DNA from: an alpha proteobacterium SCGC AAA028-C07
GTDB taxonomy: Bacteria > Pseudomonadota > Alphaproteobacteria > Pelagibacterales > Pelagibacteraceae
Length of the DNA stretch: 58,966 nt
Assembly (NCBI GenBank): GCA_000419465.1
Contig: ATTB01000002.1
Coordinates: 79,841-138,806 of the forward strand
Direction of reading: 5' to 3'
Below are positions 1-58,966 of this stretch, one piece after another (within the stretch, counting starts at the first letter, position 1; every line of letters begins with the position of its first letter). The notes beneath the pieces were generated by a model that was not told the DNA's origin, ran no database searches, and saw only the letters and a list, made by a program, of their open reading frames with translations. A program made the translations under genes and the position numbers.

Positions 1-86
1 TTCGCTACTGATCTTTTGGCTGCAAAATAAATTGCATTCTTAAGTTCATCACTCTCGTCGATAATAACTAAATAATTTTTTCTCAT
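1..86 (-). CDS. Universal stress protein (UspA-like), N-terminal fragment
   Basis: Only the first 28 codons are present and the gene runs off the left edge. The readable start is MRKNYLVIIDESDEL followed by a helix (KNAIYFAAKRS). This matches the beta1-alpha1 opening of the universal stress protein fold: a hydrophobic strand, an acidic nucleotide-site residue, then a helix with an AxxxA pattern. The ATG overlaps the trpS stop by one base (TAATG), so the two are translationally coupled and belong to the murJ-trpS transcript. The family assignment rests on a short stretch and on resemblance only. The exact function cannot be judged from 28 residues. Confidence 0.6.
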   Translation of the reverse strand, partial: MRKNYLVIIDESDELKNAIYFAAKRSVA

Positions 87-1093
87 TAAGATAGAGATAA
101 TCCAACAATCTTATGTACTTCTTTTAAAGTTTTTTGAGATTCAATATTAGCTTTTTCACTTCCGCTTTTTAAAATCTTTTTAATTGCATCAGTATCTTTT
201 TTAAATTCTTTAATCTTTTTTCCTATAGGAACAATTTCTTTAATCAAAACTTCACTTAGTCTATTTTTTAATTCAGAAAAATTTTTACCACTTAATTCTT
301 TTAAAGTTTTTTCAATTGTGCTGTTATTTAAAATAGAAAAGATATTAATTAAATTTCTAGCCTCTGGCCTATCTACCAATTTTAACTCAGTGTCTGGAAT
401 CAAATCATTATCAGTTTTTGCTTTTTTAATTTTTTGCACAATATCTTCTTCTGTGTCTGTTAAATTAATTCTTGAAGCTTCAGATTCATCAGACTTGCTC
501 ATTTTTTTAACTCCGTCTTTTAAAGACATGATTCTTGCAACTTCTTTTGTAATAATAGGTTCTGGTAATGTAAAAAAGTCTTTACAATTAAAATCGTTGT
601 TAAATTTCACAGCAATATCTCTACACAGTTCCAAATGTTGTTTTTGATCTTCGCCCACAGGAACGTGCGTTGCTTTATAAAGCAAAATATCTGCTGCCAT
701 TAAAGTTGGGTAGGAATAAAGACCAACACTTGCTTTTTCTTTATTCGATCCTGCTTTTTCTTTAAATTGCGTCATTCGATTCAACCAGCCAATCCTTGCA
801 ACACAATTAAATATCCATGCTAATTCAGAATGTCCGGCAACACCCGACTGACAAAATATAACATTCTTTTTTGGATCTAACCCACAGGCAAGAAAAACAG
901 CAGCGGTTTCAATTATATTCTCTCTTAATTGTTTTGGATCTTGAAATACAGTGATTGAATGAAGGTCTGCCAACATAAAATAACACTCGTAATCTTTTTG
1001 TAATTTAACAAAATTTTTAATTGCGCCTAAATAGTTGCCAAGATGAAGGTTTCCTGTTGGCTGAACACCGGATAAAATTCTATTTTTAATCAT
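86..1093 (-). CDS. trpS: Tryptophanyl-tRNA synthetase
   Basis: The gene encodes a class I aminoacyl-tRNA synthetase that charges tRNA-Trp in the cytoplasm. The 335-residue length is normal for bacterial TrpS. The HIGH-type signature appears as GNLHLGNY near residues 14-21, preceded by GVQPTG, and the KMSKS loop is intact as KKMSKSDE near residue 195. The segment VPVGEDQKQHLELCRDIA is the typical TrpS Rossmann and tryptophan-binding stretch. The gene lies 7 bases after murJ on the same strand and overlaps the following stress gene by one base, so the three are probably cotranscribed. No missing catalytic motif is seen. Confidence 0.97.
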   Translation of the reverse strand: MIKNRILSGVQPTGNLHLGNYLGAIKNFVKLQKDYECYFMLADLHSITVFQDPKQLRENIIETAAVFLACGLDPKKNVIFCQSGVAGHSELAWIFNCVARIGWLNRMTQFKEKAGSNKEKASVGLYSYPTLMAADILLYKATHVPVGEDQKQHLELCRDIAVKFNNDFNCKDFFTLPEPIITKEVARIMSLKDGVKKMSKSDESEASRINLTDTEEDIVQKIKKAKTDNDLIPDTELKLVDRPEARNLINIFSILNNSTIEKTLKELSGKNFSELKNRLSEVLIKEIVPIGKKIKEFKKDTDAIKKILKSGSEKANIESQKTLKEVHKIVGLSLS

Positions 1094-1100
1094 TTAAAAT

Positions 1101-2615
1101 TTAAACCTTTAAATCTTTAATACGAAACGCTTTTAAAAAATAGGCAGTTAAAAAGTAGATAAACGCGGAGAATGAAACCACAGATATTAAAATTATCGCT
1201 TTTAATATTGTTTTTGATTCTAAATAATTTGCAAAATATTTTAATAAAACAGAAAGAATTAATCCCATAATTAAAGTGCACAAAATTGATTTTATAAATC
1301 TAATAACAAATAATTTATCAAAAGAATGATATCCGGATTTAATAAGGTTTAGTTGATAAATAATAACTGTTAGCCAAGCCGAGATGCTGGTTGCAAGAGG
1401 TATGATAAGAAAGCCATAAGTATTAAAGAAGGTAAGACTAATTGAAATGTTTAAAATCACCGAGAATAAAGACAAATAAAAAGGAAACTTTGTATTACTT
1501 CTTGCAAAATAAAAACTGGAATAAATTTTAATTAATCCAAAAGCAGGCAGCCCTATTCCAAATAGTAAAAGTGCTGCGGAGGTATTAATAACGCTTTCAG
1601 CATCGAAAAACCCATAACCATATAAAGCCGATATAATCTGATCTGATGCAAGAAAAATTCCAACTGTTGCTGGTAACGATAAAAATAAACACAATTCTAA
1701 AGAGCGATTTTGAATAAAATTTACTGTTACTAATTTGGATTTAAAAACTTCTTTAGATAAGCTTGGCAAGATAACAGTCGCTATTGCAATCCCGGTTAAA
1801 GCTAGCGGCAACTGATAAATTCTATCTGCATAATATAAATAAGAAACAGCTCCACTTTCAAATGAAGCAATAATTGTGCCAATTAGAATATTTATTTGAT
1901 TTACACCCGATGCAAAAACACTAGGCAATAATTTGCTAAAAAAAGATTTAACTTGATTATTAATATTTATAATAAAACTTAAATTAATTTTGAAATATTT
2001 TTTTGCAAAGAAAAATAAAAAAATAACCTGAATAATTCCTGCAATTGTTAGAGCATAGGAAGACGCATAAACGATTTCTGTGTGAGTGCTGTTAAAAAAA
2101 ACTAAAGATAAAATTAATAAAATATTTAATATGATGGGTGCTGCGGCAGTGATAAAAAATTTTCCTTTCGAATTTAAAATAGCTGAAAGAAATGATGAAA
2201 TAGATACAAAAAATAAAAACGGAATGGTAATTCTACTAAGATCTACGGCAAGATCAAATTTTCCATCAATATCTTTAAAACCAGGTGAAATAAGAAATAA
2301 AAATTCAGGTGTAAATATTTCAATAACAAAAACTATAAAAAGAATAAAAATAATTAATAAATTTAATATTTGGTTTGCAAAATTATTTTTTTTTCTACCC
2401 TTTTGCTTTGCATAAGCTGGTATAAAAGCAGAATTAAAAGAGCCTTCTGCAAATAAAGATCTGAAAGTATTTGGTATTCTAAATGCAACAAAGAGAGCGT
2501 CCGCTACAGCCGATGTTCCAAGAAACACCGCAATTAAAGTATTCCTTAAATAGCCAAGAATTCTACTCAAAAAAGTCGAAAATCCAAAATAAGAGATATT
2601 TTTTAAAATATTCAT
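1101..2615 (-). CDS. murJ: Lipid II flippase MurJ (MviN)
   Basis: This is an inner-membrane protein of the MurJ/MviN family in the MOP superfamily. It flips lipid II to the periplasm for peptidoglycan synthesis. The 504 residues are almost entirely hydrophobic helices, about 14, interrupted by short basic loops, which is the family topology. The N-terminal signature is visible: SRILGYLRN around residues 17-25, then DALFVAFRIPNTFRSLFAEGSFNSAF, in which the charged residues in the first helices are conserved. It is the first gene of the minus-strand murJ-trpS-usp group. It is divergent from maeB across a 103 bp gap that should hold both promoters; no clear operator is visible there. Confidence 0.95.
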   Translation of the reverse strand: MNILKNISYFGFSTFLSRILGYLRNTLIAVFLGTSAVADALFVAFRIPNTFRSLFAEGSFNSAFIPAYAKQKGRKKNNFANQILNLLIIFILFIVFVIEIFTPEFLFLISPGFKDIDGKFDLAVDLSRITIPFLFFVSISSFLSAILNSKGKFFITAAAPIILNILLILSLVFFNSTHTEIVYASSYALTIAGIIQVIFLFFFAKKYFKINLSFIININNQVKSFFSKLLPSVFASGVNQINILIGTIIASFESGAVSYLYYADRIYQLPLALTGIAIATVILPSLSKEVFKSKLVTVNFIQNRSLELCLFLSLPATVGIFLASDQIISALYGYGFFDAESVINTSAALLLFGIGLPAFGLIKIYSSFYFARSNTKFPFYLSLFSVILNISISLTFFNTYGFLIIPLATSISAWLTVIIYQLNLIKSGYHSFDKLFVIRFIKSILCTLIMGLILSVLLKYFANYLESKTILKAIILISVVSFSAFIYFLTAYFLKAFRIKDLKV

Positions 2616-2718
2616 TTGATATTTAGTTTCAACTTTGTTTTAATAATTTAAAATCTAAGAACTTAGTATAAGAAAAATAACTTCTTCTTACAGTTTTATT
2701 TATATTAAAAACAATATT

Positions 2719-4986
2719 ATGGAAAAGTTTACAGATAAAGAAGCTTTAGACTATCATAGTCAGGGTAAGCCTGGAAAAATCGAAATAATAGCAAGCAAGC
2801 CAATGGCAACGCAAAGAGACTTGGCGCTTGCGTATTCTCCTGGTGTTGCTGTTCCAGTTGAGGCGATAGCAAAGGATCCATCGAAAGCTTATGACTATAC
2901 AAACAAAGGAAATACTGTAGCGGTTATTTCAAACGGAACTGCAATCTTAGGACTTGGAAATTTAGGAGCGCTTGCTTCAAAACCAGTAATGGAAGGTAAG
3001 GCTGTCCTTTTTAAAAGATTTGCCGACATTGACTCAATTGACATTGAAGTTGATTCACAAAATGCAGAAGAAATTATTAATTGCGTTGCTAAAATTGGAA
3101 ATAGTTTTGGAGGTATCAACTTAGAAGATATCGCATCTCCGGATTGTTTTATTATTGAACAAGAATTAAAAAATAGACTTAAAATTCCTGTATTTCATGA
3201 TGATCAACATGGAACGGCTATTATTACTGTGGCTGGAATTTTAAATGCTTTAGAAATTGTAAAAAAATCAATTAAAAAAGTAAGAGTTGTTGCTAACGGT
3301 GCAGGAGCTGCTGGGCTTTCTTGTATATCATTACTAAAAGCGATGGGTTTGCCTGATGAGAACGTTATCATGTTAGATAAAGAAGGAGTTATTTATAAAG
3401 GTCGTCCAAAAGTAGATCAGTTTAAATCAGCACACGCTGCAGATACAAAACTTAGAACTTTAGAAGAAGCAATGAAAGGTGCAGATGTATTTTTAGGTTT
3501 GTCTGCAAAAAATGTTGTTACACCTGCAATGGTAAAATCTATGGCAAAAGATCCAATTATTTTTGCTTGTGCAAATCCTGATCCTGAAATTCTTCCTGAG
3601 TTAATTGAACAAACAAGAAATGATGCAATTATTGCAACTGGAAGATCTGATTATCCAAACCAAGTAAATAACGTTTTGGGTTTTCCATATATTTTTAGAG
3701 GAGCTTTAGATTGTAGAGCTAAAACCATTAACGAAGAAATGAAGATTGCTGCTGCAAGAGCAATAGCGGATCTTGCAAAAGAAGATGTTCCAGATGAAGT
3801 AGTTGCAGCATACGGGGGTGAAAGACCAAAATTTGGAAAAAATTATATTATTCCATCTCCTTTTGATCCAAGATTAATTAGAAATGTGTCTGCTGCAGTA
3901 GCGGAAGCTGCTATGAAAAGTGGTGTTGCACAAAAGAAAATTGAAGATATCGCTGCGTATAAAGACAGTCTTGCTGCAAGACTAGATCCTTCTGTTGGAT
4001 TTTTACAAAATATTTATGCACAAGTAAGAAAAAAACAAAAAAGAGTTATTTTTGCAGAAGGGGAAGAAGAATCTATGCTTAGAGCTGCAATTGATTTTAA
4101 AAATAATGGACTTGGAACTCCTGTTTTGATTGGTAGTAGCGAAAAAATTGCTCAGCAGCTTAAAGATCTTGGTCTAACATTAGATAAATCTATCGAAATT
4201 CATAATTCGAAAGATGAGAAACAAAGACAAAAATATACGGATCATGTTTATAAAAGATTGCAAAGAAAAGGTTTCTTAAAAAGAGATTGCGATAGATTAA
4301 TTAGAACAAATAGAATTGTTTTTGGATCTTGTATGGTGGATCTTGGAGACGCCGATGCGATGGTAACAGGTGTAACTAGAACTTTCAGCGACACTTTGGA
4401 GAATATAAAATACGTTGTAGATGAAAGACCAGGTGAAATTATTTTCGGACTTACAATTGTTGTTACCAAAAAAGGGACAGTATTTATTGCGGATACAAAC
4501 GTTCATGAATATCCAACTGCAGAAAATTTAGCAGATATAGCCATCTCTTCAGCTAGAGTCGCAAGAAATCTTGGTTTTACTCCAAGAGTTGCTTTTCTTG
4601 CTCATTCAACATTTGGAAAACCTATGTCTGAAAGAAGCATTCATTTAAGAGAGGCTAGAGACTTGCTTGAGAAAAGAAAAGTTGATTTTGAATTTGAAGG
4701 AGAAATGCAGCCGGATGTTGCTTTAAATCTAAAATTTAAAACTATCTATCCGTTTTCAAAATTATCAGCTCCTGCAAATATTTTAATTATGCCAGCAATT
4801 CACAGTGCTGCAATTTCCACAAAGTTACTTAAAGAACTGGGTGGCAGCACATTAATTGGTCCTTTATTAATTGGGTTAAATAAACCTATTGAGATTGCAA
4901 CTTTAAGATCAAAAGTTTCTGATATCTTTAATATGGCAGCTATTGCTGCTTTTTCTTCAGATGTAATTAAGTATAAAAAGAATTAA
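2719..4986 (+). CDS. maeB: NADP-type malic enzyme with phosphotransacetylase-like C-terminus
   Basis: The protein carries out oxidative decarboxylation of malate to pyruvate with NAD(P)H production, linking the TCA cycle to pyruvate. At 755 residues it has the long MaeB architecture. A malic enzyme N-terminal domain contains YSPGVAVP at 39-46 and NGTAILGLGN near 73. An NAD-binding domain contains VVANGAGAAGL near 190. From about residue 430 there is a phosphate acetyl/butyryl-transferase-like domain (VIFAEGEEE, ADAMVTGVTRTF). In this family the PTA-like domain is generally regulatory, binding acetyl-CoA, rather than catalytic. The gene stands alone, divergent from murJ, and its end overlaps the convergent BON gene by 4 bases. 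Confidence 0.95.
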   Translation: MEKFTDKEALDYHSQGKPGKIEIIASKPMATQRDLALAYSPGVAVPVEAIAKDPSKAYDYTNKGNTVAVISNGTAILGLGNLGALASKPVMEGKAVLFKRFADIDSIDIEVDSQNAEEIINCVAKIGNSFGGINLEDIASPDCFIIEQELKNRLKIPVFHDDQHGTAIITVAGILNALEIVKKSIKKVRVVANGAGAAGLSCISLLKAMGLPDENVIMLDKEGVIYKGRPKVDQFKSAHAADTKLRTLEEAMKGADVFLGLSAKNVVTPAMVKSMAKDPIIFACANPDPEILPELIEQTRNDAIIATGRSDYPNQVNNVLGFPYIFRGALDCRAKTINEEMKIAAARAIADLAKEDVPDEVVAAYGGERPKFGKNYIIPSPFDPRLIRNVSAAVAEAAMKSGVAQKKIEDIAAYKDSLAARLDPSVGFLQNIYAQVRKKQKRVIFAEGEEESMLRAAIDFKNNGLGTPVLIGSSEKIAQQLKDLGLTLDKSIEIHNSKDEKQRQKYTDHVYKRLQRKGFLKRDCDRLIRTNRIVFGSCMVDLGDADAMVTGVTRTFSDTLENIKYVVDERPGEIIFGLTIVVTKKGTVFIADTNVHEYPTAENLADIAISSARVARNLGFTPRVAFLAHSTFGKPMSERSIHLREARDLLEKRKVDFEFEGEMQPDVALNLKFKTIYPFSKLSAPANILIMPAIHSAAISTKLLKELGGSTLIGPLLIGLNKPIEIATLRSKVSDIFNMAAIAAFSSDVIKYKKN

Positions 4987-5570
4987 AGATAATTTCTTCT
5001 AGATAAATTATCAGCAAGAATAATACTTGGAACAATCTCTACTACATCAGGTATTAATTTTGCCTCTTTAACAACTTCTTCAAGTTCAGCTGTAGTTTTT
5101 GCCATTCCATAAATATAAATCTTACCATTGATAGTTTCTAAATTGTAATTTCGTGAATTAATTTTTTTATTAATTAATAACGCCGCACTTAATTGTGAAG
5201 ATATTAATAAATCTTTTGCTCTTTGTCTGAAAGAAGTTTCATCAGCAATAACAATGTCATTTCTCACAGCTTTGATACCTGCTGTTTCCCATGCAAATTT
5301 TGTCATTTTTAATTTATCTTCAGCTTTTTCAACTCGACCACTTAAAATAGCAGTGCCATCTATAACTTTAACATTTAAAAAAACTTGCTTGTAATTATTC
5401 TGAACAATTTTTTTCATAATAAGTGTCTCTGCTAATTTATCATCAAGGTACAGTCCTGGAGATCTGGGATCTAAACTAATGTTAACTCCAACACCAAAAA
5501 CTGTTGATGAAAAATTACCAATACATGACGTTAAAAGAAGAGATATGAAAATTACTTTTAGAAATTTCAT
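4983..5570 (-). CDS. BON-domain lipoprotein
   Basis: This is a probable envelope lipoprotein of 195 residues. The N-terminus MKFLKVIFISLLLTSC is a lipoprotein signal with a lipobox (LLTSC) and Cys16 as the lipidated residue. Two BON-like repeats follow. The first is near residues 45-115 (ILSGRVEKAEDKLKMTKFAWETAGIKAVRNDI) and the second near 115-190 (INGKIYIYGMAKTTAELEEVVKEA). Each has the alternating beta-alpha pattern with a central glycine. BON domains bind phospholipid surfaces, and family members such as OsmY or DolP act in envelope maintenance. The start codon overlaps the rsmI stop by one base, making this the last gene of the rph-rdgB-rsmI group. The specific role is unknown. Confidence 0.85.
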   Translation of the reverse strand: MKFLKVIFISLLLTSCIGNFSSTVFGVGVNISLDPRSPGLYLDDKLAETLIMKKIVQNNYKQVFLNVKVIDGTAILSGRVEKAEDKLKMTKFAWETAGIKAVRNDIVIADETSFRQRAKDLLISSQLSAALLINKKINSRNYNLETINGKIYIYGMAKTTAELEEVVKEAKLIPDVVEIVPSIILADNLSRRNYL

Positions 5571-6424
5571 TATTTTTTATCTAACATTAAAATTTTTTGA
5601 TAAATTTCTTTTTTAGAAAATTTAAATTTCTTAGATAAGTATTTTGCAAGATCTGCTGTTTTCATTTTTTTTGATAAATCTAAAATTTCTTTATTTAAAT
5701 CAACATTTTGGTCTTTATTTTTATTCGTCTCAGAAGACAACACTATTGTAACCTCCCCTTTAAGAACAATTGATTTAACTTTATCAAAAATATTATCGAG
5801 CGTTCCTTTGATTATATTCTCATGTATTTTTGTAATTTCTTTAGCAATTAATATCTGTCTTTTGCCAAGAAGCTCCTTCATTTCTTTTATTATAGAAACC
5901 AAGTCTCTAGCTGGTAAAAATATAATAATTGAACTATCTAAATTAGAAAATTTTTCATAAACTTTTTTTCTCTCTCCTAACTTTTTAGGTAAAAATCCAT
6001 AAAAATAATAATCATCACTATAACCAGCCAAACTAAAAGCTGCTGTCACTGCTGATGCTCCGGGTATTGGAATAATTTTTATATTATTTTTTTCAATCTC
6101 ATTTATTAAAATTTTTCCAGGATCAGATATTAACGGCGTCCCTGCATCACTTATTAAAGATACAATTTTATTTTTTTTAAAAATTTCTAATATTTTTTCA
6201 ACTGATTCTTTTTCATTAAACTTATGATATGAAAATAATTGAGCTTTAATGTCGTAATAATCTAATAATTTTTTTGAAACTCTTCTGTCTTCACATAAAA
6301 TAATATCTGATTTTTTTAAAATATTTAAAGCACGTATTGTAATATCTGCTAAATTTCCAATGGGTGTTGAAACTAAATAGAGCCCCTTTTCTAAATTCTG
6401 ATCTATAAATTTAATATTTTCCAT
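5570..6424 (-). CDS. rsmI: 16S rRNA 2'-O-methyltransferase RsmI
   Basis: RsmI methylates the ribose of C1402 of 16S rRNA in the decoding centre. The 284 residues show the tetrapyrrole-methylase-like SAM fold: STPIGNLADIT near residues 19-29, LCEDRR near 44, SLISDAGTPLISDPG near 90-105 and PIPGASAVTAAFSLAGY near 120. The C-terminal helical part (KKMKTADLAKYLSKKF) matches the RsmI HTH-like tail. The gene sits 4 bases after rdgB and overlaps the BON lipoprotein gene by one base, an arrangement common in alphaproteobacteria, where a lipoprotein gene often follows rsmI. Confidence 0.95.
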   Translation of the reverse strand: MENIKFIDQNLEKGLYLVSTPIGNLADITIRALNILKKSDIILCEDRRVSKKLLDYYDIKAQLFSYHKFNEKESVEKILEIFKKNKIVSLISDAGTPLISDPGKILINEIEKNNIKIIPIPGASAVTAAFSLAGYSDDYYFYGFLPKKLGERKKVYEKFSNLDSSIIIFLPARDLVSIIKEMKELLGKRQILIAKEITKIHENIIKGTLDNIFDKVKSIVLKGEVTIVLSSETNKNKDQNVDLNKEILDLSKKMKTADLAKYLSKKFKFSKKEIYQKILMLDKK

Positions 6425-6428
6425 AAAT

Positions 6429-7046
6429 CTAATATTTAAAATATCTTTTTATTTTATTAAACGCTTTATAACGATGACTAATTTTATCCTTTGTATTGGC
6501 CTTCATCTCGCCAAAAGTTTTTTTATAACCATTTGGAATAAATATAGGATCATAGCCAAATCCATTGTTACCTTTTGGTTCTGATGAAATTTTTCCGTCA
6601 ACCACTCCGCTAAATGTTTTGTATTTTCCGTTTGGAAAAGCAATTGCTAAGGAACAATAAAATCTAGCATTATTTTCTTTGTTTAATTTTTTTTTCTTTT
6701 TTATTTTTGAATAAACTTTTTTAATTGCTAATTTAAAATCTTTGTTCTTTCCTGCCCATCTAGCTGAATAAATTCCAGGATCGCCATTTAAAGTTGATAT
6801 TTCTAGTCCTGAATCATCAGACAATGATATTAATTTGGATTTTTCCGCACAATATCTTGCTTTAATTACAGCATTTCCCTCAAAGGTTTTTTCATTCTCA
6901 ATAGGTTCGATTAGGTTAAAATCTTTTGGACTATAAAAAGTAATTTGTTTTGGTAATAATTTTTTGATTTCTGAAAGTTTTCCTTTATTGTTAGTTGCTA
7001 TCAATAAAGATTTTATATTTTTTAGATTTCTAAAGTTTTTTTTCAA
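6429..7046 (-). CDS. rdgB: dITP/XTP pyrophosphatase (RdgB/HAM1)
   Basis: The enzyme removes ITP, dITP and XTP from the nucleotide pool, hydrolysing them to monophosphates. The 205 residues carry the family motifs: the N-terminal substrate loop ATNNKGKLSEIKKLL near residues 17-31, the Mg-binding SDDSGLEIS near 77, GIYSARWAG near 91 and the C-terminal GFGYDPIF near 162 with SHRYKAF near 190. It overlaps the 3' end of rph by 17 bases, so translation of the two is likely coupled. rph-rdgB linkage is a conserved bacterial pairing. Confidence 0.95.
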   Translation of the reverse strand: MKKNFRNLKNIKSLLIATNNKGKLSEIKKLLPKQITFYSPKDFNLIEPIENEKTFEGNAVIKARYCAEKSKLISLSDDSGLEISTLNGDPGIYSARWAGKNKDFKLAIKKVYSKIKKKKKLNKENNARFYCSLAIAFPNGKYKTFSGVVDGKISSEPKGNNGFGYDPIFIPNGYKKTFGEMKANTKDKISHRYKAFNKIKRYFKY

Positions 7047-7752
7047 AACAAGACTTTTGATGTTGTATTATTTCTTTTATTGCACTCTTTGAAATTTTTA
7101 GCATTTCGCTTAGATCTTGATCTGAAAATGTCTTTCTCTCCCCTGTTGCCTGAATTTCAACTAATTGCATATTCTCAGTTATAACAAAGTTAGCATCGAT
7201 ATCTGCTTTGCTGTCTTCTTCATAATTTAAATCTAATAAAATTTTACCATCTACAATTCCACAACTAACCGCCGCTATATATTGTTGCATTGGATTTGTT
7301 TTAATTTCTTTATTTCGAAGTAAATGCTCAATACATAATTTTAATGCAACAAAACCACCTGTAATGGCCGCTGTTCTTGTTCCGCCATCTGCAGTTAAAA
7401 CATCACAATCAATTGTAATTAATTTTTCATTTAACAATCCTAGATCAACAACAGCTCTTAATGATCTTCCAATTAATCTTTGAATTTCCGATGTTCTTCC
7501 TCCTATTTTACCAACCGCAGCCTCTCGTCTCATTCTTTCATGGGTAGATCTTGGTAACATTCCATATTCAGCTGTTACCCAGCCTTTTCCTGAACCAACA
7601 AGCCATCTTGGAACTTTTGAGTCAACTGAAGCAGTACAAACGACTTGTGTTTCTCCAAATTTAACGAGGCAGGAACCTTCTGAATTTTTAATAAAATTTG
7701 GAATTATCTCAATTTTTCTTAAACTAAGATTATCTCTGTTATCTTTTCTCAT
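7030..7752 (-). CDS. rph: Ribonuclease PH
   Basis: RNase PH is a phosphorolytic 3'-5' exoribonuclease that trims tRNA 3' ends. The chosen start MRKDNRDNLSLRKIEI gives 240 residues, the usual family length. The frame remains open upstream to 7875, but that extension is hydrophobic, unlike the family, and would overlap divergent grpE, so it is rejected. Motifs seen are RSTHERMRREAA, GRTSEIQRLIGRSLRA, DCDVLTADGGTRTAAITGG and LDLNYEEDSKAD, which include the phosphate- and RNA-binding arginines and catalytic aspartates. The gene opens the rph-rdgB-rsmI-BON operon. hrcA, which lies between rph and grpE in many alphaproteobacteria, is absent here. Confidence 0.95.
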   Translation of the reverse strand: MRKDNRDNLSLRKIEIIPNFIKNSEGSCLVKFGETQVVCTASVDSKVPRWLVGSGKGWVTAEYGMLPRSTHERMRREAAVGKIGGRTSEIQRLIGRSLRAVVDLGLLNEKLITIDCDVLTADGGTRTAAITGGFVALKLCIEHLLRNKEIKTNPMQQYIAAVSCGIVDGKILLDLNYEEDSKADIDANFVITENMQLVEIQATGERKTFSDQDLSEMLKISKSAIKEIIQHQKSCFEKKL

Positions 7753-7830
7753 AATAAAGCTAGAAATCTGAAATATAGTACCTATATATGTCAAAAAAAT
7801 TATAAAGTATTGCTCTAAATATATAAGCTT

Positions 7831-8388
7831 ATGAATAATAACGAAGAAACTAATTCTAATAAAGATCAAGAACAAAAAATTGATGCTCCAGAAAATAATG
7901 GTGTAGAACCTAATCTAGAAATTAATCTTGAGAAAAAAATCGAAGAATTAAATGATAAGTTACTTCGCTCACTAGCCGAAAACCAAAATCTTAGAAAAAT
8001 TCACGAAAAAGAAAGAGAAGATTTAATTAAATATAGCTCCTCTTCTTTTGCTAGAGAAATTCTTAACCTTGCTGATAATTTAGAAAGAGCCTTTGGTTTG
8101 TTTAAAGACAATCCTAAATTTAAATCAGATGAATTTAAAGATACGATGCTTGGAATTGAGCTTATTGAAAAAGAATTAATAAATAGTTTTGATAAGAATG
8201 GAATAAAATCGTTTGAGTCTATGGGTAAAAAATTTGATCCAAATTTTCATCAAGCGTTGAATGAAGTTGAAAGTGAACAAGAAGATGGAATGGTTATAAA
8301 TGAAATTCAAAAAGGTTACATGTTAAATGATAGACTTTTAAGACCTGCTCTAGTGTCTATTTCAAAAAAAAAGACTGGTACCAATTAA
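7831..8388 (+). CDS. grpE: Nucleotide exchange factor GrpE
   Basis: GrpE is the ADP/ATP exchange factor for DnaK and acts as a dimer in the cytoplasm. The 185 residues have an acidic, disordered N-terminus, then a long coiled coil (about 30-75: EKKIEELNDKLLRSLAENQ), then the beta-wing domain with FDPNFHQALNEVE near 135 and the closing LLRPALVSI. It is the first gene of a grpE-dnaK-dnaJ chaperone block read rightward, divergent from rph with a 78 bp gap. No HrcA CIRCE element (TTAGCACTC-type inverted repeat) is visible upstream, which fits the absence of hrcA. Confidence 0.93.
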   Translation: MNNNEETNSNKDQEQKIDAPENNGVEPNLEINLEKKIEELNDKLLRSLAENQNLRKIHEKEREDLIKYSSSSFAREILNLADNLERAFGLFKDNPKFKSDEFKDTMLGIELIEKELINSFDKNGIKSFESMGKKFDPNFHQALNEVESEQEDGMVINEIQKGYMLNDRLLRPALVSISKKKTGTN

Positions 8389-8448
8389 TAGCTCAATAAA
8401 GCCAAATAAATTAAGGGTTTTTTAATAAAAAAAATTTAGCCTCAAAGG

Positions 8449-8475
8449 TTGTAATCTTAAAATTAAGCACCACAT
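8449..8475 (+). promoter_or_regulatory. Possible heat-shock (RpoH-type) promoter for dnaK
   Basis: Upstream of dnaK, TTGTAA (8449-8454) is separated by 15 bases from CCACAT (8470-8475). The arrangement resembles the sigma-32 consensus (CTTGAA, 13-17 bases, CCCCAT) with mismatches in both elements. It lies about 35 bases before the dnaK ATG, a reasonable leader length. This is a by-eye match in an AT-rich gap and could be chance. Confidence 0.3.
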
Positions 8476-8508
8476 AGGGTTAACAAATTAATTTAAAAAT
8501 AGAATTTT

Positions 8509-10422
8509 ATGTCAAAAATAATTGGAATAGATTTAGGAACGACAAACTCATGTGTTGCCATTATGGATGGTGCGCAGCCCAAAGTGTTGGAAAATGCGGA
8601 AGGCGTTCGAACAACTCCTTCTATCGTGGCCTTCACGGAATCTGGTGAAAAGTTAGTTGGTCTTCCTGCAAAAAGACAGGCAGTAACAAATCCTGAAAAT
8701 ACTTTTTTCTCAGTTAAAAGATTGATTGGAAAAAGTTTTGATGATTCAAATTTAAAAAAAGAAATGCAAGGGCTTCCATACAAAGTAATAAAGTCTGATA
8801 GTGGCACTGATGCATGGGTTCAATCTCGTGATAAAAAATATTCTCCAAGTCAAATTTCTGCTTTTATTTTAATGAAGATGAAAGAGTCTGCTGAAAAATA
8901 TCTTGGTAGCGAAGTAAAGCAAGCAGTTATAACTGTTCCTGCTTACTTTAATGACGCTCAAAGACAAGCAACTAAGGATGCCGGGAAAATTGCAGGTCTT
9001 GAAGTTTTAAGAATTATAAATGAACCAACGGCCGCAGCACTCGCTTATGGTCTTGATAAGAAAAAAGCTAAAACAATTGCTGTATACGATTTAGGTGGTG
9101 GTACTTTTGATATTTCAGTTCTTGAATTAGGTGATGGAGTATTTGAAGTTAAATCTACAAACGGAAATACTTCTCTGGGTGGAGATGATTTTGATGCCGT
9201 AGTAACAGATTATATCATTGAAGAATTTAAAAAGGAAAGTGGAATCAATTTAAAAACTGACAAATTAGCATTACAAAGAATAAGGGAAGCTGCTGAAAAA
9301 GCTAAAATCGAATTATCTTCTTCAGCTCAAACTGAAGTAAATTTACCTTTCATTACAGCGGATAAAAGCGGTCCAAAACACGTTAACATGAAAATCACAA
9401 GGGCAAAGCTTGAAGCTCTTACTGCAGAGCTAATTGAGAAAACTATAGAGCCTTGCAAAATTGCTTTAAAAGATTCTGGTTATTCTGCATCTGAAATTAA
9501 TGAAGTTATTCTTGTTGGAGGAATGACAAGAATGCCAAAAGTTGTTGAAGCAGTTAAAAATTTCTTTGGAAAAGAACCAAATCAAAGTGTTAACCCTGAT
9601 GAAGTAGTTGCTTTAGGTGCCGCTGTTCAGGCGGGCGTATTACAAGGCGATGTTAAAGACGTCCTTCTTCTTGATGTTACTCCATTGTCACTTGGTATTG
9701 AGACTTTAGGCGGTGTATTCACTAGATTAATTGAAAAAAATACAACAATCCCAACTAAAAAAAGCCAAACATTTTCAACGGCTGAAAACAATCAGCCAGC
9801 TGTAACTATTAGAGTTTTTCAAGGCGAAAGAGAAATGGCAAATGATAATAAATTGCTGGGTAACTTTGAATTAACAGGAATTGCGCCAGCTCCAAGAGGT
9901 GTCCCTCAAATTGAAGTTACATTTGATATTGATGCAAATGGTATCGTTAATGTTTCTGCAAAAGACAAGGGAACTGGAAAAGAACAAAAAATTCAAATTC
10001 AAGCTTCAGGTGGCTTAACCGATGAAGAAATTCAAAAAATGGTTAAAGAAGCAGAAGCCAATAAAGAAGCTGACAAAAAAAAGAGAGAAGAGGTTGATGC
10101 AAAAAATCACGCTGACTCTTTGATAGCCTCAACTGAACAAAGTTTAAAAGAACACGGAAGCAAAATTTCAGAAACTGATAAAAAAGCAATTGAAAAAGAT
10201 ATGGAAGATTTAAAAGAAGCTATTAAATCTGATAAAACTGAAGATATTAAAACAAAAACTCAGCAATTAATGACTTCTTCTATGAAATTAGGTGAGGCCA
10301 TTTATAAAGCGCAGCAAGATACTGCGGGTGTTGAAAAGACAGATACTAAGCCTGATGATAAAAAAGATGTAGTTGATGCCGAGTTTGAAGAAGTAAAAGA
10401 CGATAACAAAAAGAACGGCTAA
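8509..10422 (+). CDS. dnaK: Chaperone DnaK (Hsp70)
   Basis: DnaK is the ATP-dependent Hsp70 that works with DnaJ and GrpE. The 637 residues are full length. The nucleotide-binding domain has [12 protein letters not shown] at 5-16, [17 protein letters not shown] near 145, [12 protein letters not shown] near 172, [13 protein letters not shown] near 196 and [10 protein letters not shown] near 340. A substrate-binding domain and an alpha-helical lid follow from about residue 390, and the protein ends in a charged tail containing the DAEFEEV motif common in proteobacterial DnaK. It lies 120 bp after grpE and 32 bp before dnaJ. The 120 bp gap suggests its own promoter. Confidence 0.98.
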
Positions 10423-10454
10423 TCCATTTATAACTGGTTTCGCCCTAAGTCATT

Positions 10455-11597
10455 ATGTCGAAAAAAGACTATTATGATATTCTTGGTGTAACCAAAAAAT
10501 CAACTCCTGAAGAAATAAAAAAAGCCTATAGATCCCTTGCAATGAAATATCACCCTGACAGAAATCAGGGAGACAAAACTGCTGAGGGAAAATTTAAAGA
10601 AGCCTCTGAGGCTTATCAAGTTTTATCTGATCCAAAGAAAAAATCTTCCTACGATCAATTTGGACATTCTGCGTTTGAAGGTGGAGCTGGAGGAGCTGGA
10701 GGTTTTGATTTTGGTGGTTTTGAATCTGGTGCATTCTCTGACATCTTCGATGATTTTTTTGGCGACTTCATGGGCTCAGGTCGAGGTGGGCGGAGCTCTA
10801 AAAAATCAAAATCTAATCGCGGGTCAGATTTAAAAATTAATTTAGAAATAACTTTAGAAGAAGCTTACCTTGGTAAAAAACAAACTATCAATTTATCTTC
10901 AAATGAAAAATGTGAAAAATGTTCTGGAAGTGGAGCAGAACCAGGTTCAAAACCAAAAAAATGCTCTACTTGTGATGGACATGGAAAAGTAAGAATGCAA
11001 CAAGGTTTTTTTACTCTACAACAAACATGCCCTGATTGCGCGGGAGATGGTGAAATGCTTTCTAATCCCTGTAAAGATTGCAAAGGATCTGGTGCCACCA
11101 AAACGAAAAAAAATCTCTCTATTCAAATTCCAAAAGGTGTAGATGATGGAACTCAAATGAGATTATCTGGTAAAGGTGATGCAGGTTACAGAGGTGGATC
11201 TAATGGTGATCTTTATGTATTTATAACAATTGAAAAACATAAGATTTTTCAAAGATCTGAAGAAAATCTATACTATAAATTACCTATATCAATGACTGAT
11301 GCCGCTCTTGGTGCTGAAATAGATGTTCCAACTATTGATGGTGGAAAATCAAAAGTTAAAATTCCATCGGGCACGCAATCTGGAAAACAGTTTAGACTTA
11401 AAGGTAAAGGTATGCCTATTATAAGAAGTGATGATTATGGAGATTTATATTTAGAAACAAATGTAATAATTCCTGAATCTTTATCAAAAGAGCAAAAAGA
11501 CTTGCTCGAAAAATTTAAATCTTTAGAAGATTTAGATAGTAATTCAGAAATAAAAAGTTTTATAAATAAAGCTAAAAAGTTTTGGAGTGGTAATTAA
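10455..11597 (+). CDS. dnaJ: Chaperone DnaJ (Hsp40)
   Basis: DnaJ is the co-chaperone that delivers substrates to DnaK and stimulates its ATPase. Of the 380 residues, the J domain occupies 1-70 with the HPD triad at 33-35. A glycine/phenylalanine-rich linker spans about 75-115. The zinc domain holds four CxxCxGxG-type repeats: CEKCSGSG, CSTCDGHG, CPDCAGDG and CKDCKGSG, about 155-215. The C-terminal substrate-binding domains follow (GDLYVFITIEKH, IPSGTQSGKQFRLKGKGMP). This is a type I DnaJ with all key residues present. Its stop codon overlaps the dapB start (TAATG). Confidence 0.98.
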   Translation: MSKKDYYDILGVTKKSTPEEIKKAYRSLAMKYHPDRNQGDKTAEGKFKEASEAYQVLSDPKKKSSYDQFGHSAFEGGAGGAGGFDFGGFESGAFSDIFDDFFGDFMGSGRGGRSSKKSKSNRGSDLKINLEITLEEAYLGKKQTINLSSNEKCEKCSGSGAEPGSKPKKCSTCDGHGKVRMQQGFFTLQQTCPDCAGDGEMLSNPCKDCKGSGATKTKKNLSIQIPKGVDDGTQMRLSGKGDAGYRGGSNGDLYVFITIEKHKIFQRSEENLYYKLPISMTDAALGAEIDVPTIDGGKSKVKIPSGTQSGKQFRLKGKGMPIIRSDDYGDLYLETNVIIPESLSKEQKDLLEKFKSLEDLDSNSEIKSFINKAKKFWSGN

Positions 11598-12370
11598 TGA
11601 AAAAAATCAACATTACAATCACTGGAGCTCTTGGAAGAATGGGAAAAATTCTAATTAAAAGAATATCCACAAACAAAAAACTAAAATTATTTAGCTTAAC
11701 AGATTTAAAATTAGGAAAAGTTATAAATGGAATTAAGACACAAAAAAATAATCTGGAAGCCTTTAAAAAAACAGATGTTATTATTGATTTTTCAAGACCT
11801 AAAGCTTCCCTTGAAATTTTAAATTATGCAAAAAAATTAAAAAAAAGGGTTGTAATTGGGACGACAGGTTTTACAAAAAAACAAAATAATTTAATTAAAA
11901 ATTACTCAAAAGAAATTGCTATATTTAAATCTGGCAACATGAGTTTGGGTATTAATCTTCTAGAGTATATTGTTAATATTCTCTCAAAAAAAATTCCTAG
12001 TGATTATCATATTGGAATTAATGATAATCATCATAGAAAAAAAATTGATTATCCATCAGGAACAGCATTGATGTTAGCAAATGCAGTATCCAAAGGGAAA
12101 AAAAAAAATCTAGAATCAATAAAAGGAAAAACCTTTTTAAATAAAAAAGGAAATTTGCAAAAAGATAAAATTAATTTTTTTATTACAAGAAAAGGAAATA
12201 CAATTGGGAAACACTCTGTTCTCTTTAATAATAAAATAGAAAACATAGAATTAAAGCATACTGCTTTTTCAAGAGAACTTTTTGCTGATGGAGCATTAAA
12301 TGCAGCCATATGGGTAAGTAAAAAAAATAAAGGCTTATTTAATATGCAAGATATGTTTAATCTTAAATAA
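11597..12370 (+). CDS. dapB: 4-hydroxy-tetrahydrodipicolinate reductase
   Basis: DapB makes tetrahydrodipicolinate with NAD(P)H in the lysine/diaminopimelate pathway, needed for both protein and peptidoglycan synthesis. The 257 residues show the Rossmann loop GALGRMGK near 9-16, VIDFSRP near 54, GTTGF near 91 and the active-site HHRKKIDYPSGTA near 145-157, with the catalytic His-His-x-x-K. The gene contains an 11-base run of A (12098-12108) that keeps the frame and encodes Lys-Lys-Lys-Asn. dnaJ-dapB linkage occurs in several alphaproteobacteria, and the one-base overlap suggests coupling. Confidence 0.95.
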   Translation: MKKINITITGALGRMGKILIKRISTNKKLKLFSLTDLKLGKVINGIKTQKNNLEAFKKTDVIIDFSRPKASLEILNYAKKLKKRVVIGTTGFTKKQNNLIKNYSKEIAIFKSGNMSLGINLLEYIVNILSKKIPSDYHIGINDNHHRKKIDYPSGTALMLANAVSKGKKKNLESIKGKTFLNKKGNLQKDKINFFITRKGNTIGKHSVLFNNKIENIELKHTAFSRELFADGALNAAIWVSKKNKGLFNMQDMFNLK

Positions 12371-12391
12371 TTAAATTTCATATCTTTTTTA

Positions 12392-13030
12392 ATGGCATTA
12401 AATGCATTGCAGGCCTTAAAACTTATTCAATTATTAAATCAATCTATCAAAAATCCAGAAACTTCACTTAAATATAGAAATCAATTTACTCTTTTAACTT
12501 CTGTTGTTCTCTCTGCCCAATGCACAGATACAAATGTAAATAATGTTACAAAAGATATTTATAAAAAATATTATACGCCAAAACATTTTGCTGATCTTGG
12601 AATTACAAAAATAAAAAAAATGATCAAAAGTATTGGGCTATTTAATATGAAAGCTAAAAACCTACATAATCTTTCAAAAATTTTAGTTAAAAAATATCAA
12701 AGTAAAGTTCCAAATAATTTTGAAGATTTAATAAATCTTCCAGGCGTTGGTAGAAAAACTGCAAATGTTGTCTTAAATGCCGCTTTCAACAAACCAACCA
12801 TAGCAGTGGATACACACGTATTTAGAGTAAGTAACAGAACTGGCTTAACGAATGGTAAAAATCCAAATCAAGTAGAGGAACAACTTTTAAAAATTTTACC
12901 CAACAAATACTTAAAGAAAGCCCATCATTTAATCCTTTTACATGGAAGATATATTTGTAAATCTAGAAATCCACTTTGTACAAAGTGTGTAATTAATAAA
13001 ATTTGTCTATATAAAGATAAAAATGTCTAA
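12392..13030 (+). CDS. nth: Endonuclease III (DNA glycosylase/AP lyase)
   Basis: Nth removes oxidised pyrimidines and cleaves at the abasic site in base-excision repair. The 212 residues include the substrate region VVLSAQCTDTNVN near 35-47, the helix-hairpin-helix LPGVGRKTANVVL near 112-124 with the catalytic lysine, and VDTHVFRVSNR near 136 with the catalytic aspartate. The 4Fe-4S cluster motif is intact at the C-terminus as Cys-x6-Cys-x2-Cys-x5-Cys (CKSRNPLC, CTKC, CVINKIC). The gene overlaps the next one, the PfkB kinase, by 8 bases. Confidence 0.96.
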   Translation: MALNALQALKLIQLLNQSIKNPETSLKYRNQFTLLTSVVLSAQCTDTNVNNVTKDIYKKYYTPKHFADLGITKIKKMIKSIGLFNMKAKNLHNLSKILVKKYQSKVPNNFEDLINLPGVGRKTANVVLNAAFNKPTIAVDTHVFRVSNRTGLTNGKNPNQVEEQLLKILPNKYLKKAHHLILLHGRYICKSRNPLCTKCVINKICLYKDKNV

Positions 13031-13970
13031 AAAAATTCTTGGTATTGGTAATGCTATTGTAGACGTATTTGTAAAAGTAGATGATGATTTTTTATTAAAG
13101 AATAATCTCACCAAAGGTTCAATGAAACTCCTTGAAAAGCAAGAATTTGAAAGTTTAAAAAGTACGATTAAGATTGAAAAAATTGAAGCAGGAGGCTCTG
13201 TTGCAAATACTATGGTAGGTATTGCTTATCTTGGAGGACATCCATCATTTATAGGCAAAGTTAACTCAGATGAATTTGGAAATATTTATAAAAAAAGTCT
13301 TCAAAAAATTAACGTAAATTTTCTCTACTCTGAAAAAAAAGAGAATTTACCAACGGGCGCATCCATTATTTTTATAACACCAGACTCTGAAAGAACCATG
13401 TGCACATATCTTGGCATTTCATCTCAGCTTGCAAAGGAAGATATTAATGAAGATTATATTAAAGATTACGAGATTATCATTTTAGAGGGATACCTTTGGG
13501 ATAAAGGAATAAGTGAAGAGATGTTTAAACATGTCATTCAACTAGCTAAAAAAAATAACGTTAGAATTGCAATGAGTTTATCTGATATTTTTTGTGTGAC
13601 TAGGCATAGAGAAGATTTTTTTAAATTACTAAAAAATGATTTAAATGTTTTAATTGGAAATGAAAATGAAATAAATGAATTAATGCAAAAAAATAATTTA
13701 CTAGATAGTATGAATGAACTTAAAAATATTAACAAACTTATTATCATTACAAGAAGTGAAAATGGTAGTGTGGCGGTTTTGAATAATGAAATTACAAATT
13801 GTGATAGTATTAAAGTTGAAGAAGTTTTAGATTTAACAGGGGCAGGTGACTTATTTGCAGCAGGGTTTCTTAAAGAGTATTTGGATAAATCTAATATTAA
13901 AAAATGTCTTCAAACAGGATCAAAACTTGCAGCGCAAGTTATCCAAAAAATTGGCGCAAGACTTAATTAA
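13023..13970 (+). CDS. PfkB-family sugar or nucleoside kinase
   Basis: This is a ribokinase/PfkB-superfamily enzyme that transfers phosphate from ATP to a sugar or nucleoside. The 315 residues carry signature 1 as AGGSVANTMVGIAYLGG near 60-76 and signature 2 as DLTGAGDLFAAGFL near 273-286, with the GAGD anion hole and catalytic Asp. The overall form (EAGGSVANT, a long lid insert near 95-130) is closest to the adenosine kinase-like alphaproteobacterial subgroup. The substrate cannot be fixed from sequence alone. It overlaps nth by 8 bases and is convergent with the winged-helix gene, with a 4-base overlap. Confidence 0.85.
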   Translation: MSKKILGIGNAIVDVFVKVDDDFLLKNNLTKGSMKLLEKQEFESLKSTIKIEKIEAGGSVANTMVGIAYLGGHPSFIGKVNSDEFGNIYKKSLQKINVNFLYSEKKENLPTGASIIFITPDSERTMCTYLGISSQLAKEDINEDYIKDYEIIILEGYLWDKGISEEMFKHVIQLAKKNNVRIAMSLSDIFCVTRHREDFFKLLKNDLNVLIGNENEINELMQKNNLLDSMNELKNINKLIIITRSENGSVAVLNNEITNCDSIKVEEVLDLTGAGDLFAAGFLKEYLDKSNIKKCLQTGSKLAAQVIQKIGARLN

Positions 13971-14599
13971 TTAGTTAAATAATACAAAGAGTTTTTTTCA
14001 ACTATAAAATTTTTATCCTTAAAATACTTATTAATTTTCTTTCTTAAACGATGAAGATGCGTTTCAAAAGCATGGGTTTCTAAATCAATACTATGTTTCC
14101 AAATACTTTTAAGTAAAAAAAATTTATCTAATCCATTATTACTATTCAGCACCAAGATTAACTCTAATTCTTTTTCTGTAAGTTTAACCTTTATTTTTTG
14201 TTTAGCAATGGTGCGTTCGTTTGAGTCAATTTCATAGTCTTTAATTACGATTTTAGAGTTTTTAAAAAAATTATATTTCGTAATTAAAATATTTAATATT
14301 TCTTTAAATGATAAAATTTCAATGGGTAGCTCTAAACAAACATGAAAATTAAGTAACTTTAAATTATTCTTTTTTATAAAATCTTTACTGCCAAAAAATA
14401 AAAAAACTGGCTCATTCTTTAATAGATAATTTTTAACTTCTTTAATTTTTAAATTCTCAACAAATAAAATTTTGACTAATATTTTTTTATCATTATCATT
14501 TGATATGTTGTTTGGATTTAAGATATTATTAAATTCAAGTTCATTTAATATGTTTGAAAATGGAGCAGAACCTAGAATGCTTAGATGAATATTATTCAT
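13967..14599 (-). CDS. Orphan winged-helix (OmpR/PhoB-type) regulator with degenerate receiver
   Basis: The C-terminal half (about 115-210) is an OmpR/PhoB-type winged-helix DNA-binding domain. It has VKLTEKELELILVLNSN near 133, the recognition region ETHAFETHLHRLRKKI and a closing wing YYLTN. The N-terminal about 105 residues have alternating strands and helices like a response-regulator receiver. They lack the acidic pair normally found after beta1 (LSILGSAPFS here instead of a DDE-type loop), and no clear phospho-accepting Asp is seen. No histidine kinase is nearby. It is therefore probably a transcription regulator that does not use phosphorylation. Its target is unknown; the divergent YkuD gene is the closest candidate. 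Confidence 0.7.
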   Translation of the reverse strand: MNNIHLSILGSAPFSNILNELEFNNILNPNNISNDNDKKILVKILFVENLKIKEVKNYLLKNEPVFLFFGSKDFIKKNNLKLLNFHVCLELPIEILSFKEILNILITKYNFFKNSKIVIKDYEIDSNERTIAKQKIKVKLTEKELELILVLNSNNGLDKFFLLKSIWKHSIDLETHAFETHLHRLRKKINKYFKDKNFIVEKNSLYYLTN

Positions 14600-14623
14600 A
14601 AAAGCATATATAATACATTAAAT

Positions 14624-15115
14624 ATGATTATTATAAATAAATCTGGCTATCTAAAATACAGAGATTTCAAATTTAAATGTGCATTAGGAAAATCTGGTAT
14701 TGGAAAGAAGAAAATAGAAGGAGATAACATCACCCCCAAAGGAGTCTTTAGAATAGTTAAAATTTATTACAGAAAAGACAGATTAAAGGAACTATCTTCA
14801 AAACTTAGACTAATTAAAGTAACAAAAAATATGGGTTGGTGTGATGACCCTAATAGCAAAAACTACAACCAATTAATCAACCTACCAAGTAAATATAGTC
14901 ATGAAAAGTTATTTAAAAAAAACAATATTTATGACTTAATTATAGTTCTTAATTACAATATGAAACCAATCATTAAAAATAAAGGAAGTGCTATATTTAT
15001 TCATGTCGCAAAAAATAATTATCAACCAACACAAGGATGCATTGCTCTTAAAAAAAATGATCTACTAAAACTCCTATCAAAAATTAGTAAAAATATTAAA
15101 ATTAATATAAATTAA
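14624..15115 (+). CDS. L,D-transpeptidase family protein (YkuD domain)
   Basis: The start at 14624 (MIIINKSGYLKY) gives 163 residues. An earlier ATG at 14585 in the same frame would overlap the divergent regulator gene and adds 13 unremarkable residues. The protein has the YkuD arrangement: KCALGKSGIGKKKIEGDNITPKG-type opening strand region, and a catalytic centre with FIHVAKN then PTQGCIAL, giving the conserved His and Cys (HxxxxxxxxxxGC). YkuD enzymes cross-link peptidoglycan or attach lipoproteins to it. No signal peptide is evident, so either export uses an atypical route or the true start differs. The stop overlaps the convergent YggS-like gene by 4 bases. Confidence 0.75.
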   Translation: MIIINKSGYLKYRDFKFKCALGKSGIGKKKIEGDNITPKGVFRIVKIYYRKDRLKELSSKLRLIKVTKNMGWCDDPNSKNYNQLINLPSKYSHEKLFKKNNIYDLIIVLNYNMKPIIKNKGSAIFIHVAKNNYQPTQGCIALKKNDLLKLLSKISKNIKININ

Positions 15116-15747
15116 TCAAAAATCGCAGAGCCAATACGAACGCAAGTTGATCCACATTGAATTGCATCTACATAATCATTAGACATACCCATGCTTAGCT
15201 CCTTAAAACCGTTATTTACATTCAGTTCACTAAGTTTGATAAAATATTTTTTTGGATCTTGATTCATTGGAGGGATACACATGAGTCCAAGCACATTTAA
15301 ATTTAATTGCTTAACACAATAACTTGAAAACTGATTTAACTTATCTATTGATATTCCAGCTTTTTGATTTTCGTTGCCAATATTAACTTGAATAAAATAT
15401 TTTTTTTTAATTCCAGTTTCCTGCTCTAAAGTTGAGAAAATTTTTGCTAGTTTGTCACTATCCAAAGAGTGAATAAATTCAAATAAATTAAAAGCTGCCT
15501 TTGCCTTATTAGATTGTAATCGACCAATTAAATGAAGTCTGATTTCTTTATTTGAAGAAATAATAGAGGGCCATTTATTTAAGGCTTCTTGAATTTGATT
15601 TTCACCATAATCTAAATGATTAACCTGCAAAAGTTGTTGAATTTGATCATACGATCTTTTTTTAGAGACAACAACTATCCGTGTGTATTTTGATATACCG
15701 TTAATTTTATTTTGTATAAAATTAAAATTATTTAAAACATGTTTCAT
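15112..15747 (-). CDS. yggS: YggS-family pyridoxal-phosphate homeostasis protein
   Basis: This is a COG0325/PROSC-family protein that binds pyridoxal 5'-phosphate and keeps free PLP and amino-acid pools balanced. It has a single TIM-barrel-like domain and no known enzymatic reaction. The 211 residues show VVVSKKRS near 25-32 (PLP lysine), YGENQIQEAL near 48, HLIGRLQSNKAK near 75, FIQVNIGNENQKAGI near 118 and the C-terminal LSMGMSNDYVDAIQCGSTCVRIGSAIF with phosphate-binding Ser/Gly. It is slightly short but complete. Its ATG lies inside the first codons of the divergent ThiE-like gene (9-base 5' overlap), so promoters of each must lie within the other. Confidence 0.93.
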   Translation of the reverse strand: MKHVLNNFNFIQNKINGISKYTRIVVVSKKRSYDQIQQLLQVNHLDYGENQIQEALNKWPSIISSNKEIRLHLIGRLQSNKAKAAFNLFEFIHSLDSDKLAKIFSTLEQETGIKKKYFIQVNIGNENQKAGISIDKLNQFSSYCVKQLNLNVLGLMCIPPMNQDPKKYFIKLSELNVNNGFKELSMGMSNDYVDAIQCGSTCVRIGSAIFD

Positions 15748-16281
15748 TATCTTGAAAGTTACTTATTTTTAGCAAAATTAGATCTAGAAATAAAAAAAAA
15801 AATTATTAGAAATAAAATTAAAAATTTGATTTATTATAATTTTAGTAATTACAATTATATCAATATAAAAAATGTTAGACAATGGTGTAAAACTAACAGA
15901 ATAAAATTCTATATTGCAGATGATATTAAACTTGCAATAAAACTAAAAACCGATGGTATATATCTAACTAGACAATACAAAACAAAAAAAAAATTATTTC
16001 TTGTTAAAAAACAATTTACAATATTAGGATCGGCACATAACCAAATGGAGTATTGTCTTAAAAAAAGTCAAGGCTGCAAAAGAATATTTCTGTCGCCAAT
16101 ATTTAAGACAAATAAATATTCAATTAATAAAGTTCTGGGGTTAGTCAAATTTAATTTAATTAGTCTAGATTGGAATATAAAAACAGTAGCTTTGGGGGGT
16201 GTAAATAAAAAAAATTTTAAATTTGCAAAACTGACTAAAAATAATTCTATCGGATTTCAATCTTTAATAAATGAAATATAA
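15739..16281 (+). CDS. ThiE/TenI-like (thiamine phosphate synthase family) protein
   Basis: The 180 residues follow the TMP-synthase/TenI barrel pattern: FYIADDIKLAIKLKTDGIYLTRQ near 53-75 (ThiE usually has an NDxxxLAxxxxADGxHLGQ segment here), FTILGSAHNQME near 93, a hydrophobic strand KRIFLSPIFKTNKY near 114 (ThiE: GPxFxTxTK) and VALGGVNKKN near 150. The typical catalytic arginine/lysine strand near residue 30 is replaced by LIYYNFSNYN, so true thiamine phosphate synthase activity is doubtful. It could be a divergent ThiE, a TenI-like regulator or a salvage enzyme. It overlaps yggS at the 5' end and is followed at once by a strong terminator. Confidence 0.65.
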   Translation: MFHYLESYLFLAKLDLEIKKKIIRNKIKNLIYYNFSNYNYINIKNVRQWCKTNRIKFYIADDIKLAIKLKTDGIYLTRQYKTKKKLFLVKKQFTILGSAHNQMEYCLKKSQGCKRIFLSPIFKTNKYSINKVLGLVKFNLISLDWNIKTVALGGVNKKNFKFAKLTKNNSIGFQSLINEI

Positions 16282-16282
16282 A

Positions 16283-16319
16283 AAAAAAGCCCATCTACAA
16301 TAAAGTAGATGGGCTTTTT
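16283..16319. terminator. Bidirectional rho-independent terminator
   Basis: A perfect 11 bp hairpin (AGCCCATCTAC at 16288-16298, loop AATAAA, GTAGATGGGCT at 16305-16315) is flanked by an A run on the left and a T run on the right. It can therefore stop transcription from both sides: the ThiE-like gene ending at 16281 and the porin gene ending at 16338. It is the clearest terminator in the window, and its presence next to the porin fits a highly expressed gene. Confidence 0.9.
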
Positions 16320-16337
16320 AAAATTAAAAACTAATAA

Positions 16338-17390
16338 TTAAAACTTAGTATTTAAAGATACGCCTAGAGCGTCGACATCACCATTAGCAGATCTTCCACC
16401 AAGATTATCGATTTTTGAAGCTGTAACTAATAATCCAACTGGACCAAAGTTATAACCAATCATAATCGTTTTGATTTTTTCATCTGCAGTTGATGCTGTA
16501 TCAGTATCATCGCTCTTAGCATAAACTAAAGATGCTGATAAATTTTTATCTACAGCATATGTAGCATGCGCCATAGTTGTTTTAACTTCAGTTGATGCTG
16601 CTGCTCGCTCGTTTTTATAGCGAGTTGCTCCTACACCAAAAGGTCCTTGATTGTAGTTAAGTGCATAACCAAGTCCTTCTTGATTTCGTAAAGTAGCAGG
16701 TGCGTCTTTTTCAACTTCATTCTTCCATAAGTCAAAAGAAACTCCAGAATTAGCAACGTTTACACCTCTGATACCTATTTCGTAAGCGCTGTTAGTTCCT
16801 GTGTTTGACACTGTACCTGCTCCATTATTTGCTTCTCCAACGTTTGTGTTGTTAGGAGTATAAAGACCAGAAGCTGTTATACCATTTCCAAAATTTTGGA
16901 TTATACCTGCACCAATATCTTCTTTTGGTGATCTAAATCCAACGTTGTCTAATAAAGTACCTGCAACTGTGCTAGCACCTACTTCATCAACCATGTCTCC
17001 TACAGCATTCAAAAGGTCATTTTGTGAATTTTGAATATGATCGATACCAACATGGAATGTTGTTCCACCTGAAATAATGTTTAAGTAAACATTTTCATTA
17101 GAATCACTGTTATTATTTGTTGTTCCAGCTATATGGTTTTTATTACCATCAAACTCTAAAGAAAAACCAGCGGCATAATCTAAGCCGTTATTCAATTTGC
17201 CTTTGTTAGCAATATTGATTTGTGTTTCTCTTCCCATTGTAGTTTCACTTGCAGCACCACCACTTACAGAGTTGCTAGTATTTCTTAAAGTAAGATCTAG
17301 TGAACCTGTAATTGTTGTTTGCGCTAATGAAACGTTTGTAAAAGCTAAAGTGCTAATTAAAGCGCTTGTAGCCAATAGTTTTTTCATCAT
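16338..17390 (-). CDS. Outer-membrane porin
   Basis: This is a general-diffusion-type porin of the gram-negative porin family, 350 residues from the chosen ATG at 17390. That start places a good ribosome site (AGGA about 8 bases upstream) before a classic signal peptide MMKKLLATSALISTLAFTNVSLA, with likely cleavage before QTTITGSLDLTLR. The in-frame extension upstream to 17450 spoils the signal peptide and is rejected. The mature protein is rich in alternating beta-strand segments with Gly/Asn/Ser turns. It ends in ALGVSLNTKF, a C-terminal Phe typical of BAM substrates. Codon use and GC content are visibly higher than in the neighbours, as expected for an abundant protein. A dedicated promoter and terminator surround it. 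Confidence 0.9.
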   Translation of the reverse strand: MMKKLLATSALISTLAFTNVSLAQTTITGSLDLTLRNTSNSVSGGAASETTMGRETQINIANKGKLNNGLDYAAGFSLEFDGNKNHIAGTTNNNSDSNENVYLNIISGGTTFHVGIDHIQNSQNDLLNAVGDMVDEVGASTVAGTLLDNVGFRSPKEDIGAGIIQNFGNGITASGLYTPNNTNVGEANNGAGTVSNTGTNSAYEIGIRGVNVANSGVSFDLWKNEVEKDAPATLRNQEGLGYALNYNQGPFGVGATRYKNERAAASTEVKTTMAHATYAVDKNLSASLVYAKSDDTDTASTADEKIKTIMIGYNFGPVGLLVTASKIDNLGGRSANGDVDALGVSLNTKF

Positions 17391-17422
17391 TTTAGTCCTA
17401 TTGTTATTGTTAATTGAGCGTA

Positions 17423-17450
17423 TTAATAAGGGTTTGATGATAAATTTCAA
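17423..17450 (-). promoter_or_regulatory. Candidate sigma-70 promoter of the porin gene
   Basis: Read on the minus strand, TTGAAA (17445-17450) is followed after 16 bases by TATTAA (17423-17428). This gives a leader of roughly 25-30 bases to the ATG at 17390. The -35 box lies in an 8 bp inverted repeat (AATTTCAA 17443-17450 and TTGAAATT 17460-17467, 9-base loop) that could be an operator. The match is good but made by eye. Confidence 0.4.
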
Positions 17451-17541
17451 CTTTTTGACTTGAAATTAAAGATGAATTAATAAGACTGTTGCATAAATAC
17501 AACGTTTTATATTATAAAATTTGATATATCTTAGAAAACTA

Positions 17542-18069
17542 ATGAAATCTAACAATTTTTTCAAAGCTATTTTTATTTTAGGTTTACTTGCTGGCTGCGC
17601 ACAAAAAGATCCGGTAACCGGAGAGAACAAATACATAGAGCCCGACTTGAAGAAAAGAACTGAACAAGCCCGTGATAAGGGCGGTGGCATATTTGGAAAT
17701 ATTGGAAAAAATAGCAAAGATCAATCTTCTGTGGATTTTAAAAGTTCTAATGTTCTTTGGAGAGCAACCTTAAAATCTTTAGAATTTTTACCATTAATGA
17801 ATGCCGATTACTCTGGGGGCGTAATAATTTATGATTGGTATTCTAATCCAAACAAACCCACAGAGCAAATAAAAATATCAGTTCAGTTTTTAAATAATGA
17901 ATTAAGATCTGATTCAATAAAGATTGTCGCTCACAAAAAAAATTGTGATAATATTAATAAATGTTCAAACTTAGAAGTTGACCAACAATTTGCATCATCA
18001 GTAAAAGAAAGTATCATTAATTCTGCTCGCTTGATCAAAATTGAAGAATCCAAAAAAGAAAAAAAGTAG
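17542..18069 (+). CDS. DUF3576 lipoprotein
   Basis: This is a probable envelope lipoprotein of 175 residues. The start ATG at 17542 puts a lipoprotein signal (MKSNNFFKAIFILGLLAGC) at the N-terminus, with lipobox LAGC and Cys19. Earlier in-frame sequence from a TTG is not needed. The C-terminal domain (VLWRATLKSLEFLPLMNADYSGGVIIYDWYS) matches the alphaproteobacterial DUF3576 family, which is typically found immediately upstream of leuS and lptE, as here. The function is unknown; its constant linkage to lptE suggests envelope biogenesis. It lies 10 bases before leuS. Confidence 0.85.
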   Translation: MKSNNFFKAIFILGLLAGCAQKDPVTGENKYIEPDLKKRTEQARDKGGGIFGNIGKNSKDQSSVDFKSSNVLWRATLKSLEFLPLMNADYSGGVIIYDWYSNPNKPTEQIKISVQFLNNELRSDSIKIVAHKKNCDNINKCSNLEVDQQFASSVKESIINSARLIKIEESKKEKK

Positions 18070-18079
18070 TTTTTAAAGG

Positions 18080-20612
18080 ATGGAAAATTATAATCCTTTA
18101 GTTGTTGAAAGTAAGTGGCAATCTTTTTTTGAAAAAAATCAAGTATTTAAAACAAAAAAACATTTAGTTAAAAAATTTTATTGTCTTGAAATGTTTCCTT
18201 ATCCATCTGGAAATATTCATATGGGACATGTTAGAAATTATACATTAGGTGACATTATAGCTAATTTTAAAAGATTAAATGGTTACAATGTTTTGCATCC
18301 AATGGGTTGGGATGCCTTTGGTCTTCCAGCTGAAAATGCGGCAATACAAAATAATCTGCATCCAAAAGATTGGACATTAAAAAATATCTCCACAATGAAA
18401 AAACAATTAAAGTGTTTAGGATTGTCCATTGATTGGGATAAAGAAATTTCTACTTGCGATTCTTCATATTATAAACATCAACAAATTTTATTTTCTCTCC
18501 TTTTTAAAAAAGGAATTGCTTATAAGAAGAAAAGTTATGTCAATTGGGATCCTATTGACAATACAGTTCTTGCAAATGAACAGGTCATTGACGGTAGGGG
18601 CTGGAGATCTGGAGCAATCGTTGAGAAAAAAGAATTAAATCAATGGTTTTTAAATATTACAAAATATTCTGATCAATTATTAAGATCCCTTGATGATTTA
18701 AAGGGCTGGCCAGAAAAAGTGAGATTAATGCAAAAAAACTGGATTGGAAAATCTGTAGGTTGCGAGGTTGATTTTATTTCTAATTTTAAAAATACTAAAA
18801 TTAAAATTTTTACCACACGACCTGATACAATTTTTGGAGCTTCATTTATTGCTATTGCACCAGATCACCCTTTTACTGAATATTTTAAAAATGAAAAAAA
18901 TTTTCAAGATTTCAAAGAACTTGCTTTAAAAAATATTGGCACGGAATCATCTTCGTCTAAAAATGAAAAATTAGGATTTAAAACTCCATTTTTTGTATCA
19001 CATCCTTTTTTAAATAAAAAAATACCCATTTATGTAGCTAATTTTATATTAATGGATTATGGAACTGGAGCTATATTTGGTTGCCCAGCACATGATCAGA
19101 GGGACTTAGAATTTGCAAAAAAATATAATCTAGAAGTAATTCCCGTTGTAAGTCCTAATAAGTCTAAATCTATCATTATTAATGATCAAGCCTACATTGA
19201 CGACGGTTATATTATTAATTCAGATTTTCTTAATGATTTAAGCGTTGAAGATGCAAAAAAAAATATTATCCAAAGAATAGAAGAAGAAGAAATAGGAAAT
19301 TCTAAAACAATTTATCGTCTTAAGGACTGGGGAATATCTAGACAAAGATATTGGGGTTGTCCAATTCCAGTTATGTATAGAGAAGATGGAAAGGTTGTTT
19401 TAGTTCCAGAAAAAGACCTGCCTATAGAATTGCCCAAAGATATAGATTTTAGCAAACCAGGAAATCCATTAGAAAATCATCCCACATGGAAATATACAAA
19501 ATGTCCAGAAACTGGGATGAAGGCTATTCGTGAGACTGATACTCTTGATACATTTGTAGATTCTTCTTGGTATTTTCTTCGCTTCTGTTCACCAAAAGAA
19601 AATGACAGACCTTTTAATATAAATGAAGCTAATTATTGGATGCCAGTAGACCAATATATTGGTGGTGTTGAGCATGCCATACTGCATCTTTTATATTCAA
19701 GATTTTTTACTCTAGCCCTACAAGACGAATTTAAATTAAAAGTTTCTGAACCTTTTAAAAATCTATTTACTCAAGGAATGGTATGTCATCCAACTTTTAA
19801 AACAGAAAAAGGTAAATGGGTTTTTCCAAAAGAAGTTATTGAAAAAAAATGGATCTTATTTTTTAGATAATAAAGAAAAGATTTTAAAAGGGGACAGTCA
19901 GGCCATGTCCAAATCTAAGAAAAATATTGTTGATCCTGATGATATAATTAAAATTTATGGCGCAGATGCTGTAAGATGGTTCATATTATCAGATAGTCCT
20001 CCAGACAGAGATATTCAATGGAGTGATAGCGGCATTCAGGGTGCATTTAAATACATACAAAAAATATGGCGTGTTTGTGAAAAAATAAAAATTTATAAAA
20101 AAGAAAAAGAAGAAACTGAAAATAGTTTTTTAATTAAAACAAATATCCTAATAAAAGAAATCACAGAATGTATAGAAAAATTTCATATCAATGTTGCTGT
20201 TGCTAAGCTTTATATTTTTTTAAATAATCTTAGTGAAGAAATTGATAAAAAAACCTTAAATGAGGAAGACATTATCAGTGTTTATAAAAAATATTTAATA
20301 ATTATATCTGCCTTCATTCCTTACATCGCAAATGAGTGCTGGGAAAAAATTACAAAAGAAAATAATCTAAGTTCACAAGAGTGGCCTAAGATTGAAAATA
20401 CGCTTATAAAAAAAGATCACTTTGATGTTGTAATTCAAATAAACGGTAAAAAAAGAGCCATTATCAACGCTATTAACGATGAAAGTGAAGAAAATATTTT
20501 TAGTAAATCCTTAGCAATTAAAAATATTAAAGTTATATTAGATGAAAAAAATATAATAAAAAAGATTTTTATAAAGAATAAACTGCTTAATATTGTGACT
20601 AATGATAAATAA
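18080..20612 (+). CDS. leuS: Leucyl-tRNA synthetase, interrupted by a one-base insertion
   Basis: LeuS charges tRNA-Leu and edits mischarged products. The reading frame from 18080 runs to a stop at 19868-19870 (596 residues), and the rest continues in the next frame from 19839 to 20612. Part 1 carries the HIGH motif ([15 protein letters not shown], about 35-49), the CP1 editing domain ([12 protein letters not shown]) and WYFLRFC. Part 2 carries the KMSKS loop as MSKSKKN and the anticodon-binding helices. The break lies in GAAAAAAAATGG at 19841-19852. Seven A instead of eight restores [13 protein letters not shown] and a normal protein of 843 residues. It may be a sequencing or assembly indel, a real mutation, or a site corrected by transcriptional slippage. 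Homology is certain; integrity is not. Confidence 0.93.
19842..19849 (+). other. Frame-breaking A8 run in leuS
   Basis: Eight consecutive A here shift the leuS frame by +1, and the upstream frame then ends at 19870. One base fewer restores a continuous protein across the join between the CP1/catalytic region and the KMSKS region. Longer A runs (for example A11 in dapB at 12098-12108 and A9 in hemE at 41441-41449) occur in the window without breaking frames. Confidence 0.9.
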
Positions 20613-21066
20613 ATTTTTTCTAACTATAATAGTATCAGTTTTCTTAACTAATTGCGGTTTTTCACCCATATATACCACAAGTTCTAAGCAGGTAATTATT
20701 TCTAAATCAGAAATAATTGGTGATAGAGATCTGGCTTTTAATTTAGAGCAAAAATTAAATTTTAAAAAAGATGAAAAAAATTTAAATGCTTATATATTTA
20801 AGGCTCAAATTTATGACACAGCAGAAAGTTCTCTTATTGATTCAAGAGGAATATCTACGGAAGAAATACTTAGATTGACAATAAGCTATCAATTTCAAGA
20901 CAAAAATGGCATTGTAATATACCAAGACGCGATAACCAAAGATAAAAGAGTTTCTGTAACTGATAATTTATCAAATAATATTCTAGTAAAAAATAATGAA
21001 AAAAGATTATTATTAGATTCAATCGTTCAAAATATTTTATTTAAATCTAAAGTCTCATTAAATTAG
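20602..21066 (+). CDS. lptE: LPS-assembly lipoprotein LptE
   Basis: LptE plugs the LptD outer-membrane barrel that inserts lipopolysaccharide. The 154 residues begin with a lipoprotein signal [18 protein letters not shown] (lipobox LTNC, Cys18). The next residues GFSPIY are typical of LptE (GFxPxY). A basic-loop beta-alpha domain follows (IIGDRDLAFNLEQKL, RGISTEEILRLTISYQF). The gene overlaps the leuS end by 11 bases and is followed 5 bases later by holA; leuS-lptE-holA is a conserved proteobacterial order, which supports the assignment for this poorly conserved protein. Confidence 0.9.
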   Translation: MINKFFLTIIVSVFLTNCGFSPIYTTSSKQVIISKSEIIGDRDLAFNLEQKLNFKKDEKNLNAYIFKAQIYDTAESSLIDSRGISTEEILRLTISYQFQDKNGIVIYQDAITKDKRVSVTDNLSNNILVKNNEKRLLLDSIVQNILFKSKVSLN

Positions 21067-21071
21067 TTTAA

Positions 21072-22094
21072 ATGCTCTTAAAATCACAAGAGATAGGCGT
21101 AAAAAAAAAAGAATTTTTTAAAGAGAAAGTAATTCTTTTGTATGGAGAAAATCAAGATTTGATTAGTGATTTAAACCAACAAATTACGTCTAAATTTATA
21201 GAAGATAAAAAAATATCAAAATCTTTTTTTGAAGAAGATATAATAAAAAATCCAGACAATATTATTAGTTACTATCTAAACGGATCATTATTTGATGATA
21301 ATAAAAATATCTCAATAATTAAAAACTGTTCTGACAAAATATTAGAGACTATTAATAAAATAAAAAATAATATTAATGATAATATTATTATTCTCAACTC
21401 TGAAATACTTTTAAAAAATTCAAAACTAAGACAATTTGGAGAATATGACAAATTAGCTATTTGCATTCCTTGTTATCAAGAAACTAAATTGGATATAAAA
21501 AAATTTCTTATACAACAACTAAAGTTAAACAATATTCAATTACCGGATTCTCAAAGTGAAACTATTATTAATTCATCTTCTTTGAAAAGATCAAAAATAA
21601 AAGAAGTAATTGAAAAATTAAATCTATATAAAAATTCAGGAAAGATTACAGATCAAATCATCGAAGAAATTTGCACTGACTCAGATTTAAAAAAAAATGA
21701 TGAAATTATTGATATTTTACTATCTAAAAATGCAAAGAATATTAATGAATTTATATCCAATATGTCTAATTATGAAAAAAATTTCATAGAAATTATTATT
21801 ATTCTAAGATCATTCATAATTAAAATTCTTGATATACAAAAGAATAATAAAAATCTTTCAATTGATGAAAGAATTGAAAGGCATAAACCGCCTATTTTTT
21901 GGAAAGACAAAGATAGAATAAAAAATATCTTAAAAATTTGGAGCGCTAATAATCTTGAAAAATTTCTTAGTAATTTGAATATTATTGAAACTGAATTTAA
22001 GAGAAATGATTTAAGCCAAGATACTCAATTTTATTATTTTTTAACGCAAAACCTATCTAAAATAGCCCTTAAGAACACTGATAATTTTATTTAA
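21072..22094 (+). CDS. holA: DNA polymerase III delta subunit
   Basis: HolA is the clamp-loader subunit that opens the beta sliding clamp. The 340 residues fit the family length. Domain pattern: an N-terminal beta-alpha region (VILLYGENQDLISDLNQQI near 18-36), a central region with CIPCYQETKLDIKKFL near 130, and a C-terminal collar of helices (PPIFWKDKDRIKNILKIW near 272). The sequence is divergent and lysine/asparagine-rich, so recognition leans on the FYGEN-like start and on the leuS-lptE-holA context. Its last 42 bases overlap the convergent end of parB, a sizeable overlap. Confidence 0.88.
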   Translation: MLLKSQEIGVKKKEFFKEKVILLYGENQDLISDLNQQITSKFIEDKKISKSFFEEDIIKNPDNIISYYLNGSLFDDNKNISIIKNCSDKILETINKIKNNINDNIIILNSEILLKNSKLRQFGEYDKLAICIPCYQETKLDIKKFLIQQLKLNNIQLPDSQSETIINSSSLKRSKIKEVIEKLNLYKNSGKITDQIIEEICTDSDLKKNDEIIDILLSKNAKNINEFISNMSNYEKNFIEIIIILRSFIIKILDIQKNNKNLSIDERIERHKPPIFWKDKDRIKNILKIWSANNLEKFLSNLNIIETEFKRNDLSQDTQFYYFLTQNLSKIALKNTDNFI

Positions 22095-22919
22095 CTGATC
22101 AAGATTCTTATAAGAAAATTTAATTTCTCCAGAATTATTTTTTTTATTTTTAATATCCACTTTTATTCCCATTAAAAGTCCAAGATCACTTTCTAAAGAT
22201 TTTATATTTGTATCTTTATTATATTTTGGATTTTTTTTTGAACCTGAAAAAACTTGTTCTTTTTTAACTAAGAATTCAGCCTGCCTTACGGAAAGATTCT
22301 TGTTAACTATTATTTTAGCAAGTTTAACATTATCGGTAACATTAACTAAACATCTTGCGTGTCCTGCTGTTAACAACCCTTCTGAAATCATCTTTTTTAT
22401 TTCTTCTGGCAATCCAGCAAGCCTAAGCGTATTAGCAATATGACTTCTACTTTTTCCTAAAATTTTTGATAATGTTTCTTGAGAATATCCAAATTTTTTT
22501 ACTAAATTATCATAACCCAAAGCTTCTTCTATTCCGTTTAAATCTGATCTTTGAATATTTTCTAATATTGCAAATTCTAAGGATTTCTTATCATCAACAT
22601 TTAAAATAATAACTGGCACTTCATGAATTTTTGCAAGTTGAGCTGCTCTCCATCTTCTTTCTCCAGCGACAATTTCATATTTGTCTTCTGATTTTTTTCT
22701 AACTAATATTGGCTGAATAATTCCTTGTTCCTTTATTGACTCAGAAAGTTCATTTAATAATTCTTGATTAAAATTCTTTCTTGGCTGAGATGGATTTGCA
22801 TATACAAAATGTATAGGAATTTTTTCTGAAGAACTTTTAGTTTGAACATTTTCTGGAGGAATGTCCCCCATTAATGCTGACAAACCTTTTCCTAAACCTT
22901 TAAATTTATTTCCAATCAT
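22053..22919 (-). CDS. parB: Chromosome partitioning protein ParB
   Basis: ParB binds parS, spreads as a CTP-dependent clamp and is acted on by ParA to segregate the origin. The 288 residues have the N-terminal ParA-contact motif LGKGLSALMGD, the ParB/Srx-type nuclease fold with VAGERRWRAAQLA near 65-77 (the CTP-binding GERRxRA box), the helix-turn-helix GYSQETLSKILGKSRSHIANTLRL near 137-160, and a short C-terminal dimerisation domain. It begins immediately after parA. A perfect parS lies about 1.4 kb upstream in rsmG. Confidence 0.97.
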   Translation of the reverse strand: MIGNKFKGLGKGLSALMGDIPPENVQTKSSSEKIPIHFVYANPSQPRKNFNQELLNELSESIKEQGIIQPILVRKKSEDKYEIVAGERRWRAAQLAKIHEVPVIILNVDDKKSLEFAILENIQRSDLNGIEEALGYDNLVKKFGYSQETLSKILGKSRSHIANTLRLAGLPEEIKKMISEGLLTAGHARCLVNVTDNVKLAKIIVNKNLSVRQAEFLVKKEQVFSGSKKNPKYNKDTNIKSLESDLGLLMGIKVDIKNKKNNSGEIKFSYKNLDQLNKIISVLKGYFR

Positions 22920-23720
22920 TTAAGCAACTTTTTTTTCTTCTAAATTTTCTCTACTTAAAAATTCATCAACAAACTGGTTATAGGCTAAAGAACCAGTGCA
23001 ATTTTTATCATATAAAATAACTGGCATTCCAAATGATGGTGCTTCTGAAATTCTTACATTTCGAGGTATGTTTGTATTATAAACCTTATTTCCAAAAAAG
23101 TTTCTTCCCTCTTTTTCGACATCAGCGCAAAGCTTGTTTCGCTTATCATACATTGTTAGGACTATGCCTTGTATTTGTAAATTTGGATTTAAATTAATTT
23201 TTATACGGTCAATTGTTTTTACTAATTGACTTAAACCCTCTAACGCAAAAAACTCCGTTTGCAATGGAACAACCAATGAATCAGAAATGACTAGAGACAT
23301 TATTGTAAGAAGACTAAGCGATGGAGGGCAATCTATTATAATGTATGAAAACTTCTCTTTTTCTAAATTGTTTAATGGATCATCAATAATATTTTTTAAT
23401 AAAAAAGCTTTTTGAGAATTATTTGCGACTTCAGTTTCAAGTCCTGATAGATCAGCGTTTGCTGGTATGATGCTTAAATTTTCTATTTTTGTTTTTTTTA
23501 TACATTCAAAAAAAGAATTTTTTTTTATAAGTAAATCATAAATAGATTTTTCTCTTTCGCTCTGATTAATCCCAACTCCTGTTGAAGCATTACCCTGAGG
23601 ATCAAGATCAATAAGCAAAACTTTATAATTTTTAAGAGCAAGACCTGCGGCCAGATTAATTGCTGTGGTAGTTTTACCAACTCCACCCTTTTGATTTATC
23701 ACAGAAATTATCCTAGGCAT
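22920..23720 (-). CDS. parA: Chromosome partitioning ATPase ParA (Soj)
   Basis: ParA is a Walker-type ATPase that forms a DNA-bound gradient moving ParB-parS complexes. The 266 residues begin MPRIISVINQKGGVGKTTTAINLA, giving the deviant Walker A with both lysines, then LIDLDPQGNAST near 38 and IIDCPPSLSLLT near 121. The later FGMPVILYDKNCTGSLAY is the normal C-terminal signature. It lies 8 bases after rsmG and directly abuts parB in the mnmE-mnmG-rsmG-parA-parB group. Confidence 0.98.
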   Translation of the reverse strand: MPRIISVINQKGGVGKTTTAINLAAGLALKNYKVLLIDLDPQGNASTGVGINQSEREKSIYDLLIKKNSFFECIKKTKIENLSIIPANADLSGLETEVANNSQKAFLLKNIIDDPLNNLEKEKFSYIIIDCPPSLSLLTIMSLVISDSLVVPLQTEFFALEGLSQLVKTIDRIKINLNPNLQIQGIVLTMYDKRNKLCADVEKEGRNFFGNKVYNTNIPRNVRISEAPSFGMPVILYDKNCTGSLAYNQFVDEFLSRENLEEKKVA

Positions 23721-23728
23721 TTACAACT

Positions 23729-24358
23729 TTAAGTTGTACCACGTTTAATATTACTAATTTTAAGAATATAAGATTCATCTGATGTGATGCTTCTAAATTT
23801 TTCTACATCAAAAGTATATTTTTTTTTCGCCTCTTCTATTTCTTGTTGATAAGTTTTTCCTTTTATTAATATAATATTTCTTATTTTATCATTATTTTTC
23901 AAAAGAATATCTATTGTATCAATAGTCTTTTTAAATGCCCTGGAAACTACTGTTGTAATTTTATTAAACTTAAAATTTTCTATTTTCAAATTAACTATCT
24001 TTAAAGTTAAACCCAATTTTTCTGACAAATCTTGTAAAAATTTACATTTTTTTGGACTTTTATCAATTAATGTAATATTTCCAGCAATTTTTTTATCATC
24101 CATTAATATTTTTAATAAAACACCTGGAAATCCAGCTCCAGATCCTAAATCAATAATTTCTGATTTATCCTCAATTAAATCATATATTTGAGCAGAATCT
24201 ATAAAATGTCTTGTAAATACATGATTTTCTGTGGTTTTTCCTATTAAATTTAGTGATTTATTACTGTTTAATAGAAAATCTTTATATTTATTCAATATTT
24301 CTATTGTTTCACGTGAAACATTGAATTTTTTAATAAAAAATTCAACATCTAAATCCAT
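23729..24358 (-). CDS. rsmG: 16S rRNA m7G527 methyltransferase RsmG
   Basis: RsmG (GidB) methylates N7 of G527 of 16S rRNA using SAM. The 209 residues contain NLIGKTTENHVFTRHFIDSAQI near 37-58, the SAM loop IIDLGSGAGFPGVLLKI near 66-82 and LIDKSPKKCKFLQDL near 97. Residues 14-19 (NVSRET) are encoded by the palindrome that forms a perfect parS site, so the codons do double duty. The gene sits 5 bases after mnmG. Confidence 0.96.
   Translation of the reverse strand: MDLDVEFFIKKFNVSRETIEILNKYKDFLLNSNKSLNLIGKTTENHVFTRHFIDSAQIYDLIEDKSEIIDLGSGAGFPGVLLKILMDDKKIAGNITLIDKSPKKCKFLQDLSEKLGLTLKIVNLKIENFKFNKITTVVSRAFKKTIDTIDILLKNNDKIRNIILIKGKTYQQEIEEAKKKYTFDVEKFRSITSDESYILKISNIKRGTT
24305..24320. other. 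parS centromere site
   Basis: A perfect 16 bp palindrome TGTTTCACGTGAAACA, identical to the canonical bacterial parS consensus, lies in the 5' part of rsmG and encodes Val-Ser-Arg-Glu-Thr. It is about 1.4-2.3 kb from parB and parA and about 17 kb from the presumed oriC, as expected for a ParB loading site. No second perfect copy was noticed in the window. Confidence 0.95.
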
Positions 24359-24363
24359 ATACT

Positions 24364-26232
24364 TTAAGATGCCTTTTTAAGAGTATTTTTACAATAAATC
24401 ATCAATATATTAATTGCAGCTGGGGTTACACCGTCTATTCTAAGAGCCTGACCAAAGGTTAAAGGCTTTATATCATTAAGTTTTCGTTTTACTTCATTTG
24501 AAAGTCCAGAAATTGAATCATAATTAATATTTTTCGGTATCATAAGGTTTTCGTCTTTTTCGAATATACTTATATCCCTTTTTTGCTGCTCTATATAGCC
24601 ACTATAATGGGACTCTGTCTTTATTAGGTCTTCAATTTCATCGTCATACTTTGGTATGTCTGAAAAAATGGATCTAATTTTTTCTAAAGTTACATCTTTA
24701 AATTTTAAAATCTGCAGAAGAGATTTTTTTCTTCCGTCCTGAGAGATTTTAATTCCATTTTTTTTTAAAACAGAAGGTGACACGATCTTATTAGATAAAA
24801 TAGTTTTAAAATCACTTAAGTCATTGATTTTATTGATAAATTTAGACTTCCTAATCTCAGAAATAAAATTATATTTAATGGCCAAAGGAGTTAGTCTTAA
24901 ATCAGCATTATCAGCTCTTAGTGTTAATCTATATTCGGCTCTAGAGGTAAACATTCTGTAAGGTTCGCTTACTCCTTTAGTAATCAAATCATCAATCATA
25001 ACTCCGATGTACGACTGAGACCTCTCAAATTTAATTGGTTCTAAATTTTTAACTGACTGCGCAGCATTAAGACCAGCCACAATTCCTTGTGCAGCTGCCT
25101 CTTCATATCCTGTTGTTCCATTTATTTGACCGGCAAGATACAAATTTTCTATTTTTTTTGTTTTAAGACTAAAGTCTAGCTCGGTTGGAAACACATAATC
25201 ATATTCAATTGCATATCCTGGTCTTATCATACGAACGTTCTCTAAACCATTGATTTTAAACAATATTTCTTGCTGAATTTCTTTAGGAAGAGACGTTGAT
25301 ATACCATTTGGATAAACTATATTCGTCGTAAGACTCTCGGGTTCTAAAAAAATTTGATGACGTTGCTTATCTTTAAATTTTACGATTTTATCTTCTATAG
25401 AGGGACAGTATCTAGGACCGGTGCTTTTGATTGATCCAGAATACATTGCACTAAGCTTTAAATTTTTTTCAATAATTTTATGAACCTCGTCATTAGTATA
25501 AGTCATTCCACAAGAAATTTGATTTGCGTTAATTTTTTTTGTTAAGTAAGAGAAGAAAAAGGGTTTATCATCAGCGTCTTGCATTTCTAGCTCATCATAA
25601 TTAATTGTTGTTCCGTCAAGTCTAGGTGGAGTGCCAGTCTTCAATCTACCAATTTTAAAATTTAATTTTTTTAACTGCTCACTTAATCCTAAGGTTGGTT
25701 TTTCATCTATTCTTCCTGCTGAAATCTTTTCATCACCAATATGAATAAGGCCATTTAAGAAAGTGCCCGTTGTTAAAATAAATTTTTTTGCTGTAAATGA
25801 ATTTCCAGACTTAGTTTCAATTGAAATAATTTTATTTTTGCTAAATTCAAACTTTGTTACGGGATCATAAAAAAGGCTTAAATTACAATAGTTTAATAGT
25901 AATTTTTGCATGTATTTTTTATAAAGTTCTCTGTCTGATTGCGTTCTTGGTCCTCTCACGGCATGACCTCTGCTACTATTTAATAATCTAAATTGTATTC
26001 CCGATTGATCAGCAATAATTCCCATGATCCCATCTAATGCATCAATTTCTCTGACTAAGTGACCTTTGCCTAATCCACCTATTGCGGGGTTACATGACAT
26101 TTCACCAATTGTGGCAAGTGAATTTGTAATAAGAGCAGTATTAACACCTGATCTTGCGGCAGCAGCAGCAGCTTCGCAGCCTGCATGGCCAGCTCCTATT
26201 ACGATTACATCAAAATTTTTCTCTAAATTCAT
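24364..26232 (-). CDS. mnmG: tRNA uridine-5-carboxymethylaminomethyl modification enzyme MnmG
   Basis: MnmG (GidA) acts with MnmE to modify the wobble uridine U34 of several tRNAs. The 622 residues are full length. The FAD dinucleotide loop VIGAGHAGCEAAAAAARSG is at 11-29, followed by SCNPAIGGLGKGHLVREIDALDG near 46-68, the family signature GRLKTGTPPRLDG near 195, and GQINGTTGYEEAAAQG near 370, the second signature. It is placed 47 bp after mnmE and 5 bp before rsmG, the common alphaproteobacterial order. Confidence 0.98.
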   Translation of the reverse strand: MNLEKNFDVIVIGAGHAGCEAAAAAARSGVNTALITNSLATIGEMSCNPAIGGLGKGHLVREIDALDGIMGIIADQSGIQFRLLNSSRGHAVRGPRTQSDRELYKKYMQKLLLNYCNLSLFYDPVTKFEFSKNKIISIETKSGNSFTAKKFILTTGTFLNGLIHIGDEKISAGRIDEKPTLGLSEQLKKLNFKIGRLKTGTPPRLDGTTINYDELEMQDADDKPFFFSYLTKKINANQISCGMTYTNDEVHKIIEKNLKLSAMYSGSIKSTGPRYCPSIEDKIVKFKDKQRHQIFLEPESLTTNIVYPNGISTSLPKEIQQEILFKINGLENVRMIRPGYAIEYDYVFPTELDFSLKTKKIENLYLAGQINGTTGYEEAAAQGIVAGLNAAQSVKNLEPIKFERSQSYIGVMIDDLITKGVSEPYRMFTSRAEYRLTLRADNADLRLTPLAIKYNFISEIRKSKFINKINDLSDFKTILSNKIVSPSVLKKNGIKISQDGRKKSLLQILKFKDVTLEKIRSIFSDIPKYDDEIEDLIKTESHYSGYIEQQKRDISIFEKDENLMIPKNINYDSISGLSNEVKRKLNDIKPLTFGQALRIDGVTPAAINILMIYCKNTLKKAS

Positions 26233-26279
26233 ATGGGGTTTATATATCCCATTAACTCAAAAGATAAGGTATTTTTACG

Positions 26280-27605
26280 CTATTTTCCAATACAAAAATC
26301 TTTAAAGATTCTATCTAATAATTCTTCGACATTAACATATCCAACTATTTCTCCAAGACTTCTAACCGCTAATCTTAAATCTTCTGCTGCCAAATCAATT
26401 TGATCGATAGTTTTTTTATTAAGACATCTATCAATAAAAAACACTGTATTTTCAAGGCTTTTTGTATGTCTTTGTCTTGAAATTATATTGTCCTCATTAA
26501 CCGTAAAGTGATCATCGATTTTTTTTGATATTTTTTTTACAAGATTAGAAATTCCTATATTTTTTTTTGCTGAAATTCTTATAGGTTTATAAATTTTATC
26601 TTCTAAAAATTTATTTGAACTTTTAATATCAATTTTATTTAGAACTAAAATTGATTTTAAATCAAATAATTTTAAAATTTTTTTATCTATTTTTTTTGTA
26701 TGATCAAAAATAATTAACTTTAAATCTGAATCTTTCAAATTTTTATTAGTTAATGAAATTCCTTTTTTTTCAACAATATTTTTTGAATTTCTAAAACCGG
26801 CTGTATCAAAAAATCTTACTAACTTTCCATTTAGCATAATACTTGTTTCTATAATGTCTCTAGTGGTGCCAGGCACATTAGAAACAATGGATACTTGCCT
26901 ATTAGACAAGCAATTAATTAAAGATGATTTTCCAGAATTAGTTGGTCCTATGATTGATATCTTAAATCCCTCTCTAATCTTCTCTGAATTCTCTCCATTA
27001 ACTATTATTTTCTTAATTTTATCATTTATTTTCAGTAACTTATCTCTATTATTTGAAAACACATTATCGCCCACTTCATCATCAGAAAAATCAATGACAG
27101 CCTCATAATCAGAGAGTATTTTTATCATTTGATCTCTTAAATTAGTGAAAACTTTTGTTGTGTCGTCATTCATTACTTTTAAAGCCTGAGTTCTTTGAAG
27201 TTCTGTTTCTGAATTTATTAAATCAATTAAACTCTCTGCCTGTAATAAATTGATTTTTTTATTAAGGAGAGCAGTTTTAGTAAATTCGCCTGGCTTAGCT
27301 AATCTACAGTTTTTAAAATTAGATAACGTTTTTAAAAAATATTTAATAACAGCATTACTTCCATGAACATGAAATTCAACCACGTCATCTCCAGTGTAGC
27401 TATTGGGTTTTGGAAAAAATATAAAAATTCCTTTATCAATAATCTGATTTTTATTGTTATAAAATGAGGAAAAATTAGCCACTCTCGGTTTAATTTTTTT
27501 GAATTTAGTTAAAGTTTGAGCCACCTTAAAAGCTTCTTTTCCAGAGACTCTTATAACTGCCAAACCAGATGTTCCTGGTGCAGTGGCTAATGCAAATATT
27601 GACAT
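26280..27605 (-). CDS. mnmE: tRNA modification GTPase MnmE
   Basis: MnmE is a K+-activated GTPase that binds formyl-tetrahydrofolate and works with MnmG at U34. The 441 residues show the N-terminal ALATAPGTSGLAVIRVSG (folate-binding domain), the helical domain, and an inserted G domain with GPTNSGKSSL near 222 (Walker A), NVPGTTRDIIE near 245, DTAGFR near 268 and LNKID near 335. The protein ends in FCIGK, keeping the essential C-terminal Cys. It heads the mnmE-mnmG-rsmG-parAB transcript and is divergent from ogt with a 31 bp gap. Confidence 0.97.
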   Translation of the reverse strand: MSIFALATAPGTSGLAVIRVSGKEAFKVAQTLTKFKKIKPRVANFSSFYNNKNQIIDKGIFIFFPKPNSYTGDDVVEFHVHGSNAVIKYFLKTLSNFKNCRLAKPGEFTKTALLNKKINLLQAESLIDLINSETELQRTQALKVMNDDTTKVFTNLRDQMIKILSDYEAVIDFSDDEVGDNVFSNNRDKLLKINDKIKKIIVNGENSEKIREGFKISIIGPTNSGKSSLINCLSNRQVSIVSNVPGTTRDIIETSIMLNGKLVRFFDTAGFRNSKNIVEKKGISLTNKNLKDSDLKLIIFDHTKKIDKKILKLFDLKSILVLNKIDIKSSNKFLEDKIYKPIRISAKKNIGISNLVKKISKKIDDHFTVNEDNIISRQRHTKSLENTVFFIDRCLNKKTIDQIDLAAEDLRLAVRSLGEIVGYVNVEELLDRIFKDFCIGK

Positions 27606-27636
27606 AAAAAAACGATATGATTTAGTTATAATATAA

Positions 27637-28092
27637 ATGTCAACTTTCCAATTATCATTTAAAACAACACTAGGTTTTGTCTCAATTATAGAAAGAGATG
27701 GTTATATTACTGATATAAATTTTAGAAAAATAACCAAACAAAAAACTAGCTCGCAATTACTTAAGGCTAAAGATCAAATTAAAAAATTTTTAAATAAAAA
27801 AATAAAAAGATTTACCTTAAAAACAAAAGCCATTGGATCAAAGGCACAGTTACAAGTTTGGAATCAAATAAAAAAAATAAACTATGGAAAGACTGTCTCT
27901 TATAATTTCATTTCTAAAAAAACAAAAATACATCCAAGACATGTTGGAAGAATATGTGGTGAAAATAGATTATTGCTTTTTATCCCTTGTCATAGGGTGA
28001 TAAGGTCTGATGGTTTATTAGGTGGTTTTTTAGCAAAACGCGGGGTTAGCTTGAAAAGTAAAATACTTAAAATTGAGGACTCAAATAAATAA
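27637..28092 (+). CDS. ogt: Methylated-DNA-protein cysteine methyltransferase
   Basis: The protein removes alkyl groups from O6-alkylguanine by suicide transfer to its own cysteine. The 151 residues have the active-site motif IPCHRVIRSDG near 124-134, with LGGF just after, plus the Asn-hinge/HTH region VSYNFISKKTKIHPRHVGRI. The length is that of Ogt-type enzymes without an Ada regulatory part. Its end overlaps the convergent hydroxylase gene by 12 bases. Confidence 0.93.
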   Translation: MSTFQLSFKTTLGFVSIIERDGYITDINFRKITKQKTSSQLLKAKDQIKKFLNKKIKRFTLKTKAIGSKAQLQVWNQIKKINYGKTVSYNFISKKTKIHPRHVGRICGENRLLLFIPCHRVIRSDGLLGGFLAKRGVSLKSKILKIEDSNK

Positions 28093-29256
28093 ACCTTTGT
28101 TAGCTATATTTATAAAATTCTTTTTAATAAAAAAATTCTTATCAAGATTAGAAAGTGTATTCTTTCTTATGGCAGCATAACTATCGATTTTTATATCAAA
28201 TATTTTTCTAATCCCATCAATCAATGTTGCAAAAGCTAGATTATTTAAATTTGTCTCATCTAAATATTTTTTTATAAAAATATCATTACCAATCTCTAAA
28301 CCTAAATTTATAGAATACTTAATAACTTTTTTTAAAGAAAATATATTTCTTAAAGTCATATTCCAGCCCTGACCGGCTATAGGATGAATTTTATTAGCTA
28401 TCTCTCCAAACAGTAAGGTTCTTTTGGAATCTTTTAACTCATTAAAAATATAATTTAGATTAAACTTATTAATCTCAGAGATTGAAATTATTTCTTTAAA
28501 TAATTCTTTAAAATGATTATTAAAAAACTTTGATAAATACTTTTTATTTGACACATATTTTTTATTAACCGAATTATTTTTAATAGACCAAATTACAGAA
28601 GTCTCTGTGCTTGAAACCGGCAGAAAAGCCAAAGGTCCATCTTTTAAAAAGAATTGTCTTGCAGAATTATTTGAAATTTTCTCATGAAATAGGTTAAAAA
28701 CGTACGCTTCCTCATTATAAGATTTGTCTACAACTTTTCTTAATTTAAATTTTGATAATAAAGAAAGATTATTGGCAGAAGCAAAGATGATAAGATTATA
28801 ATTTTTTTTAATTAAATCTTTAAAAGTAATTTCTTTGAAAAATTTTTCATCATTAATTGACGATATTTCTTTATTAATAAATTTAATATTTTTTAAACTC
28901 TTTAATTTTTTATAAATATCCGAAAATAAAGTGTTGCTATCAATAATATAAGCTAGCGCTTCTTTTTTATTAGATACGGAGAAATGAAGATCTTGTTTTT
29001 GGCTAATGGATGAATAAGAATCGTGCAAGTAAATATTCTTGATAATATTAGATTTTTTTTTAATATCTTTTAGCCCATAACGACATAATTCATCTAAGGA
29101 ACTTTTACTTAATGCAATTTTTGTTGGGTTATTTTTTTTTTTATTAAAATCCTGCTCAACTATATCTATTTGCAATCTAAATTTTGATAACAAATAGGCA
29201 ATCATTAAGCCTGTGAGACCAGAACCGATAATACAAATTTTTTGAGAGTTGGGCAT
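28081..29256 (-). CDS. UbiH/UbiF-family FAD-dependent ubiquinone hydroxylase
   Basis: This is a flavin monooxygenase of the UbiH/COQ6 family that hydroxylates the aromatic ring in ubiquinone synthesis. The 391 residues start with the FAD loop CIIGSGLTGLMIAYLLSKF (8-26). The second FAD signature appears as FGEIANKIHPIAGQGWNMTLRN near 280-301, where the family usually has GDAAHxxxPxxGQGxN. The usual GD is changed to GE here, which is still compatible with ribityl binding. The sequence is lysine- and isoleucine-rich and divergent; the ring position acted on cannot be told. It is divergent from ftsK (78 bp gap). Confidence 0.82.
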   Translation of the reverse strand: MPNSQKICIIGSGLTGLMIAYLLSKFRLQIDIVEQDFNKKKNNPTKIALSKSSLDELCRYGLKDIKKKSNIIKNIYLHDSYSSISQKQDLHFSVSNKKEALAYIIDSNTLFSDIYKKLKSLKNIKFINKEISSINDEKFFKEITFKDLIKKNYNLIIFASANNLSLLSKFKLRKVVDKSYNEEAYVFNLFHEKISNNSARQFFLKDGPLAFLPVSSTETSVIWSIKNNSVNKKYVSNKKYLSKFFNNHFKELFKEIISISEINKFNLNYIFNELKDSKRTLLFGEIANKIHPIAGQGWNMTLRNIFSLKKVIKYSINLGLEIGNDIFIKKYLDETNLNNLAFATLIDGIRKIFDIKIDSYAAIRKNTLSNLDKNFFIKKNFINIANKGLFI

Positions 29257-29334
29257 GATTACGTTTTGCTTTGGAATTCTATCAACTGAATATTAATGAT
29301 ACAAAGGTTTTAATTGTGATTCGCCTAGCAAAAT

Positions 29335-31455
29335 ATGGAAAAAATACTAACATCTATTAAAGTAAAATTAATTGAGCTTGCGGGTGTAATAACTATTTTT
29401 TCAAGTCTTGCGTATTTTGTCTCTTTAGCAACCTATTCGGCCAACAATATAAGCTATGTATTCCCAGCAGAAAAAAATATTCATAATAAATTTTTCTCTT
29501 TTTTTTATTATCTTTCTGATTTTTTTCTTCAAGCTTTTGGTGTTTTGGCTTTTTTAATATTTCTAAATTTAATTATTTGGGGAGGGTATTTAATTCTCAA
29601 AAAAAATATTGAAAATTTTTCTTTAAAACTATTATTTTTAATTTTATCGATTATTTTTGGAGCTTTATTTTTCTCAATTAACATTGATCAAAGTTTTTGG
29701 CTTCCTGATAATGGTTTTGGGGGATTTGTTGCTAATTTTATTTCTGAAAAATTAAATATAAAGAATAATTCCTTTGGCGCTTATCTCTCGGTTATTTTTC
29801 TATGTATATCCTTAATATGTTTTTATTTTAGTGCGGGGTTAAATATTCAAGAATGGAAAACTGTCTTTATAACTATAAAAAATTTATTAACCTTTTTTCC
29901 AAAATTAATATTTAAAATATATATTAAAAGAAAAAATACTGAAGAAATTAGTATTAACATACCCGTACAGGAAAATATTAATCAAAAAATTCAAGAAGAA
30001 ATCCCAATACAAGAAGCTTCTCCTCAACAACAACTTCCTCTGGAAAGCACAAAAATTGAAAAATCTACAAGCTATAAAATTCCTCCAATAAAATTACTTG
30101 ATGATCCAGTAAAAATTGAAAATCAATTAGATGAGGAAAGTTATAAAACTCAATCAAAATTTCTCGAAAATGTTCTTTTAGATTTTAGCATTTCAGGTGA
30201 AATAAAAAGAGTAAGCGCTGGGCCTGTTGTTACTGTATATGAATTTGAACCAACCGCAGGAATTAAAACCTCAAAAATTATAAATCTTTCTGAAGATATA
30301 GCCCGTAATACAAGCTCTATATCAACTAGGGTAGCAACCGTTCCTGGCAAAAGCACCATAGGAATAGAAATACCAAACAAAGTAAGAGAGAATGTTGCTT
30401 TAAAAGAAATAATTTCTAGCAAAGAATTTAATAATAAAGATATTAAGATTCCAATAACTCTTGGAAAAAGTATTTCAGGATTTCCAATTGTTGGAGACTT
30501 GGTTTCAATGCCGCATCTTTTAATTGCTGGAACGACAGGATCAGGAAAATCTGTCTGTATTAATACTTTAATTCTATCAATTCTTTACAAACACAAACCT
30601 GATGACTGTAAACTTATTATGATTGATCCAAAAATGTTGGAGCTTTCAATCTATCAAGGAATTCCTCATCTACTAACCCCCGTTATTACTGAACCTAAAA
30701 AAGCAACAACAGCTTTAAAGTGGGTCGTTAAAGAAATGGAAAAAAGATATCGAGAAATGACTGAAATTGGAGTGAGAAATATTTCAGGATTTAACGATAA
30801 AGCATCTTCTGAGAATAAGAAAAAAATGCCTTACATTGTTGTTATTGTTGATGAAATGGCGGACTTAATGATGATTGCAGGCAAAGAAATTGAGAATTAC
30901 ATACAAAGGCTTGCGCAAATGGCTAGAGCTGCTGGAATTCATATAGTTATGGCAACACAAAGACCAAGCGTTGATGTTATCACAGGTACAATTAAAGCTA
31001 ATTTCCCAACCAGAATATCATTTCAAGTAACATCAAAAATAGACAGCAGAACCATATTAGGAGAGCAGGGTGCTGAATTATTACTTGGTAATGGTGACAT
31101 GCTTTTTATGTCTTCAGCTAGCAGAATAATAAGAATTCACGGTCCTTATGTTTCTGAAAAAGAAATAGAAAGAGTTTCAACATTCTTAAGGCTTCAAGGC
31201 TCGCCAACTTACATTGAAGAAGTAACTAGGATTGAAGAACAAGAAAATGATGAAGTAATTTTAAACTCAGAAGGAAAAGATGAATTATATAATAAAGCAG
31301 TTGAAATAATTAAAACTGAAGGAAAGGCATCCACTAGTTTTTTACAAAGAAAACTTGGAATTGGTTACAATAGAGCGGCTAGGATTATTGATCAAATGGA
31401 AGAAGAAAAAATAATTAGCCCAGCAAATCACGTAGGCAAAAGAGAAATCTATTAA
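29335..31455 (+). CDS. ftsK: DNA translocase FtsK
   Basis: FtsK is a septal DNA pump that couples division to clearing and dimer resolution of the chromosome terminus. The 706 residues have four or five N-terminal membrane helices (about 20-175), a charged linker with a Gln/Pro-rich stretch near 215-240, and the RecA-like motor with Walker A LIAGTTGSGKSVC near 396 and Walker B PYIVVIVDEMADLM near 500. A C-terminal winged-helix gamma domain (FLQRKLGIGYNRAARIIDQME) recognises KOPS-type sites. The short linker is typical of streamlined genomes. lolA follows 5 bases later, a conserved alphaproteobacterial pairing. Confidence 0.97.
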   Translation: MEKILTSIKVKLIELAGVITIFSSLAYFVSLATYSANNISYVFPAEKNIHNKFFSFFYYLSDFFLQAFGVLAFLIFLNLIIWGGYLILKKNIENFSLKLLFLILSIIFGALFFSINIDQSFWLPDNGFGGFVANFISEKLNIKNNSFGAYLSVIFLCISLICFYFSAGLNIQEWKTVFITIKNLLTFFPKLIFKIYIKRKNTEEISINIPVQENINQKIQEEIPIQEASPQQQLPLESTKIEKSTSYKIPPIKLLDDPVKIENQLDEESYKTQSKFLENVLLDFSISGEIKRVSAGPVVTVYEFEPTAGIKTSKIINLSEDIARNTSSISTRVATVPGKSTIGIEIPNKVRENVALKEIISSKEFNNKDIKIPITLGKSISGFPIVGDLVSMPHLLIAGTTGSGKSVCINTLILSILYKHKPDDCKLIMIDPKMLELSIYQGIPHLLTPVITEPKKATTALKWVVKEMEKRYREMTEIGVRNISGFNDKASSENKKKMPYIVVIVDEMADLMMIAGKEIENYIQRLAQMARAAGIHIVMATQRPSVDVITGTIKANFPTRISFQVTSKIDSRTILGEQGAELLLGNGDMLFMSSASRIIRIHGPYVSEKEIERVSTFLRLQGSPTYIEEVTRIEEQENDEVILNSEGKDELYNKAVEIIKTEGKASTSFLQRKLGIGYNRAARIIDQMEEEKIISPANHVGKREIY

Positions 31456-31460
31456 AATAA

Positions 31461-32012
31461 ATGAAGAAATTTTTATACATTGTTTTAACAATGTTAATTT
31501 TTCTCAGCTTTAATGCTAATGCATCTGAAAAAGATAAAATAATTGAAAATTTAAAAAAAATAAATTCTATTAAATTTAATTTCACTCAAATCACAAATGA
31601 CATAATAGAAAATGGCAATTGTCTTATTGTTTACCCAAAAAAAATGCGGTGTTTATACGAAGAGGAAGACAAGGAGATAATTGTAAATGATGATTATTTA
31701 TTCTTAATTAATAGAAGAGAAAATAAAAATTATAACTACAATATCAAAGATACTCCTTTGGGGGTTATGTTAGACAAAGAAAGTATTATCGAAAAATTAT
31801 CAAAAGTAGAAAAATTCAACAAAATAGATAAAAATATAATTGCAATTATTGATCTAAATTCTCAAGAAAGTATTGAGATATATTTTAACTCTAAAGAAAT
31901 GAATATTACGGGGTGGAAAATAAAAAATTATGACAAATCTAGTCTAGAATTTTTAATGAAAAATATTTCAATAAATATTAATACAAACGAAAAATTTGAG
32001 ATACCAAAGTAA
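31461..32012 (+). CDS. lolA: Outer-membrane lipoprotein carrier protein LolA
   Basis: LolA is a periplasmic chaperone that ferries lipoproteins from LolCDE to the outer membrane. It has a Sec signal MKKFLYIVLTMLIFLSFNANA, then a single beta-half-barrel-like domain (LKKINSIKFNFTQ, PKKMRCLYEEEDKEIIVNDDYLFLIN). The P-x-x-M-R-x-x-Y block matches the family (KPGRMRFEY in others). The 183 residues are a usual size. ftsK-lolA order supports the assignment. It meets the convergent GNAT gene with only 5 bases between, so no terminator separates them. Confidence 0.9.
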   Translation: MKKFLYIVLTMLIFLSFNANASEKDKIIENLKKINSIKFNFTQITNDIIENGNCLIVYPKKMRCLYEEEDKEIIVNDDYLFLINRRENKNYNYNIKDTPLGVMLDKESIIEKLSKVEKFNKIDKNIIAIIDLNSQESIEIYFNSKEMNITGWKIKNYDKSSLEFLMKNISININTNEKFEIPK

Positions 32013-32017
32013 AAAAA

Positions 32018-32536
32018 TTATAAATTTTCTGGGTTAAAAAATATCTTTTCAGTCTTAAAAATCTTCATCCCTCTTGCAAGATAATTTTTTAAGGCATTAG
32101 GATGATCCAGTGTACACGTATGAACCCACACTTTGTTAATCTTCTGATTAAAAGAAGTTAAAATTGCATCAGTTAATAAATGCCCGCCAATTCCTTTGCC
32201 AAAAAATTCTTTAAATATTCCAAAATAAGGAATCTCCATCGATGGAATTTTTGGATCATAAAGTAACTCATAATATCCAGCTAATTCATTTTTTTGTTTT
32301 AAAATATATAATTTAAAAAAGTCATTACTGATATAATCCAACCAATCTTGATCGCTCCACTTGAGTCTGTCTCTCCAAAAAAAATCTCTTCCTACTTCTT
32401 TATAAAGAAATTTACAAAAATCTACTGTTGGTTCTTTTTCTAGAATAACTTCTAGATTTTTTTCTTTACAAGTTGATGGGATTAAATCGTTCCTTGAAAT
32501 AAGATGTAGATAAAACCTATCTATGGATCTTTCCAT
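32018..32536 (-). CDS. GNAT-family N-acetyltransferase
   Basis: The 172 residues have the GNAT core: a strand LAGYYELLYD near 86, MEIPYFGIFKEFFGKGIGGHLLTDAI near 98-123 with the acetyl-CoA loop (Q/RxxGxG/A seen as GKGIGG) and a late WVHTCTLDHPNALKNYLARGMKIFK, the usual bulge plus Tyr/Arg-Gly-Met region. The substrate is unknown. It is the last gene of the his-linked minus-strand run, one base after the HIT gene, and this linkage alone does not assign a histidine role. Confidence 0.85.
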   Translation of the reverse strand: MERSIDRFYLHLISRNDLIPSTCKEKNLEVILEKEPTVDFCKFLYKEVGRDFFWRDRLKWSDQDWLDYISNDFFKLYILKQKNELAGYYELLYDPKIPSMEIPYFGIFKEFFGKGIGGHLLTDAILTSFNQKINKVWVHTCTLDHPNALKNYLARGMKIFKTEKIFFNPENL

Positions 32537-32537
32537 T

Positions 32538-32894
32538 TTATTTATGGATCATTCTTCCTAATTTTTCTCCACCAAAGATATGAAAATGTAGGTGGGGAAC
32601 TTCTTGGCCACCATCTCTACCGTTATTGCCTAAATATCTATAGCCAGAAAAAGATACGCCTAGAATACTAGCAACTTTTCCCAAAGCTCTAATTAAACCT
32701 TCAATTTCATCACTTTTAGCATTAGCTGCGAAATCATTCATATCCACATAAGCGCCCTTTGGGATCACCAAAACATGAACCTTTGCTTGGGGATTAATAT
32801 CTTTAAATGCAAAAGCAAACTTGTCTTCGTAAATTTTATCACAGGGAATTTCTCCTCTTAAAATTTTAGCAAATATATTATTTTTATCGTACAT
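32538..32894 (-). CDS. HIT-family nucleotide-binding protein (HinT-like)
   Basis: This small purine-nucleotide phosphoramidase of the histidine-triad family has 118 residues. It contains FKDINPQAKVHVLVIPK near 31-47, the glycine-rich LGNNGRDGGQEVPHLHFHIFGG near 88-109 holding the H-x-H-x-H triad (HLHFH), and a C-terminal Met-Ile-His tail. HinT enzymes hydrolyse adenosine phosphoramidates such as lysyl-AMP. Its start overlaps the hisE end by 11 bases; hisE-HIT linkage occurs widely in alphaproteobacteria. Confidence 0.94.
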   Translation of the reverse strand: MYDKNNIFAKILRGEIPCDKIYEDKFAFAFKDINPQAKVHVLVIPKGAYVDMNDFAANAKSDEIEGLIRALGKVASILGVSFSGYRYLGNNGRDGGQEVPHLHFHIFGGEKLGRMIHK

Positions 32895-33210
32895 TTTTTT
32901 TTCTATTCTTCTTCTCTTGAATTCCTGAAATTTTTTGTCTTCTCTTTAACTCATTCATAATTGAAGCTATTGAAATTTTTTTAAACTCAAGAAGAACTAA
33001 AAAATGATATAATAAATCTGAAGCTTCGTGAACTATATTTTTTTTATTAGAATATTTAGATGAAGCAGCAAGTTCTTTTGCCTCTTCAATAAATTTTTTT
33101 ATACAAAAATTTTTTCCTTTTTTAAAAAGACTTGCCGTATATGAAATGTTTGGATTTTTATTCTTTTGTTTCTTTATCTTTTTTGTAAGCTGTTCTAAAT
33201 TTTTAAACAT
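32884..33210 (-). CDS. hisE: Phosphoribosyl-ATP pyrophosphatase
   Basis: HisE carries out the second step of histidine synthesis, hydrolysing PR-ATP to PR-AMP. The 108 residues form the MazG-like four-helix unit with SYTASLFKKGKNFCIKKFIEEAKELA near 23-48 (metal-binding Glu pair EExxE-type) and VHEASDLLYHFLVLLE near 60-75 (EASDLLYH, conserved). A separate HisI is not in the window, so the next step is encoded elsewhere. It follows hisF after 2 bases. Confidence 0.95.
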   Translation of the reverse strand: MFKNLEQLTKKIKKQKNKNPNISYTASLFKKGKNFCIKKFIEEAKELAASSKYSNKKNIVHEASDLLYHFLVLLEFKKISIASIMNELKRRQKISGIQEKKNRKKNVR

Positions 33211-33212
33211 AA

Positions 33213-33971
33213 TTAAATTCTTATTGGTATTCCCTTTTTAATTAAATAGTTTTTTGCATCTATTATGGAATATTCACCATAATGAAAGATTGAGGCTGCC
33301 AAAACCGCACTGGCTAAACCTGTATTAAAACCCTCATATAAGTGATCGAGATTACCAACTCCACCTGATGCTATCACGGGTATAGATACTGAGCTTGCAA
33401 TAGCCCTTGTTAATTCAAGATCGTAACCTGTTTTTGTTCCGTCCTTATCCACAGATGTAAGAAGAATTTCACCAGCACCATTTTTTTCAGCAATTTTTGC
33501 ATATTCGATAGCATCAATGCCTGTAGAATTTCTTCCTCCATGAGTAAATATTTCCCATTTATTATTTCCTATTTTTTTTGCATCTATTGCGATCACTATA
33601 CATTGTGATCCAAATCTAATTGAGCTCTCTTTAATAAAGTTATGATCTTTTACTGCCGCGGTATTAATTGAAACTTTATCTGCGCCTGCGAGTAAAAGAC
33701 TTTTAATATCTTCAATGCTACTAATGCCTCCGCCTACGGTTAGAGGAACAAAACAACTTTTTGCTGTTTCACTTACTTTATCTAATAAAATTTTTCTATT
33801 ATCGCTTGATGCTGTAATATCTAAAAAACATATTTCATCGGCGCCTCCTTTGTCATATATTTTCGCCTGCTCTACTGGATCACCTGCATCTTTTAGATTT
33901 ACAAAATTAATGCCTTTTACAACTCTGCCATCCTTAACATCAAGACATGGTATAATTCTTTTTTTAAGCAT
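33213..33971 (-). CDS. hisF: Imidazole glycerol phosphate synthase cyclase subunit
   Basis: HisF with HisH converts PRFAR plus ammonia to imidazole glycerol phosphate and AICAR. The 252 residues form a beta-alpha barrel with [16 protein letters not shown] at 5-20 (catalytic Asp11), [10 protein letters not shown] near 77, GADKVSIN near 95, [17 protein letters not shown] near 166 (second catalytic Asp) and [10 protein letters not shown] near 198. All key residues are present. It lies 5 bases after hisA. Confidence 0.98.
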
Positions 33972-33976
33972 TTTTT

Positions 33977-34690
33977 TTAAACAAATTTTTTAAGTTCATT
34001 TAGCGAAATAGATTTATCATAAATAGCTTTGCCGATAATAACGCCATCAAATAACTCAGCTTTATGTAATTTTTTTATATCTTTTATATTTGAAACCCCA
34101 CCGGAAACGACCAATGGAATATTAACTTTTCTAACTATTTTTTTTAATTGAGAAAAATTAACGCCTTTCTTTGTTCCATCTCTATTTATATCTGTATAAA
34201 TAATTCTAGATACACCAAAATTTTCTAACTTTTTAGAAAAATCCATAAGTTTTATTTTTGTTTGCTTAACCCAACCTTTGATAGCTAAAAAATTATTTCT
34301 AACATCTAGAGCAACTGCTATTCTTCCTGGAAATAAATCACATGCTTTCTTTAAAATCTTTGGGTTTTGTATAGCCATAGTTCCAACAACTACCGTTGAA
34401 ACTCCATTTTTAATCCAAAAAGATATTTGCTTTAAAGTTCTAATCCCACCACCTAATTGTACATTTAAATTGGTGTTCTTGATGATCTTAATTATAACTT
34501 TTTTATTCTTTGATCTTCCTTTTAAAGCGCCATCAAGGTCCACAAGATGCAGATCTGTGAAGCCTTTTTTTTTAAACTGAAGCGCTTGATTGTACGGAGA
34601 AGAATTAAAAATAGTAGTTTTATTAAAATCTCCTTTGTAAAGTCTTACACATTTTCCATCTTTTAAATCTATTGCTGGAAATATTATCAT
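33977..34690 (-). CDS. hisA: Phosphoribosylformimino-AICAR ribotide isomerase
   Basis: HisA isomerises ProFAR to PRFAR. The start at 34690 ([20 protein letters not shown]) gives 237 residues and overlaps the hisH stop by one base (TAATG). An upstream in-frame ATG at 34702 would add four residues absent from the family. Motifs: the catalytic Asp in PAIDLKDG (8), VQLGGGIRT near 79, VVVGT near 101, [14 protein letters not shown] near 164 and [10 protein letters not shown] near 192. Confidence 0.97.
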
Positions 34691-35331
34691 TATAAATTCC
34701 AATTCAAAAAGTTAGACAATAACTTAATTCCATTTTCCTGACTTTTTTCAGGATGAAATTGAGTACCAAAAATATTTTCTTTTAAAAGAGCAGCAACAAC
34801 TGATTTTTCATAATCAGTTGTGCAAACCACATCATTAATATTTTCCGCTTCAAATCCATAACTGTGCACAAAATAAAAGTGAGATAAATTCTTAATATCT
34901 AAAAATAATTCATTTTTTTTAACAATATTAACTTCATTCCAGCCCATATGTGGCAATTTTAAATCTTTATTATTAAGTTTTATCCTTTTTACAGAACCTT
35001 TAATCCAACCAAATCCTTTGGTAACTTCTTCTTCAAATCCTTGATCTGAAAAAAGCTGCATTCCAACACAAATTCCAAAAATTGGTTTTTTTTTAATTAA
35101 AACAAATTCATTAAGAGAATCCCACAATCCAGATATGTTTTTTACTCCTAATGCGCACTGTCTATAAGAGCCCTGGCCAGGTAATATAATCTTATCAGAA
35201 TCTAAAATATCTTTAGGCTTATTAGATATTCTTATGTTTATTTTTTTATTAATTTTTGTAGCTGCTGCTTCTAAAGCTTTTGAAACGGAATTAAGATTCC
35301 CAGTCCCATAATCAACTATTGATACATACAT
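34690..35331 (-). CDS. hisH: Imidazole glycerol phosphate synthase glutaminase subunit
   Basis: HisH is a class I glutamine amidotransferase supplying ammonia to HisF. The 213 residues open with VSIVDYGTGNLNSV, contain the nucleophile elbow PIFGICVGMQLFSD (Cys near 85), and the His-x-Glu pair near the end as GTQFHPEKSQ (about 190). The catalytic triad is complete. It lies between hisB (11-base gap) and hisA (one-base overlap) in the hisB-H-A-F-E operon. Confidence 0.97.
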   Translation of the reverse strand: MYVSIVDYGTGNLNSVSKALEAAATKINKKINIRISNKPKDILDSDKIILPGQGSYRQCALGVKNISGLWDSLNEFVLIKKKPIFGICVGMQLFSDQGFEEEVTKGFGWIKGSVKRIKLNNKDLKLPHMGWNEVNIVKKNELFLDIKNLSHFYFVHSYGFEAENINDVVCTTDYEKSVVAALLKENIFGTQFHPEKSQENGIKLLSNFLNWNL

Positions 35332-35342
35332 TTAAAAAATCT

Positions 35343-35930
35343 TTAAAGTATTCCTTTAGTGGAAGGCAAAGAATCTCCTGCTCTTGCATCTTTTTCTAAT
35401 GCAAGACGTAAAGCTCTCGCTAATCCTTTAAAACAAGATTCAATAATGTGGTGACTATTATCACCATAAACATTTTCTATGTGTAAAGTAATGCCAGCGC
35501 TTTGTGAAAAGGCCTGAAACCATTCTTTAAATAGTTCAGTGTCCATTTCTCCAAGCTTTTCTACTTTTAATTTTACATTCCAAACTAAGTAAGGTCTGTT
35601 TGATATATCAAGAGAAACTCTACTTAATGTTTCATCCATTGGAATATAAGCATGCGCATATCTTTTAATGCCCTTTTTATCACCCAAAGCTTTAGCAATA
35701 GCCTCACCTATAACAATTCCTGAATCTTCTGTTGTGTGGTGGAGATCAATGTGTAAATCACCTTTTGCTTTCAAATTTATATCTACCAAAGAGTGTTTTG
35801 ATAGCTGTTCAAGCATGTGATTTAAAAAACCAATTCCTGTATCTATTTTATAAATACCTTTGCCATCTAAATTTACTTCTGCCTCTATAGATGTCTCTTT
35901 GGTTTTTCTATTAACTTTTGCGATCCTCAT
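35343..35930 (-). CDS. hisB: Imidazoleglycerol-phosphate dehydratase
   Basis: HisB dehydrates imidazole glycerol phosphate to imidazole acetol phosphate, using two Mn ions. The 195 residues are the monofunctional length without the phosphatase domain found in enterics. Metal-binding motifs are seen: [14 protein letters not shown] near 33, [15 protein letters not shown] near 60-74 and [23 protein letters not shown] near 155. It is the first gene of the his operon. The 74 bp before it must hold the promoter; no attenuator with a His-rich leader peptide was recognised there. Confidence 0.97.
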
Positions 35931-36004
35931 ATGAATTAATAATCTATATATAGAAAAACTAACCTTATCAATAAATTAGCTTTAATAGTTAAATAAATAC
36001 TATT

Positions 36005-36442
36005 CTATAATCTTTTTTTTAGTCGTAATAAAAAAGCTCCGGATCCACCTAAACTTTCATCTGGCTCTTCCATAGAATTAATGATGTCCGAAAAATTATC
36101 TTTGATAAAATTTGGGATTGCATATTTTAATAAGCTTAAATCTTCTGACAAATAAGGATTTTCTTTGACTTTGGATCTTAGGCCTTTGCCTGTAATAATT
36201 AAAATATTTCTTAAATCTTTTTGATAACAGTTTTCTACAACGCCTCTTATCTTCTCAAAAGATTCTTGCAATGAATAGCCATGCAAATCTATTTTAAAAT
36301 CAATATGATCTTGTTTTTTGTTTCCTTTTATAGATTTTTTAGATATTTCGCCTTTATCTCCATCTAAAAATTTTTGATTTTTAAAATCTTCCCAGGCTTT
36401 TATATCTTCTGGATTTGTAGAATTTTTACTATTCTTTGACAT
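36005..36442 (-). CDS. Smr-domain protein
   Basis: The protein has 145 residues from MSKNSKN at 36442; further ATGs four and nine bases-codons upstream fall inside the Tim44-like gene. The C-terminal Smr domain begins at KIDLHGYSLQESFEKI (DLHG signature near 54) and includes NILIITGKGLRS near 85, the conserved TGKG. The end shows GGSGAFLLRLKK, matching the alphaproteobacterial Smr group (usually G-GxGAxYVxLRR). Smr domains are nucleases or DNA/RNA-binding modules. The biological role here is unknown. It overlaps the Tim44-like gene by 14 bases, a pairing usual in alphaproteobacteria. Confidence 0.85.
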   Translation of the reverse strand: MSKNSKNSTNPEDIKAWEDFKNQKFLDGDKGEISKKSIKGNKKQDHIDFKIDLHGYSLQESFEKIRGVVENCYQKDLRNILIITGKGLRSKVKENPYLSEDLSLLKYAIPNFIKDNFSDIINSMEEPDESLGGSGAFLLRLKKRL

Positions 36443-37043
36443 GCACATCCTGTGCAATTTCGGTTAAACTCCAAGTAGGATCATCAGAATTTAGATCTCT
36501 TGAAAAGCTCCAAACATCATTAACCGTTTGAATCTCTTCCGGACTGCCCTCAATAATATTGTTATCTGCATCTTTAATGCAGGATATAATCTCGCTCACA
36601 AATCTAGTTTTGACAGTATAAAAACTATCTTTCTTTTCTACATTCTCTATTGTTGCTTTTTTAATTCCTATAAAAGTAAATTGATTAACATATTTTTTAT
36701 TTTTTCTTTCATCAAGAACGTCGATGAAGCTTTTATAAACTTCCGGTGATGTTAAATCTTTTAAAGTCTTTTTGTCTGCAGCGGCAAATGCATTAAGGAT
36801 CATTTCATAGGCTGCTTGAGCGCCTTTTAAAAAAGCCTCTTCTTTAAATTCTTTTAAATTAATATTTTCTTCACCTCTTGATGGATTAACATCCTCAAAT
36901 TGAGCATCAACTACGACTGATTTTTTTGCTCTAACCGGGCCATCTTCGGCTCCTTTACCAAGAACATTCCTAAGTCTTAAAATAATTATACCCGCCACTA
37001 TGGCAAGCAATACAATATCTATATAGCCAAAATTGTCATTCAT
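36429..37043 (-). CDS. Tim44-like (TimA) inner-membrane-associated protein
   Basis: The 204 residues have one N-terminal membrane helix (IDIVLLAIVAGIIILRLRNVLG, about 8-29) and a C-terminal Tim44-like domain from about 70. This contains FLKGAQAAYEMILNAFAAADKKTLKDL and ends VWSFSRDLNSDDPTWSLTEI, which resembles the W-x-F-x-R-x-x-x-x-x-D-P-x-W-x-L signature of the family. It is the bacterial relative of mitochondrial Tim44; the bacterial role is thought to concern membrane protein handling. It is divergent from secB, a common alphaproteobacterial neighbour. Confidence 0.9.
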   Translation of the reverse strand: MNDNFGYIDIVLLAIVAGIIILRLRNVLGKGAEDGPVRAKKSVVVDAQFEDVNPSRGEENINLKEFKEEAFLKGAQAAYEMILNAFAAADKKTLKDLTSPEVYKSFIDVLDERKNKKYVNQFTFIGIKKATIENVEKKDSFYTVKTRFVSEIISCIKDADNNIIEGSPEEIQTVNDVWSFSRDLNSDDPTWSLTEIAQDVHVKE

Positions 37044-37159
37044 TTAAGGGTATTTTAGATTAAATAGTTAAAAATTAATACATCTAAATTTAGATCGAAT
37101 TAAATGATATTTAATATAAAAAAATATATTTAAATAATACAAAAATTCATATTTTTAAA

Positions 37160-37618
37160 ATGGAAGAAAAAAATAAAGAAAATTCTAAATACCAAATCAT
37201 AGCAAACTATGTAAAAGATTTATCTTTTGAAATTCCATCTCCAGATTGCTTTGTAGACGCGGCTCAAAATCTTGGTAAATATGAGACAAAAGTTGATATT
37301 TCTAACAAGCCTCTAAAAAATGGGATGCTAGAACTAAATTTAAAACTTATTTTTGAAGCGCCAAAAGAAGTGCTAAACAAAATTCACGCCGAAGCATGTA
37401 TTGCTGTGGTATTTAAAGTTACCGACGCAGAATTAAAAGCAGAAGAAGTTAAAAGGATCATTCTTGCAGAAATACCTGATTTATATGCAAAAAAACTAAC
37501 AGATCTTATTACTGAATTATTTCAGAAATCTGGCTTTAAAGAATTTAAATTTAAGAAAGAAATTAGCTTTAAAGAACTATACGAACAACAAACTGCTAAT
37601 TTAACGCAAAAGCATTAG
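37160..37618 (+). CDS. secB: Protein-export chaperone SecB
   Basis: SecB keeps secretory preproteins unfolded and hands them to SecA. The 152 residues have the family strand pattern: YQIIANYVKDLSFEIPSPDCF near 10-30 (usually YVKDLSFExP), then EAPKEVLNKIHAEACIAVVFKV near 67-88, and a helical C-terminus. The SecB of this group lacks the zinc-binding tail. The gene's 3' end overlaps the convergent dnaQ end by 23 bases. The 116 bp gap to the divergent Tim44-like gene holds only AT-rich sequence in which no sharp motif is clear. Confidence 0.93.
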   Translation: MEEKNKENSKYQIIANYVKDLSFEIPSPDCFVDAAQNLGKYETKVDISNKPLKNGMLELNLKLIFEAPKEVLNKIHAEACIAVVFKVTDAELKAEEVKRIILAEIPDLYAKKLTDLITELFQKSGFKEFKFKKEISFKELYEQQTANLTQKH

Positions 37619-38267
37619 AAACATTTTTTTTTAAAAATTTCTTATATTCTTCCATTTGTTCGGGTGAAACTTTAATAACAACACCTTCTCTGTTCTCATT
37701 GCTAATCTTCATCTTTTCATTAAAGATTTTATCATTAGACATTAGATCAAGCGTTAATTCCTTTTTATCAATTAATTCGATATAAACTTTTGAGAGTAAA
37801 TAACAGTCCAAAAGTGCAGAATGCTTTTCTCTAGCCTCAATACTAATTTTAAATCTCTTACACAGGGCGTCTAAGCTATTCCCAACACCTGGAAATTTAG
37901 ATCTAGCAATCTGAAGGGTGTCTAAAATGTCAGATTTTAAAATTGGTTTTATATTTAATCTTTTTAATTCATTATTCAAAAATCCAAGGTCAAAATCTGC
38001 ATTATGAATAATAAGTTTTTTATCTTTAATAAAATTAAGAAAATCTTTAACAACATCTTTAAACTTAGGCTTGTTTGATAAAAATTCATCAGAATAGCCG
38101 TGGACACTAAAAGCGTCTGCTGAGACTTTAGTCTCGGGATTTAAAAAGGTATGAAAAATATTTTTTGTTGGGAAGTGATTGCTTAATTCCACGCATGCAA
38201 TTTCTACGATTCTGTCCTTCTCCGCTGACAGCCCCGTTGTCTCTGTATCTAAAATAACTTCAATCAT
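37596..38267 (-). CDS. dnaQ: DNA polymerase III epsilon subunit (proofreading exonuclease)
   Basis: DnaQ is the 3'-5' proofreading exonuclease of the replicase. The 223 residues show Exo I as LDTETTGLSAEKDRIVEIACVEL near 6-28, Exo II as IIHNADFDLGFLNNEL near 90-105 and Exo III as REKHSALLDCYLLSKVY near 150-166 (H-x-A-x-x-D). All three acidic metal sites and the catalytic His are intact. A C-terminal part for polymerase contact is short. The start shares one base with the coaE stop. Confidence 0.96.
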   Translation of the reverse strand: MIEVILDTETTGLSAEKDRIVEIACVELSNHFPTKNIFHTFLNPETKVSADAFSVHGYSDEFLSNKPKFKDVVKDFLNFIKDKKLIIHNADFDLGFLNNELKRLNIKPILKSDILDTLQIARSKFPGVGNSLDALCKRFKISIEAREKHSALLDCYLLSKVYIELIDKKELTLDLMSNDKIFNEKMKISNENREGVVIKVSPEQMEEYKKFLKKNVSNAFALN

Positions 38268-38848
38268 TAATTTAAAAGAATCTTATCAATAATATTTTTT
38301 ACCTGCAATTTAACTTTATTTTTGGAACTGTTATAAATTATAAAATCTGCATAGCTTTGTTTGATTTTTTCACTCGTTTGTTGCTTTTTTAATATATTTA
38401 AAAATTGTTTATCTAAATTTTTTCTTTTTTTAATTCTACTTAAAAAAGAACTAGATCCAGTTTTAACAAGAATAAAAATATCAACGAAATTGAACATTTT
38501 ATTTTCCACCAAAAGCGGAACATCTAAAACAACTAATTTATTTTTTTTAAATTTGGTTAGAAAAAGAGCTAATTTCTTTCTTACTGTTGGATGAATAATC
38601 TTATTTAAAAATCTAAATTTATTTGGGTTTTTTTTAAGAGAATCCCTAAGCTCCTGTTTGTTTATTTTGCCTTTATAAAGTTTCAACTTAAAAAATTTTG
38701 AGATCTTTTTATTAACAATTTTATTATTCTTATAAAGATTAGCAACTTCATTATCTGCTGAAAAAATACCAAAACCTAGTTCTCTAAAAATATTTGCAAC
38801 AAAAGATTTGCCGCTTCCAACTGACCCTAGAATACCTACTCTAACCAT
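38267..38848 (-). CDS. coaE: Dephospho-CoA kinase
   Basis: CoaE performs the last step of coenzyme A synthesis. The 193 residues begin MVRVGILGSVGSGKSFVANIF with a P-loop at 8-16, then FSADNEVANLYK near 29, HPTVRKKL near 86, VVLDVPLLVENKMF near 105-118 and the lid region. Length and motif order are typical. It overlaps aroE by 8 bases and dnaQ by one, within the ppsR-maf-aroE-coaE-dnaQ run directed away from the presumed oriC. Confidence 0.95.
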   Translation of the reverse strand: MVRVGILGSVGSGKSFVANIFRELGFGIFSADNEVANLYKNNKIVNKKISKFFKLKLYKGKINKQELRDSLKKNPNKFRFLNKIIHPTVRKKLALFLTKFKKNKLVVLDVPLLVENKMFNFVDIFILVKTGSSSFLSRIKKRKNLDKQFLNILKKQQTSEKIKQSYADFIIYNSSKNKVKLQVKNIIDKILLN

Positions 38849-39668
38849 TAATTTTTTTTCTAAGTTTTTTATACATATCTTTTGTTATTTTTGGATTTTT
38901 CTTATTCCAAATATAAAATGCTTTCTGCGCTTGATAAACAAACATATCCAAACCTGTGAAAGTTTTGTGCCCATTCTTGCTTGCATCCTTTAAAAACCTT
39001 GTATTTTCTGGGTTATAAACAATATCAACCACACTAATTTTTTTATGAAAAATACTAAAATCAAATTTTAAATTCTTCTGGCCAATCATCCCAAGGCTTG
39101 TAACATTAATTAAAATTTGGACATCTCTAAATAATTTGTAGCGGTCATCCCATTTAATTGGATAAACAATTTTTTTAAATTTCTTTTTAAAAATTTTTAA
39201 CTTCGAGAATGTCCTGTTAGTTATGTATATTTTTTTTACTCCCTTTTGGATTAGAGCAAGAATAATAGAAGAAGTTACACCTCCGGCGCCAATAATTCCC
39301 GCTGTCTTAATTCTGGTTTTAATTTTTCTTAAAACACCCGAAGAGAAACCATAAACATCTGTATTGTCTCCAACCAATTTTTGGTTATTTAAGTAAACGG
39401 TATTTACAGAAGAGGTTTGTAAAGCGTCTCCCTTTAAAATATCTAAATATTTAATAACACTATTTTTAAAAGGAATGGTTACATTAATTCCCTCTATTTC
39501 TCTTTTTCTAACTTTGTTTAAAATTTTCTTTATTGAACTTTTTGTCGTTTCTAACTTTTTATATTCACAATTAATTTTATTTTTATAAAACCAATAATTA
39601 TGCAAAAGGGGAGACAAAGAATGCTTAATAGGATTTCCAATAACTAAAAAATTTTTTCTATTTTTCAT
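38841..39668 (-). CDS. aroE: Shikimate dehydrogenase
   Basis: AroE reduces 3-dehydroshikimate to shikimate with NADPH. The 275 residues contain the substrate site VIGNPIKHSLSPLLHN near 9-24, GINVTIPFKN near 59 (catalytic Lys), DNTDVYGF near 99, the nucleotide loop IIGAGGVTSSI near 124, and a late YNPENTRFL plus GLDMFVYQAQKAF. The sequence is lysine-rich but complete. It overlaps both maf (11 bases) and coaE (8 bases). Confidence 0.96.
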   Translation of the reverse strand: MKNRKNFLVIGNPIKHSLSPLLHNYWFYKNKINCEYKKLETTKSSIKKILNKVRKREIEGINVTIPFKNSVIKYLDILKGDALQTSSVNTVYLNNQKLVGDNTDVYGFSSGVLRKIKTRIKTAGIIGAGGVTSSIILALIQKGVKKIYITNRTFSKLKIFKKKFKKIVYPIKWDDRYKLFRDVQILINVTSLGMIGQKNLKFDFSIFHKKISVVDIVYNPENTRFLKDASKNGHKTFTGLDMFVYQAQKAFYIWNKKNPKITKDMYKKLRKKING

Positions 39669-40245
39669 TTAATTTATAATAGTTAACTAATTGTTTAATT
39701 GGCATTCCCATCACAGAATATTCATCTCCTTTTATTTCTTCAAATAAATCTTTTCCCATTCCTTCTATTTGATAAACGCCATATTTCTTGATCGTTTCTA
39801 GCCCTACTTTTTGTAAATAATCTTTAATAAAATTATCCGAAAACTGCCTCATCTTTAAAACTGCCTGTTCTGTGTGCATCCAAACAGTCGAGCCATTTTT
39901 ACTCAAACAAATAGAGCTAAACAAAGAATGTTCTTTGCCATTTAGCTTTTTCATCAAGCTTATTGCTAATTCCATATTTTCTGGTTTGTTAAATATATTG
40001 CCTTCAAAGTCTAAAACTTGATCGGCACCTAGAACGGTCTGGCCATAAAATTTACTACTTATTTTTTTTGCTTTAGTTTCGGCGAGGGCTCTTGAAATAT
40101 CAAATGAACTAAATTTCTCTGCCAACAAAGAGTTTTTAATTTCATCCTCATCTATATTGGCCGCTTCTACTTTAACATTAAAACTAAAATCATTTAAAAT
40201 TTTTAGCCTTACCCCGCTAGCGGATGCTAAAATTATATTTCTCAT
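39658..40245 (-). CDS. maf: Maf-family nucleotide pyrophosphatase
   Basis: Maf proteins are house-cleaning pyrophosphatases acting on dTTP/UTP or modified nucleotides. The 195 residues show ILASASGVRLKIL near 5-17 (S-x-S-x-R-x-x-x-L), a KAKKIS helix near 58, VLGADQVLDFEG near 71 (catalytic Asp) and the late YQIEGMGKDLFEEIKGDEYSVMGMPI near 160-185, close to the usual GAYxIQGxG...GxxxxVxGLP. The exact substrate group (YhdE or YceF type) is not clear. The gene is linked to aroE, coaE and dnaQ as in many alphaproteobacteria. Confidence 0.93.
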   Translation of the reverse strand: MRNIILASASGVRLKILNDFSFNVKVEAANIDEDEIKNSLLAEKFSSFDISRALAETKAKKISSKFYGQTVLGADQVLDFEGNIFNKPENMELAISLMKKLNGKEHSLFSSICLSKNGSTVWMHTEQAVLKMRQFSDNFIKDYLQKVGLETIKKYGVYQIEGMGKDLFEEIKGDEYSVMGMPIKQLVNYYKLNEK

Positions 40246-41060
40246 TAGCTATTTTTAATTTCGTGAATCTTTATAATTGAGGCGGCTGTTTCTTCTACTG
40301 ACTTTCGTGTTACATCAATTGTTGGGATATTGTTCGCTTTAAAAACTTTTCTGCTTTCTTCAAGCTCTTCTGTTATTCTTTCTAAATCAACATAAGAAGT
40401 GTGCTTTTCTTCGCTTAATGTATTTAGTCTATTTTTTCTTATATCTACTAATCTTTCTGGGTCAGCGATCAACCCCACTATTGTCTTTTTTTTATTTTTT
40501 AAAACTTCTTCTGGTATTTTTTGATTTGGAACCATTGGAATGTTGGCTGATTTGTAGCCTCTGTTTGCAAGATAAATTGTTGTTGGAGTTTTGCTGGTTC
40601 TGCTAATTCCTAAAATAATTATATCTGCTTCTAAAATTGTTTCTAATTTTTGACCATCGTCGTGCTCAATGCTAAATTGCATTGCAGCAATTTTTTTATA
40701 ATATTCTTTATTTAAAATATGCTGTCCACTTGGCTTTCTGTTTGCTTTTCTATTGAGGGCAGTTTCTAATTTTGGGATTAAATAGTCCAAAACCCCAAAG
40801 CAAGGAATTTTATGTTTTTCTGTTTCTTGTATTAAAAAAGCGGTAACCGCAGGCTCTACAAGAGTATAAAGCACTATTGGGTTTCCAAGCTTATTACATT
40901 TTTCCAATAAAGTTGCTATTTGCGCCTCGGTTCTAACAAAAGAAAAGTGGTGCAAGTTATTGTTAAAATTTTCGAATTGGGCCTTTAAAGCAAGAAATAT
41001 TCTATCAAGAGTTTCGCCGGTTGAATCCGATACTAAAAAAACGTTATATTTTCTGTCCAT
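40245..41060 (-). CDS. ppsR: PPDK/PEP synthase regulatory kinase-phosphorylase (PpsR, DUF299; RP001 homologue)
   Basis: This bifunctional ADP-dependent kinase and Pi-dependent phosphorylase switches pyruvate phosphate dikinase or PEP synthase off and on by threonine phosphorylation. The 271 residues show FLVSDSTGETLDRI near 8-21, the P-loop-like LGISRTSKTPTTIYLANRGYKSANIP near 150-175 and a final SVEETAASII. In Caulobacter and Rickettsia the homologue (RP001) flanks the replication origin opposite hemE. Here it is separated from hemE by the 276 bp AT-rich gap described separately. It heads the ppsR-maf-aroE-coaE-dnaQ run. Confidence 0.95.
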   Translation of the reverse strand: MDRKYNVFLVSDSTGETLDRIFLALKAQFENFNNNLHHFSFVRTEAQIATLLEKCNKLGNPIVLYTLVEPAVTAFLIQETEKHKIPCFGVLDYLIPKLETALNRKANRKPSGQHILNKEYYKKIAAMQFSIEHDDGQKLETILEADIIILGISRTSKTPTTIYLANRGYKSANIPMVPNQKIPEEVLKNKKKTIVGLIADPERLVDIRKNRLNTLSEEKHTSYVDLERITEELEESRKVFKANNIPTIDVTRKSVEETAASIIKIHEIKNS

Positions 41061-41336
41061 AACTCTGTTGGTAAGCCTTTATAATTATCCTTTATACATT
41101 TCTAACTTTAAAAACAGCAAAGGTTAACAGTTAATAAATTGTTGTTATTTAATTAATAACATTAATAAGTTTATTTTTTAATATTTTAGATTTGTTGGTA
41201 ATTTTAAATAAACAACATAAATATAAAGTTATTAAAAAAATTTAATCAACAAAACTTGTTAATAAATTGTTAATAAAAATATAAACACATTACTAACATA
41301 ACCATATAATACTACTATTTTAACTAATATTTATTA
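41061..41336. other. oriC: Candidate chromosomal replication origin (oriC)
   Basis: This 276 bp gap is the longest AT-rich non-coding stretch in the conserved part of the window. It lies exactly between ppsR (RP001) and hemE, the conserved position of the alphaproteobacterial origin. It contains a tandem pair TTGTTAATAAA (41256-41266, 41267-41277), a related GTTAATAAATTGTT (41130-41143, repeated exactly at 41258-41271) and other TTAA-rich segments. On the other strand the repeats read TTATTAACA, 7 of 9 matches to the DnaA box TTATCCACA, so they may be degenerate DnaA boxes. One TTAA-N7-TTAA (CtrA-like) spacing also occurs at 41259-41273. No perfect DnaA box is present. The hemE promoter must also lie here. 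Confidence 0.65.
41256..41277 (+). repeat. Tandem 11 bp repeats in the candidate origin
   Basis: Two exact, adjacent copies of TTGTTAATAAA. A 14 bp string spanning the junction (GTTAATAAATTGTT) recurs 128 bases upstream at 41130-41143. The reverse complement TTATTAACA resembles a weak DnaA box. Confidence 0.85.
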
Positions 41337-42350
41337 ATGAGTAGTTCACTTCAATATTCTCTCTTAAACAAACAAAAAAGTTTTCCTATATGGTTTATGA
41401 GACAAGCGGGGAGATACCTTCCTGAATACCAAAAAATAAGAAAAAAAAATAAAAATTTTATTAATTTCTGTTTAAATATAAGTGACGCAACAAAAGTTTC
41501 ATTACAACCTATAAATAGGTTTAATTTAGATGCGGCTATAATTTTTTCAGACATTTTGCTAATTTTAAATGCAAGCGGCCAAAAAGTAGAATTTAAAGAA
41601 AAAACAGGACCAATTTTAGAAAATTATAATTTAAATAAATTTTATAAAACAAAGGATAAAATTTTTATAAAAAAACTAACAAATGTTTATAAAATATTAA
41701 AAAAAATAAAAAAAAAATTACCAAAGGAAAAGGCATTAATAGGCTTTGCCGGATCCCCATGGACACTTTTAACCTACATGATTAACAAAGGTTCACCGAA
41801 GAAAAATATAAAGTTTTTAAAAAACCTTAAAAAGAAAGAAATAATAAAAATAATTAAAAGATTAGAACACTTGATTTATATTCATTGCAAAGAGCAGATA
41901 TTGGCGGGAGCGGACATTATACAGCTGTTTGATAGTTGGGCAGGTTTAATTGAAAAAAAAAACTTAAAAGAATTTTGCATTAACCCAAACAAAAATATCG
42001 TTAGCAAAATTAAAAAAAACTTTCCAAACAACCCGATTATTTGTTTTCCGAAGGGAATTAACAAAAATATAAACAATTTTATAAAAGAGGTAAAACCGCA
42101 TGGAATTAATATTGATTATGATATTAATCTTAAGAAATTAAATTTAAATAATAATGTGGTTTTTCAAGGGGGAATGAATCCAAAATTTCTACTAGGAAAC
42201 ACTAAAAGAATGTTTAATGAAGTAAAAAAATATTTAAATTTTTTTAAAAATAAACCATACATATTTAATTTGGGACATGGAATATTGCCAAAAACAAAAC
42301 CAGAAAACGTTAAAAGGCTGGTTGAGTTTGTAAGGAGTTATAATTTATGA
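41337..42350 (+). CDS. hemE: Uroporphyrinogen decarboxylase
   Basis: HemE converts uroporphyrinogen III to coproporphyrinogen III in heme synthesis. The 337 residues contain FPIWFMRQAGRYLPEYQKIRKK near 16-37 (the first family signature with the catalytic Arg residues), FSDILLIL near 69 (catalytic Asp), GFAGSPWTLLTYMI near 136, QLFDSWAG near 196 and FNLGHGILPKTKPENV near 312. It tolerates a very lysine-rich composition with several A runs (for example A9 at 41441-41449). It is the first gene right of the presumed oriC and overlaps hemH by 4 bases. Confidence 0.96.
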   Translation: MSSSLQYSLLNKQKSFPIWFMRQAGRYLPEYQKIRKKNKNFINFCLNISDATKVSLQPINRFNLDAAIIFSDILLILNASGQKVEFKEKTGPILENYNLNKFYKTKDKIFIKKLTNVYKILKKIKKKLPKEKALIGFAGSPWTLLTYMINKGSPKKNIKFLKNLKKKEIIKIIKRLEHLIYIHCKEQILAGADIIQLFDSWAGLIEKKNLKEFCINPNKNIVSKIKKNFPNNPIICFPKGINKNINNFIKEVKPHGINIDYDINLKKLNLNNNVVFQGGMNPKFLLGNTKRMFNEVKKYLNFFKNKPYIFNLGHGILPKTKPENVKRLVEFVRSYNL

Positions 42351-43360
42351 GTTTTGATTTAGATAAAATAAATCACCCAAAAGTAAAATTTGGAAAAACA
42401 GGAGTTTTACTGGTTAACCTTGGCACACCAGACTCAACGAGTTGGTGGGATATTAGAAAATATTTAAAAGAGTTTTTGTCTGACACAAGAGTAATAGAAG
42501 TTAATCCTGTTCTTTGGCAAATAATTTTAAACTTATTTATATTAACCTTTAGGCCATCAAAAACAGCGCATGCTTATAAGCAAATTTGGATGAACGATAC
42601 CAATGAATCGCCGCTTAGATATTATACTAAAAACCAAACCCAAAAATTAAAAGAAAAGATAGTCAGTGATAATGTTATCGTTGATTTTGCAATGAGGTAT
42701 GGAAACCCAAGCATAAAAAGCAAACTAGATTTTTTGCAGAAAGAAGGGTGCGAAAAAATTATTATTTTTCCTTTATACCCACAATATGCAGCAGCGACCA
42801 CAGCAACTGTGTGTGATGAAGTTTATAGAAATTTAATAAAAATGAGATGGCAGCCCAGTTTACAAACGATTCCACATTATGAAAGCGAACCCCTGTTTAT
42901 TGATGCGCTTGTAAAAAGTATAAAAAAGAAAGTCTCAGAAATTAAATGGAAGCCAGATTTAATCCTAGCCTCTTATCATGGTATACCAAAAAAATATTTT
43001 ACAAAAGGGGACCCATACCATTGTTACTGTCAAAAAACGACGCGACTGATAAAAGAAAAATTTAAAGACATTCCTATTGAGACAACTTTTCAATCAAGGT
43101 TTGGACCGGATGAGTGGTTAACTCCATACACAGACAAAACTTTAGAGGAGCTACCTAACAAGGGTAAAAAAAATGTGCTTATGATATGTCCTGGATTTTC
43201 ATCAGATTGTGTTGAGACTTTAGAGGAAATAGCAATTCAAGGAAAAGAAAGCTTTATAGAAAATGGTGGAGAAAATTATGATATTGTTCCATGTCTAAAT
43301 GATAATGAAGACCACATTAAAATGATGGAACATATTGTTAAAAAATATTTAGTTAATTAA
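42347..43360 (+). CDS. hemH: Ferrochelatase
   Basis: HemH inserts Fe2+ into protoporphyrin IX. The 337 residues show GVLLVNLGTPDS near 20-31, FPLYPQYAAATTATV near 142, LILASYHGIPKKYFTKGDPYHCYC near 205 (catalytic His), TTFQSRFGPDEWLTPYTDKTLEEL near 245 and CPGFSSDCVETLEEI near 277 (catalytic Glu). It overlaps hemE by 4 bases and hemJ by one. The three heme genes together cover late steps of the same pathway. Confidence 0.97.
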   Translation: MSFDLDKINHPKVKFGKTGVLLVNLGTPDSTSWWDIRKYLKEFLSDTRVIEVNPVLWQIILNLFILTFRPSKTAHAYKQIWMNDTNESPLRYYTKNQTQKLKEKIVSDNVIVDFAMRYGNPSIKSKLDFLQKEGCEKIIIFPLYPQYAAATTATVCDEVYRNLIKMRWQPSLQTIPHYESEPLFIDALVKSIKKKVSEIKWKPDLILASYHGIPKKYFTKGDPYHCYCQKTTRLIKEKFKDIPIETTFQSRFGPDEWLTPYTDKTLEELPNKGKKNVLMICPGFSSDCVETLEEIAIQGKESFIENGGENYDIVPCLNDNEDHIKMMEHIVKKYLVN

Positions 43361-43791
43361 TGAATTTATATTTAACGCTTAAAGCAATTCACGTTATAGC
43401 CGTTATTTCATGGATGGTTGGACTTTTGTATTTACCAAGATTATTTGTTTATCACGTTGAAAATAATAGCGCCGAATCTTCTAAAATTTTTAAAGTGATG
43501 GAAAAAAGATTAATGAAAATAATTATGAACCCAGCTATGATTGTTACTTGGGCATCCGGCTTATCTGTTTTGTGGATTTTAGGATTTAACAATATTTTTT
43601 CTTTATGGCTGTCTGTTAAATTTTTATTTGTAATAGCTCTCTCTGGCTATCATGGTTTTTTATCTAAATGCTTGAAGGATTTTGAGTTCGATAGAAATAC
43701 AAGAAGTTCAAAATTTTTTAGAGTAATAAATGAAATACCAACTATTATACTGATAATCATTGTCTTTTTGGCTATTTTTAAACCCGCTTGA
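43360..43791 (+). CDS. hemJ: Protoporphyrinogen oxidase HemJ
   Basis: HemJ is a membrane protoporphyrinogen IX oxidase used by many alphaproteobacteria in place of HemG or HemY. The 143 residues have four predicted membrane helices. The signature near the start is LKAIHVIAVISWMVGLLYLPRLFVYH (7-32), with the conserved His for heme binding, and KFLFVIALSGYHGFL near 87 contains the second conserved His. Placement after hemH supports the call: hemE-hemH-hemJ form one transcript. Confidence 0.94.
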   Translation: MNLYLTLKAIHVIAVISWMVGLLYLPRLFVYHVENNSAESSKIFKVMEKRLMKIIMNPAMIVTWASGLSVLWILGFNNIFSLWLSVKFLFVIALSGYHGFLSKCLKDFEFDRNTRSSKFFRVINEIPTIILIIIVFLAIFKPA

Positions 43792-43857
43792 AATATAATT
43801 AATTATTGTTATATTCCCTTCACACCTAAAAGTTTCAGAAGACAATTCCAAACATAA

Positions 43858-45129
43858 ATGAACCTCCAAGAATTAAAAAATAAAACGCCAGCTGATTTAA
43901 TTTTAGAAGCTGAAAAACTAGGGATCGAAAATCCAAGCACAATGCGTAAACAAGAAATCTTGTTTGCTATTCTTAAAAAATTTGCTGAAAAGAATGAAAA
44001 AATTACAGGAAGCGGCGTTCTTGAAACATTACAAGATGGTTTTGGTTTTTTAAGGGCCACAGAGTCAAATTATTTACCAGGACCAGATGATATTTATGTA
44101 AGCCCAAGCCAAATTAGAAGATTCGGTCTTCGAAAAGGAGATACGGTTGAAGGAGAAATTAGAGCTCCAAAAGATTCTGAGAGATATTTTGCGCTTTTGC
44201 AAGTTAGCAAAATAAATTTTGAAGATCCTGAAAAATCTAGAAATAAAATTAACTTTGATAATTTAACGCCTCTATATCCAGATGAGCGTATAAATTTAGA
44301 AGTTGAGTCAAATAAAGCAGATAAAAAACCGGATTTAACAGCAAGATTAATTGATCTAGTAACTCCAATTGGAAAAGGTCAAAGAGCCTTAATCGTGTCA
44401 CCACCAAGAGCTGGTAAAACAGTAATACTTCAAAACATTGCGCATTCAATTACAGCAAATCATCCAGAGATTTATTTAATAGTTTTGCTTATTGATGAAA
44501 GACCAGAGGAAGTTACGGATATGCAAAGATCTGTAAAAGGTGAAGTTGTAAGTTCAACATTTGATGAACCAGCAATGAGACATGTCCAAGTGGCTGAGAT
44601 GGTAATTGAGAAAGCAAAAAGATTAGCAGAACATAAAAAAGACGTAGTGATTTTATTAGATTCTATTACGCGATTAGGAAGAGCTTATAACGCAGTCGTT
44701 CCAAGCTCAGGAAAAGTATTAACGGGCGGTGTGGACGCCAATGCACTACAAAGACCAAAAAGATTTTTTGGAGCGGCAAGAAACATTGAAGAAGGTGGAT
44801 CTTTAACAATTATTTCAACAGCATTAATTGAAACCGGTTCAAGAATGGATGAAGTTATTTTTGAAGAATTTAAAGGAACGGGTAATGCCGAAGTTATTCT
44901 AGATAGAAAAATTGCAGATAAGAGAATTTTCCCAGCAATCGATATTACAAAATCTGGAACTAGAAAAGAAGACTTGTTATTCAAAAAAGAAGATCTTCAG
45001 AAAATGAACGTTCTAAGACGACTGATTGCCCCAATGGGAAATATGGAAGCAATAGAATTTTTAATTGGTAAATTAAGAGAGACGAAAAACAACGCTGAAT
45101 TTTTTGACTCAATGAATAAGTCCGCTTAA
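43858..45129 (+). CDS. rho: Transcription termination factor Rho
   Basis: Rho is a hexameric RNA-dependent helicase that ends transcription. The 423 residues have the N-terminal helical domain ([31 protein letters not shown], about 9-39), the RNA-binding cold-shock-like domain ([39 protein letters not shown]) and the ATPase with Walker [17 protein letters not shown] near 180 and Walker [17 protein letters not shown] near 262, then the Q/R loops. It lies 66 bp after hemJ. In Caulobacter, rho is followed by mnmE-mnmG-rsmG-parAB, but here those genes are on the other side of the origin. Few intrinsic terminators are seen in the window, so Rho may do much of the termination. Confidence 0.98.
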
Positions 45130-45136
45130 TTATTTC

Positions 45137-45790
45137 TTAGTGGATTTGTCGTTCAGATCCAGGATTGTTTCCAATAATATAAAAATTTATTATCTGATTA
45201 ATAAGTAAATTTCTTTCATTCAAAGTTTTTGCCTCAAGCAAACCCTGTTTTTCGCTTACAGAAAAAGGACATATCATTGATAGTGAATTGATTAATTGAT
45301 CTGGCTCAACTTTTTCAACAATCTTCCAATCCGTAGATAGATGATGAATTTTAAATAGTTTTCTAGCTTTATCTATAAGCTGTAACACATCAATTTTGTC
45401 ATTAAATTTTATTTTTTCTAAATCATCTAAGAACTCATCATAAGTTACTCTAAATTTTCTATAAGGCAGATTAGTCTCCGCTTCATCTAGAATTCTAAAT
45501 CTCACTAAGCCTTTAAGGTTTATTAAATATCTACCATCAGCTGTTTTTGTATGAGTGTCTATTTTACCAAGGCAACCAACGCTAAATACTTCCGGCTTTT
45601 TTGGATTATTGCTTTCTCTTGTTTGAATCATTCCAATCATTTTATTTGATGCCAAGGCATCCTCGATCATTTTCTTATATCTAGGCTCAAATATATTGAG
45701 AGGCAAAATTGTATTTGGAAAAAACACTGCATTAGCAAGTGGAAAAATAGATATTTCTTGAGGAATTTCTTTTTTATCAAAAGTTGTCAT
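45137..45790 (-). CDS. LON N-terminal (substrate-binding) domain protein
   Basis: The 217 residues form one Lon N-domain with no ATPase or protease parts. The opening EISIFPLANAVFFPNTILPLNIFEPRYKKMIEDAL near 13-47 is the diagnostic LON block (PLxxxVxFPxxxLPLxIFEPRYxxMI), followed by IGMIQT near 53 and VGCLGKIDTH near 72. Stand-alone LON-domain proteins are common in proteobacteria; their role in substrate recognition or heat-stress protein handling is not settled. It is convergent with rho, with a 7-base gap. Confidence 0.9.
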   Translation of the reverse strand: MTTFDKKEIPQEISIFPLANAVFFPNTILPLNIFEPRYKKMIEDALASNKMIGMIQTRESNNPKKPEVFSVGCLGKIDTHTKTADGRYLINLKGLVRFRILDEAETNLPYRKFRVTYDEFLDDLEKIKFNDKIDVLQLIDKARKLFKIHHLSTDWKIVEKVEPDQLINSLSMICPFSVSEKQGLLEAKTLNERNLLINQIINFYIIGNNPGSERQIH

Positions 45791-45881
45791 TATGAATTAA
45801 TATAGTCTTTAATTTGTTTTATTCAATTTCACTTTTCAATTGATTAAAATTTATTTTCATTTAATTTCACTGGATTATTAA

Positions 45882-45956
45882 GCGGGTGTAGCTCAGTGGT
45901 AGAGCGAATCGTTGCCAACGATTAGGTCGTGGGTTCAATTCCCTTCACCCGCTCCA
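45882..45956 (+). tRNA. tRNA-Gly (anticodon GCC)
   Basis: A complete cloverleaf of 75 bases with encoded CCA. The acceptor stem GCGGGTG pairs with CACCCGC; the D arm is GCTCAGTGGTAGAGC; the anticodon stem AATCG/CGATT has loop TTGCCAA and anticodon GCC at 45914-45916; the T arm GTGGG-TTCAATT-CCCTT has a GTTCAAT loop with a weaker stem. Its 3' end (45934-45958) recurs exactly at 48305-48329, so it serves as the attachment site of a small island. Confidence 0.97.
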
Positions 45957-45958
45957 AA
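45934..45958 (+). repeat. attL-like 25 bp direct repeat (3' end of tRNA-Gly)
   Basis: The last 23 bases of the tRNA plus AA form a 25 bp string identical to 48305-48329. This is the left boundary of the island. The tRNA stays functional because the repeat restores its 3' end. Confidence 0.9.
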
Positions 45959-46005
45959 AACATAAGTAAACATTAATCTTTTTTCAAATTCCCTTATTTT
46001 TTGGT

Positions 46006-46027
46006 GGCAGACAACTGGCAGACAACT
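46006..46027 (+). repeat. Tandem GGCAGACAACT copies near the tRNA
   Basis: Two exact adjacent copies (46006-46016, 46017-46027), 50 bases after the tRNA. They are the same 11-mer that occurs 5' of each island gene and just inside the right boundary. Tandem placement beside a tRNA attachment site is typical of integrase arm-binding sites, though no integrase is present to test this. Confidence 0.8.
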
Positions 46028-46050
46028 TTTTTGATAAAATTCTCTAAAAA

Positions 46051-46893
46051 TTAATTAATTTCAGTCTTATTTGCTTTTTTATTTTTTATTATATCTTGGA
46101 TAGCATTCATTACTTCCTTTTCCACACCTTTAAAACCGTGCTGAGTTTCTGCTTCACAAGGCGAACCTTTAAATCCCGAACCGCCTAGTACTGTAATTAA
46201 AGGTAAATTAAATTCTTTAGTAATTTTTTGAGCACCAGAATATGTTGTTTTATCACAAGGGTCGTCTTTGTGATGAACAAAGAATTGAGGAATATTTACT
46301 TTTTTATAATTAAATCCCCCAAGTTCTCCGTAAGAACCTCTTTTAGTTGGTTCTGTAATTGCAGCAGTATGAATTGCACCCGAATAAAAATTCGTGTCAT
46401 AAGTTGGCATAAAAGAAGATGAAATTGTACCCATACTTGTTCCAATCAACCAAACTTCTTTAATGCTAGGATATTTTTTCTTAACTTCTAAAATTAGTTT
46501 TGAAACATCATCGTGCCTTTCTAGAGAAGATTGGTAACTACTTGAACAAACACCAGTTACTGTGGGTTTACAATCTACAATCAGCATTGCGATTTCTGTA
46601 TCAGCAAGGTGTCTTCTTGCTCTAATTAGAAAGTTTCCAGTTAGTTTAGAACTATGCATAACTTCATTTTTCATTTCAGGAATAACTATAGAGGGGTATC
46701 CAGGCAACAAGACAGCAAGATATTTAGGTTGGTTTGAATTTACCTTTAATGAAAAAACTCCTTGCTGGTTTTTATTATCTGCGGTTGTAACTGAGATTAA
46801 AATTTCTTTAAGACCTTGAGCGTGTGCTGGTATTTCATTTGCTTTAATAGAGGTAGCAAATATTAAAAATAAGGTAAAAATTATTTTTGTCAT
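46051..46893 (-). CDS. Exported alpha/beta hydrolase
   Basis: The 280 residues begin with a Sec signal peptide MTKIIFTLFLIFATSIKA. The remainder has the alpha/beta-hydrolase pattern: strand LAVLLPGYPSIVIP near 54-67, nucleophile elbow EVWLIGTSMGTISSS near 146-160 (Gly-Thr-Ser-Met-Gly), an acid in FFVHHKDDPCD near 209, and ETQHGFKG near 253 carrying the His. Four or more cysteines near these loops could form disulfides in the periplasm. The substrate is unknown. It is the left gene of the tRNA-Gly island, 47 bases from the next gene, and is preceded by the 11 bp motif as part of a promoter-like block 6 bases from its ATG. Confidence 0.75.
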   Translation of the reverse strand: MTKIIFTLFLIFATSIKANEIPAHAQGLKEILISVTTADNKNQQGVFSLKVNSNQPKYLAVLLPGYPSIVIPEMKNEVMHSSKLTGNFLIRARRHLADTEIAMLIVDCKPTVTGVCSSSYQSSLERHDDVSKLILEVKKKYPSIKEVWLIGTSMGTISSSFMPTYDTNFYSGAIHTAAITEPTKRGSYGELGGFNYKKVNIPQFFVHHKDDPCDKTTYSGAQKITKEFNLPLITVLGGSGFKGSPCEAETQHGFKGVEKEVMNAIQDIIKNKKANKTEIN

Positions 46894-46911
46894 TATAACA
46901 TAATAATCTTT

Positions 46912-46934
46912 AAATCTCAGGTAGACAACTTTTT
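46912..46934 (-). promoter_or_regulatory. Repeat block with promoter-like elements before the hydrolase gene
   Basis: Read on the minus strand, AAAAAGTTGTCTACCTGAG-type sequence gives a -35-like TTGTCT, then 17 bases, then TATTAT and 6 bases to the ATG at 46893. The block AAATCTCAGG(T/C)AGACAACTTTT is shared with the upstream region of the neighbouring island gene at the same distance from its ATG. There is no Shine-Dalgarno sequence, so the mRNA may be leaderless. Confidence 0.45.
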
Positions 46935-46940
46935 AATAAT

Positions 46941-48209
46941 TTAATCTACGCTTCCATTTAATTCTTTAAGAATATTATTCCACAATGGCAGCAAATCACC
47001 TGCCATCGTTCCATAACTTTTTTTAAATGAATCGTGATCTTTATTCGCAGCAATTTGTACCATCACTATTTTTGATGATGGTTGGACACAGATTACTTGA
47101 GTGTAGTGACCCAAGGCACAAAATGTTCTTGTTTTATTTTCTTGTATCCAAGTTTGATAACCATAACTATGTATGAATGCTTCGTTGCCAACCCCGATAT
47201 GAGATTTTGGAATTTTGTTAATATCTGTCGCGTCTAAAAGATAATTCAAAGATATCACCTGGTTATTTTTATATTTTCCATCATTTGCAAGCAAAACGCC
47301 AAATCTTCCAAAATCATTTAGTGATGCAATAAAACCACCTTCAGTAAATTCTATATTATCAGGAGCGTAGGTCCATCTTGCCGTACCTCCGCCTCCCATT
47401 GGTTGCCATAACCACTCTGTAGTTAATGTGGAAATATTCTTTCCTGTCGCTTTAAATAAAACTCTGCCTAAAATCATCGTATCTTGATTTGAGTATCTAA
47501 ATTTTCCTTTAACCCCTCTACTACTTAATCCATTTAAATATTCTTCAAATTTTTCTGGTTTTCCATAGTTTTCATTCTTTAGTAAAACTGAATACATTGG
47601 GTGACCAGGTATATCCATATTCTCGTAAGATCCTCCTTCGACACCAGATGCCATTAGAAGCAATTCCTTAATTGTTACATTGCCATAAGGAGAGTTCTTA
47701 ATTTCAGACCAGTAAGTGCCAACAGTATCGTCGAGTGATTTTATAAAACCTTTTTGGTGAGCAATGCCTGTGAGCATAGCGGTTACAGTTTTTGACATAG
47801 AAAAACCTCTTAAAATCATATCTGCTTTTCTGCCATACTGGTAACGTTCAAGGACTATTTCTCCATTTTTAATAACTAAAAAACCCATCACAGGATGCTT
47901 TGCAATATATTCATCAGTTTTTTTAATAAGTTCTAAAGGAGGATTTGCCATAAACTTAAAATTAATAGGATCAGAAGAAGGATTAACCGATCTTAAAATA
48001 CCACCCAGAACTTTATGAATTTCAGAAATATTTCCAACTCTACATTCTACTCTTCTCCAATGGTCACCATAAGGTGTGCAGGTAGCAAAGTTTCTGTCCT
48101 CGCCCATAGTTTTGGCATCAGGACCAGTGTCATTAAATTTAGATTGTTGTGAATAAGCGTGAGGTTGGATTAGAAAAAAAAATAATAATAAAAGAATTAA
48201 TTTTTTCAT
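46941..48209 (-). CDS. Exported serine hydrolase, class C beta-lactamase family
   Basis: The 422 residues begin with a Sec signal peptide MKKLILLLLFFFLIQPHAYS. The beta-lactamase/penicillin-binding fold shows SxxK as GFSMSKTVTAMLTG near 132-145 (catalytic Ser-Lys), the Tyr motif as FRYSNQDTMILGR near 237 (Y-S-N), and GGFIASLNDFGRFG near 290. A C-terminal HTG-like site is seen only as ALGHYTQ. Relatives include esterases, 6-aminohexanoate hydrolases and D-aminopeptidases, so antibiotic resistance should not be assumed. It is the right gene of the tRNA-Gly island. Its ATG is preceded by the repeat block at 48227-48248. Confidence 0.82.
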   Translation of the reverse strand: MKKLILLLLFFFLIQPHAYSQQSKFNDTGPDAKTMGEDRNFATCTPYGDHWRRVECRVGNISEIHKVLGGILRSVNPSSDPINFKFMANPPLELIKKTDEYIAKHPVMGFLVIKNGEIVLERYQYGRKADMILRGFSMSKTVTAMLTGIAHQKGFIKSLDDTVGTYWSEIKNSPYGNVTIKELLLMASGVEGGSYENMDIPGHPMYSVLLKNENYGKPEKFEEYLNGLSSRGVKGKFRYSNQDTMILGRVLFKATGKNISTLTTEWLWQPMGGGGTARWTYAPDNIEFTEGGFIASLNDFGRFGVLLANDGKYKNNQVISLNYLLDATDINKIPKSHIGVGNEAFIHSYGYQTWIQENKTRTFCALGHYTQVICVQPSSKIVMVQIAANKDHDSFKKSYGTMAGDLLPLWNNILKELNGSVD

Positions 48210-48226
48210 TTAAGCATTGTAATACA

Positions 48227-48248
48227 AAATCTCAGGCAGACAACTTTT
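48227..48248 (-). promoter_or_regulatory. Repeat block with promoter-like elements before the serine hydrolase gene
   Basis: On the minus strand, TTGTCT, 16 bases, TACAAT, then 6 bases to the ATG at 48209. The block is nearly identical to that at 46912-46934 and has the same spacing to the start codon. A further GGCAGACAACT at 48256-48266 lies just upstream. No ribosome-binding site is visible. Confidence 0.45.
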
Positions 48249-48304
48249 CAAAATAGGCAGACAACTTCGTCTGGAAGCATTGATTTTACTAGCATAGTGA
48301 GGTA

Positions 48305-48329
48305 TTCAATTCCCTTCACCCGCTCCAAA
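48305..48329 (+). repeat. attR-like copy of the tRNA-Gly 3' end
   Basis: Exact 25 bp match to 45934-45958. The sequence to its left, AGTGAGGTA, shows only partial likeness to the tRNA, so this is a 3' fragment and not a second tRNA. Confidence 0.9.
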
Positions 48330-48360
48330 TCAGTAATTAACAATTAATGAAAAATATTAA

Positions 48361-48540
48361 CCAGACATAATTGTTATTGAATTTATAAGTAATAATTTAA
48401 AAAAACAGGAATTTTATAATCAAGACATTCAGAAGGTTATTGCTTCCTCGATATATAAATTTTTGTTATTAAATGACTATTCGTTTGTTAATTGGTTTGG
48501 GTCAGATTTAATTTTTGTTAATAATAAAATTAAAGATTAG
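48361..48540 (+). pseudogene. C-terminal remnant of an FkbM-type methyltransferase
   Basis: A 59-codon open segment ends at TAG 48538-48540, but a stop at 48358-48360 and no start codon precede it. It reads PDIIVIEFISNN near the start and later VIASSIYKFLLLNDYSFVNWFGSDLIFV. This has the shape of the end of FkbM-type methyltransferases, in which a hydrophobic strand VIE precedes a Y-x-F-V-N-W-like ending. The intact FkbM gene lies 35 bases downstream. It looks like the tail of a gene cut when the tRNA-Gly island region was rearranged. Confidence 0.55.
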
Positions 48541-48575
48541 TAATTTATGTCATCATATTACTTTAAATATTAAAA

Positions 48576-49481
48576 ATGAAGCAAAATTTTTTTTCAAAAA
48601 TCTTACAAAAATATTTATCTAATAAAGATATTAGAAAATTAAAAAATAATTTATTTTATTATCTATTCTTTAGACTTATCAGAAATTTTCTCAAAGGTGA
48701 TATTAAAATCAAAGCATATAATTTTTTTATTAATGCCAGCGTCAAAAAAAACAAAATGTCTAATAAATTATTAAAAAAATGCTATTTTGCTGAAGAAGAA
48801 ATGTTAGAAATTATAGAAAAAATTTCTAAGCACAAAAAAGTATTCCTATTAGACTGTGGTGCTAACTATGGTTTTTATTCATTATTTGCCGCATCTTTAT
48901 CTGAAGCAAATAGAATCATAGGCTATGAAGCCTCACCAATTACAGCAAATTCCTTTAGAGATAATGTTGGATTAAATAATTACAAAAATGTTTTTAGTAA
49001 AAATTTAGCAATCTCACATAACGCAGAAGAATATATAAATTTTAACGAAAGTTTAAATGATTGGGAAAGCTCCGCTACTCATGAACTCTTTCTTGAAAGT
49101 GTTGTTAAAATAAAAACTACCACTATTGATTCAGAATTACTTAATGAAAATTTGAATAATTTTAGTCTTGTTATTAAATTAGATATAGAAGGAAATGAAT
49201 TTAATGCTATCCAAGGAGGAATTAATTCTATTGGCAAATACGATCCTTTAATAATAATTGAGTTATCTAAATATAATTTAAATAATAAGAATTATAATTT
49301 TATATTCTTTAAAAATTTTTTAAGTGCAAAAAAATACACAGTATATAATAAACAATTAAGACCGGTCACTGTAGATATGCTTATAGACGATATAAATAAT
49401 TTAGATAAAAATAATCAAACTATTGGAAATTATTTTTTAATTAAAAATTCTTCCTATTTACATAATTTATTACTAAATTAA
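48576..49481 (+). CDS. FkbM-family methyltransferase
   Basis: The 301 residues have an N-terminal basic helical part (about 1-80) and a SAM-dependent methyltransferase domain with VFLLDCGANYGFYSLFAASLS near 89-109 (motif I D-x-G-A-N-x-G), IIGYEASPITANSFRDNV near 113 and LVIKLDIEGNEFNAIQGG near 202-219 (the FkbM hallmark KxDxEGxE). Members methylate sugars or polyketides, often in surface-polysaccharide loci. It has no other glycan genes nearby. It follows the truncated FkbM remnant and may belong to the variable region beside tRNA-Gly. The next gene starts 4 bases later. Confidence 0.88.
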   Translation: MKQNFFSKILQKYLSNKDIRKLKNNLFYYLFFRLIRNFLKGDIKIKAYNFFINASVKKNKMSNKLLKKCYFAEEEMLEIIEKISKHKKVFLLDCGANYGFYSLFAASLSEANRIIGYEASPITANSFRDNVGLNNYKNVFSKNLAISHNAEEYINFNESLNDWESSATHELFLESVVKIKTTTIDSELLNENLNNFSLVIKLDIEGNEFNAIQGGINSIGKYDPLIIIELSKYNLNNKNYNFIFFKNFLSAKKYTVYNKQLRPVTVDMLIDDINNLDKNNQTIGNYFLIKNSSYLHNLLLN

Positions 49482-49485
49482 TTTA

Positions 49486-49824
49486 ATGGAATTATACAAG
49501 AAAAAATGCGTCCCTTGCAGAGGAGATATTCCTCCTTTTACTAGAGAACAGATCGATGAGTACTTAAAATATTTAACAGATTGGAAAGTTTTGATTAATG
49601 AAAAAAAAGCATTTTATTTATCGCGAGTTTATAAATTTTCTAACTTTGAAAAGAGTCTAAGTTTTATTAATAAAGTTTCAAATATTACTGAAGAGGAAGG
49701 TCATCACCCAGATTTAAAATTTGGCTGGGGTTATGCTGAAGTTAACATTTTTACTCACGCAATTAACGGTCTTTCTTTAAGTGATTTTATTTTAGCTTCC
49801 AAGATAGATATGATCAGTGTCTAA
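49486..49824 (+). CDS. phhB: Pterin-4a-carbinolamine dehydratase
   Basis: The enzyme recycles the 4a-hydroxypterin formed by aromatic amino-acid hydroxylases. The 112 residues contain KKCVPCRGDIPPF near 5-17 and the catalytic block ITEEEGHHPDLKFGWGYAEVNIFTHAINGLSLSDF near 65-99, with the two adjacent histidines H-H-P. Many marine bacteria keep this gene without a known hydroxylase, and the family also has a molybdopterin-related group; which applies cannot be told here. The end overlaps the convergent purH end by 11 bases. Confidence 0.92.
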   Translation: MELYKKKCVPCRGDIPPFTREQIDEYLKYLTDWKVLINEKKAFYLSRVYKFSNFEKSLSFINKVSNITEEEGHHPDLKFGWGYAEVNIFTHAINGLSLSDFILASKIDMISV

Positions 49825-51373
49825 AATTTCTAATCCCAGTAAATACCATAGCAATACCAGCTTTTTCCGCTGCAGCAGTTACTTCTTCATCTTTAATTGA
49901 TCCACCAGGCTGGATAACACATTTAACACCAATTTTAATTAGTTCATTTAATCCATCAGCAAATGGAAAAAAAGCATCGGATGCCGCAACGCTTCCTTTA
50001 ATTTCATCTTTGAAAAATTCAGTGGCATTTTGACATGCAATTTTGCTTGAGGCTAATCTATTGGTTTGACCAGCACCAATACCAAGTGTCATATTATTTT
50101 TTGCTATAACGATTGCATTAGATTTTACAAATTTACAAATTTTGAATGCAAATATTAAATCATCTAATTCTTTATCAGTTGGTTTGTTTTTGGTAACAAA
50201 TTTTAATTCTTTTTTATTAATTTCGATTTGATCTTTGTCTTGAACTAAAAAATTATCGCCTAAAAACGTATAAGAAAATTTATCCTGCTCTTTAAAGTTT
50301 TCTAAAGAAATTAATCTTAAGTTTTTTTTCTTTTCAAAAATTTCTAAGCTTTTTTTATCGAAACCTCTTGCAATAATCACCTCATAGAATGTCTTTGTGA
50401 TCTCACTAGCAAGCTTTTCGTCGATTTCCCCATTAAAGCTGACGATCCCCCCAAAAGCACTGATAGGGTCGCTAGAAAGGGCTAATTCGTAGGATTTAAG
50501 GGCATTCTCTGCGATAGCACAGCCACAAGGATTGTTGTGTTTGACGATAACGCAAGAACTGCCTTTTTCACCCAGTTCCTTAGATATAGATACCGCTGAA
50601 TACATGTCTAAATAATTATTGTAACTTAGTTCCTTGCCTTGGATTTGTTTTATCTTTGATAAGAAATCATTTTTATAATTTATTTTATAAACAGTTGCTT
50701 GCTGATGAGGATTTTCTCCATATCTTAGCTTATCTTTAAGCTGACCTGCGATTGTAATTTTTTTTGGAAATTTATTATCTCTTAAATCGTTCATCCAGTT
50801 GGATATTACAGAGTCATAATAAGCGGTTTCAAGAAAAGCATCTGTTGCAAGTTTTTTTCTAAACTCAAAAGAGGTTGATCCTTTGTTATTATTTAATTCA
50901 TTTATTAAATCAGAATATTGATCAGCGCTTGAGATAACGGTGGTAAATTTAAAGTTTTTTGCCGAAGATCTAACCATTGCAGGACCACCTATGTCGATAT
51001 TTTCAATCATCGTGTCAAAGTCTGCTTTTTCTAAAAGCTTTTTCTCAAATGGATAAAGATTAACAATCAGTAGATTTATAAAGTCTATATCTTCTTTTTT
51101 AATTTGATCCTGGTGTTCTTTATCATCAGCTTTAGCAAGAAGACCACCATGAATTTTTGGGTGTAATGTTTTAAGTCTACCATCTAATATTTCTGGAAAT
51201 TTTGTATATTCTGAAATTTCAGTACATTTAAAGCCAAGATCTTTTATAAATTTATAGCTTCCGCCGGTGCTAATAATTTCAACGTTGTTTGCTTTTAAAC
51301 ATTCGAGAACCTCTTTTAGATTTGTTTTATCGGAAACAGAGATTAATGCTTTTTTAATTTTAATCAGTTGCAT
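49814..51373 (-). CDS. purH: Bifunctional AICAR transformylase / IMP cyclohydrolase
   Basis: PurH performs the last two steps of purine synthesis. The 519 residues have the N-terminal cyclohydrolase domain (KKALISVSDKTNL near 7-19, ISTGGSYKFIKDLG near 34, LDGRLKTLHPKIHGGLLA near 63) and the transformylase domain (KDKLRYGENPHQQA near 210, VIVKHNNPCGCAIA near 272, SAFGGIVSFN near 300, and the folate site FFPFADGLNELIKIGVKCVIQPGGSIKDEEVTAAA near 475). All motifs are intact. It is the last of the rpe-heparinase-purH run; the heparinase-purH pairing is common in alphaproteobacteria. Confidence 0.97.
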   Translation of the reverse strand: MQLIKIKKALISVSDKTNLKEVLECLKANNVEIISTGGSYKFIKDLGFKCTEISEYTKFPEILDGRLKTLHPKIHGGLLAKADDKEHQDQIKKEDIDFINLLIVNLYPFEKKLLEKADFDTMIENIDIGGPAMVRSSAKNFKFTTVISSADQYSDLINELNNNKGSTSFEFRKKLATDAFLETAYYDSVISNWMNDLRDNKFPKKITIAGQLKDKLRYGENPHQQATVYKINYKNDFLSKIKQIQGKELSYNNYLDMYSAVSISKELGEKGSSCVIVKHNNPCGCAIAENALKSYELALSSDPISAFGGIVSFNGEIDEKLASEITKTFYEVIIARGFDKKSLEIFEKKKNLRLISLENFKEQDKFSYTFLGDNFLVQDKDQIEINKKELKFVTKNKPTDKELDDLIFAFKICKFVKSNAIVIAKNNMTLGIGAGQTNRLASSKIACQNATEFFKDEIKGSVAASDAFFPFADGLNELIKIGVKCVIQPGGSIKDEEVTAAAEKAGIAMVFTGIRNFRH

Positions 51374-51397
51374 GAAGGAGTATTGGGTATACGATTT

Positions 51398-53050
51398 TTA
51401 TTTGGCTTTTTCTAGATGCCAAATAATATTAGTGTTCTCATTTTCTACATTGCCTTCAAGTAGAATAAATGAGGATTCCTTAATGTTATCTGGATTACCA
51501 AAATAAAGATTTTTTTCAATTTTAGTTGGTATTTGAGGGCTTCTAAATATCCAACCCTCACCACCGCTTGAACTAAGCAGGATATCGTTTCCCATGGTCT
51601 TGGTGATACGAATATCAGGATGAATATGAAATCTTACACTAAAAGTTAAATTTTTATTCTCTGGGTTTTTGCATTTTAAACTATCAATTCCTTCAATGTG
51701 ATTTTTTGATTTAAACAAAGTGATTTGTCTTTCATGTAATATTTTAAATCTTTTTTCATAACCATCATGACCGATAATGCATTGAATAAATTCTTTATCG
51801 TTTTTAAATTCTTGCTTAAAAATATTATGCTTTTCAATAAGAGAATTCCCAAAATATTTTCTAATCAAAGCATTCTTTTGAAAGATACAAGATGAGGTAT
51901 CATTAATTGTAACTGTTGAATGAGCTGCAGTTGATGAGCTTAGATAAGATAATTCTTCACCAAGATTTTTACCCGATCCAGAATTGCAGATAAATTTTAT
52001 ACCACCTGATGCAAGTTCAAATGATAATGGGCCCGCTTGGTAATTTCTTGAATGCAACATGGAAGAGGGGTTGTTGGCATCTATAAATAATTCAATTTTC
52101 TTTGATTTAATTTTTGCATAACCACAGAAAATATTTTCCATATTTTCAAATTCATAACCTCTAGATTCTAAAAACTCATAGAATTTTTCAGTATTAATAT
52201 GATTAGCGCCGTTAAAAAGAGGAAGATCACCATTTGAAAATCTTAAAAATTTAAAGCAAATGCCGAGGGAATTTATATAAATATTAATAAAAGCAGGAGT
52301 TTGTTTTCTAGATAATGTTAACCATTCTTTAATGAGTACTAAAAAATATAGAGTCCAAAATAAATCTTCAGGGTTTTTGCTTTTAACAAAACTGTCTTTG
52401 TTAGTAAAATTTCCAAGTTCATCTTCTAAATTCTTAAGCCCGTATTGAGTATATTCTTCATATTGTTCAAAGGAATTTCCAACTAAAATCAGCGCTGCAA
52501 GAGATTTTATTTTATCAACTCCACTGCTGACTAAGTTGATATTTTTAAATAAATGCTTTGTTTGTTTGACAATATTATTAATAACTTTGCTTCTAAAAAT
52601 AAGATCGCTATTTTTAAAAATAATCTCATAACTTGAAATCCAATAGATTAACCGCATGGTTACGACATCAAGTGTCCAATATTTTTCATTATAATTTGAA
52701 AAATTATTGATCCATTGATCAAGAATTAAGCAGCCCAATTCTTTTTCTGTTTTAATGTTTAGTGCTGGTAGCCAGCAAAAATTATGAAGTTTTTTTATTT
52801 TATCTTCTTCTAAATTAGTTATTTTCCAAACATTAGTTGTATATTTTCTGACACTATTGAGGATAATAGGATCATGATTAATAAGATCTTGAATTAAAAA
52901 TATATTAGAGGATTCATAAATACGGTGAGGCTGGATGCCCCCTAAGGAGATATTATAATTGGAACTTTTAAATTTTTTCTCCCTTAATCGATCTTGAAAG
53001 CTTTTTTTTAAAGATAAAAGATAAAGATTAAATGTATTGAGATTGGACAC
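51398..53050 (-). CDS. Heparinase II/III-family protein
   Basis: The 550 residues have an N-terminal helical toroid (about 60-290: LDQWINNFSNYNEKYWTLDVVTMRLIYWISSYE) and a C-terminal beta-rich part with HSRNYQAGPLSFELASGGIKFICNSGSG near 330-357, matching the heparinase II/III-like domain of alphaproteobacterial proteins next to purH. No signal peptide is seen. True lyase activity is unproven; the alphaproteobacterial family is conserved and linked to cell-envelope or purine genes without an assigned substrate. It abuts the rpe stop and precedes purH by 24 bases. Confidence 0.85.
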   Translation of the reverse strand: MSNLNTFNLYLLSLKKSFQDRLREKKFKSSNYNISLGGIQPHRIYESSNIFLIQDLINHDPIILNSVRKYTTNVWKITNLEEDKIKKLHNFCWLPALNIKTEKELGCLILDQWINNFSNYNEKYWTLDVVTMRLIYWISSYEIIFKNSDLIFRSKVINNIVKQTKHLFKNINLVSSGVDKIKSLAALILVGNSFEQYEEYTQYGLKNLEDELGNFTNKDSFVKSKNPEDLFWTLYFLVLIKEWLTLSRKQTPAFINIYINSLGICFKFLRFSNGDLPLFNGANHINTEKFYEFLESRGYEFENMENIFCGYAKIKSKKIELFIDANNPSSMLHSRNYQAGPLSFELASGGIKFICNSGSGKNLGEELSYLSSSTAAHSTVTINDTSSCIFQKNALIRKYFGNSLIEKHNIFKQEFKNDKEFIQCIIGHDGYEKRFKILHERQITLFKSKNHIEGIDSLKCKNPENKNLTFSVRFHIHPDIRITKTMGNDILLSSSGGEGWIFRSPQIPTKIEKNLYFGNPDNIKESSFILLEGNVENENTNIIWHLEKAK

Positions 53051-53716
53051 TTAAGCGCAATTTCTTAATTTTTGAATATTATCTTTTAATGAACCAGAGA
53101 AAATAGTTGTTCCAGACACTAAGATATTAGCACCCGCTTTTACTGCAAGGGGTGCGGTTTCAAAGTTAATTCCGCCATCAATTTCAATATCAATTTTAAG
53201 TTTCTTATCGTTAATCATTTTTCTAAGTTCAGTTACTTTAGGAAGAACTTCACCCATAAAACTTTGTCCTGCAAAACCAGGGTTCACGCTCATAATTAAA
53301 ATGAGATCAATATCATTAATAACGTCCATTAAAACACTAATGGGTGTTTTAGGATTAAGAGAAACGCCTGCTTTTTTTCCCAACGATTTAATTGTGCTAA
53401 CCGCTCTTTTTAAATTATCCGTTGCTTCAGGGTGGATGGTAATAATGTCTGAACCTGCATCTGCAAACGCTTTAATATATTTTTCAACAGGAGAGATCAT
53501 TAAATGCACATCAAATGGAAGTTTTGTACATTTTCTAATCATCTTAATAATGGGAGGCCCCATTGTAATATTTGGAACAAAGTGGCCGTCCATAACATCA
53601 ATGTGAATTAAATCTGCGCCAGCTTGTTCTAAACTTTTAATTTCATCGCCTAGAATACTAAAATCAGCCGATAGAATAGATGGTGATATTTTTATATTTT
53701 GTGCCACAGCACACAA
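53051..53716 (-). CDS. rpe: Ribulose-phosphate 3-epimerase
   Basis: Rpe interconverts ribulose 5-phosphate and xylulose 5-phosphate. The 221-residue beta-alpha barrel shows KISPSILSADFSILGDEI near 9-26, LIHIDVMDGHFVPNITMGP near 36-54 (metal His and Asp), PFDVHLMI near 66, MSVNPGFAGQSF near 142 and IEIDGGINFETAP near 176, followed by AGANILVSGTTIFSG. The stretch 53113-53207 recurs as an exact inverted copy at the right edge of the window (58872-58966). The rpe gene itself is intact. Confidence 0.97.
   Translation of the reverse strand: MCAVAQNIKISPSILSADFSILGDEIKSLEQAGADLIHIDVMDGHFVPNITMGPPIIKMIRKCTKLPFDVHLMISPVEKYIKAFADAGSDIITIHPEATDNLKRAVSTIKSLGKKAGVSLNPKTPISVLMDVINDIDLILIMSVNPGFAGQSFMGEVLPKVTELRKMINDKKLKIDIEIDGGINFETAPLAVKAGANILVSGTTIFSGSLKDNIQKLRNCA
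53113..53207 (+). repeat. Left arm of a 95 bp perfect inverted duplication (inside rpe)
   Basis: Reverse complement identical over 95 bases to 58872-58966. The arm lies in the coding sequence of the C-terminal half of rpe. Confidence 0.97.
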
Positions 53717-53749
53717 TTAAATGAATTTAAGAAATTTAAAACGTTTTTT

Positions 53750-54091
53750 TTAAAATTGTTTTTTAAACAAATTTGTTAAAAAATATGTAAATTCACTTTC
53801 TAATGGAAATGAAAGCATTCCCATTACTGAATAGCCAAGAACCCAAGGCATAAAATAAAATCTGAACATATAAAAGAACCAAGCTACATATAAAGGCACA
53901 AAGATTGGTATTAAAAAGCTGGGTGTTATAATTTTAAATATACGCAAAATAGGATCTGTAAATTTTACGAATATTTTCATGAAAAAAAAATTAGAGTCTT
54001 CTCTTTGAAATAGGGACATTGCGGACCTGCCAATTAATGTCCACATAATGGTTCCTAATATATAATCAAAGTAATAAATCCAAGGTGACAT
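53750..54091 (-). CDS. Small membrane protein, possibly YggT-like
   Basis: The 113 residues have about three membrane segments: DYILGTIMWTLIGRSAMSLF (8-27), PILRIFKIITPSFLIPIFVPLYVAWFFYMF (47-76) and PWVLGYSVMGMLSF (about 82-95). The middle FVKFTDPILRIFKIITPSFLIP resembles the YggT motif in which a Pro-x-Leu/x-P region follows a TxPxL turn. The match is weak. The gene lies between the symporter and rpe on the same strand, with a hairpin between it and the symporter. Its role is unknown. Confidence 0.55.
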   Translation of the reverse strand: MSPWIYYFDYILGTIMWTLIGRSAMSLFQREDSNFFFMKIFVKFTDPILRIFKIITPSFLIPIFVPLYVAWFFYMFRFYFMPWVLGYSVMGMLSFPLESEFTYFLTNLFKKQF

Positions 54092-54106
54092 CGATTTTTG
54101 AAAGTA

Positions 54107-54133
54107 TCATGGGGCGAATAAATCGCCCCATGA
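54107..54133. terminator. GC-rich hairpin after the symporter gene
   Basis: A perfect 11 bp stem (TCATGGGGCGA at 54107-54117, loop ATAAA, TCGCCCCATGA at 54123-54133) lies 21 bases after the symporter stop. On the minus strand, where the symporter is read, only TACTTTC follows and there is no good U tract. It could be a weak terminator, a Rho-assisted stop or an mRNA-stabilising hairpin that reduces transcription into the next gene. Confidence 0.6.
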
Positions 54134-54154
54134 GTAATAGATTTTTAACTATGC

Positions 54155-55987
54155 TTAATGCTTAATGATTGTTTTACCGCTAGGGATCCTAAGATCATCA
54201 ACCATTTGCTGGATCGCAGCACCTTCGGGTTTTGTAAGTAAACTTACAACCACCATAGCAACCAAGCTCACGCTAGCACCGATAATTCCAAATCTTAAAT
54301 TATCAATTCCTAACCATGGAGTTTGATTCATGAATGTAGGTCCTACATATATTAGGTACCAAGTACCAGATATAAGTCCGCCTAACATTCCAGCTATTGC
54401 GCCTGAACGAGTTGCTCTCTTCCACCATATTCCTAAAACTAGTGGCCAGAATAAACCAGACATCGCAAAGTCGAACGCCCAAGCAACCGCTCCTAAGATA
54501 CCCGTAAGTCTCATCGCAGCGATATAAGCGGCGGCAGCACCAATAACTACTAACAGTGCTCGCGCAACTGTTAATCTTGCTACAACGCTCGCTTTTGGAT
54601 CGATCATTTTATAGTAGATGTCGTGAGAGATAGCATTTGCAATTGCAAGAAGTAGTCCATCTGCAGTTGACATAGCAGCAGCTAGTCCACCCGCAGCAAC
54701 TAATCCAGAAATCACGTATGGTAATCCAGCAACTTCAGGAGTCGCTAATACCACCACGTCATCTCTCATGAACCATTCGTTCAATTGAAGGATGCCATCT
54801 TTGTTTAAGTCAGCAATAAATACTTGCTTAACCGCACTCCAGTTTTTCACCCACTCTATTGCCTGCACATCAACAATTTTTTTGCCGATAATTGCAGTAG
54901 GAAGAGTTGGATCAAGCAACTGAATTTTTGATAAAGTTGCAAGCATCGGAGCTGAGAAGTAAAGCAAGAAAATGAAAAACAACGACCAACCCACTGATCT
55001 TCTAGCTGAAGTAACAGAAGGCGTAGTGAAGTATCTCATTAAGATGTGTGGTAACGAAGCCGTCCCAATCATCATACAAAGCGCAAGCGAAATATATTTC
55101 CATGCTGCCATTGCACCCACAGGAACTCCAGAGTGTGGCGTTGACATAGAAGATAATCCCGCAGGAACTCCTGCTGCTTTTAAAACATCAGGTGAATTTT
55201 TTATCAATCCAAACTGAGCTTCTAAAGCTGCTATTTTCTCAACCGTTCCTCCCATTGAAATGTGAGGGAAAATATGTCCTAATTTCCAGCTCATCCAGAA
55301 TACTGGAATTAAATAAGCTATAATTAAAACAATGTACTGAGCTACTTGTGACCAAGTCACAGATCTCATTCCACCCAACATTGAACATAGAAGAATACTT
55401 ACTAGACCAACCCAAACTCCAACTTCAAAAGGTACCGCTAATGCACGTGATGCAATTGTACCTGTTGCGTTGATTTGAGCTGTCACATAAGTAAACGATG
55501 CGATTAGTAACACCAATACCGCACAGAACCTTGAAAAGTTTCCACCATATCGAGTTCCAATAAAATCAGGAACTGTATAGCAGCCAAATTTTCTAAGATA
55601 CGGAGCCATTAGTGATGACACTAACACGTAACCACCTGTCCAACCTACTAGGAACGCCATGTAAGTATATCCACCAAAGTATATACCACCAGCCATTGCC
55701 ACAAAGGATGCACCTGACATCCAGTCAGCAGCTGTTGCCATTCCATTAAACACTGTTGGAACTTGTCTTCCAGCTAAATAATATGCTTCCACTTGAGCTG
55801 TTCTAGAAAGCCAGCCGATGATTGCATATATTAGGATCGTGAAACTAACGAATAATATTCCGATAGTTTTTGCACCCATACCTTGCGTTTCAAAGAATGC
55901 CATTAAGGCAAAAAATCCAAGGAACCCTAATGTGTAGATTCCATAAATTTTTGGTAGGTCTTGTATAAATTTACTTTTTTGTGCCAT
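54155..55987 (-). CDS. Sodium:solute symporter (VC_2705/ActP-like), large subunit
   Basis: This is a Na+-coupled symporter of the SSS family for acetate or similar monocarboxylates. The 610 residues form about 13-14 helices. Characteristic segments are YYLAGRQVPTVFNGMATAADWMSGASFVAMAGGIY near 69-103 and GLPYVISGLVAAGGLAAAMSTADGLLLAIANAISHDIYY near 414-453. Between helices, residues 393-404 read DLNKDGILQLNE, an exact EF-hand loop pattern (D-x-N-x-D-G-x-x-x-x-x-E). Codon use is less AT-extreme than the neighbours, as for a highly expressed gene. It lies 2 bases after its small subunit. acs downstream on the same strand is consistent with acetate use. Confidence 0.9.
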   Translation of the reverse strand: MAQKSKFIQDLPKIYGIYTLGFLGFFALMAFFETQGMGAKTIGILFVSFTILIYAIIGWLSRTAQVEAYYLAGRQVPTVFNGMATAADWMSGASFVAMAGGIYFGGYTYMAFLVGWTGGYVLVSSLMAPYLRKFGCYTVPDFIGTRYGGNFSRFCAVLVLLIASFTYVTAQINATGTIASRALAVPFEVGVWVGLVSILLCSMLGGMRSVTWSQVAQYIVLIIAYLIPVFWMSWKLGHIFPHISMGGTVEKIAALEAQFGLIKNSPDVLKAAGVPAGLSSMSTPHSGVPVGAMAAWKYISLALCMMIGTASLPHILMRYFTTPSVTSARRSVGWSLFFIFLLYFSAPMLATLSKIQLLDPTLPTAIIGKKIVDVQAIEWVKNWSAVKQVFIADLNKDGILQLNEWFMRDDVVVLATPEVAGLPYVISGLVAAGGLAAAMSTADGLLLAIANAISHDIYYKMIDPKASVVARLTVARALLVVIGAAAAYIAAMRLTGILGAVAWAFDFAMSGLFWPLVLGIWWKRATRSGAIAGMLGGLISGTWYLIYVGPTFMNQTPWLGIDNLRFGIIGASVSLVAMVVVSLLTKPEGAAIQQMVDDLRIPSGKTIIKH

Positions 55988-55989
55988 AT

Positions 55990-56259
55990 TTAATCATCCT
56001 CCCTGTCGACGTCGGAAAAACCAAACTCATTATCAATTTTTTCTTGTCTATTGTTAGACCAAAAAATCATGACAACAAACGCAATTAAAGATCCTTGCGC
56101 AGTCATGTAATAGGCTAACGGATATCCTAGAAACTTGATGTGGTTTATTTGTTCACCGAAGGCGAAAACAACAGTTCCGAAAAAAAACCATAACAACATT
56201 GTTATGATCATAAGGCTTCTGGTCGCTGCCCAATGGGCTTCTTGTTTTGGCGATGCCAT
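55990..56259 (-). CDS. Symporter small subunit (DUF4212)
   Basis: The 89 residues have two membrane helices (SLMIITMLLWFFFGTVVFAF near 15-34 and LAYYMTAQGSLIAFVVMIFW near 48-67) with a short charged tail. The family (DUF4212, sodium:solute symporter small subunit) is normally encoded directly before VC_2705-type symporters, as here. A strong Shine-Dalgarno (AAGGGGG) precedes the ATG. The small subunit probably stabilises or modulates the transporter. The 111 bp upstream holds repeated GTTAATATT motifs. Confidence 0.88.
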   Translation of the reverse strand: MASPKQEAHWAATRSLMIITMLLWFFFGTVVFAFGEQINHIKFLGYPLAYYMTAQGSLIAFVVMIFWSNNRQEKIDNEFGFSDVDREDD

Positions 56260-56270
56260 ATGTTATCCCC

Positions 56271-56296
56271 CTTAGTTATTGTTAATATTAACTAAG
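56271..56296 (-). promoter_or_regulatory. Stem-loop touching the Shine-Dalgarno of the symporter small subunit
   Basis: An 8 bp inverted repeat (CTTAGTTA at 56271-56278 and TAACTAAG at 56289-56296, 10-base loop) ends directly at the G-rich ribosome site on the minus strand. The loop overlaps a perfect 12 bp palindrome GTTAATATTAAC (56281-56292), so it may be a DNA operator, an RNA structure affecting translation, or both. Confidence 0.45.
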
Positions 56297-56324
56297 CAAA
56301 CCCTAATTGAATTTTATATTAATT

Positions 56325-56369
56325 AAAAGTTAATATTTTACTTAAAAAACGTTATAAATATTAACTTTT
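56325..56369. promoter_or_regulatory. 14 bp perfect inverted repeat in the divergent control region
   Basis: AAAAGTTAATATTT (56325-56338) and AAATATTAACTTTT (56356-56369) are perfect inverted copies 17 bases apart, and the right arm ends one base before the ATG of the gene at 56371. With the palindrome at 56281-56292, GTTAATATT occurs four times as a half site in about 90 bp, a pattern typical of a regulator binding between divergent genes. Confidence 0.6.
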
Positions 56370-56370
56370 T

Positions 56371-56994
56371 ATGATTAAAGAATATATAAAACAACTCGAG
56401 GGTGTATCCTTTGATTTTTTATTAAGCTCATTAAAAAGATTAGTGGTGGGTGAGAAGAAGTTAACAAATCTAGAATTAATTAATGACTTTATCCATAAAA
56501 GATCTGCCCATGTAACCCAAAATACATTGTATGGATATTTACAAACTCGAATTGGTGGAAATTACATTAAAGCTTTTAAAGATGAAAATTATTTAAAATC
56601 GATCAATATTTCTAGATGGAATATTTTTGTCATATCAGTTCAGGATATTTCTTTTTATATTTTTTCTTATCTTTATAAAAATCAAAATTATCAAAAATTT
56701 GAAGAAGCAAAAAAAATTTATCATAAAATTTTATTAAGCGAAAAAAAAAATGGTCTAACCGATGATATTTACGATAACGCAGTTGAGGAGTTTGATAAAA
56801 GATTTCAAGAGCTTAATTGGGCAACATTTTGTAATTCGAATCCATTTGATAAAAGTTCACAAGCACTAATTTACTGGTCACCGATTGCAGATGAATTAAA
56901 AAATCTTGATAAAGAGATAGTAGTTAATTCTATGATTAATAAATGGAATAATGTTTGTCGAGATTTTGAAAAATTAATTCAAAAAATAGATTAA
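56371..56994 (+). CDS. Conserved alphaproteobacterial protein of unknown function
   Basis: The 207-residue protein is mostly alpha-helical and soluble, with no signal peptide or membrane segment. The recognisable part is DFIHKRSAHVTQNTLYGYLQTRIGGNYIKAFKDE near 45-78 followed by SINISRWNIFVISVQDISFYIF near 82-103. This resembles a family of alphaproteobacterial proteins, sometimes labelled esterase without basis, that share an R-S/A-A-x-V-x-Q-x-T-L-Y-G-Y-L-x-T-R block. No catalytic motif is seen. It lies 3 bases before the SDHAF4 homologue and shares the control region with the symporter. The function is unknown. Confidence 0.75.
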   Translation: MIKEYIKQLEGVSFDFLLSSLKRLVVGEKKLTNLELINDFIHKRSAHVTQNTLYGYLQTRIGGNYIKAFKDENYLKSINISRWNIFVISVQDISFYIFSYLYKNQNYQKFEEAKKIYHKILLSEKKNGLTDDIYDNAVEEFDKRFQELNWATFCNSNPFDKSSQALIYWSPIADELKNLDKEIVVNSMINKWNNVCRDFEKLIQKID

Positions 56995-56997
56995 ATT

Positions 56998-57165
56998 ATG
57001 AATGAAAAATTTAAAAAAATTGCTGAGCGATCTTTAAAAGAAGCCGATGAGAGAAAAAAAAATAATCATCAAATAAAAAATAAAAAAGAAATTAATGGAC
57101 CAAAGGGATTGGAGCCCACTCGTTATGGAGACTGGGAGACTAAAGGAATAACTTATGACTTTTAG
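56998..57165 (+). CDS. SDHAF4/DUF1674 homologue (succinate dehydrogenase assembly factor)
   Basis: The protein of only 55 residues starts MNEKFKKIAERSLKEADERKK and ends with the family signature GPKGLEPTRYGDWETKGI then TYDF; the usual form is GGPKGPEPTRYGDWExxGRxxDF. In mitochondria SDHAF4 helps flavinylated SdhA to mature; alphaproteobacterial homologues are thought to do the same. It has a long basic disordered N-terminus, as usual. It follows the unknown gene after 3 bases, so both are likely cotranscribed, and it is convergent with acs with one base between the stops. Confidence 0.9.
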   Translation: MNEKFKKIAERSLKEADERKKNNHQIKNKKEINGPKGLEPTRYGDWETKGITYDF

Positions 57166-57166
57166 A

Positions 57167-58879
57167 TTATTTATTTAATCTATTATCAATTAAACTTTGC
57201 ACCACTGTTGGATCTGCAAGCGTTGAAGTATCGCCAAGATTCTCAAATTGATTTTCAGCAACTTTTCTAAGAATTCTTCTCATAATTTTACCAGATCTAG
57301 TTTTTGGTAAACCTGGCGTGTAATGAATAAGATCAGGCGTTGCAAGAGGTCCAATAATTTTTCTAACTAAATCTTTTAATTCTTTTGTTAAAGCATCAGA
57401 TCCCGCTTCACCAACTTTTAAAGTTACATAACAGTATAATCCTTGCCCTTTAATATTATGTGGGTAGCCAACTACCGCAGCTTCAGCAACTTTTGGATGA
57501 GCAACGAATGCACTTTCTATTTCGGCAGTTCCAAGGTTGTGACCTGATACAATAATGACATCATCCACTCGACCTGTAATCCAATAGTATCCGTCTTCAT
57601 CTCTCTTACATCCATCACCAGTGAAATACTTACCGTCATGTTGTGAAAAATAAGTATCAATAAATTTTTGATGATCTCCATAGATAGTTCGCATCTGTCC
57701 AGGCCAAGAGTCCGACATACATAGTCTGCCTTCGCAAGCGCCATTCAGTTCATTTCCTTTTTCATCAACAACAGCAGGCTTTATTCCATAGAATGGTTTT
57801 GTTGCTGATCCTGGCTTTAAATCAACAGCACCAGGCTGAGGAGATATTAAAATTCCACCCGTTTCTGTTTGCCACCAAGTATCAACGATTGGACAACGAG
57901 AGTCGCCCACAATTTTATGATACCAAATCCAAGCTTCAGGATTAATGGGTTCACCAACAGAACCTAAAAGTTTAAGTGATTTTCTGCTTGTCTTTTTTAC
58001 CATCGCATCACCTTCACGCATTAAAGCTCTAAGTGCAGTTGGGGCTGTGTAGAAAATATTTACTTTGTGTTTATCAATCACCTGCCAGAAACGACTTGCA
58101 TCAGGATAACTTGGAACTCCTTCAAATACTAAAGTTGTTGCTCCATTTGATAGTGGACCATAGACAATATAACTGTGGCCTGTCACCCAACCAATGTCTG
58201 CAGTGCACCAATAAATATCTCCGTCTTTATAATCAAAAATATATTGGTGGGTCATCGAGGCATAAACTAAATAGCCACCTGTTGTATGCAATACTCCCTT
58301 TGGTTTTCCAGTAGATCCTGATGTGTAAAGAATAAACAATGGATCTTCCGCATTCATTTCTTCAGGTTTGCATGTTGTAGACATTTTAGAAGTTAACTCA
58401 TGATACCAAACATCACGTTTTGAATCGAAAGGTACCTTGCCCCCAGTTCTTTTTAGAACAATACATTTTTTAACATCGGGGCATTTCTTTAATGCTTCAT
58501 CAACATTCTTCTTTAAAGGAATAACTTTTTGACCCCTTAATCCTTCATCAGCTGTAATTACAAACTCTGATTTACAATCTAAAACTCTGTTAACAATAGA
58601 GTCTGGAGAAAAACCGCCAAACACTACAGAATGAATCGCTCCAATTCGAGTACAAGCAAGCATAGCGTAAACGCCCTCAGGAACCATCGGCATGTAAATT
58701 GTAACTCGATCACCTTTTTTAATTCCAATTTCTTTTAATCCATTTGCAAGTTTGCAAACCTCATCACTTAATTCTTGATAGGTAATATTTTTAGATTCTT
58801 TTGGATCATCTCCTTCAAAAATAATTGCAGTTTGTTTTGCTCTTTTTGGTAAATGTCTATCAATACAATTGTAAGAAAC
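57167..58879 (-). CDS. acs: Acetyl-CoA synthetase, N-terminus missing
   Basis: Acs activates acetate to acetyl-CoA with ATP. About 570 codons are present; a full Acs has roughly 645-650 residues, so about 75-80 N-terminal residues are missing. An internal ATG at 58693 is not the true start, since coding continues upstream as SYNCIDRH and [11 protein letters not shown]. Motifs: [20 protein letters not shown] (AMP loop), [31 protein letters not shown], and [17 protein letters not shown] with the acetylatable Lys. Beyond 58879 the sequence becomes an inverted copy of rpe, so the truncation is caused by the chimeric join and not by a gene defect. It is convergent with the SDHAF4 gene. Confidence 0.96.
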
Positions 58880-58966
58880 TTAAAATTGATATTGAAATTG
58901 ATGGCGGAATTAACTTTGAAACCGCACCCCTTGCAGTAAAAGCGGGTGCTAATATCTTAGTGTCTG
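58872..58966 (-). repeat. Right arm of the 95 bp inverted duplication (foreign to acs)
   Basis: Exact reverse complement of 53113-53207 in rpe. The first 8 bases (TAAGAAAC, 58872-58879) fit both acs and rpe, so the join sits in an 8-base microhomology. Read on the plus strand the arm encodes the rpe segment [18 protein letters not shown]. This is likely an artefact of library construction or assembly. Confidence 0.9.

Follow-up and report, generated by a model that had tools for sequence, protein, structure and literature searches.

A two-gene island at tRNA-Gly(GCC) of a freshwater SAR11 bacterium bounded by candidate arm-type sites of a tyrosine integrase

The window (the whole 58,966-nucleotide stretch of DNA analysed here) contains five copies of an 11 bp repeat in an island at a tRNA-Gly(GCC) gene. 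Very probably this repeat is an arm-type site of a tyrosine integrase and the island is a non-autonomous, CIME-like element; the middle copy of the repeat likely marks the fusion of two one-gene elements. The att core is duplicated, relatives have empty sites, and an integrase-bearing relative has the same end anatomy around different cargo. Binding of the repeat by the integrase, mobilisation of the island in trans and the fusion history are inferred. The window and these relatives belong to the freshwater SAR11 genus that includes LD12 single-cell genomes (LD12 assignment from PMC5962901), among them AAA028-D10 (G011, contig AZOF01000002) and AAA280-B11 (G007, contig AQUH01000010).

Results

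Structure of the island

An insertion of 2.37 kb at the 3' end of the tRNA gene, between 25 bp att duplicates, makes up the island. The duplicated core comprises the final 23 bases of the tRNA and the following two, and its second copy begins at 48305. The features of the region are as follows.

45882..45956, plus strand: tRNA-Gly(GCC), the integration target (ARAGORN; Rfam tRNA 70.6 bits)
45934..45958, plus strand: attL core TTCAATTCCCTTCACCCGCTCCAAA, 3' end of the tRNA gene (direct repeat with 48305; single copy in the empty sites of G004 and G002)
46006..46016, plus strand: L1, candidate arm-type site GGCAGACAACT (49 nt after the tRNA; place and spacing as in G011)
46017..46027, plus strand: L2, candidate arm-type site (11 bp from L1, as in G011)
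46051..46893, minus strand: cargo gene 1, 280 aa, apparent signal peptide (ORF; weak alpha/beta-hydrolase similarity, GTSMG motif)
46920..46930, plus strand: middle copy M (GGTAGACAACT), read as a probable R1/L2 fusion scar (flank comparison)
46941..48209, minus strand: cargo gene 2, 422 aa class-C beta-lactamase-like serine hydrolase, apparent signal peptide (PF00144, E 3.5e-25)
48235..48245, plus strand: R1, candidate arm-type site (right end kept in G011 and G007)
48256..48266, plus strand: R2, candidate arm-type site (21 bp from R1, 38 nt before attR; spacing identical in G011 and G007)
48305..48329, plus strand: attR core, duplicate of the tRNA 3' end (direct repeat)
48330..49485, no strand: older material that follows attR, up to the next core gene (lacking at the empty sites of G004 and G002)

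Between the att cores we found two hydrolase-like genes only, and no integrase or transfer genes. The similarity of gene 1 to Hydrolase_4 (E 0.014) is below the cut-off, and a single distant relative of this gene (26%) was found among the other 12 genomes of the genus, in G006. Gene 2 matches PDB 4gb7 (E 3.7e-32), and its nearest solved structures are 6-aminohexanoate-dimer hydrolase-like; no relative of gene 2 was found in the same 12 genomes. The older material beyond attR may be the decayed remains of an earlier insertion at this tRNA. An FkbM methyltransferase gene (48576-49481, PF05050) is located there, between attR and the next core gene.

The repeat, GGYAGACAACT, which can also be written GG(C/T)AGACAACT, occurs exactly at 46006, 46017, 46920, 48235 and 48256, and all five copies are on the plus strand, so that the five same-orientation copies of the original prediction are confirmed at exactly the positions given there. 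When up to one mismatch was allowed, the window held six matches against 0.73 expected from shuffles, and none of 100 shuffles reached six. The exact repeat had been described as confined to the island within the window, which holds, and the same is true of the entire assembly (846,566 bases; about 76% complete), where the five island copies are the only exact ones. The longer block said to be common to the upstream regions of both genes, AAATCTCAGG(T/C)AGACAACTTTT, is real and present at 46912 and 48227. The repeats are direct and not inverted, four of them forming two end clusters (11 bp and 21 bp start to start) and the fifth being internal. They do not delimit gene-sized modules at even spacing. 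Among the literature matches listed, no relevant paper had the motif as such.

The tRNA-Gly site in related genomes

In G004 and G002 the site is empty, with one att copy and the next core gene within about 45 bp of the tRNA. In G011 the same tRNA carries an island of 24 kb whose genes include those for an integrase, a serine resolvase, helicases and a DNA methylase, and the ends of this island are those of the island in the window. The left end has in both cases a gap of 49 nt from the tRNA to the first repeat and a second repeat at 11 bp, while the right end, in G007 as well, has two repeats spaced by 21 bp, with the att core 38 nt further on. The repeat thus clusters near the att cores at both ends, in two copies each and at fixed distances, and this geometry, common to an integrase-bearing island, is as arm-type sites predict. 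No product of a conjugation gene could be recognised in the set of G011 proteins scanned. The 24 kb island also encodes a large helicase/nuclease-like protein (AAA_11/12, RNase_H_2, Cas4-like; L026, 11699-15076) and a PIF1-like helicase (L027, 8970-10478).

Other genomes of the genus hold different contents at this site. G007 has a one-gene island with a complete right end and with the left arm pair missing. The contig of G005 starts within a gene, which is followed by AAATCTCAGGCAGACAATT and then directly by the core gene; the hydrolases of the window and G005 have no detectable relationship. G003 has a left-end-like stretch without arm repeats, followed by an FkbM methyltransferase, which differs from that of the window (no detectable relationship between the two proteins), and a glycosyltransferase-like gene.

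The right-end repeat pair was sought in 397 genomes of the family. Different single genes were indeed found between the ends, but at one tRNA-Gly site and in one genus: the right-end repeat pair occurs in 3 of the 397, all in this genus, and the left pair in only two of these. The repeat is accordingly no general feature of SAR11 tRNA islands and belongs to one integrase type and one tRNA-Gly site in this genus. Isolated matches in G003, G004, G008 and G011:C53 are unrelated, because they lie inside a umuC-like coding gene (reading GIGRQL), and a viral match (L017) within a phage coding region was taken as chance.

The integrase and related elements

Arm-binding tyrosine integrases include lambda Int and Tn916 Int. 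They form a well-known class in phages and ICEs (PMC8138268), and the ends described here resemble theirs in having short accessory repeats near the core, whereas the G011 integrase differs from the class in scoring under the Pfam cut-offs. This integrase (L026, 4212-5447) matches PHROG integrase family 1 (E 1.6e-12) and gave no match to a Pfam arm-binding domain. A low-confidence structure model (pLDDT 46) places strand-strand-strand-helix in this order at the N-terminus, as an arm-binding domain would show.

Relatives of the G011 integrase were detected in five other genomes of the 397 searched, the window's own genome included, and none in a viral contig scan or in tblastn of phage records. 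Three full-length relatives were examined, one adjoining groEL in the window's own genome and two adjoining tmRNA in G309 and G258, with 27-30% identity to the G011 integrase. Their elements bear other direct repeats of 8-12 bp (ACTTCTTTGA, TCAACGAAGT and GGTACATAGT), each element having its own repeat, of which two or more copies lie within 200 bases of each end. Five elements were tested, their ends set by eye according to the att repeats; for words of 9 or 10 bases, no dinucleotide shuffle out of 1000 gave end clustering as high in any of them. Of the tandem arm motif of G309, no exact copy was found in another genome.

The suggestion of recombinase arm sites in the original prediction is thereby strongly supported at the level of sequence comparison, since the ends are identical on an integrase island at the same tRNA and the end organisation is alike in three related elements; for the same reasons, the end copies are best read as arm-type sites. 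With both att cores and both arm clusters in place but no integrase, the island would be a non-autonomous, CIME-like cargo element. No cognate integrase was found in the window's own genome, where one phage-integrase-type gene was detected, in an element with different arms; a cognate integrase could sit in the missing part, because the genome is about 76% complete.

Two further observations concern these related elements. The integrase element of the window's own genome (L071, G000:C7, 1846-14741) lies between hisG and the groEL 3' end, with a 14 bp repeat, TTACATTCCCATTC, on both sides. In G258 (L073, G258:C1, 5187-15462) the tmRNA 3' end recurs in six copies or near-copies; beyond an integrase element, several of these have single genes between them. 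The arm motif of the G309 integrase (L072) appears three times, as copies or near-copies, in the unit at 7046-7582.

The middle copy

In G011 the middle copy of the repeat has hybrid flanks. The 58 bp downstream of it match those after L2 (score 38, against 21 for the best of 500 shuffles), and the 8 bp before it are AAATCTCA, as before R1 of the window. This is what an R1/L2 fusion of two tandem elements would leave, and fusion through R1 and L2 is well supported for G011 by these flanking sequences. For the window, the upstream flank of the middle copy matches R1 (score 18, against 16 for the best of 500 shuffles). The downstream flank gave no significant match to L2, and the fusion history of the window therefore rests on analogy with G011; on this analogy its middle copy is likely a fusion scar.

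Alternatively, the middle copy may be no fusion scar but stand on its own, as a remnant such as an older element's arm site or as a copy arisen by chance. We regard this as unlikely. It is in line with the window, where likeness to the right end can be demonstrated for the upstream flank of the middle copy only, but the middle copies of two genomes have the same upstream block AAATCTCA, and the downstream flank in G011 is clearly left-end-like.

Other roles of the repeat

The repeats could be cassette attachment sites at which genes are gained and lost by recombination, as in an integron-like array. The single genes between the repeats differ from genome to genome, and middle copies part the genes both in the window and in G011, which is the outcome that a cassette system would give. 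A cassette site has no need, however, of the fixed distances from the att cores at which four of the five copies are found, and this role leaves those distances unexplained. The related integrases have their own repeats grouped at the element ends, and the G011 middle copy combines a right-end flank with a left-end flank. Nor was an integron-type integrase found nearby: the sole phage-integrase-type gene found in the window's own genome is the distant integrase at groEL, and the repeats are direct, whereas integron cassettes have an IntI integrase and, between them, attC-type sites with inverted-repeat structure. The cassette system originally proposed thus has its outcome borne out, different single genes lying between the ends; its units, however, are flanked by att, a fusion scar explains the internal repeat better than a cassette attachment site does, and we consider cassette sites improbable.

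That the repeats are promoter or operator elements common to both cargo genes is most improbable. In favour of this role, the window has the block directly upstream of both genes, and the minus strand offers a weak -35-like TTGTCT and a -10-like hexamer. Against it, promoter-like sites are no commoner than shuffling would produce (15 against 13.8), no gene start lies in front of the left tandem pair, and the 24 kb island has the same ends around other genes. The claim of shared promoters fails as a general role because in G011 and G005 the block comes after the gene. The description of one copy on the 5' side of each gene is likewise correct for this island, but not for these two relatives, in which the AAATCTCAGGCAGACAA block lies downstream, past the stop codon of the gene. 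Promoter and cassette roles could both still operate as side effects.

Discussion

In the mechanism that we favour, with the repeats as arm-type sites, a tyrosine integrase would insert DNA at the 3' end of tRNA-Gly(GCC) in LD12 bacteria, its N-terminal domain gripping the arm repeats while cutting and rejoining take place at the 25 bp att core. The island in the window would need such an integrase in trans, which an element like the 24 kb one of AAA028-D10 could supply. Two tandem one-gene elements could be joined when R1 of one recombines with L2 of the next, with loss of R2, att and L1.

The island bears similarities to the CIMEs and tandem accretion related to ICESt1 and ICESt3 in Streptococcus thermophilus (PMC5704250), which are att-flanked and have lost their integration genes. 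Like the island, CIMEs are stacked at one site and are presumed to be movable by a helper integrase (PMC5704250). The units described here differ in that they are single genes with no sign of a conjugative ancestor, and in that they appear joined at arm repeats with the internal att lost, whereas CIMEs are separated by an att copy (PMC5704250).

Partial likenesses can be drawn to other systems. The Dehalococcoides ssrA islands are also arranged in tandem at an RNA gene, many of them without an integration module, and are proposed to be cis-mobilizable, but use a serine recombinase at tmRNA, and no arm repeats are described in the available part of the report (PMC3146451). Additive tRNA islands such as fGI-2 of the Methylophilaceae (PMC10872708) and those of the Actinomarinales (PMC7771536) have cassettes down to one gene between tRNA 3' repeats; in the excerpts of these two papers the tRNA repeat alone is described, with neither arm sites nor a matching integrase. 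Tycheposons of Prochlorococcus, likened here by their description in an excerpt of PMC10872708, are tRNA-linked and have a tyrosine recombinase and cargo genes, but are described there as elements of 4-200 kb.

Judged from the sequences compared, what appears to be new are the end repeats of this integrase family, the integrase-less single-gene elements that bear them and the joining of such elements at arm repeats. A further possibility, which we hold to be rather doubtful, is that arm repeats serve as joints of gene-stacking, single-gene elements at one tRNA being fused repeatedly into one att-flanked mobile unit. If this were true, streamlined bacteria would build cargo islands gene by gene while keeping no integrase.

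LD12 and other SAR11 bacteria, with their very small genomes, are among the most abundant cells of lakes and the sea, and their ways of acquiring genes are poorly understood. The present analysis offers a concrete and testable mechanism, in which an integrase family with one end repeat for each member could also move one-gene islands that have no integrase. A fusion scar would show that an island can grow with no att copy left behind, and the arm repeat may serve as a search tag for elements that gene-based methods seeking integrases would miss.
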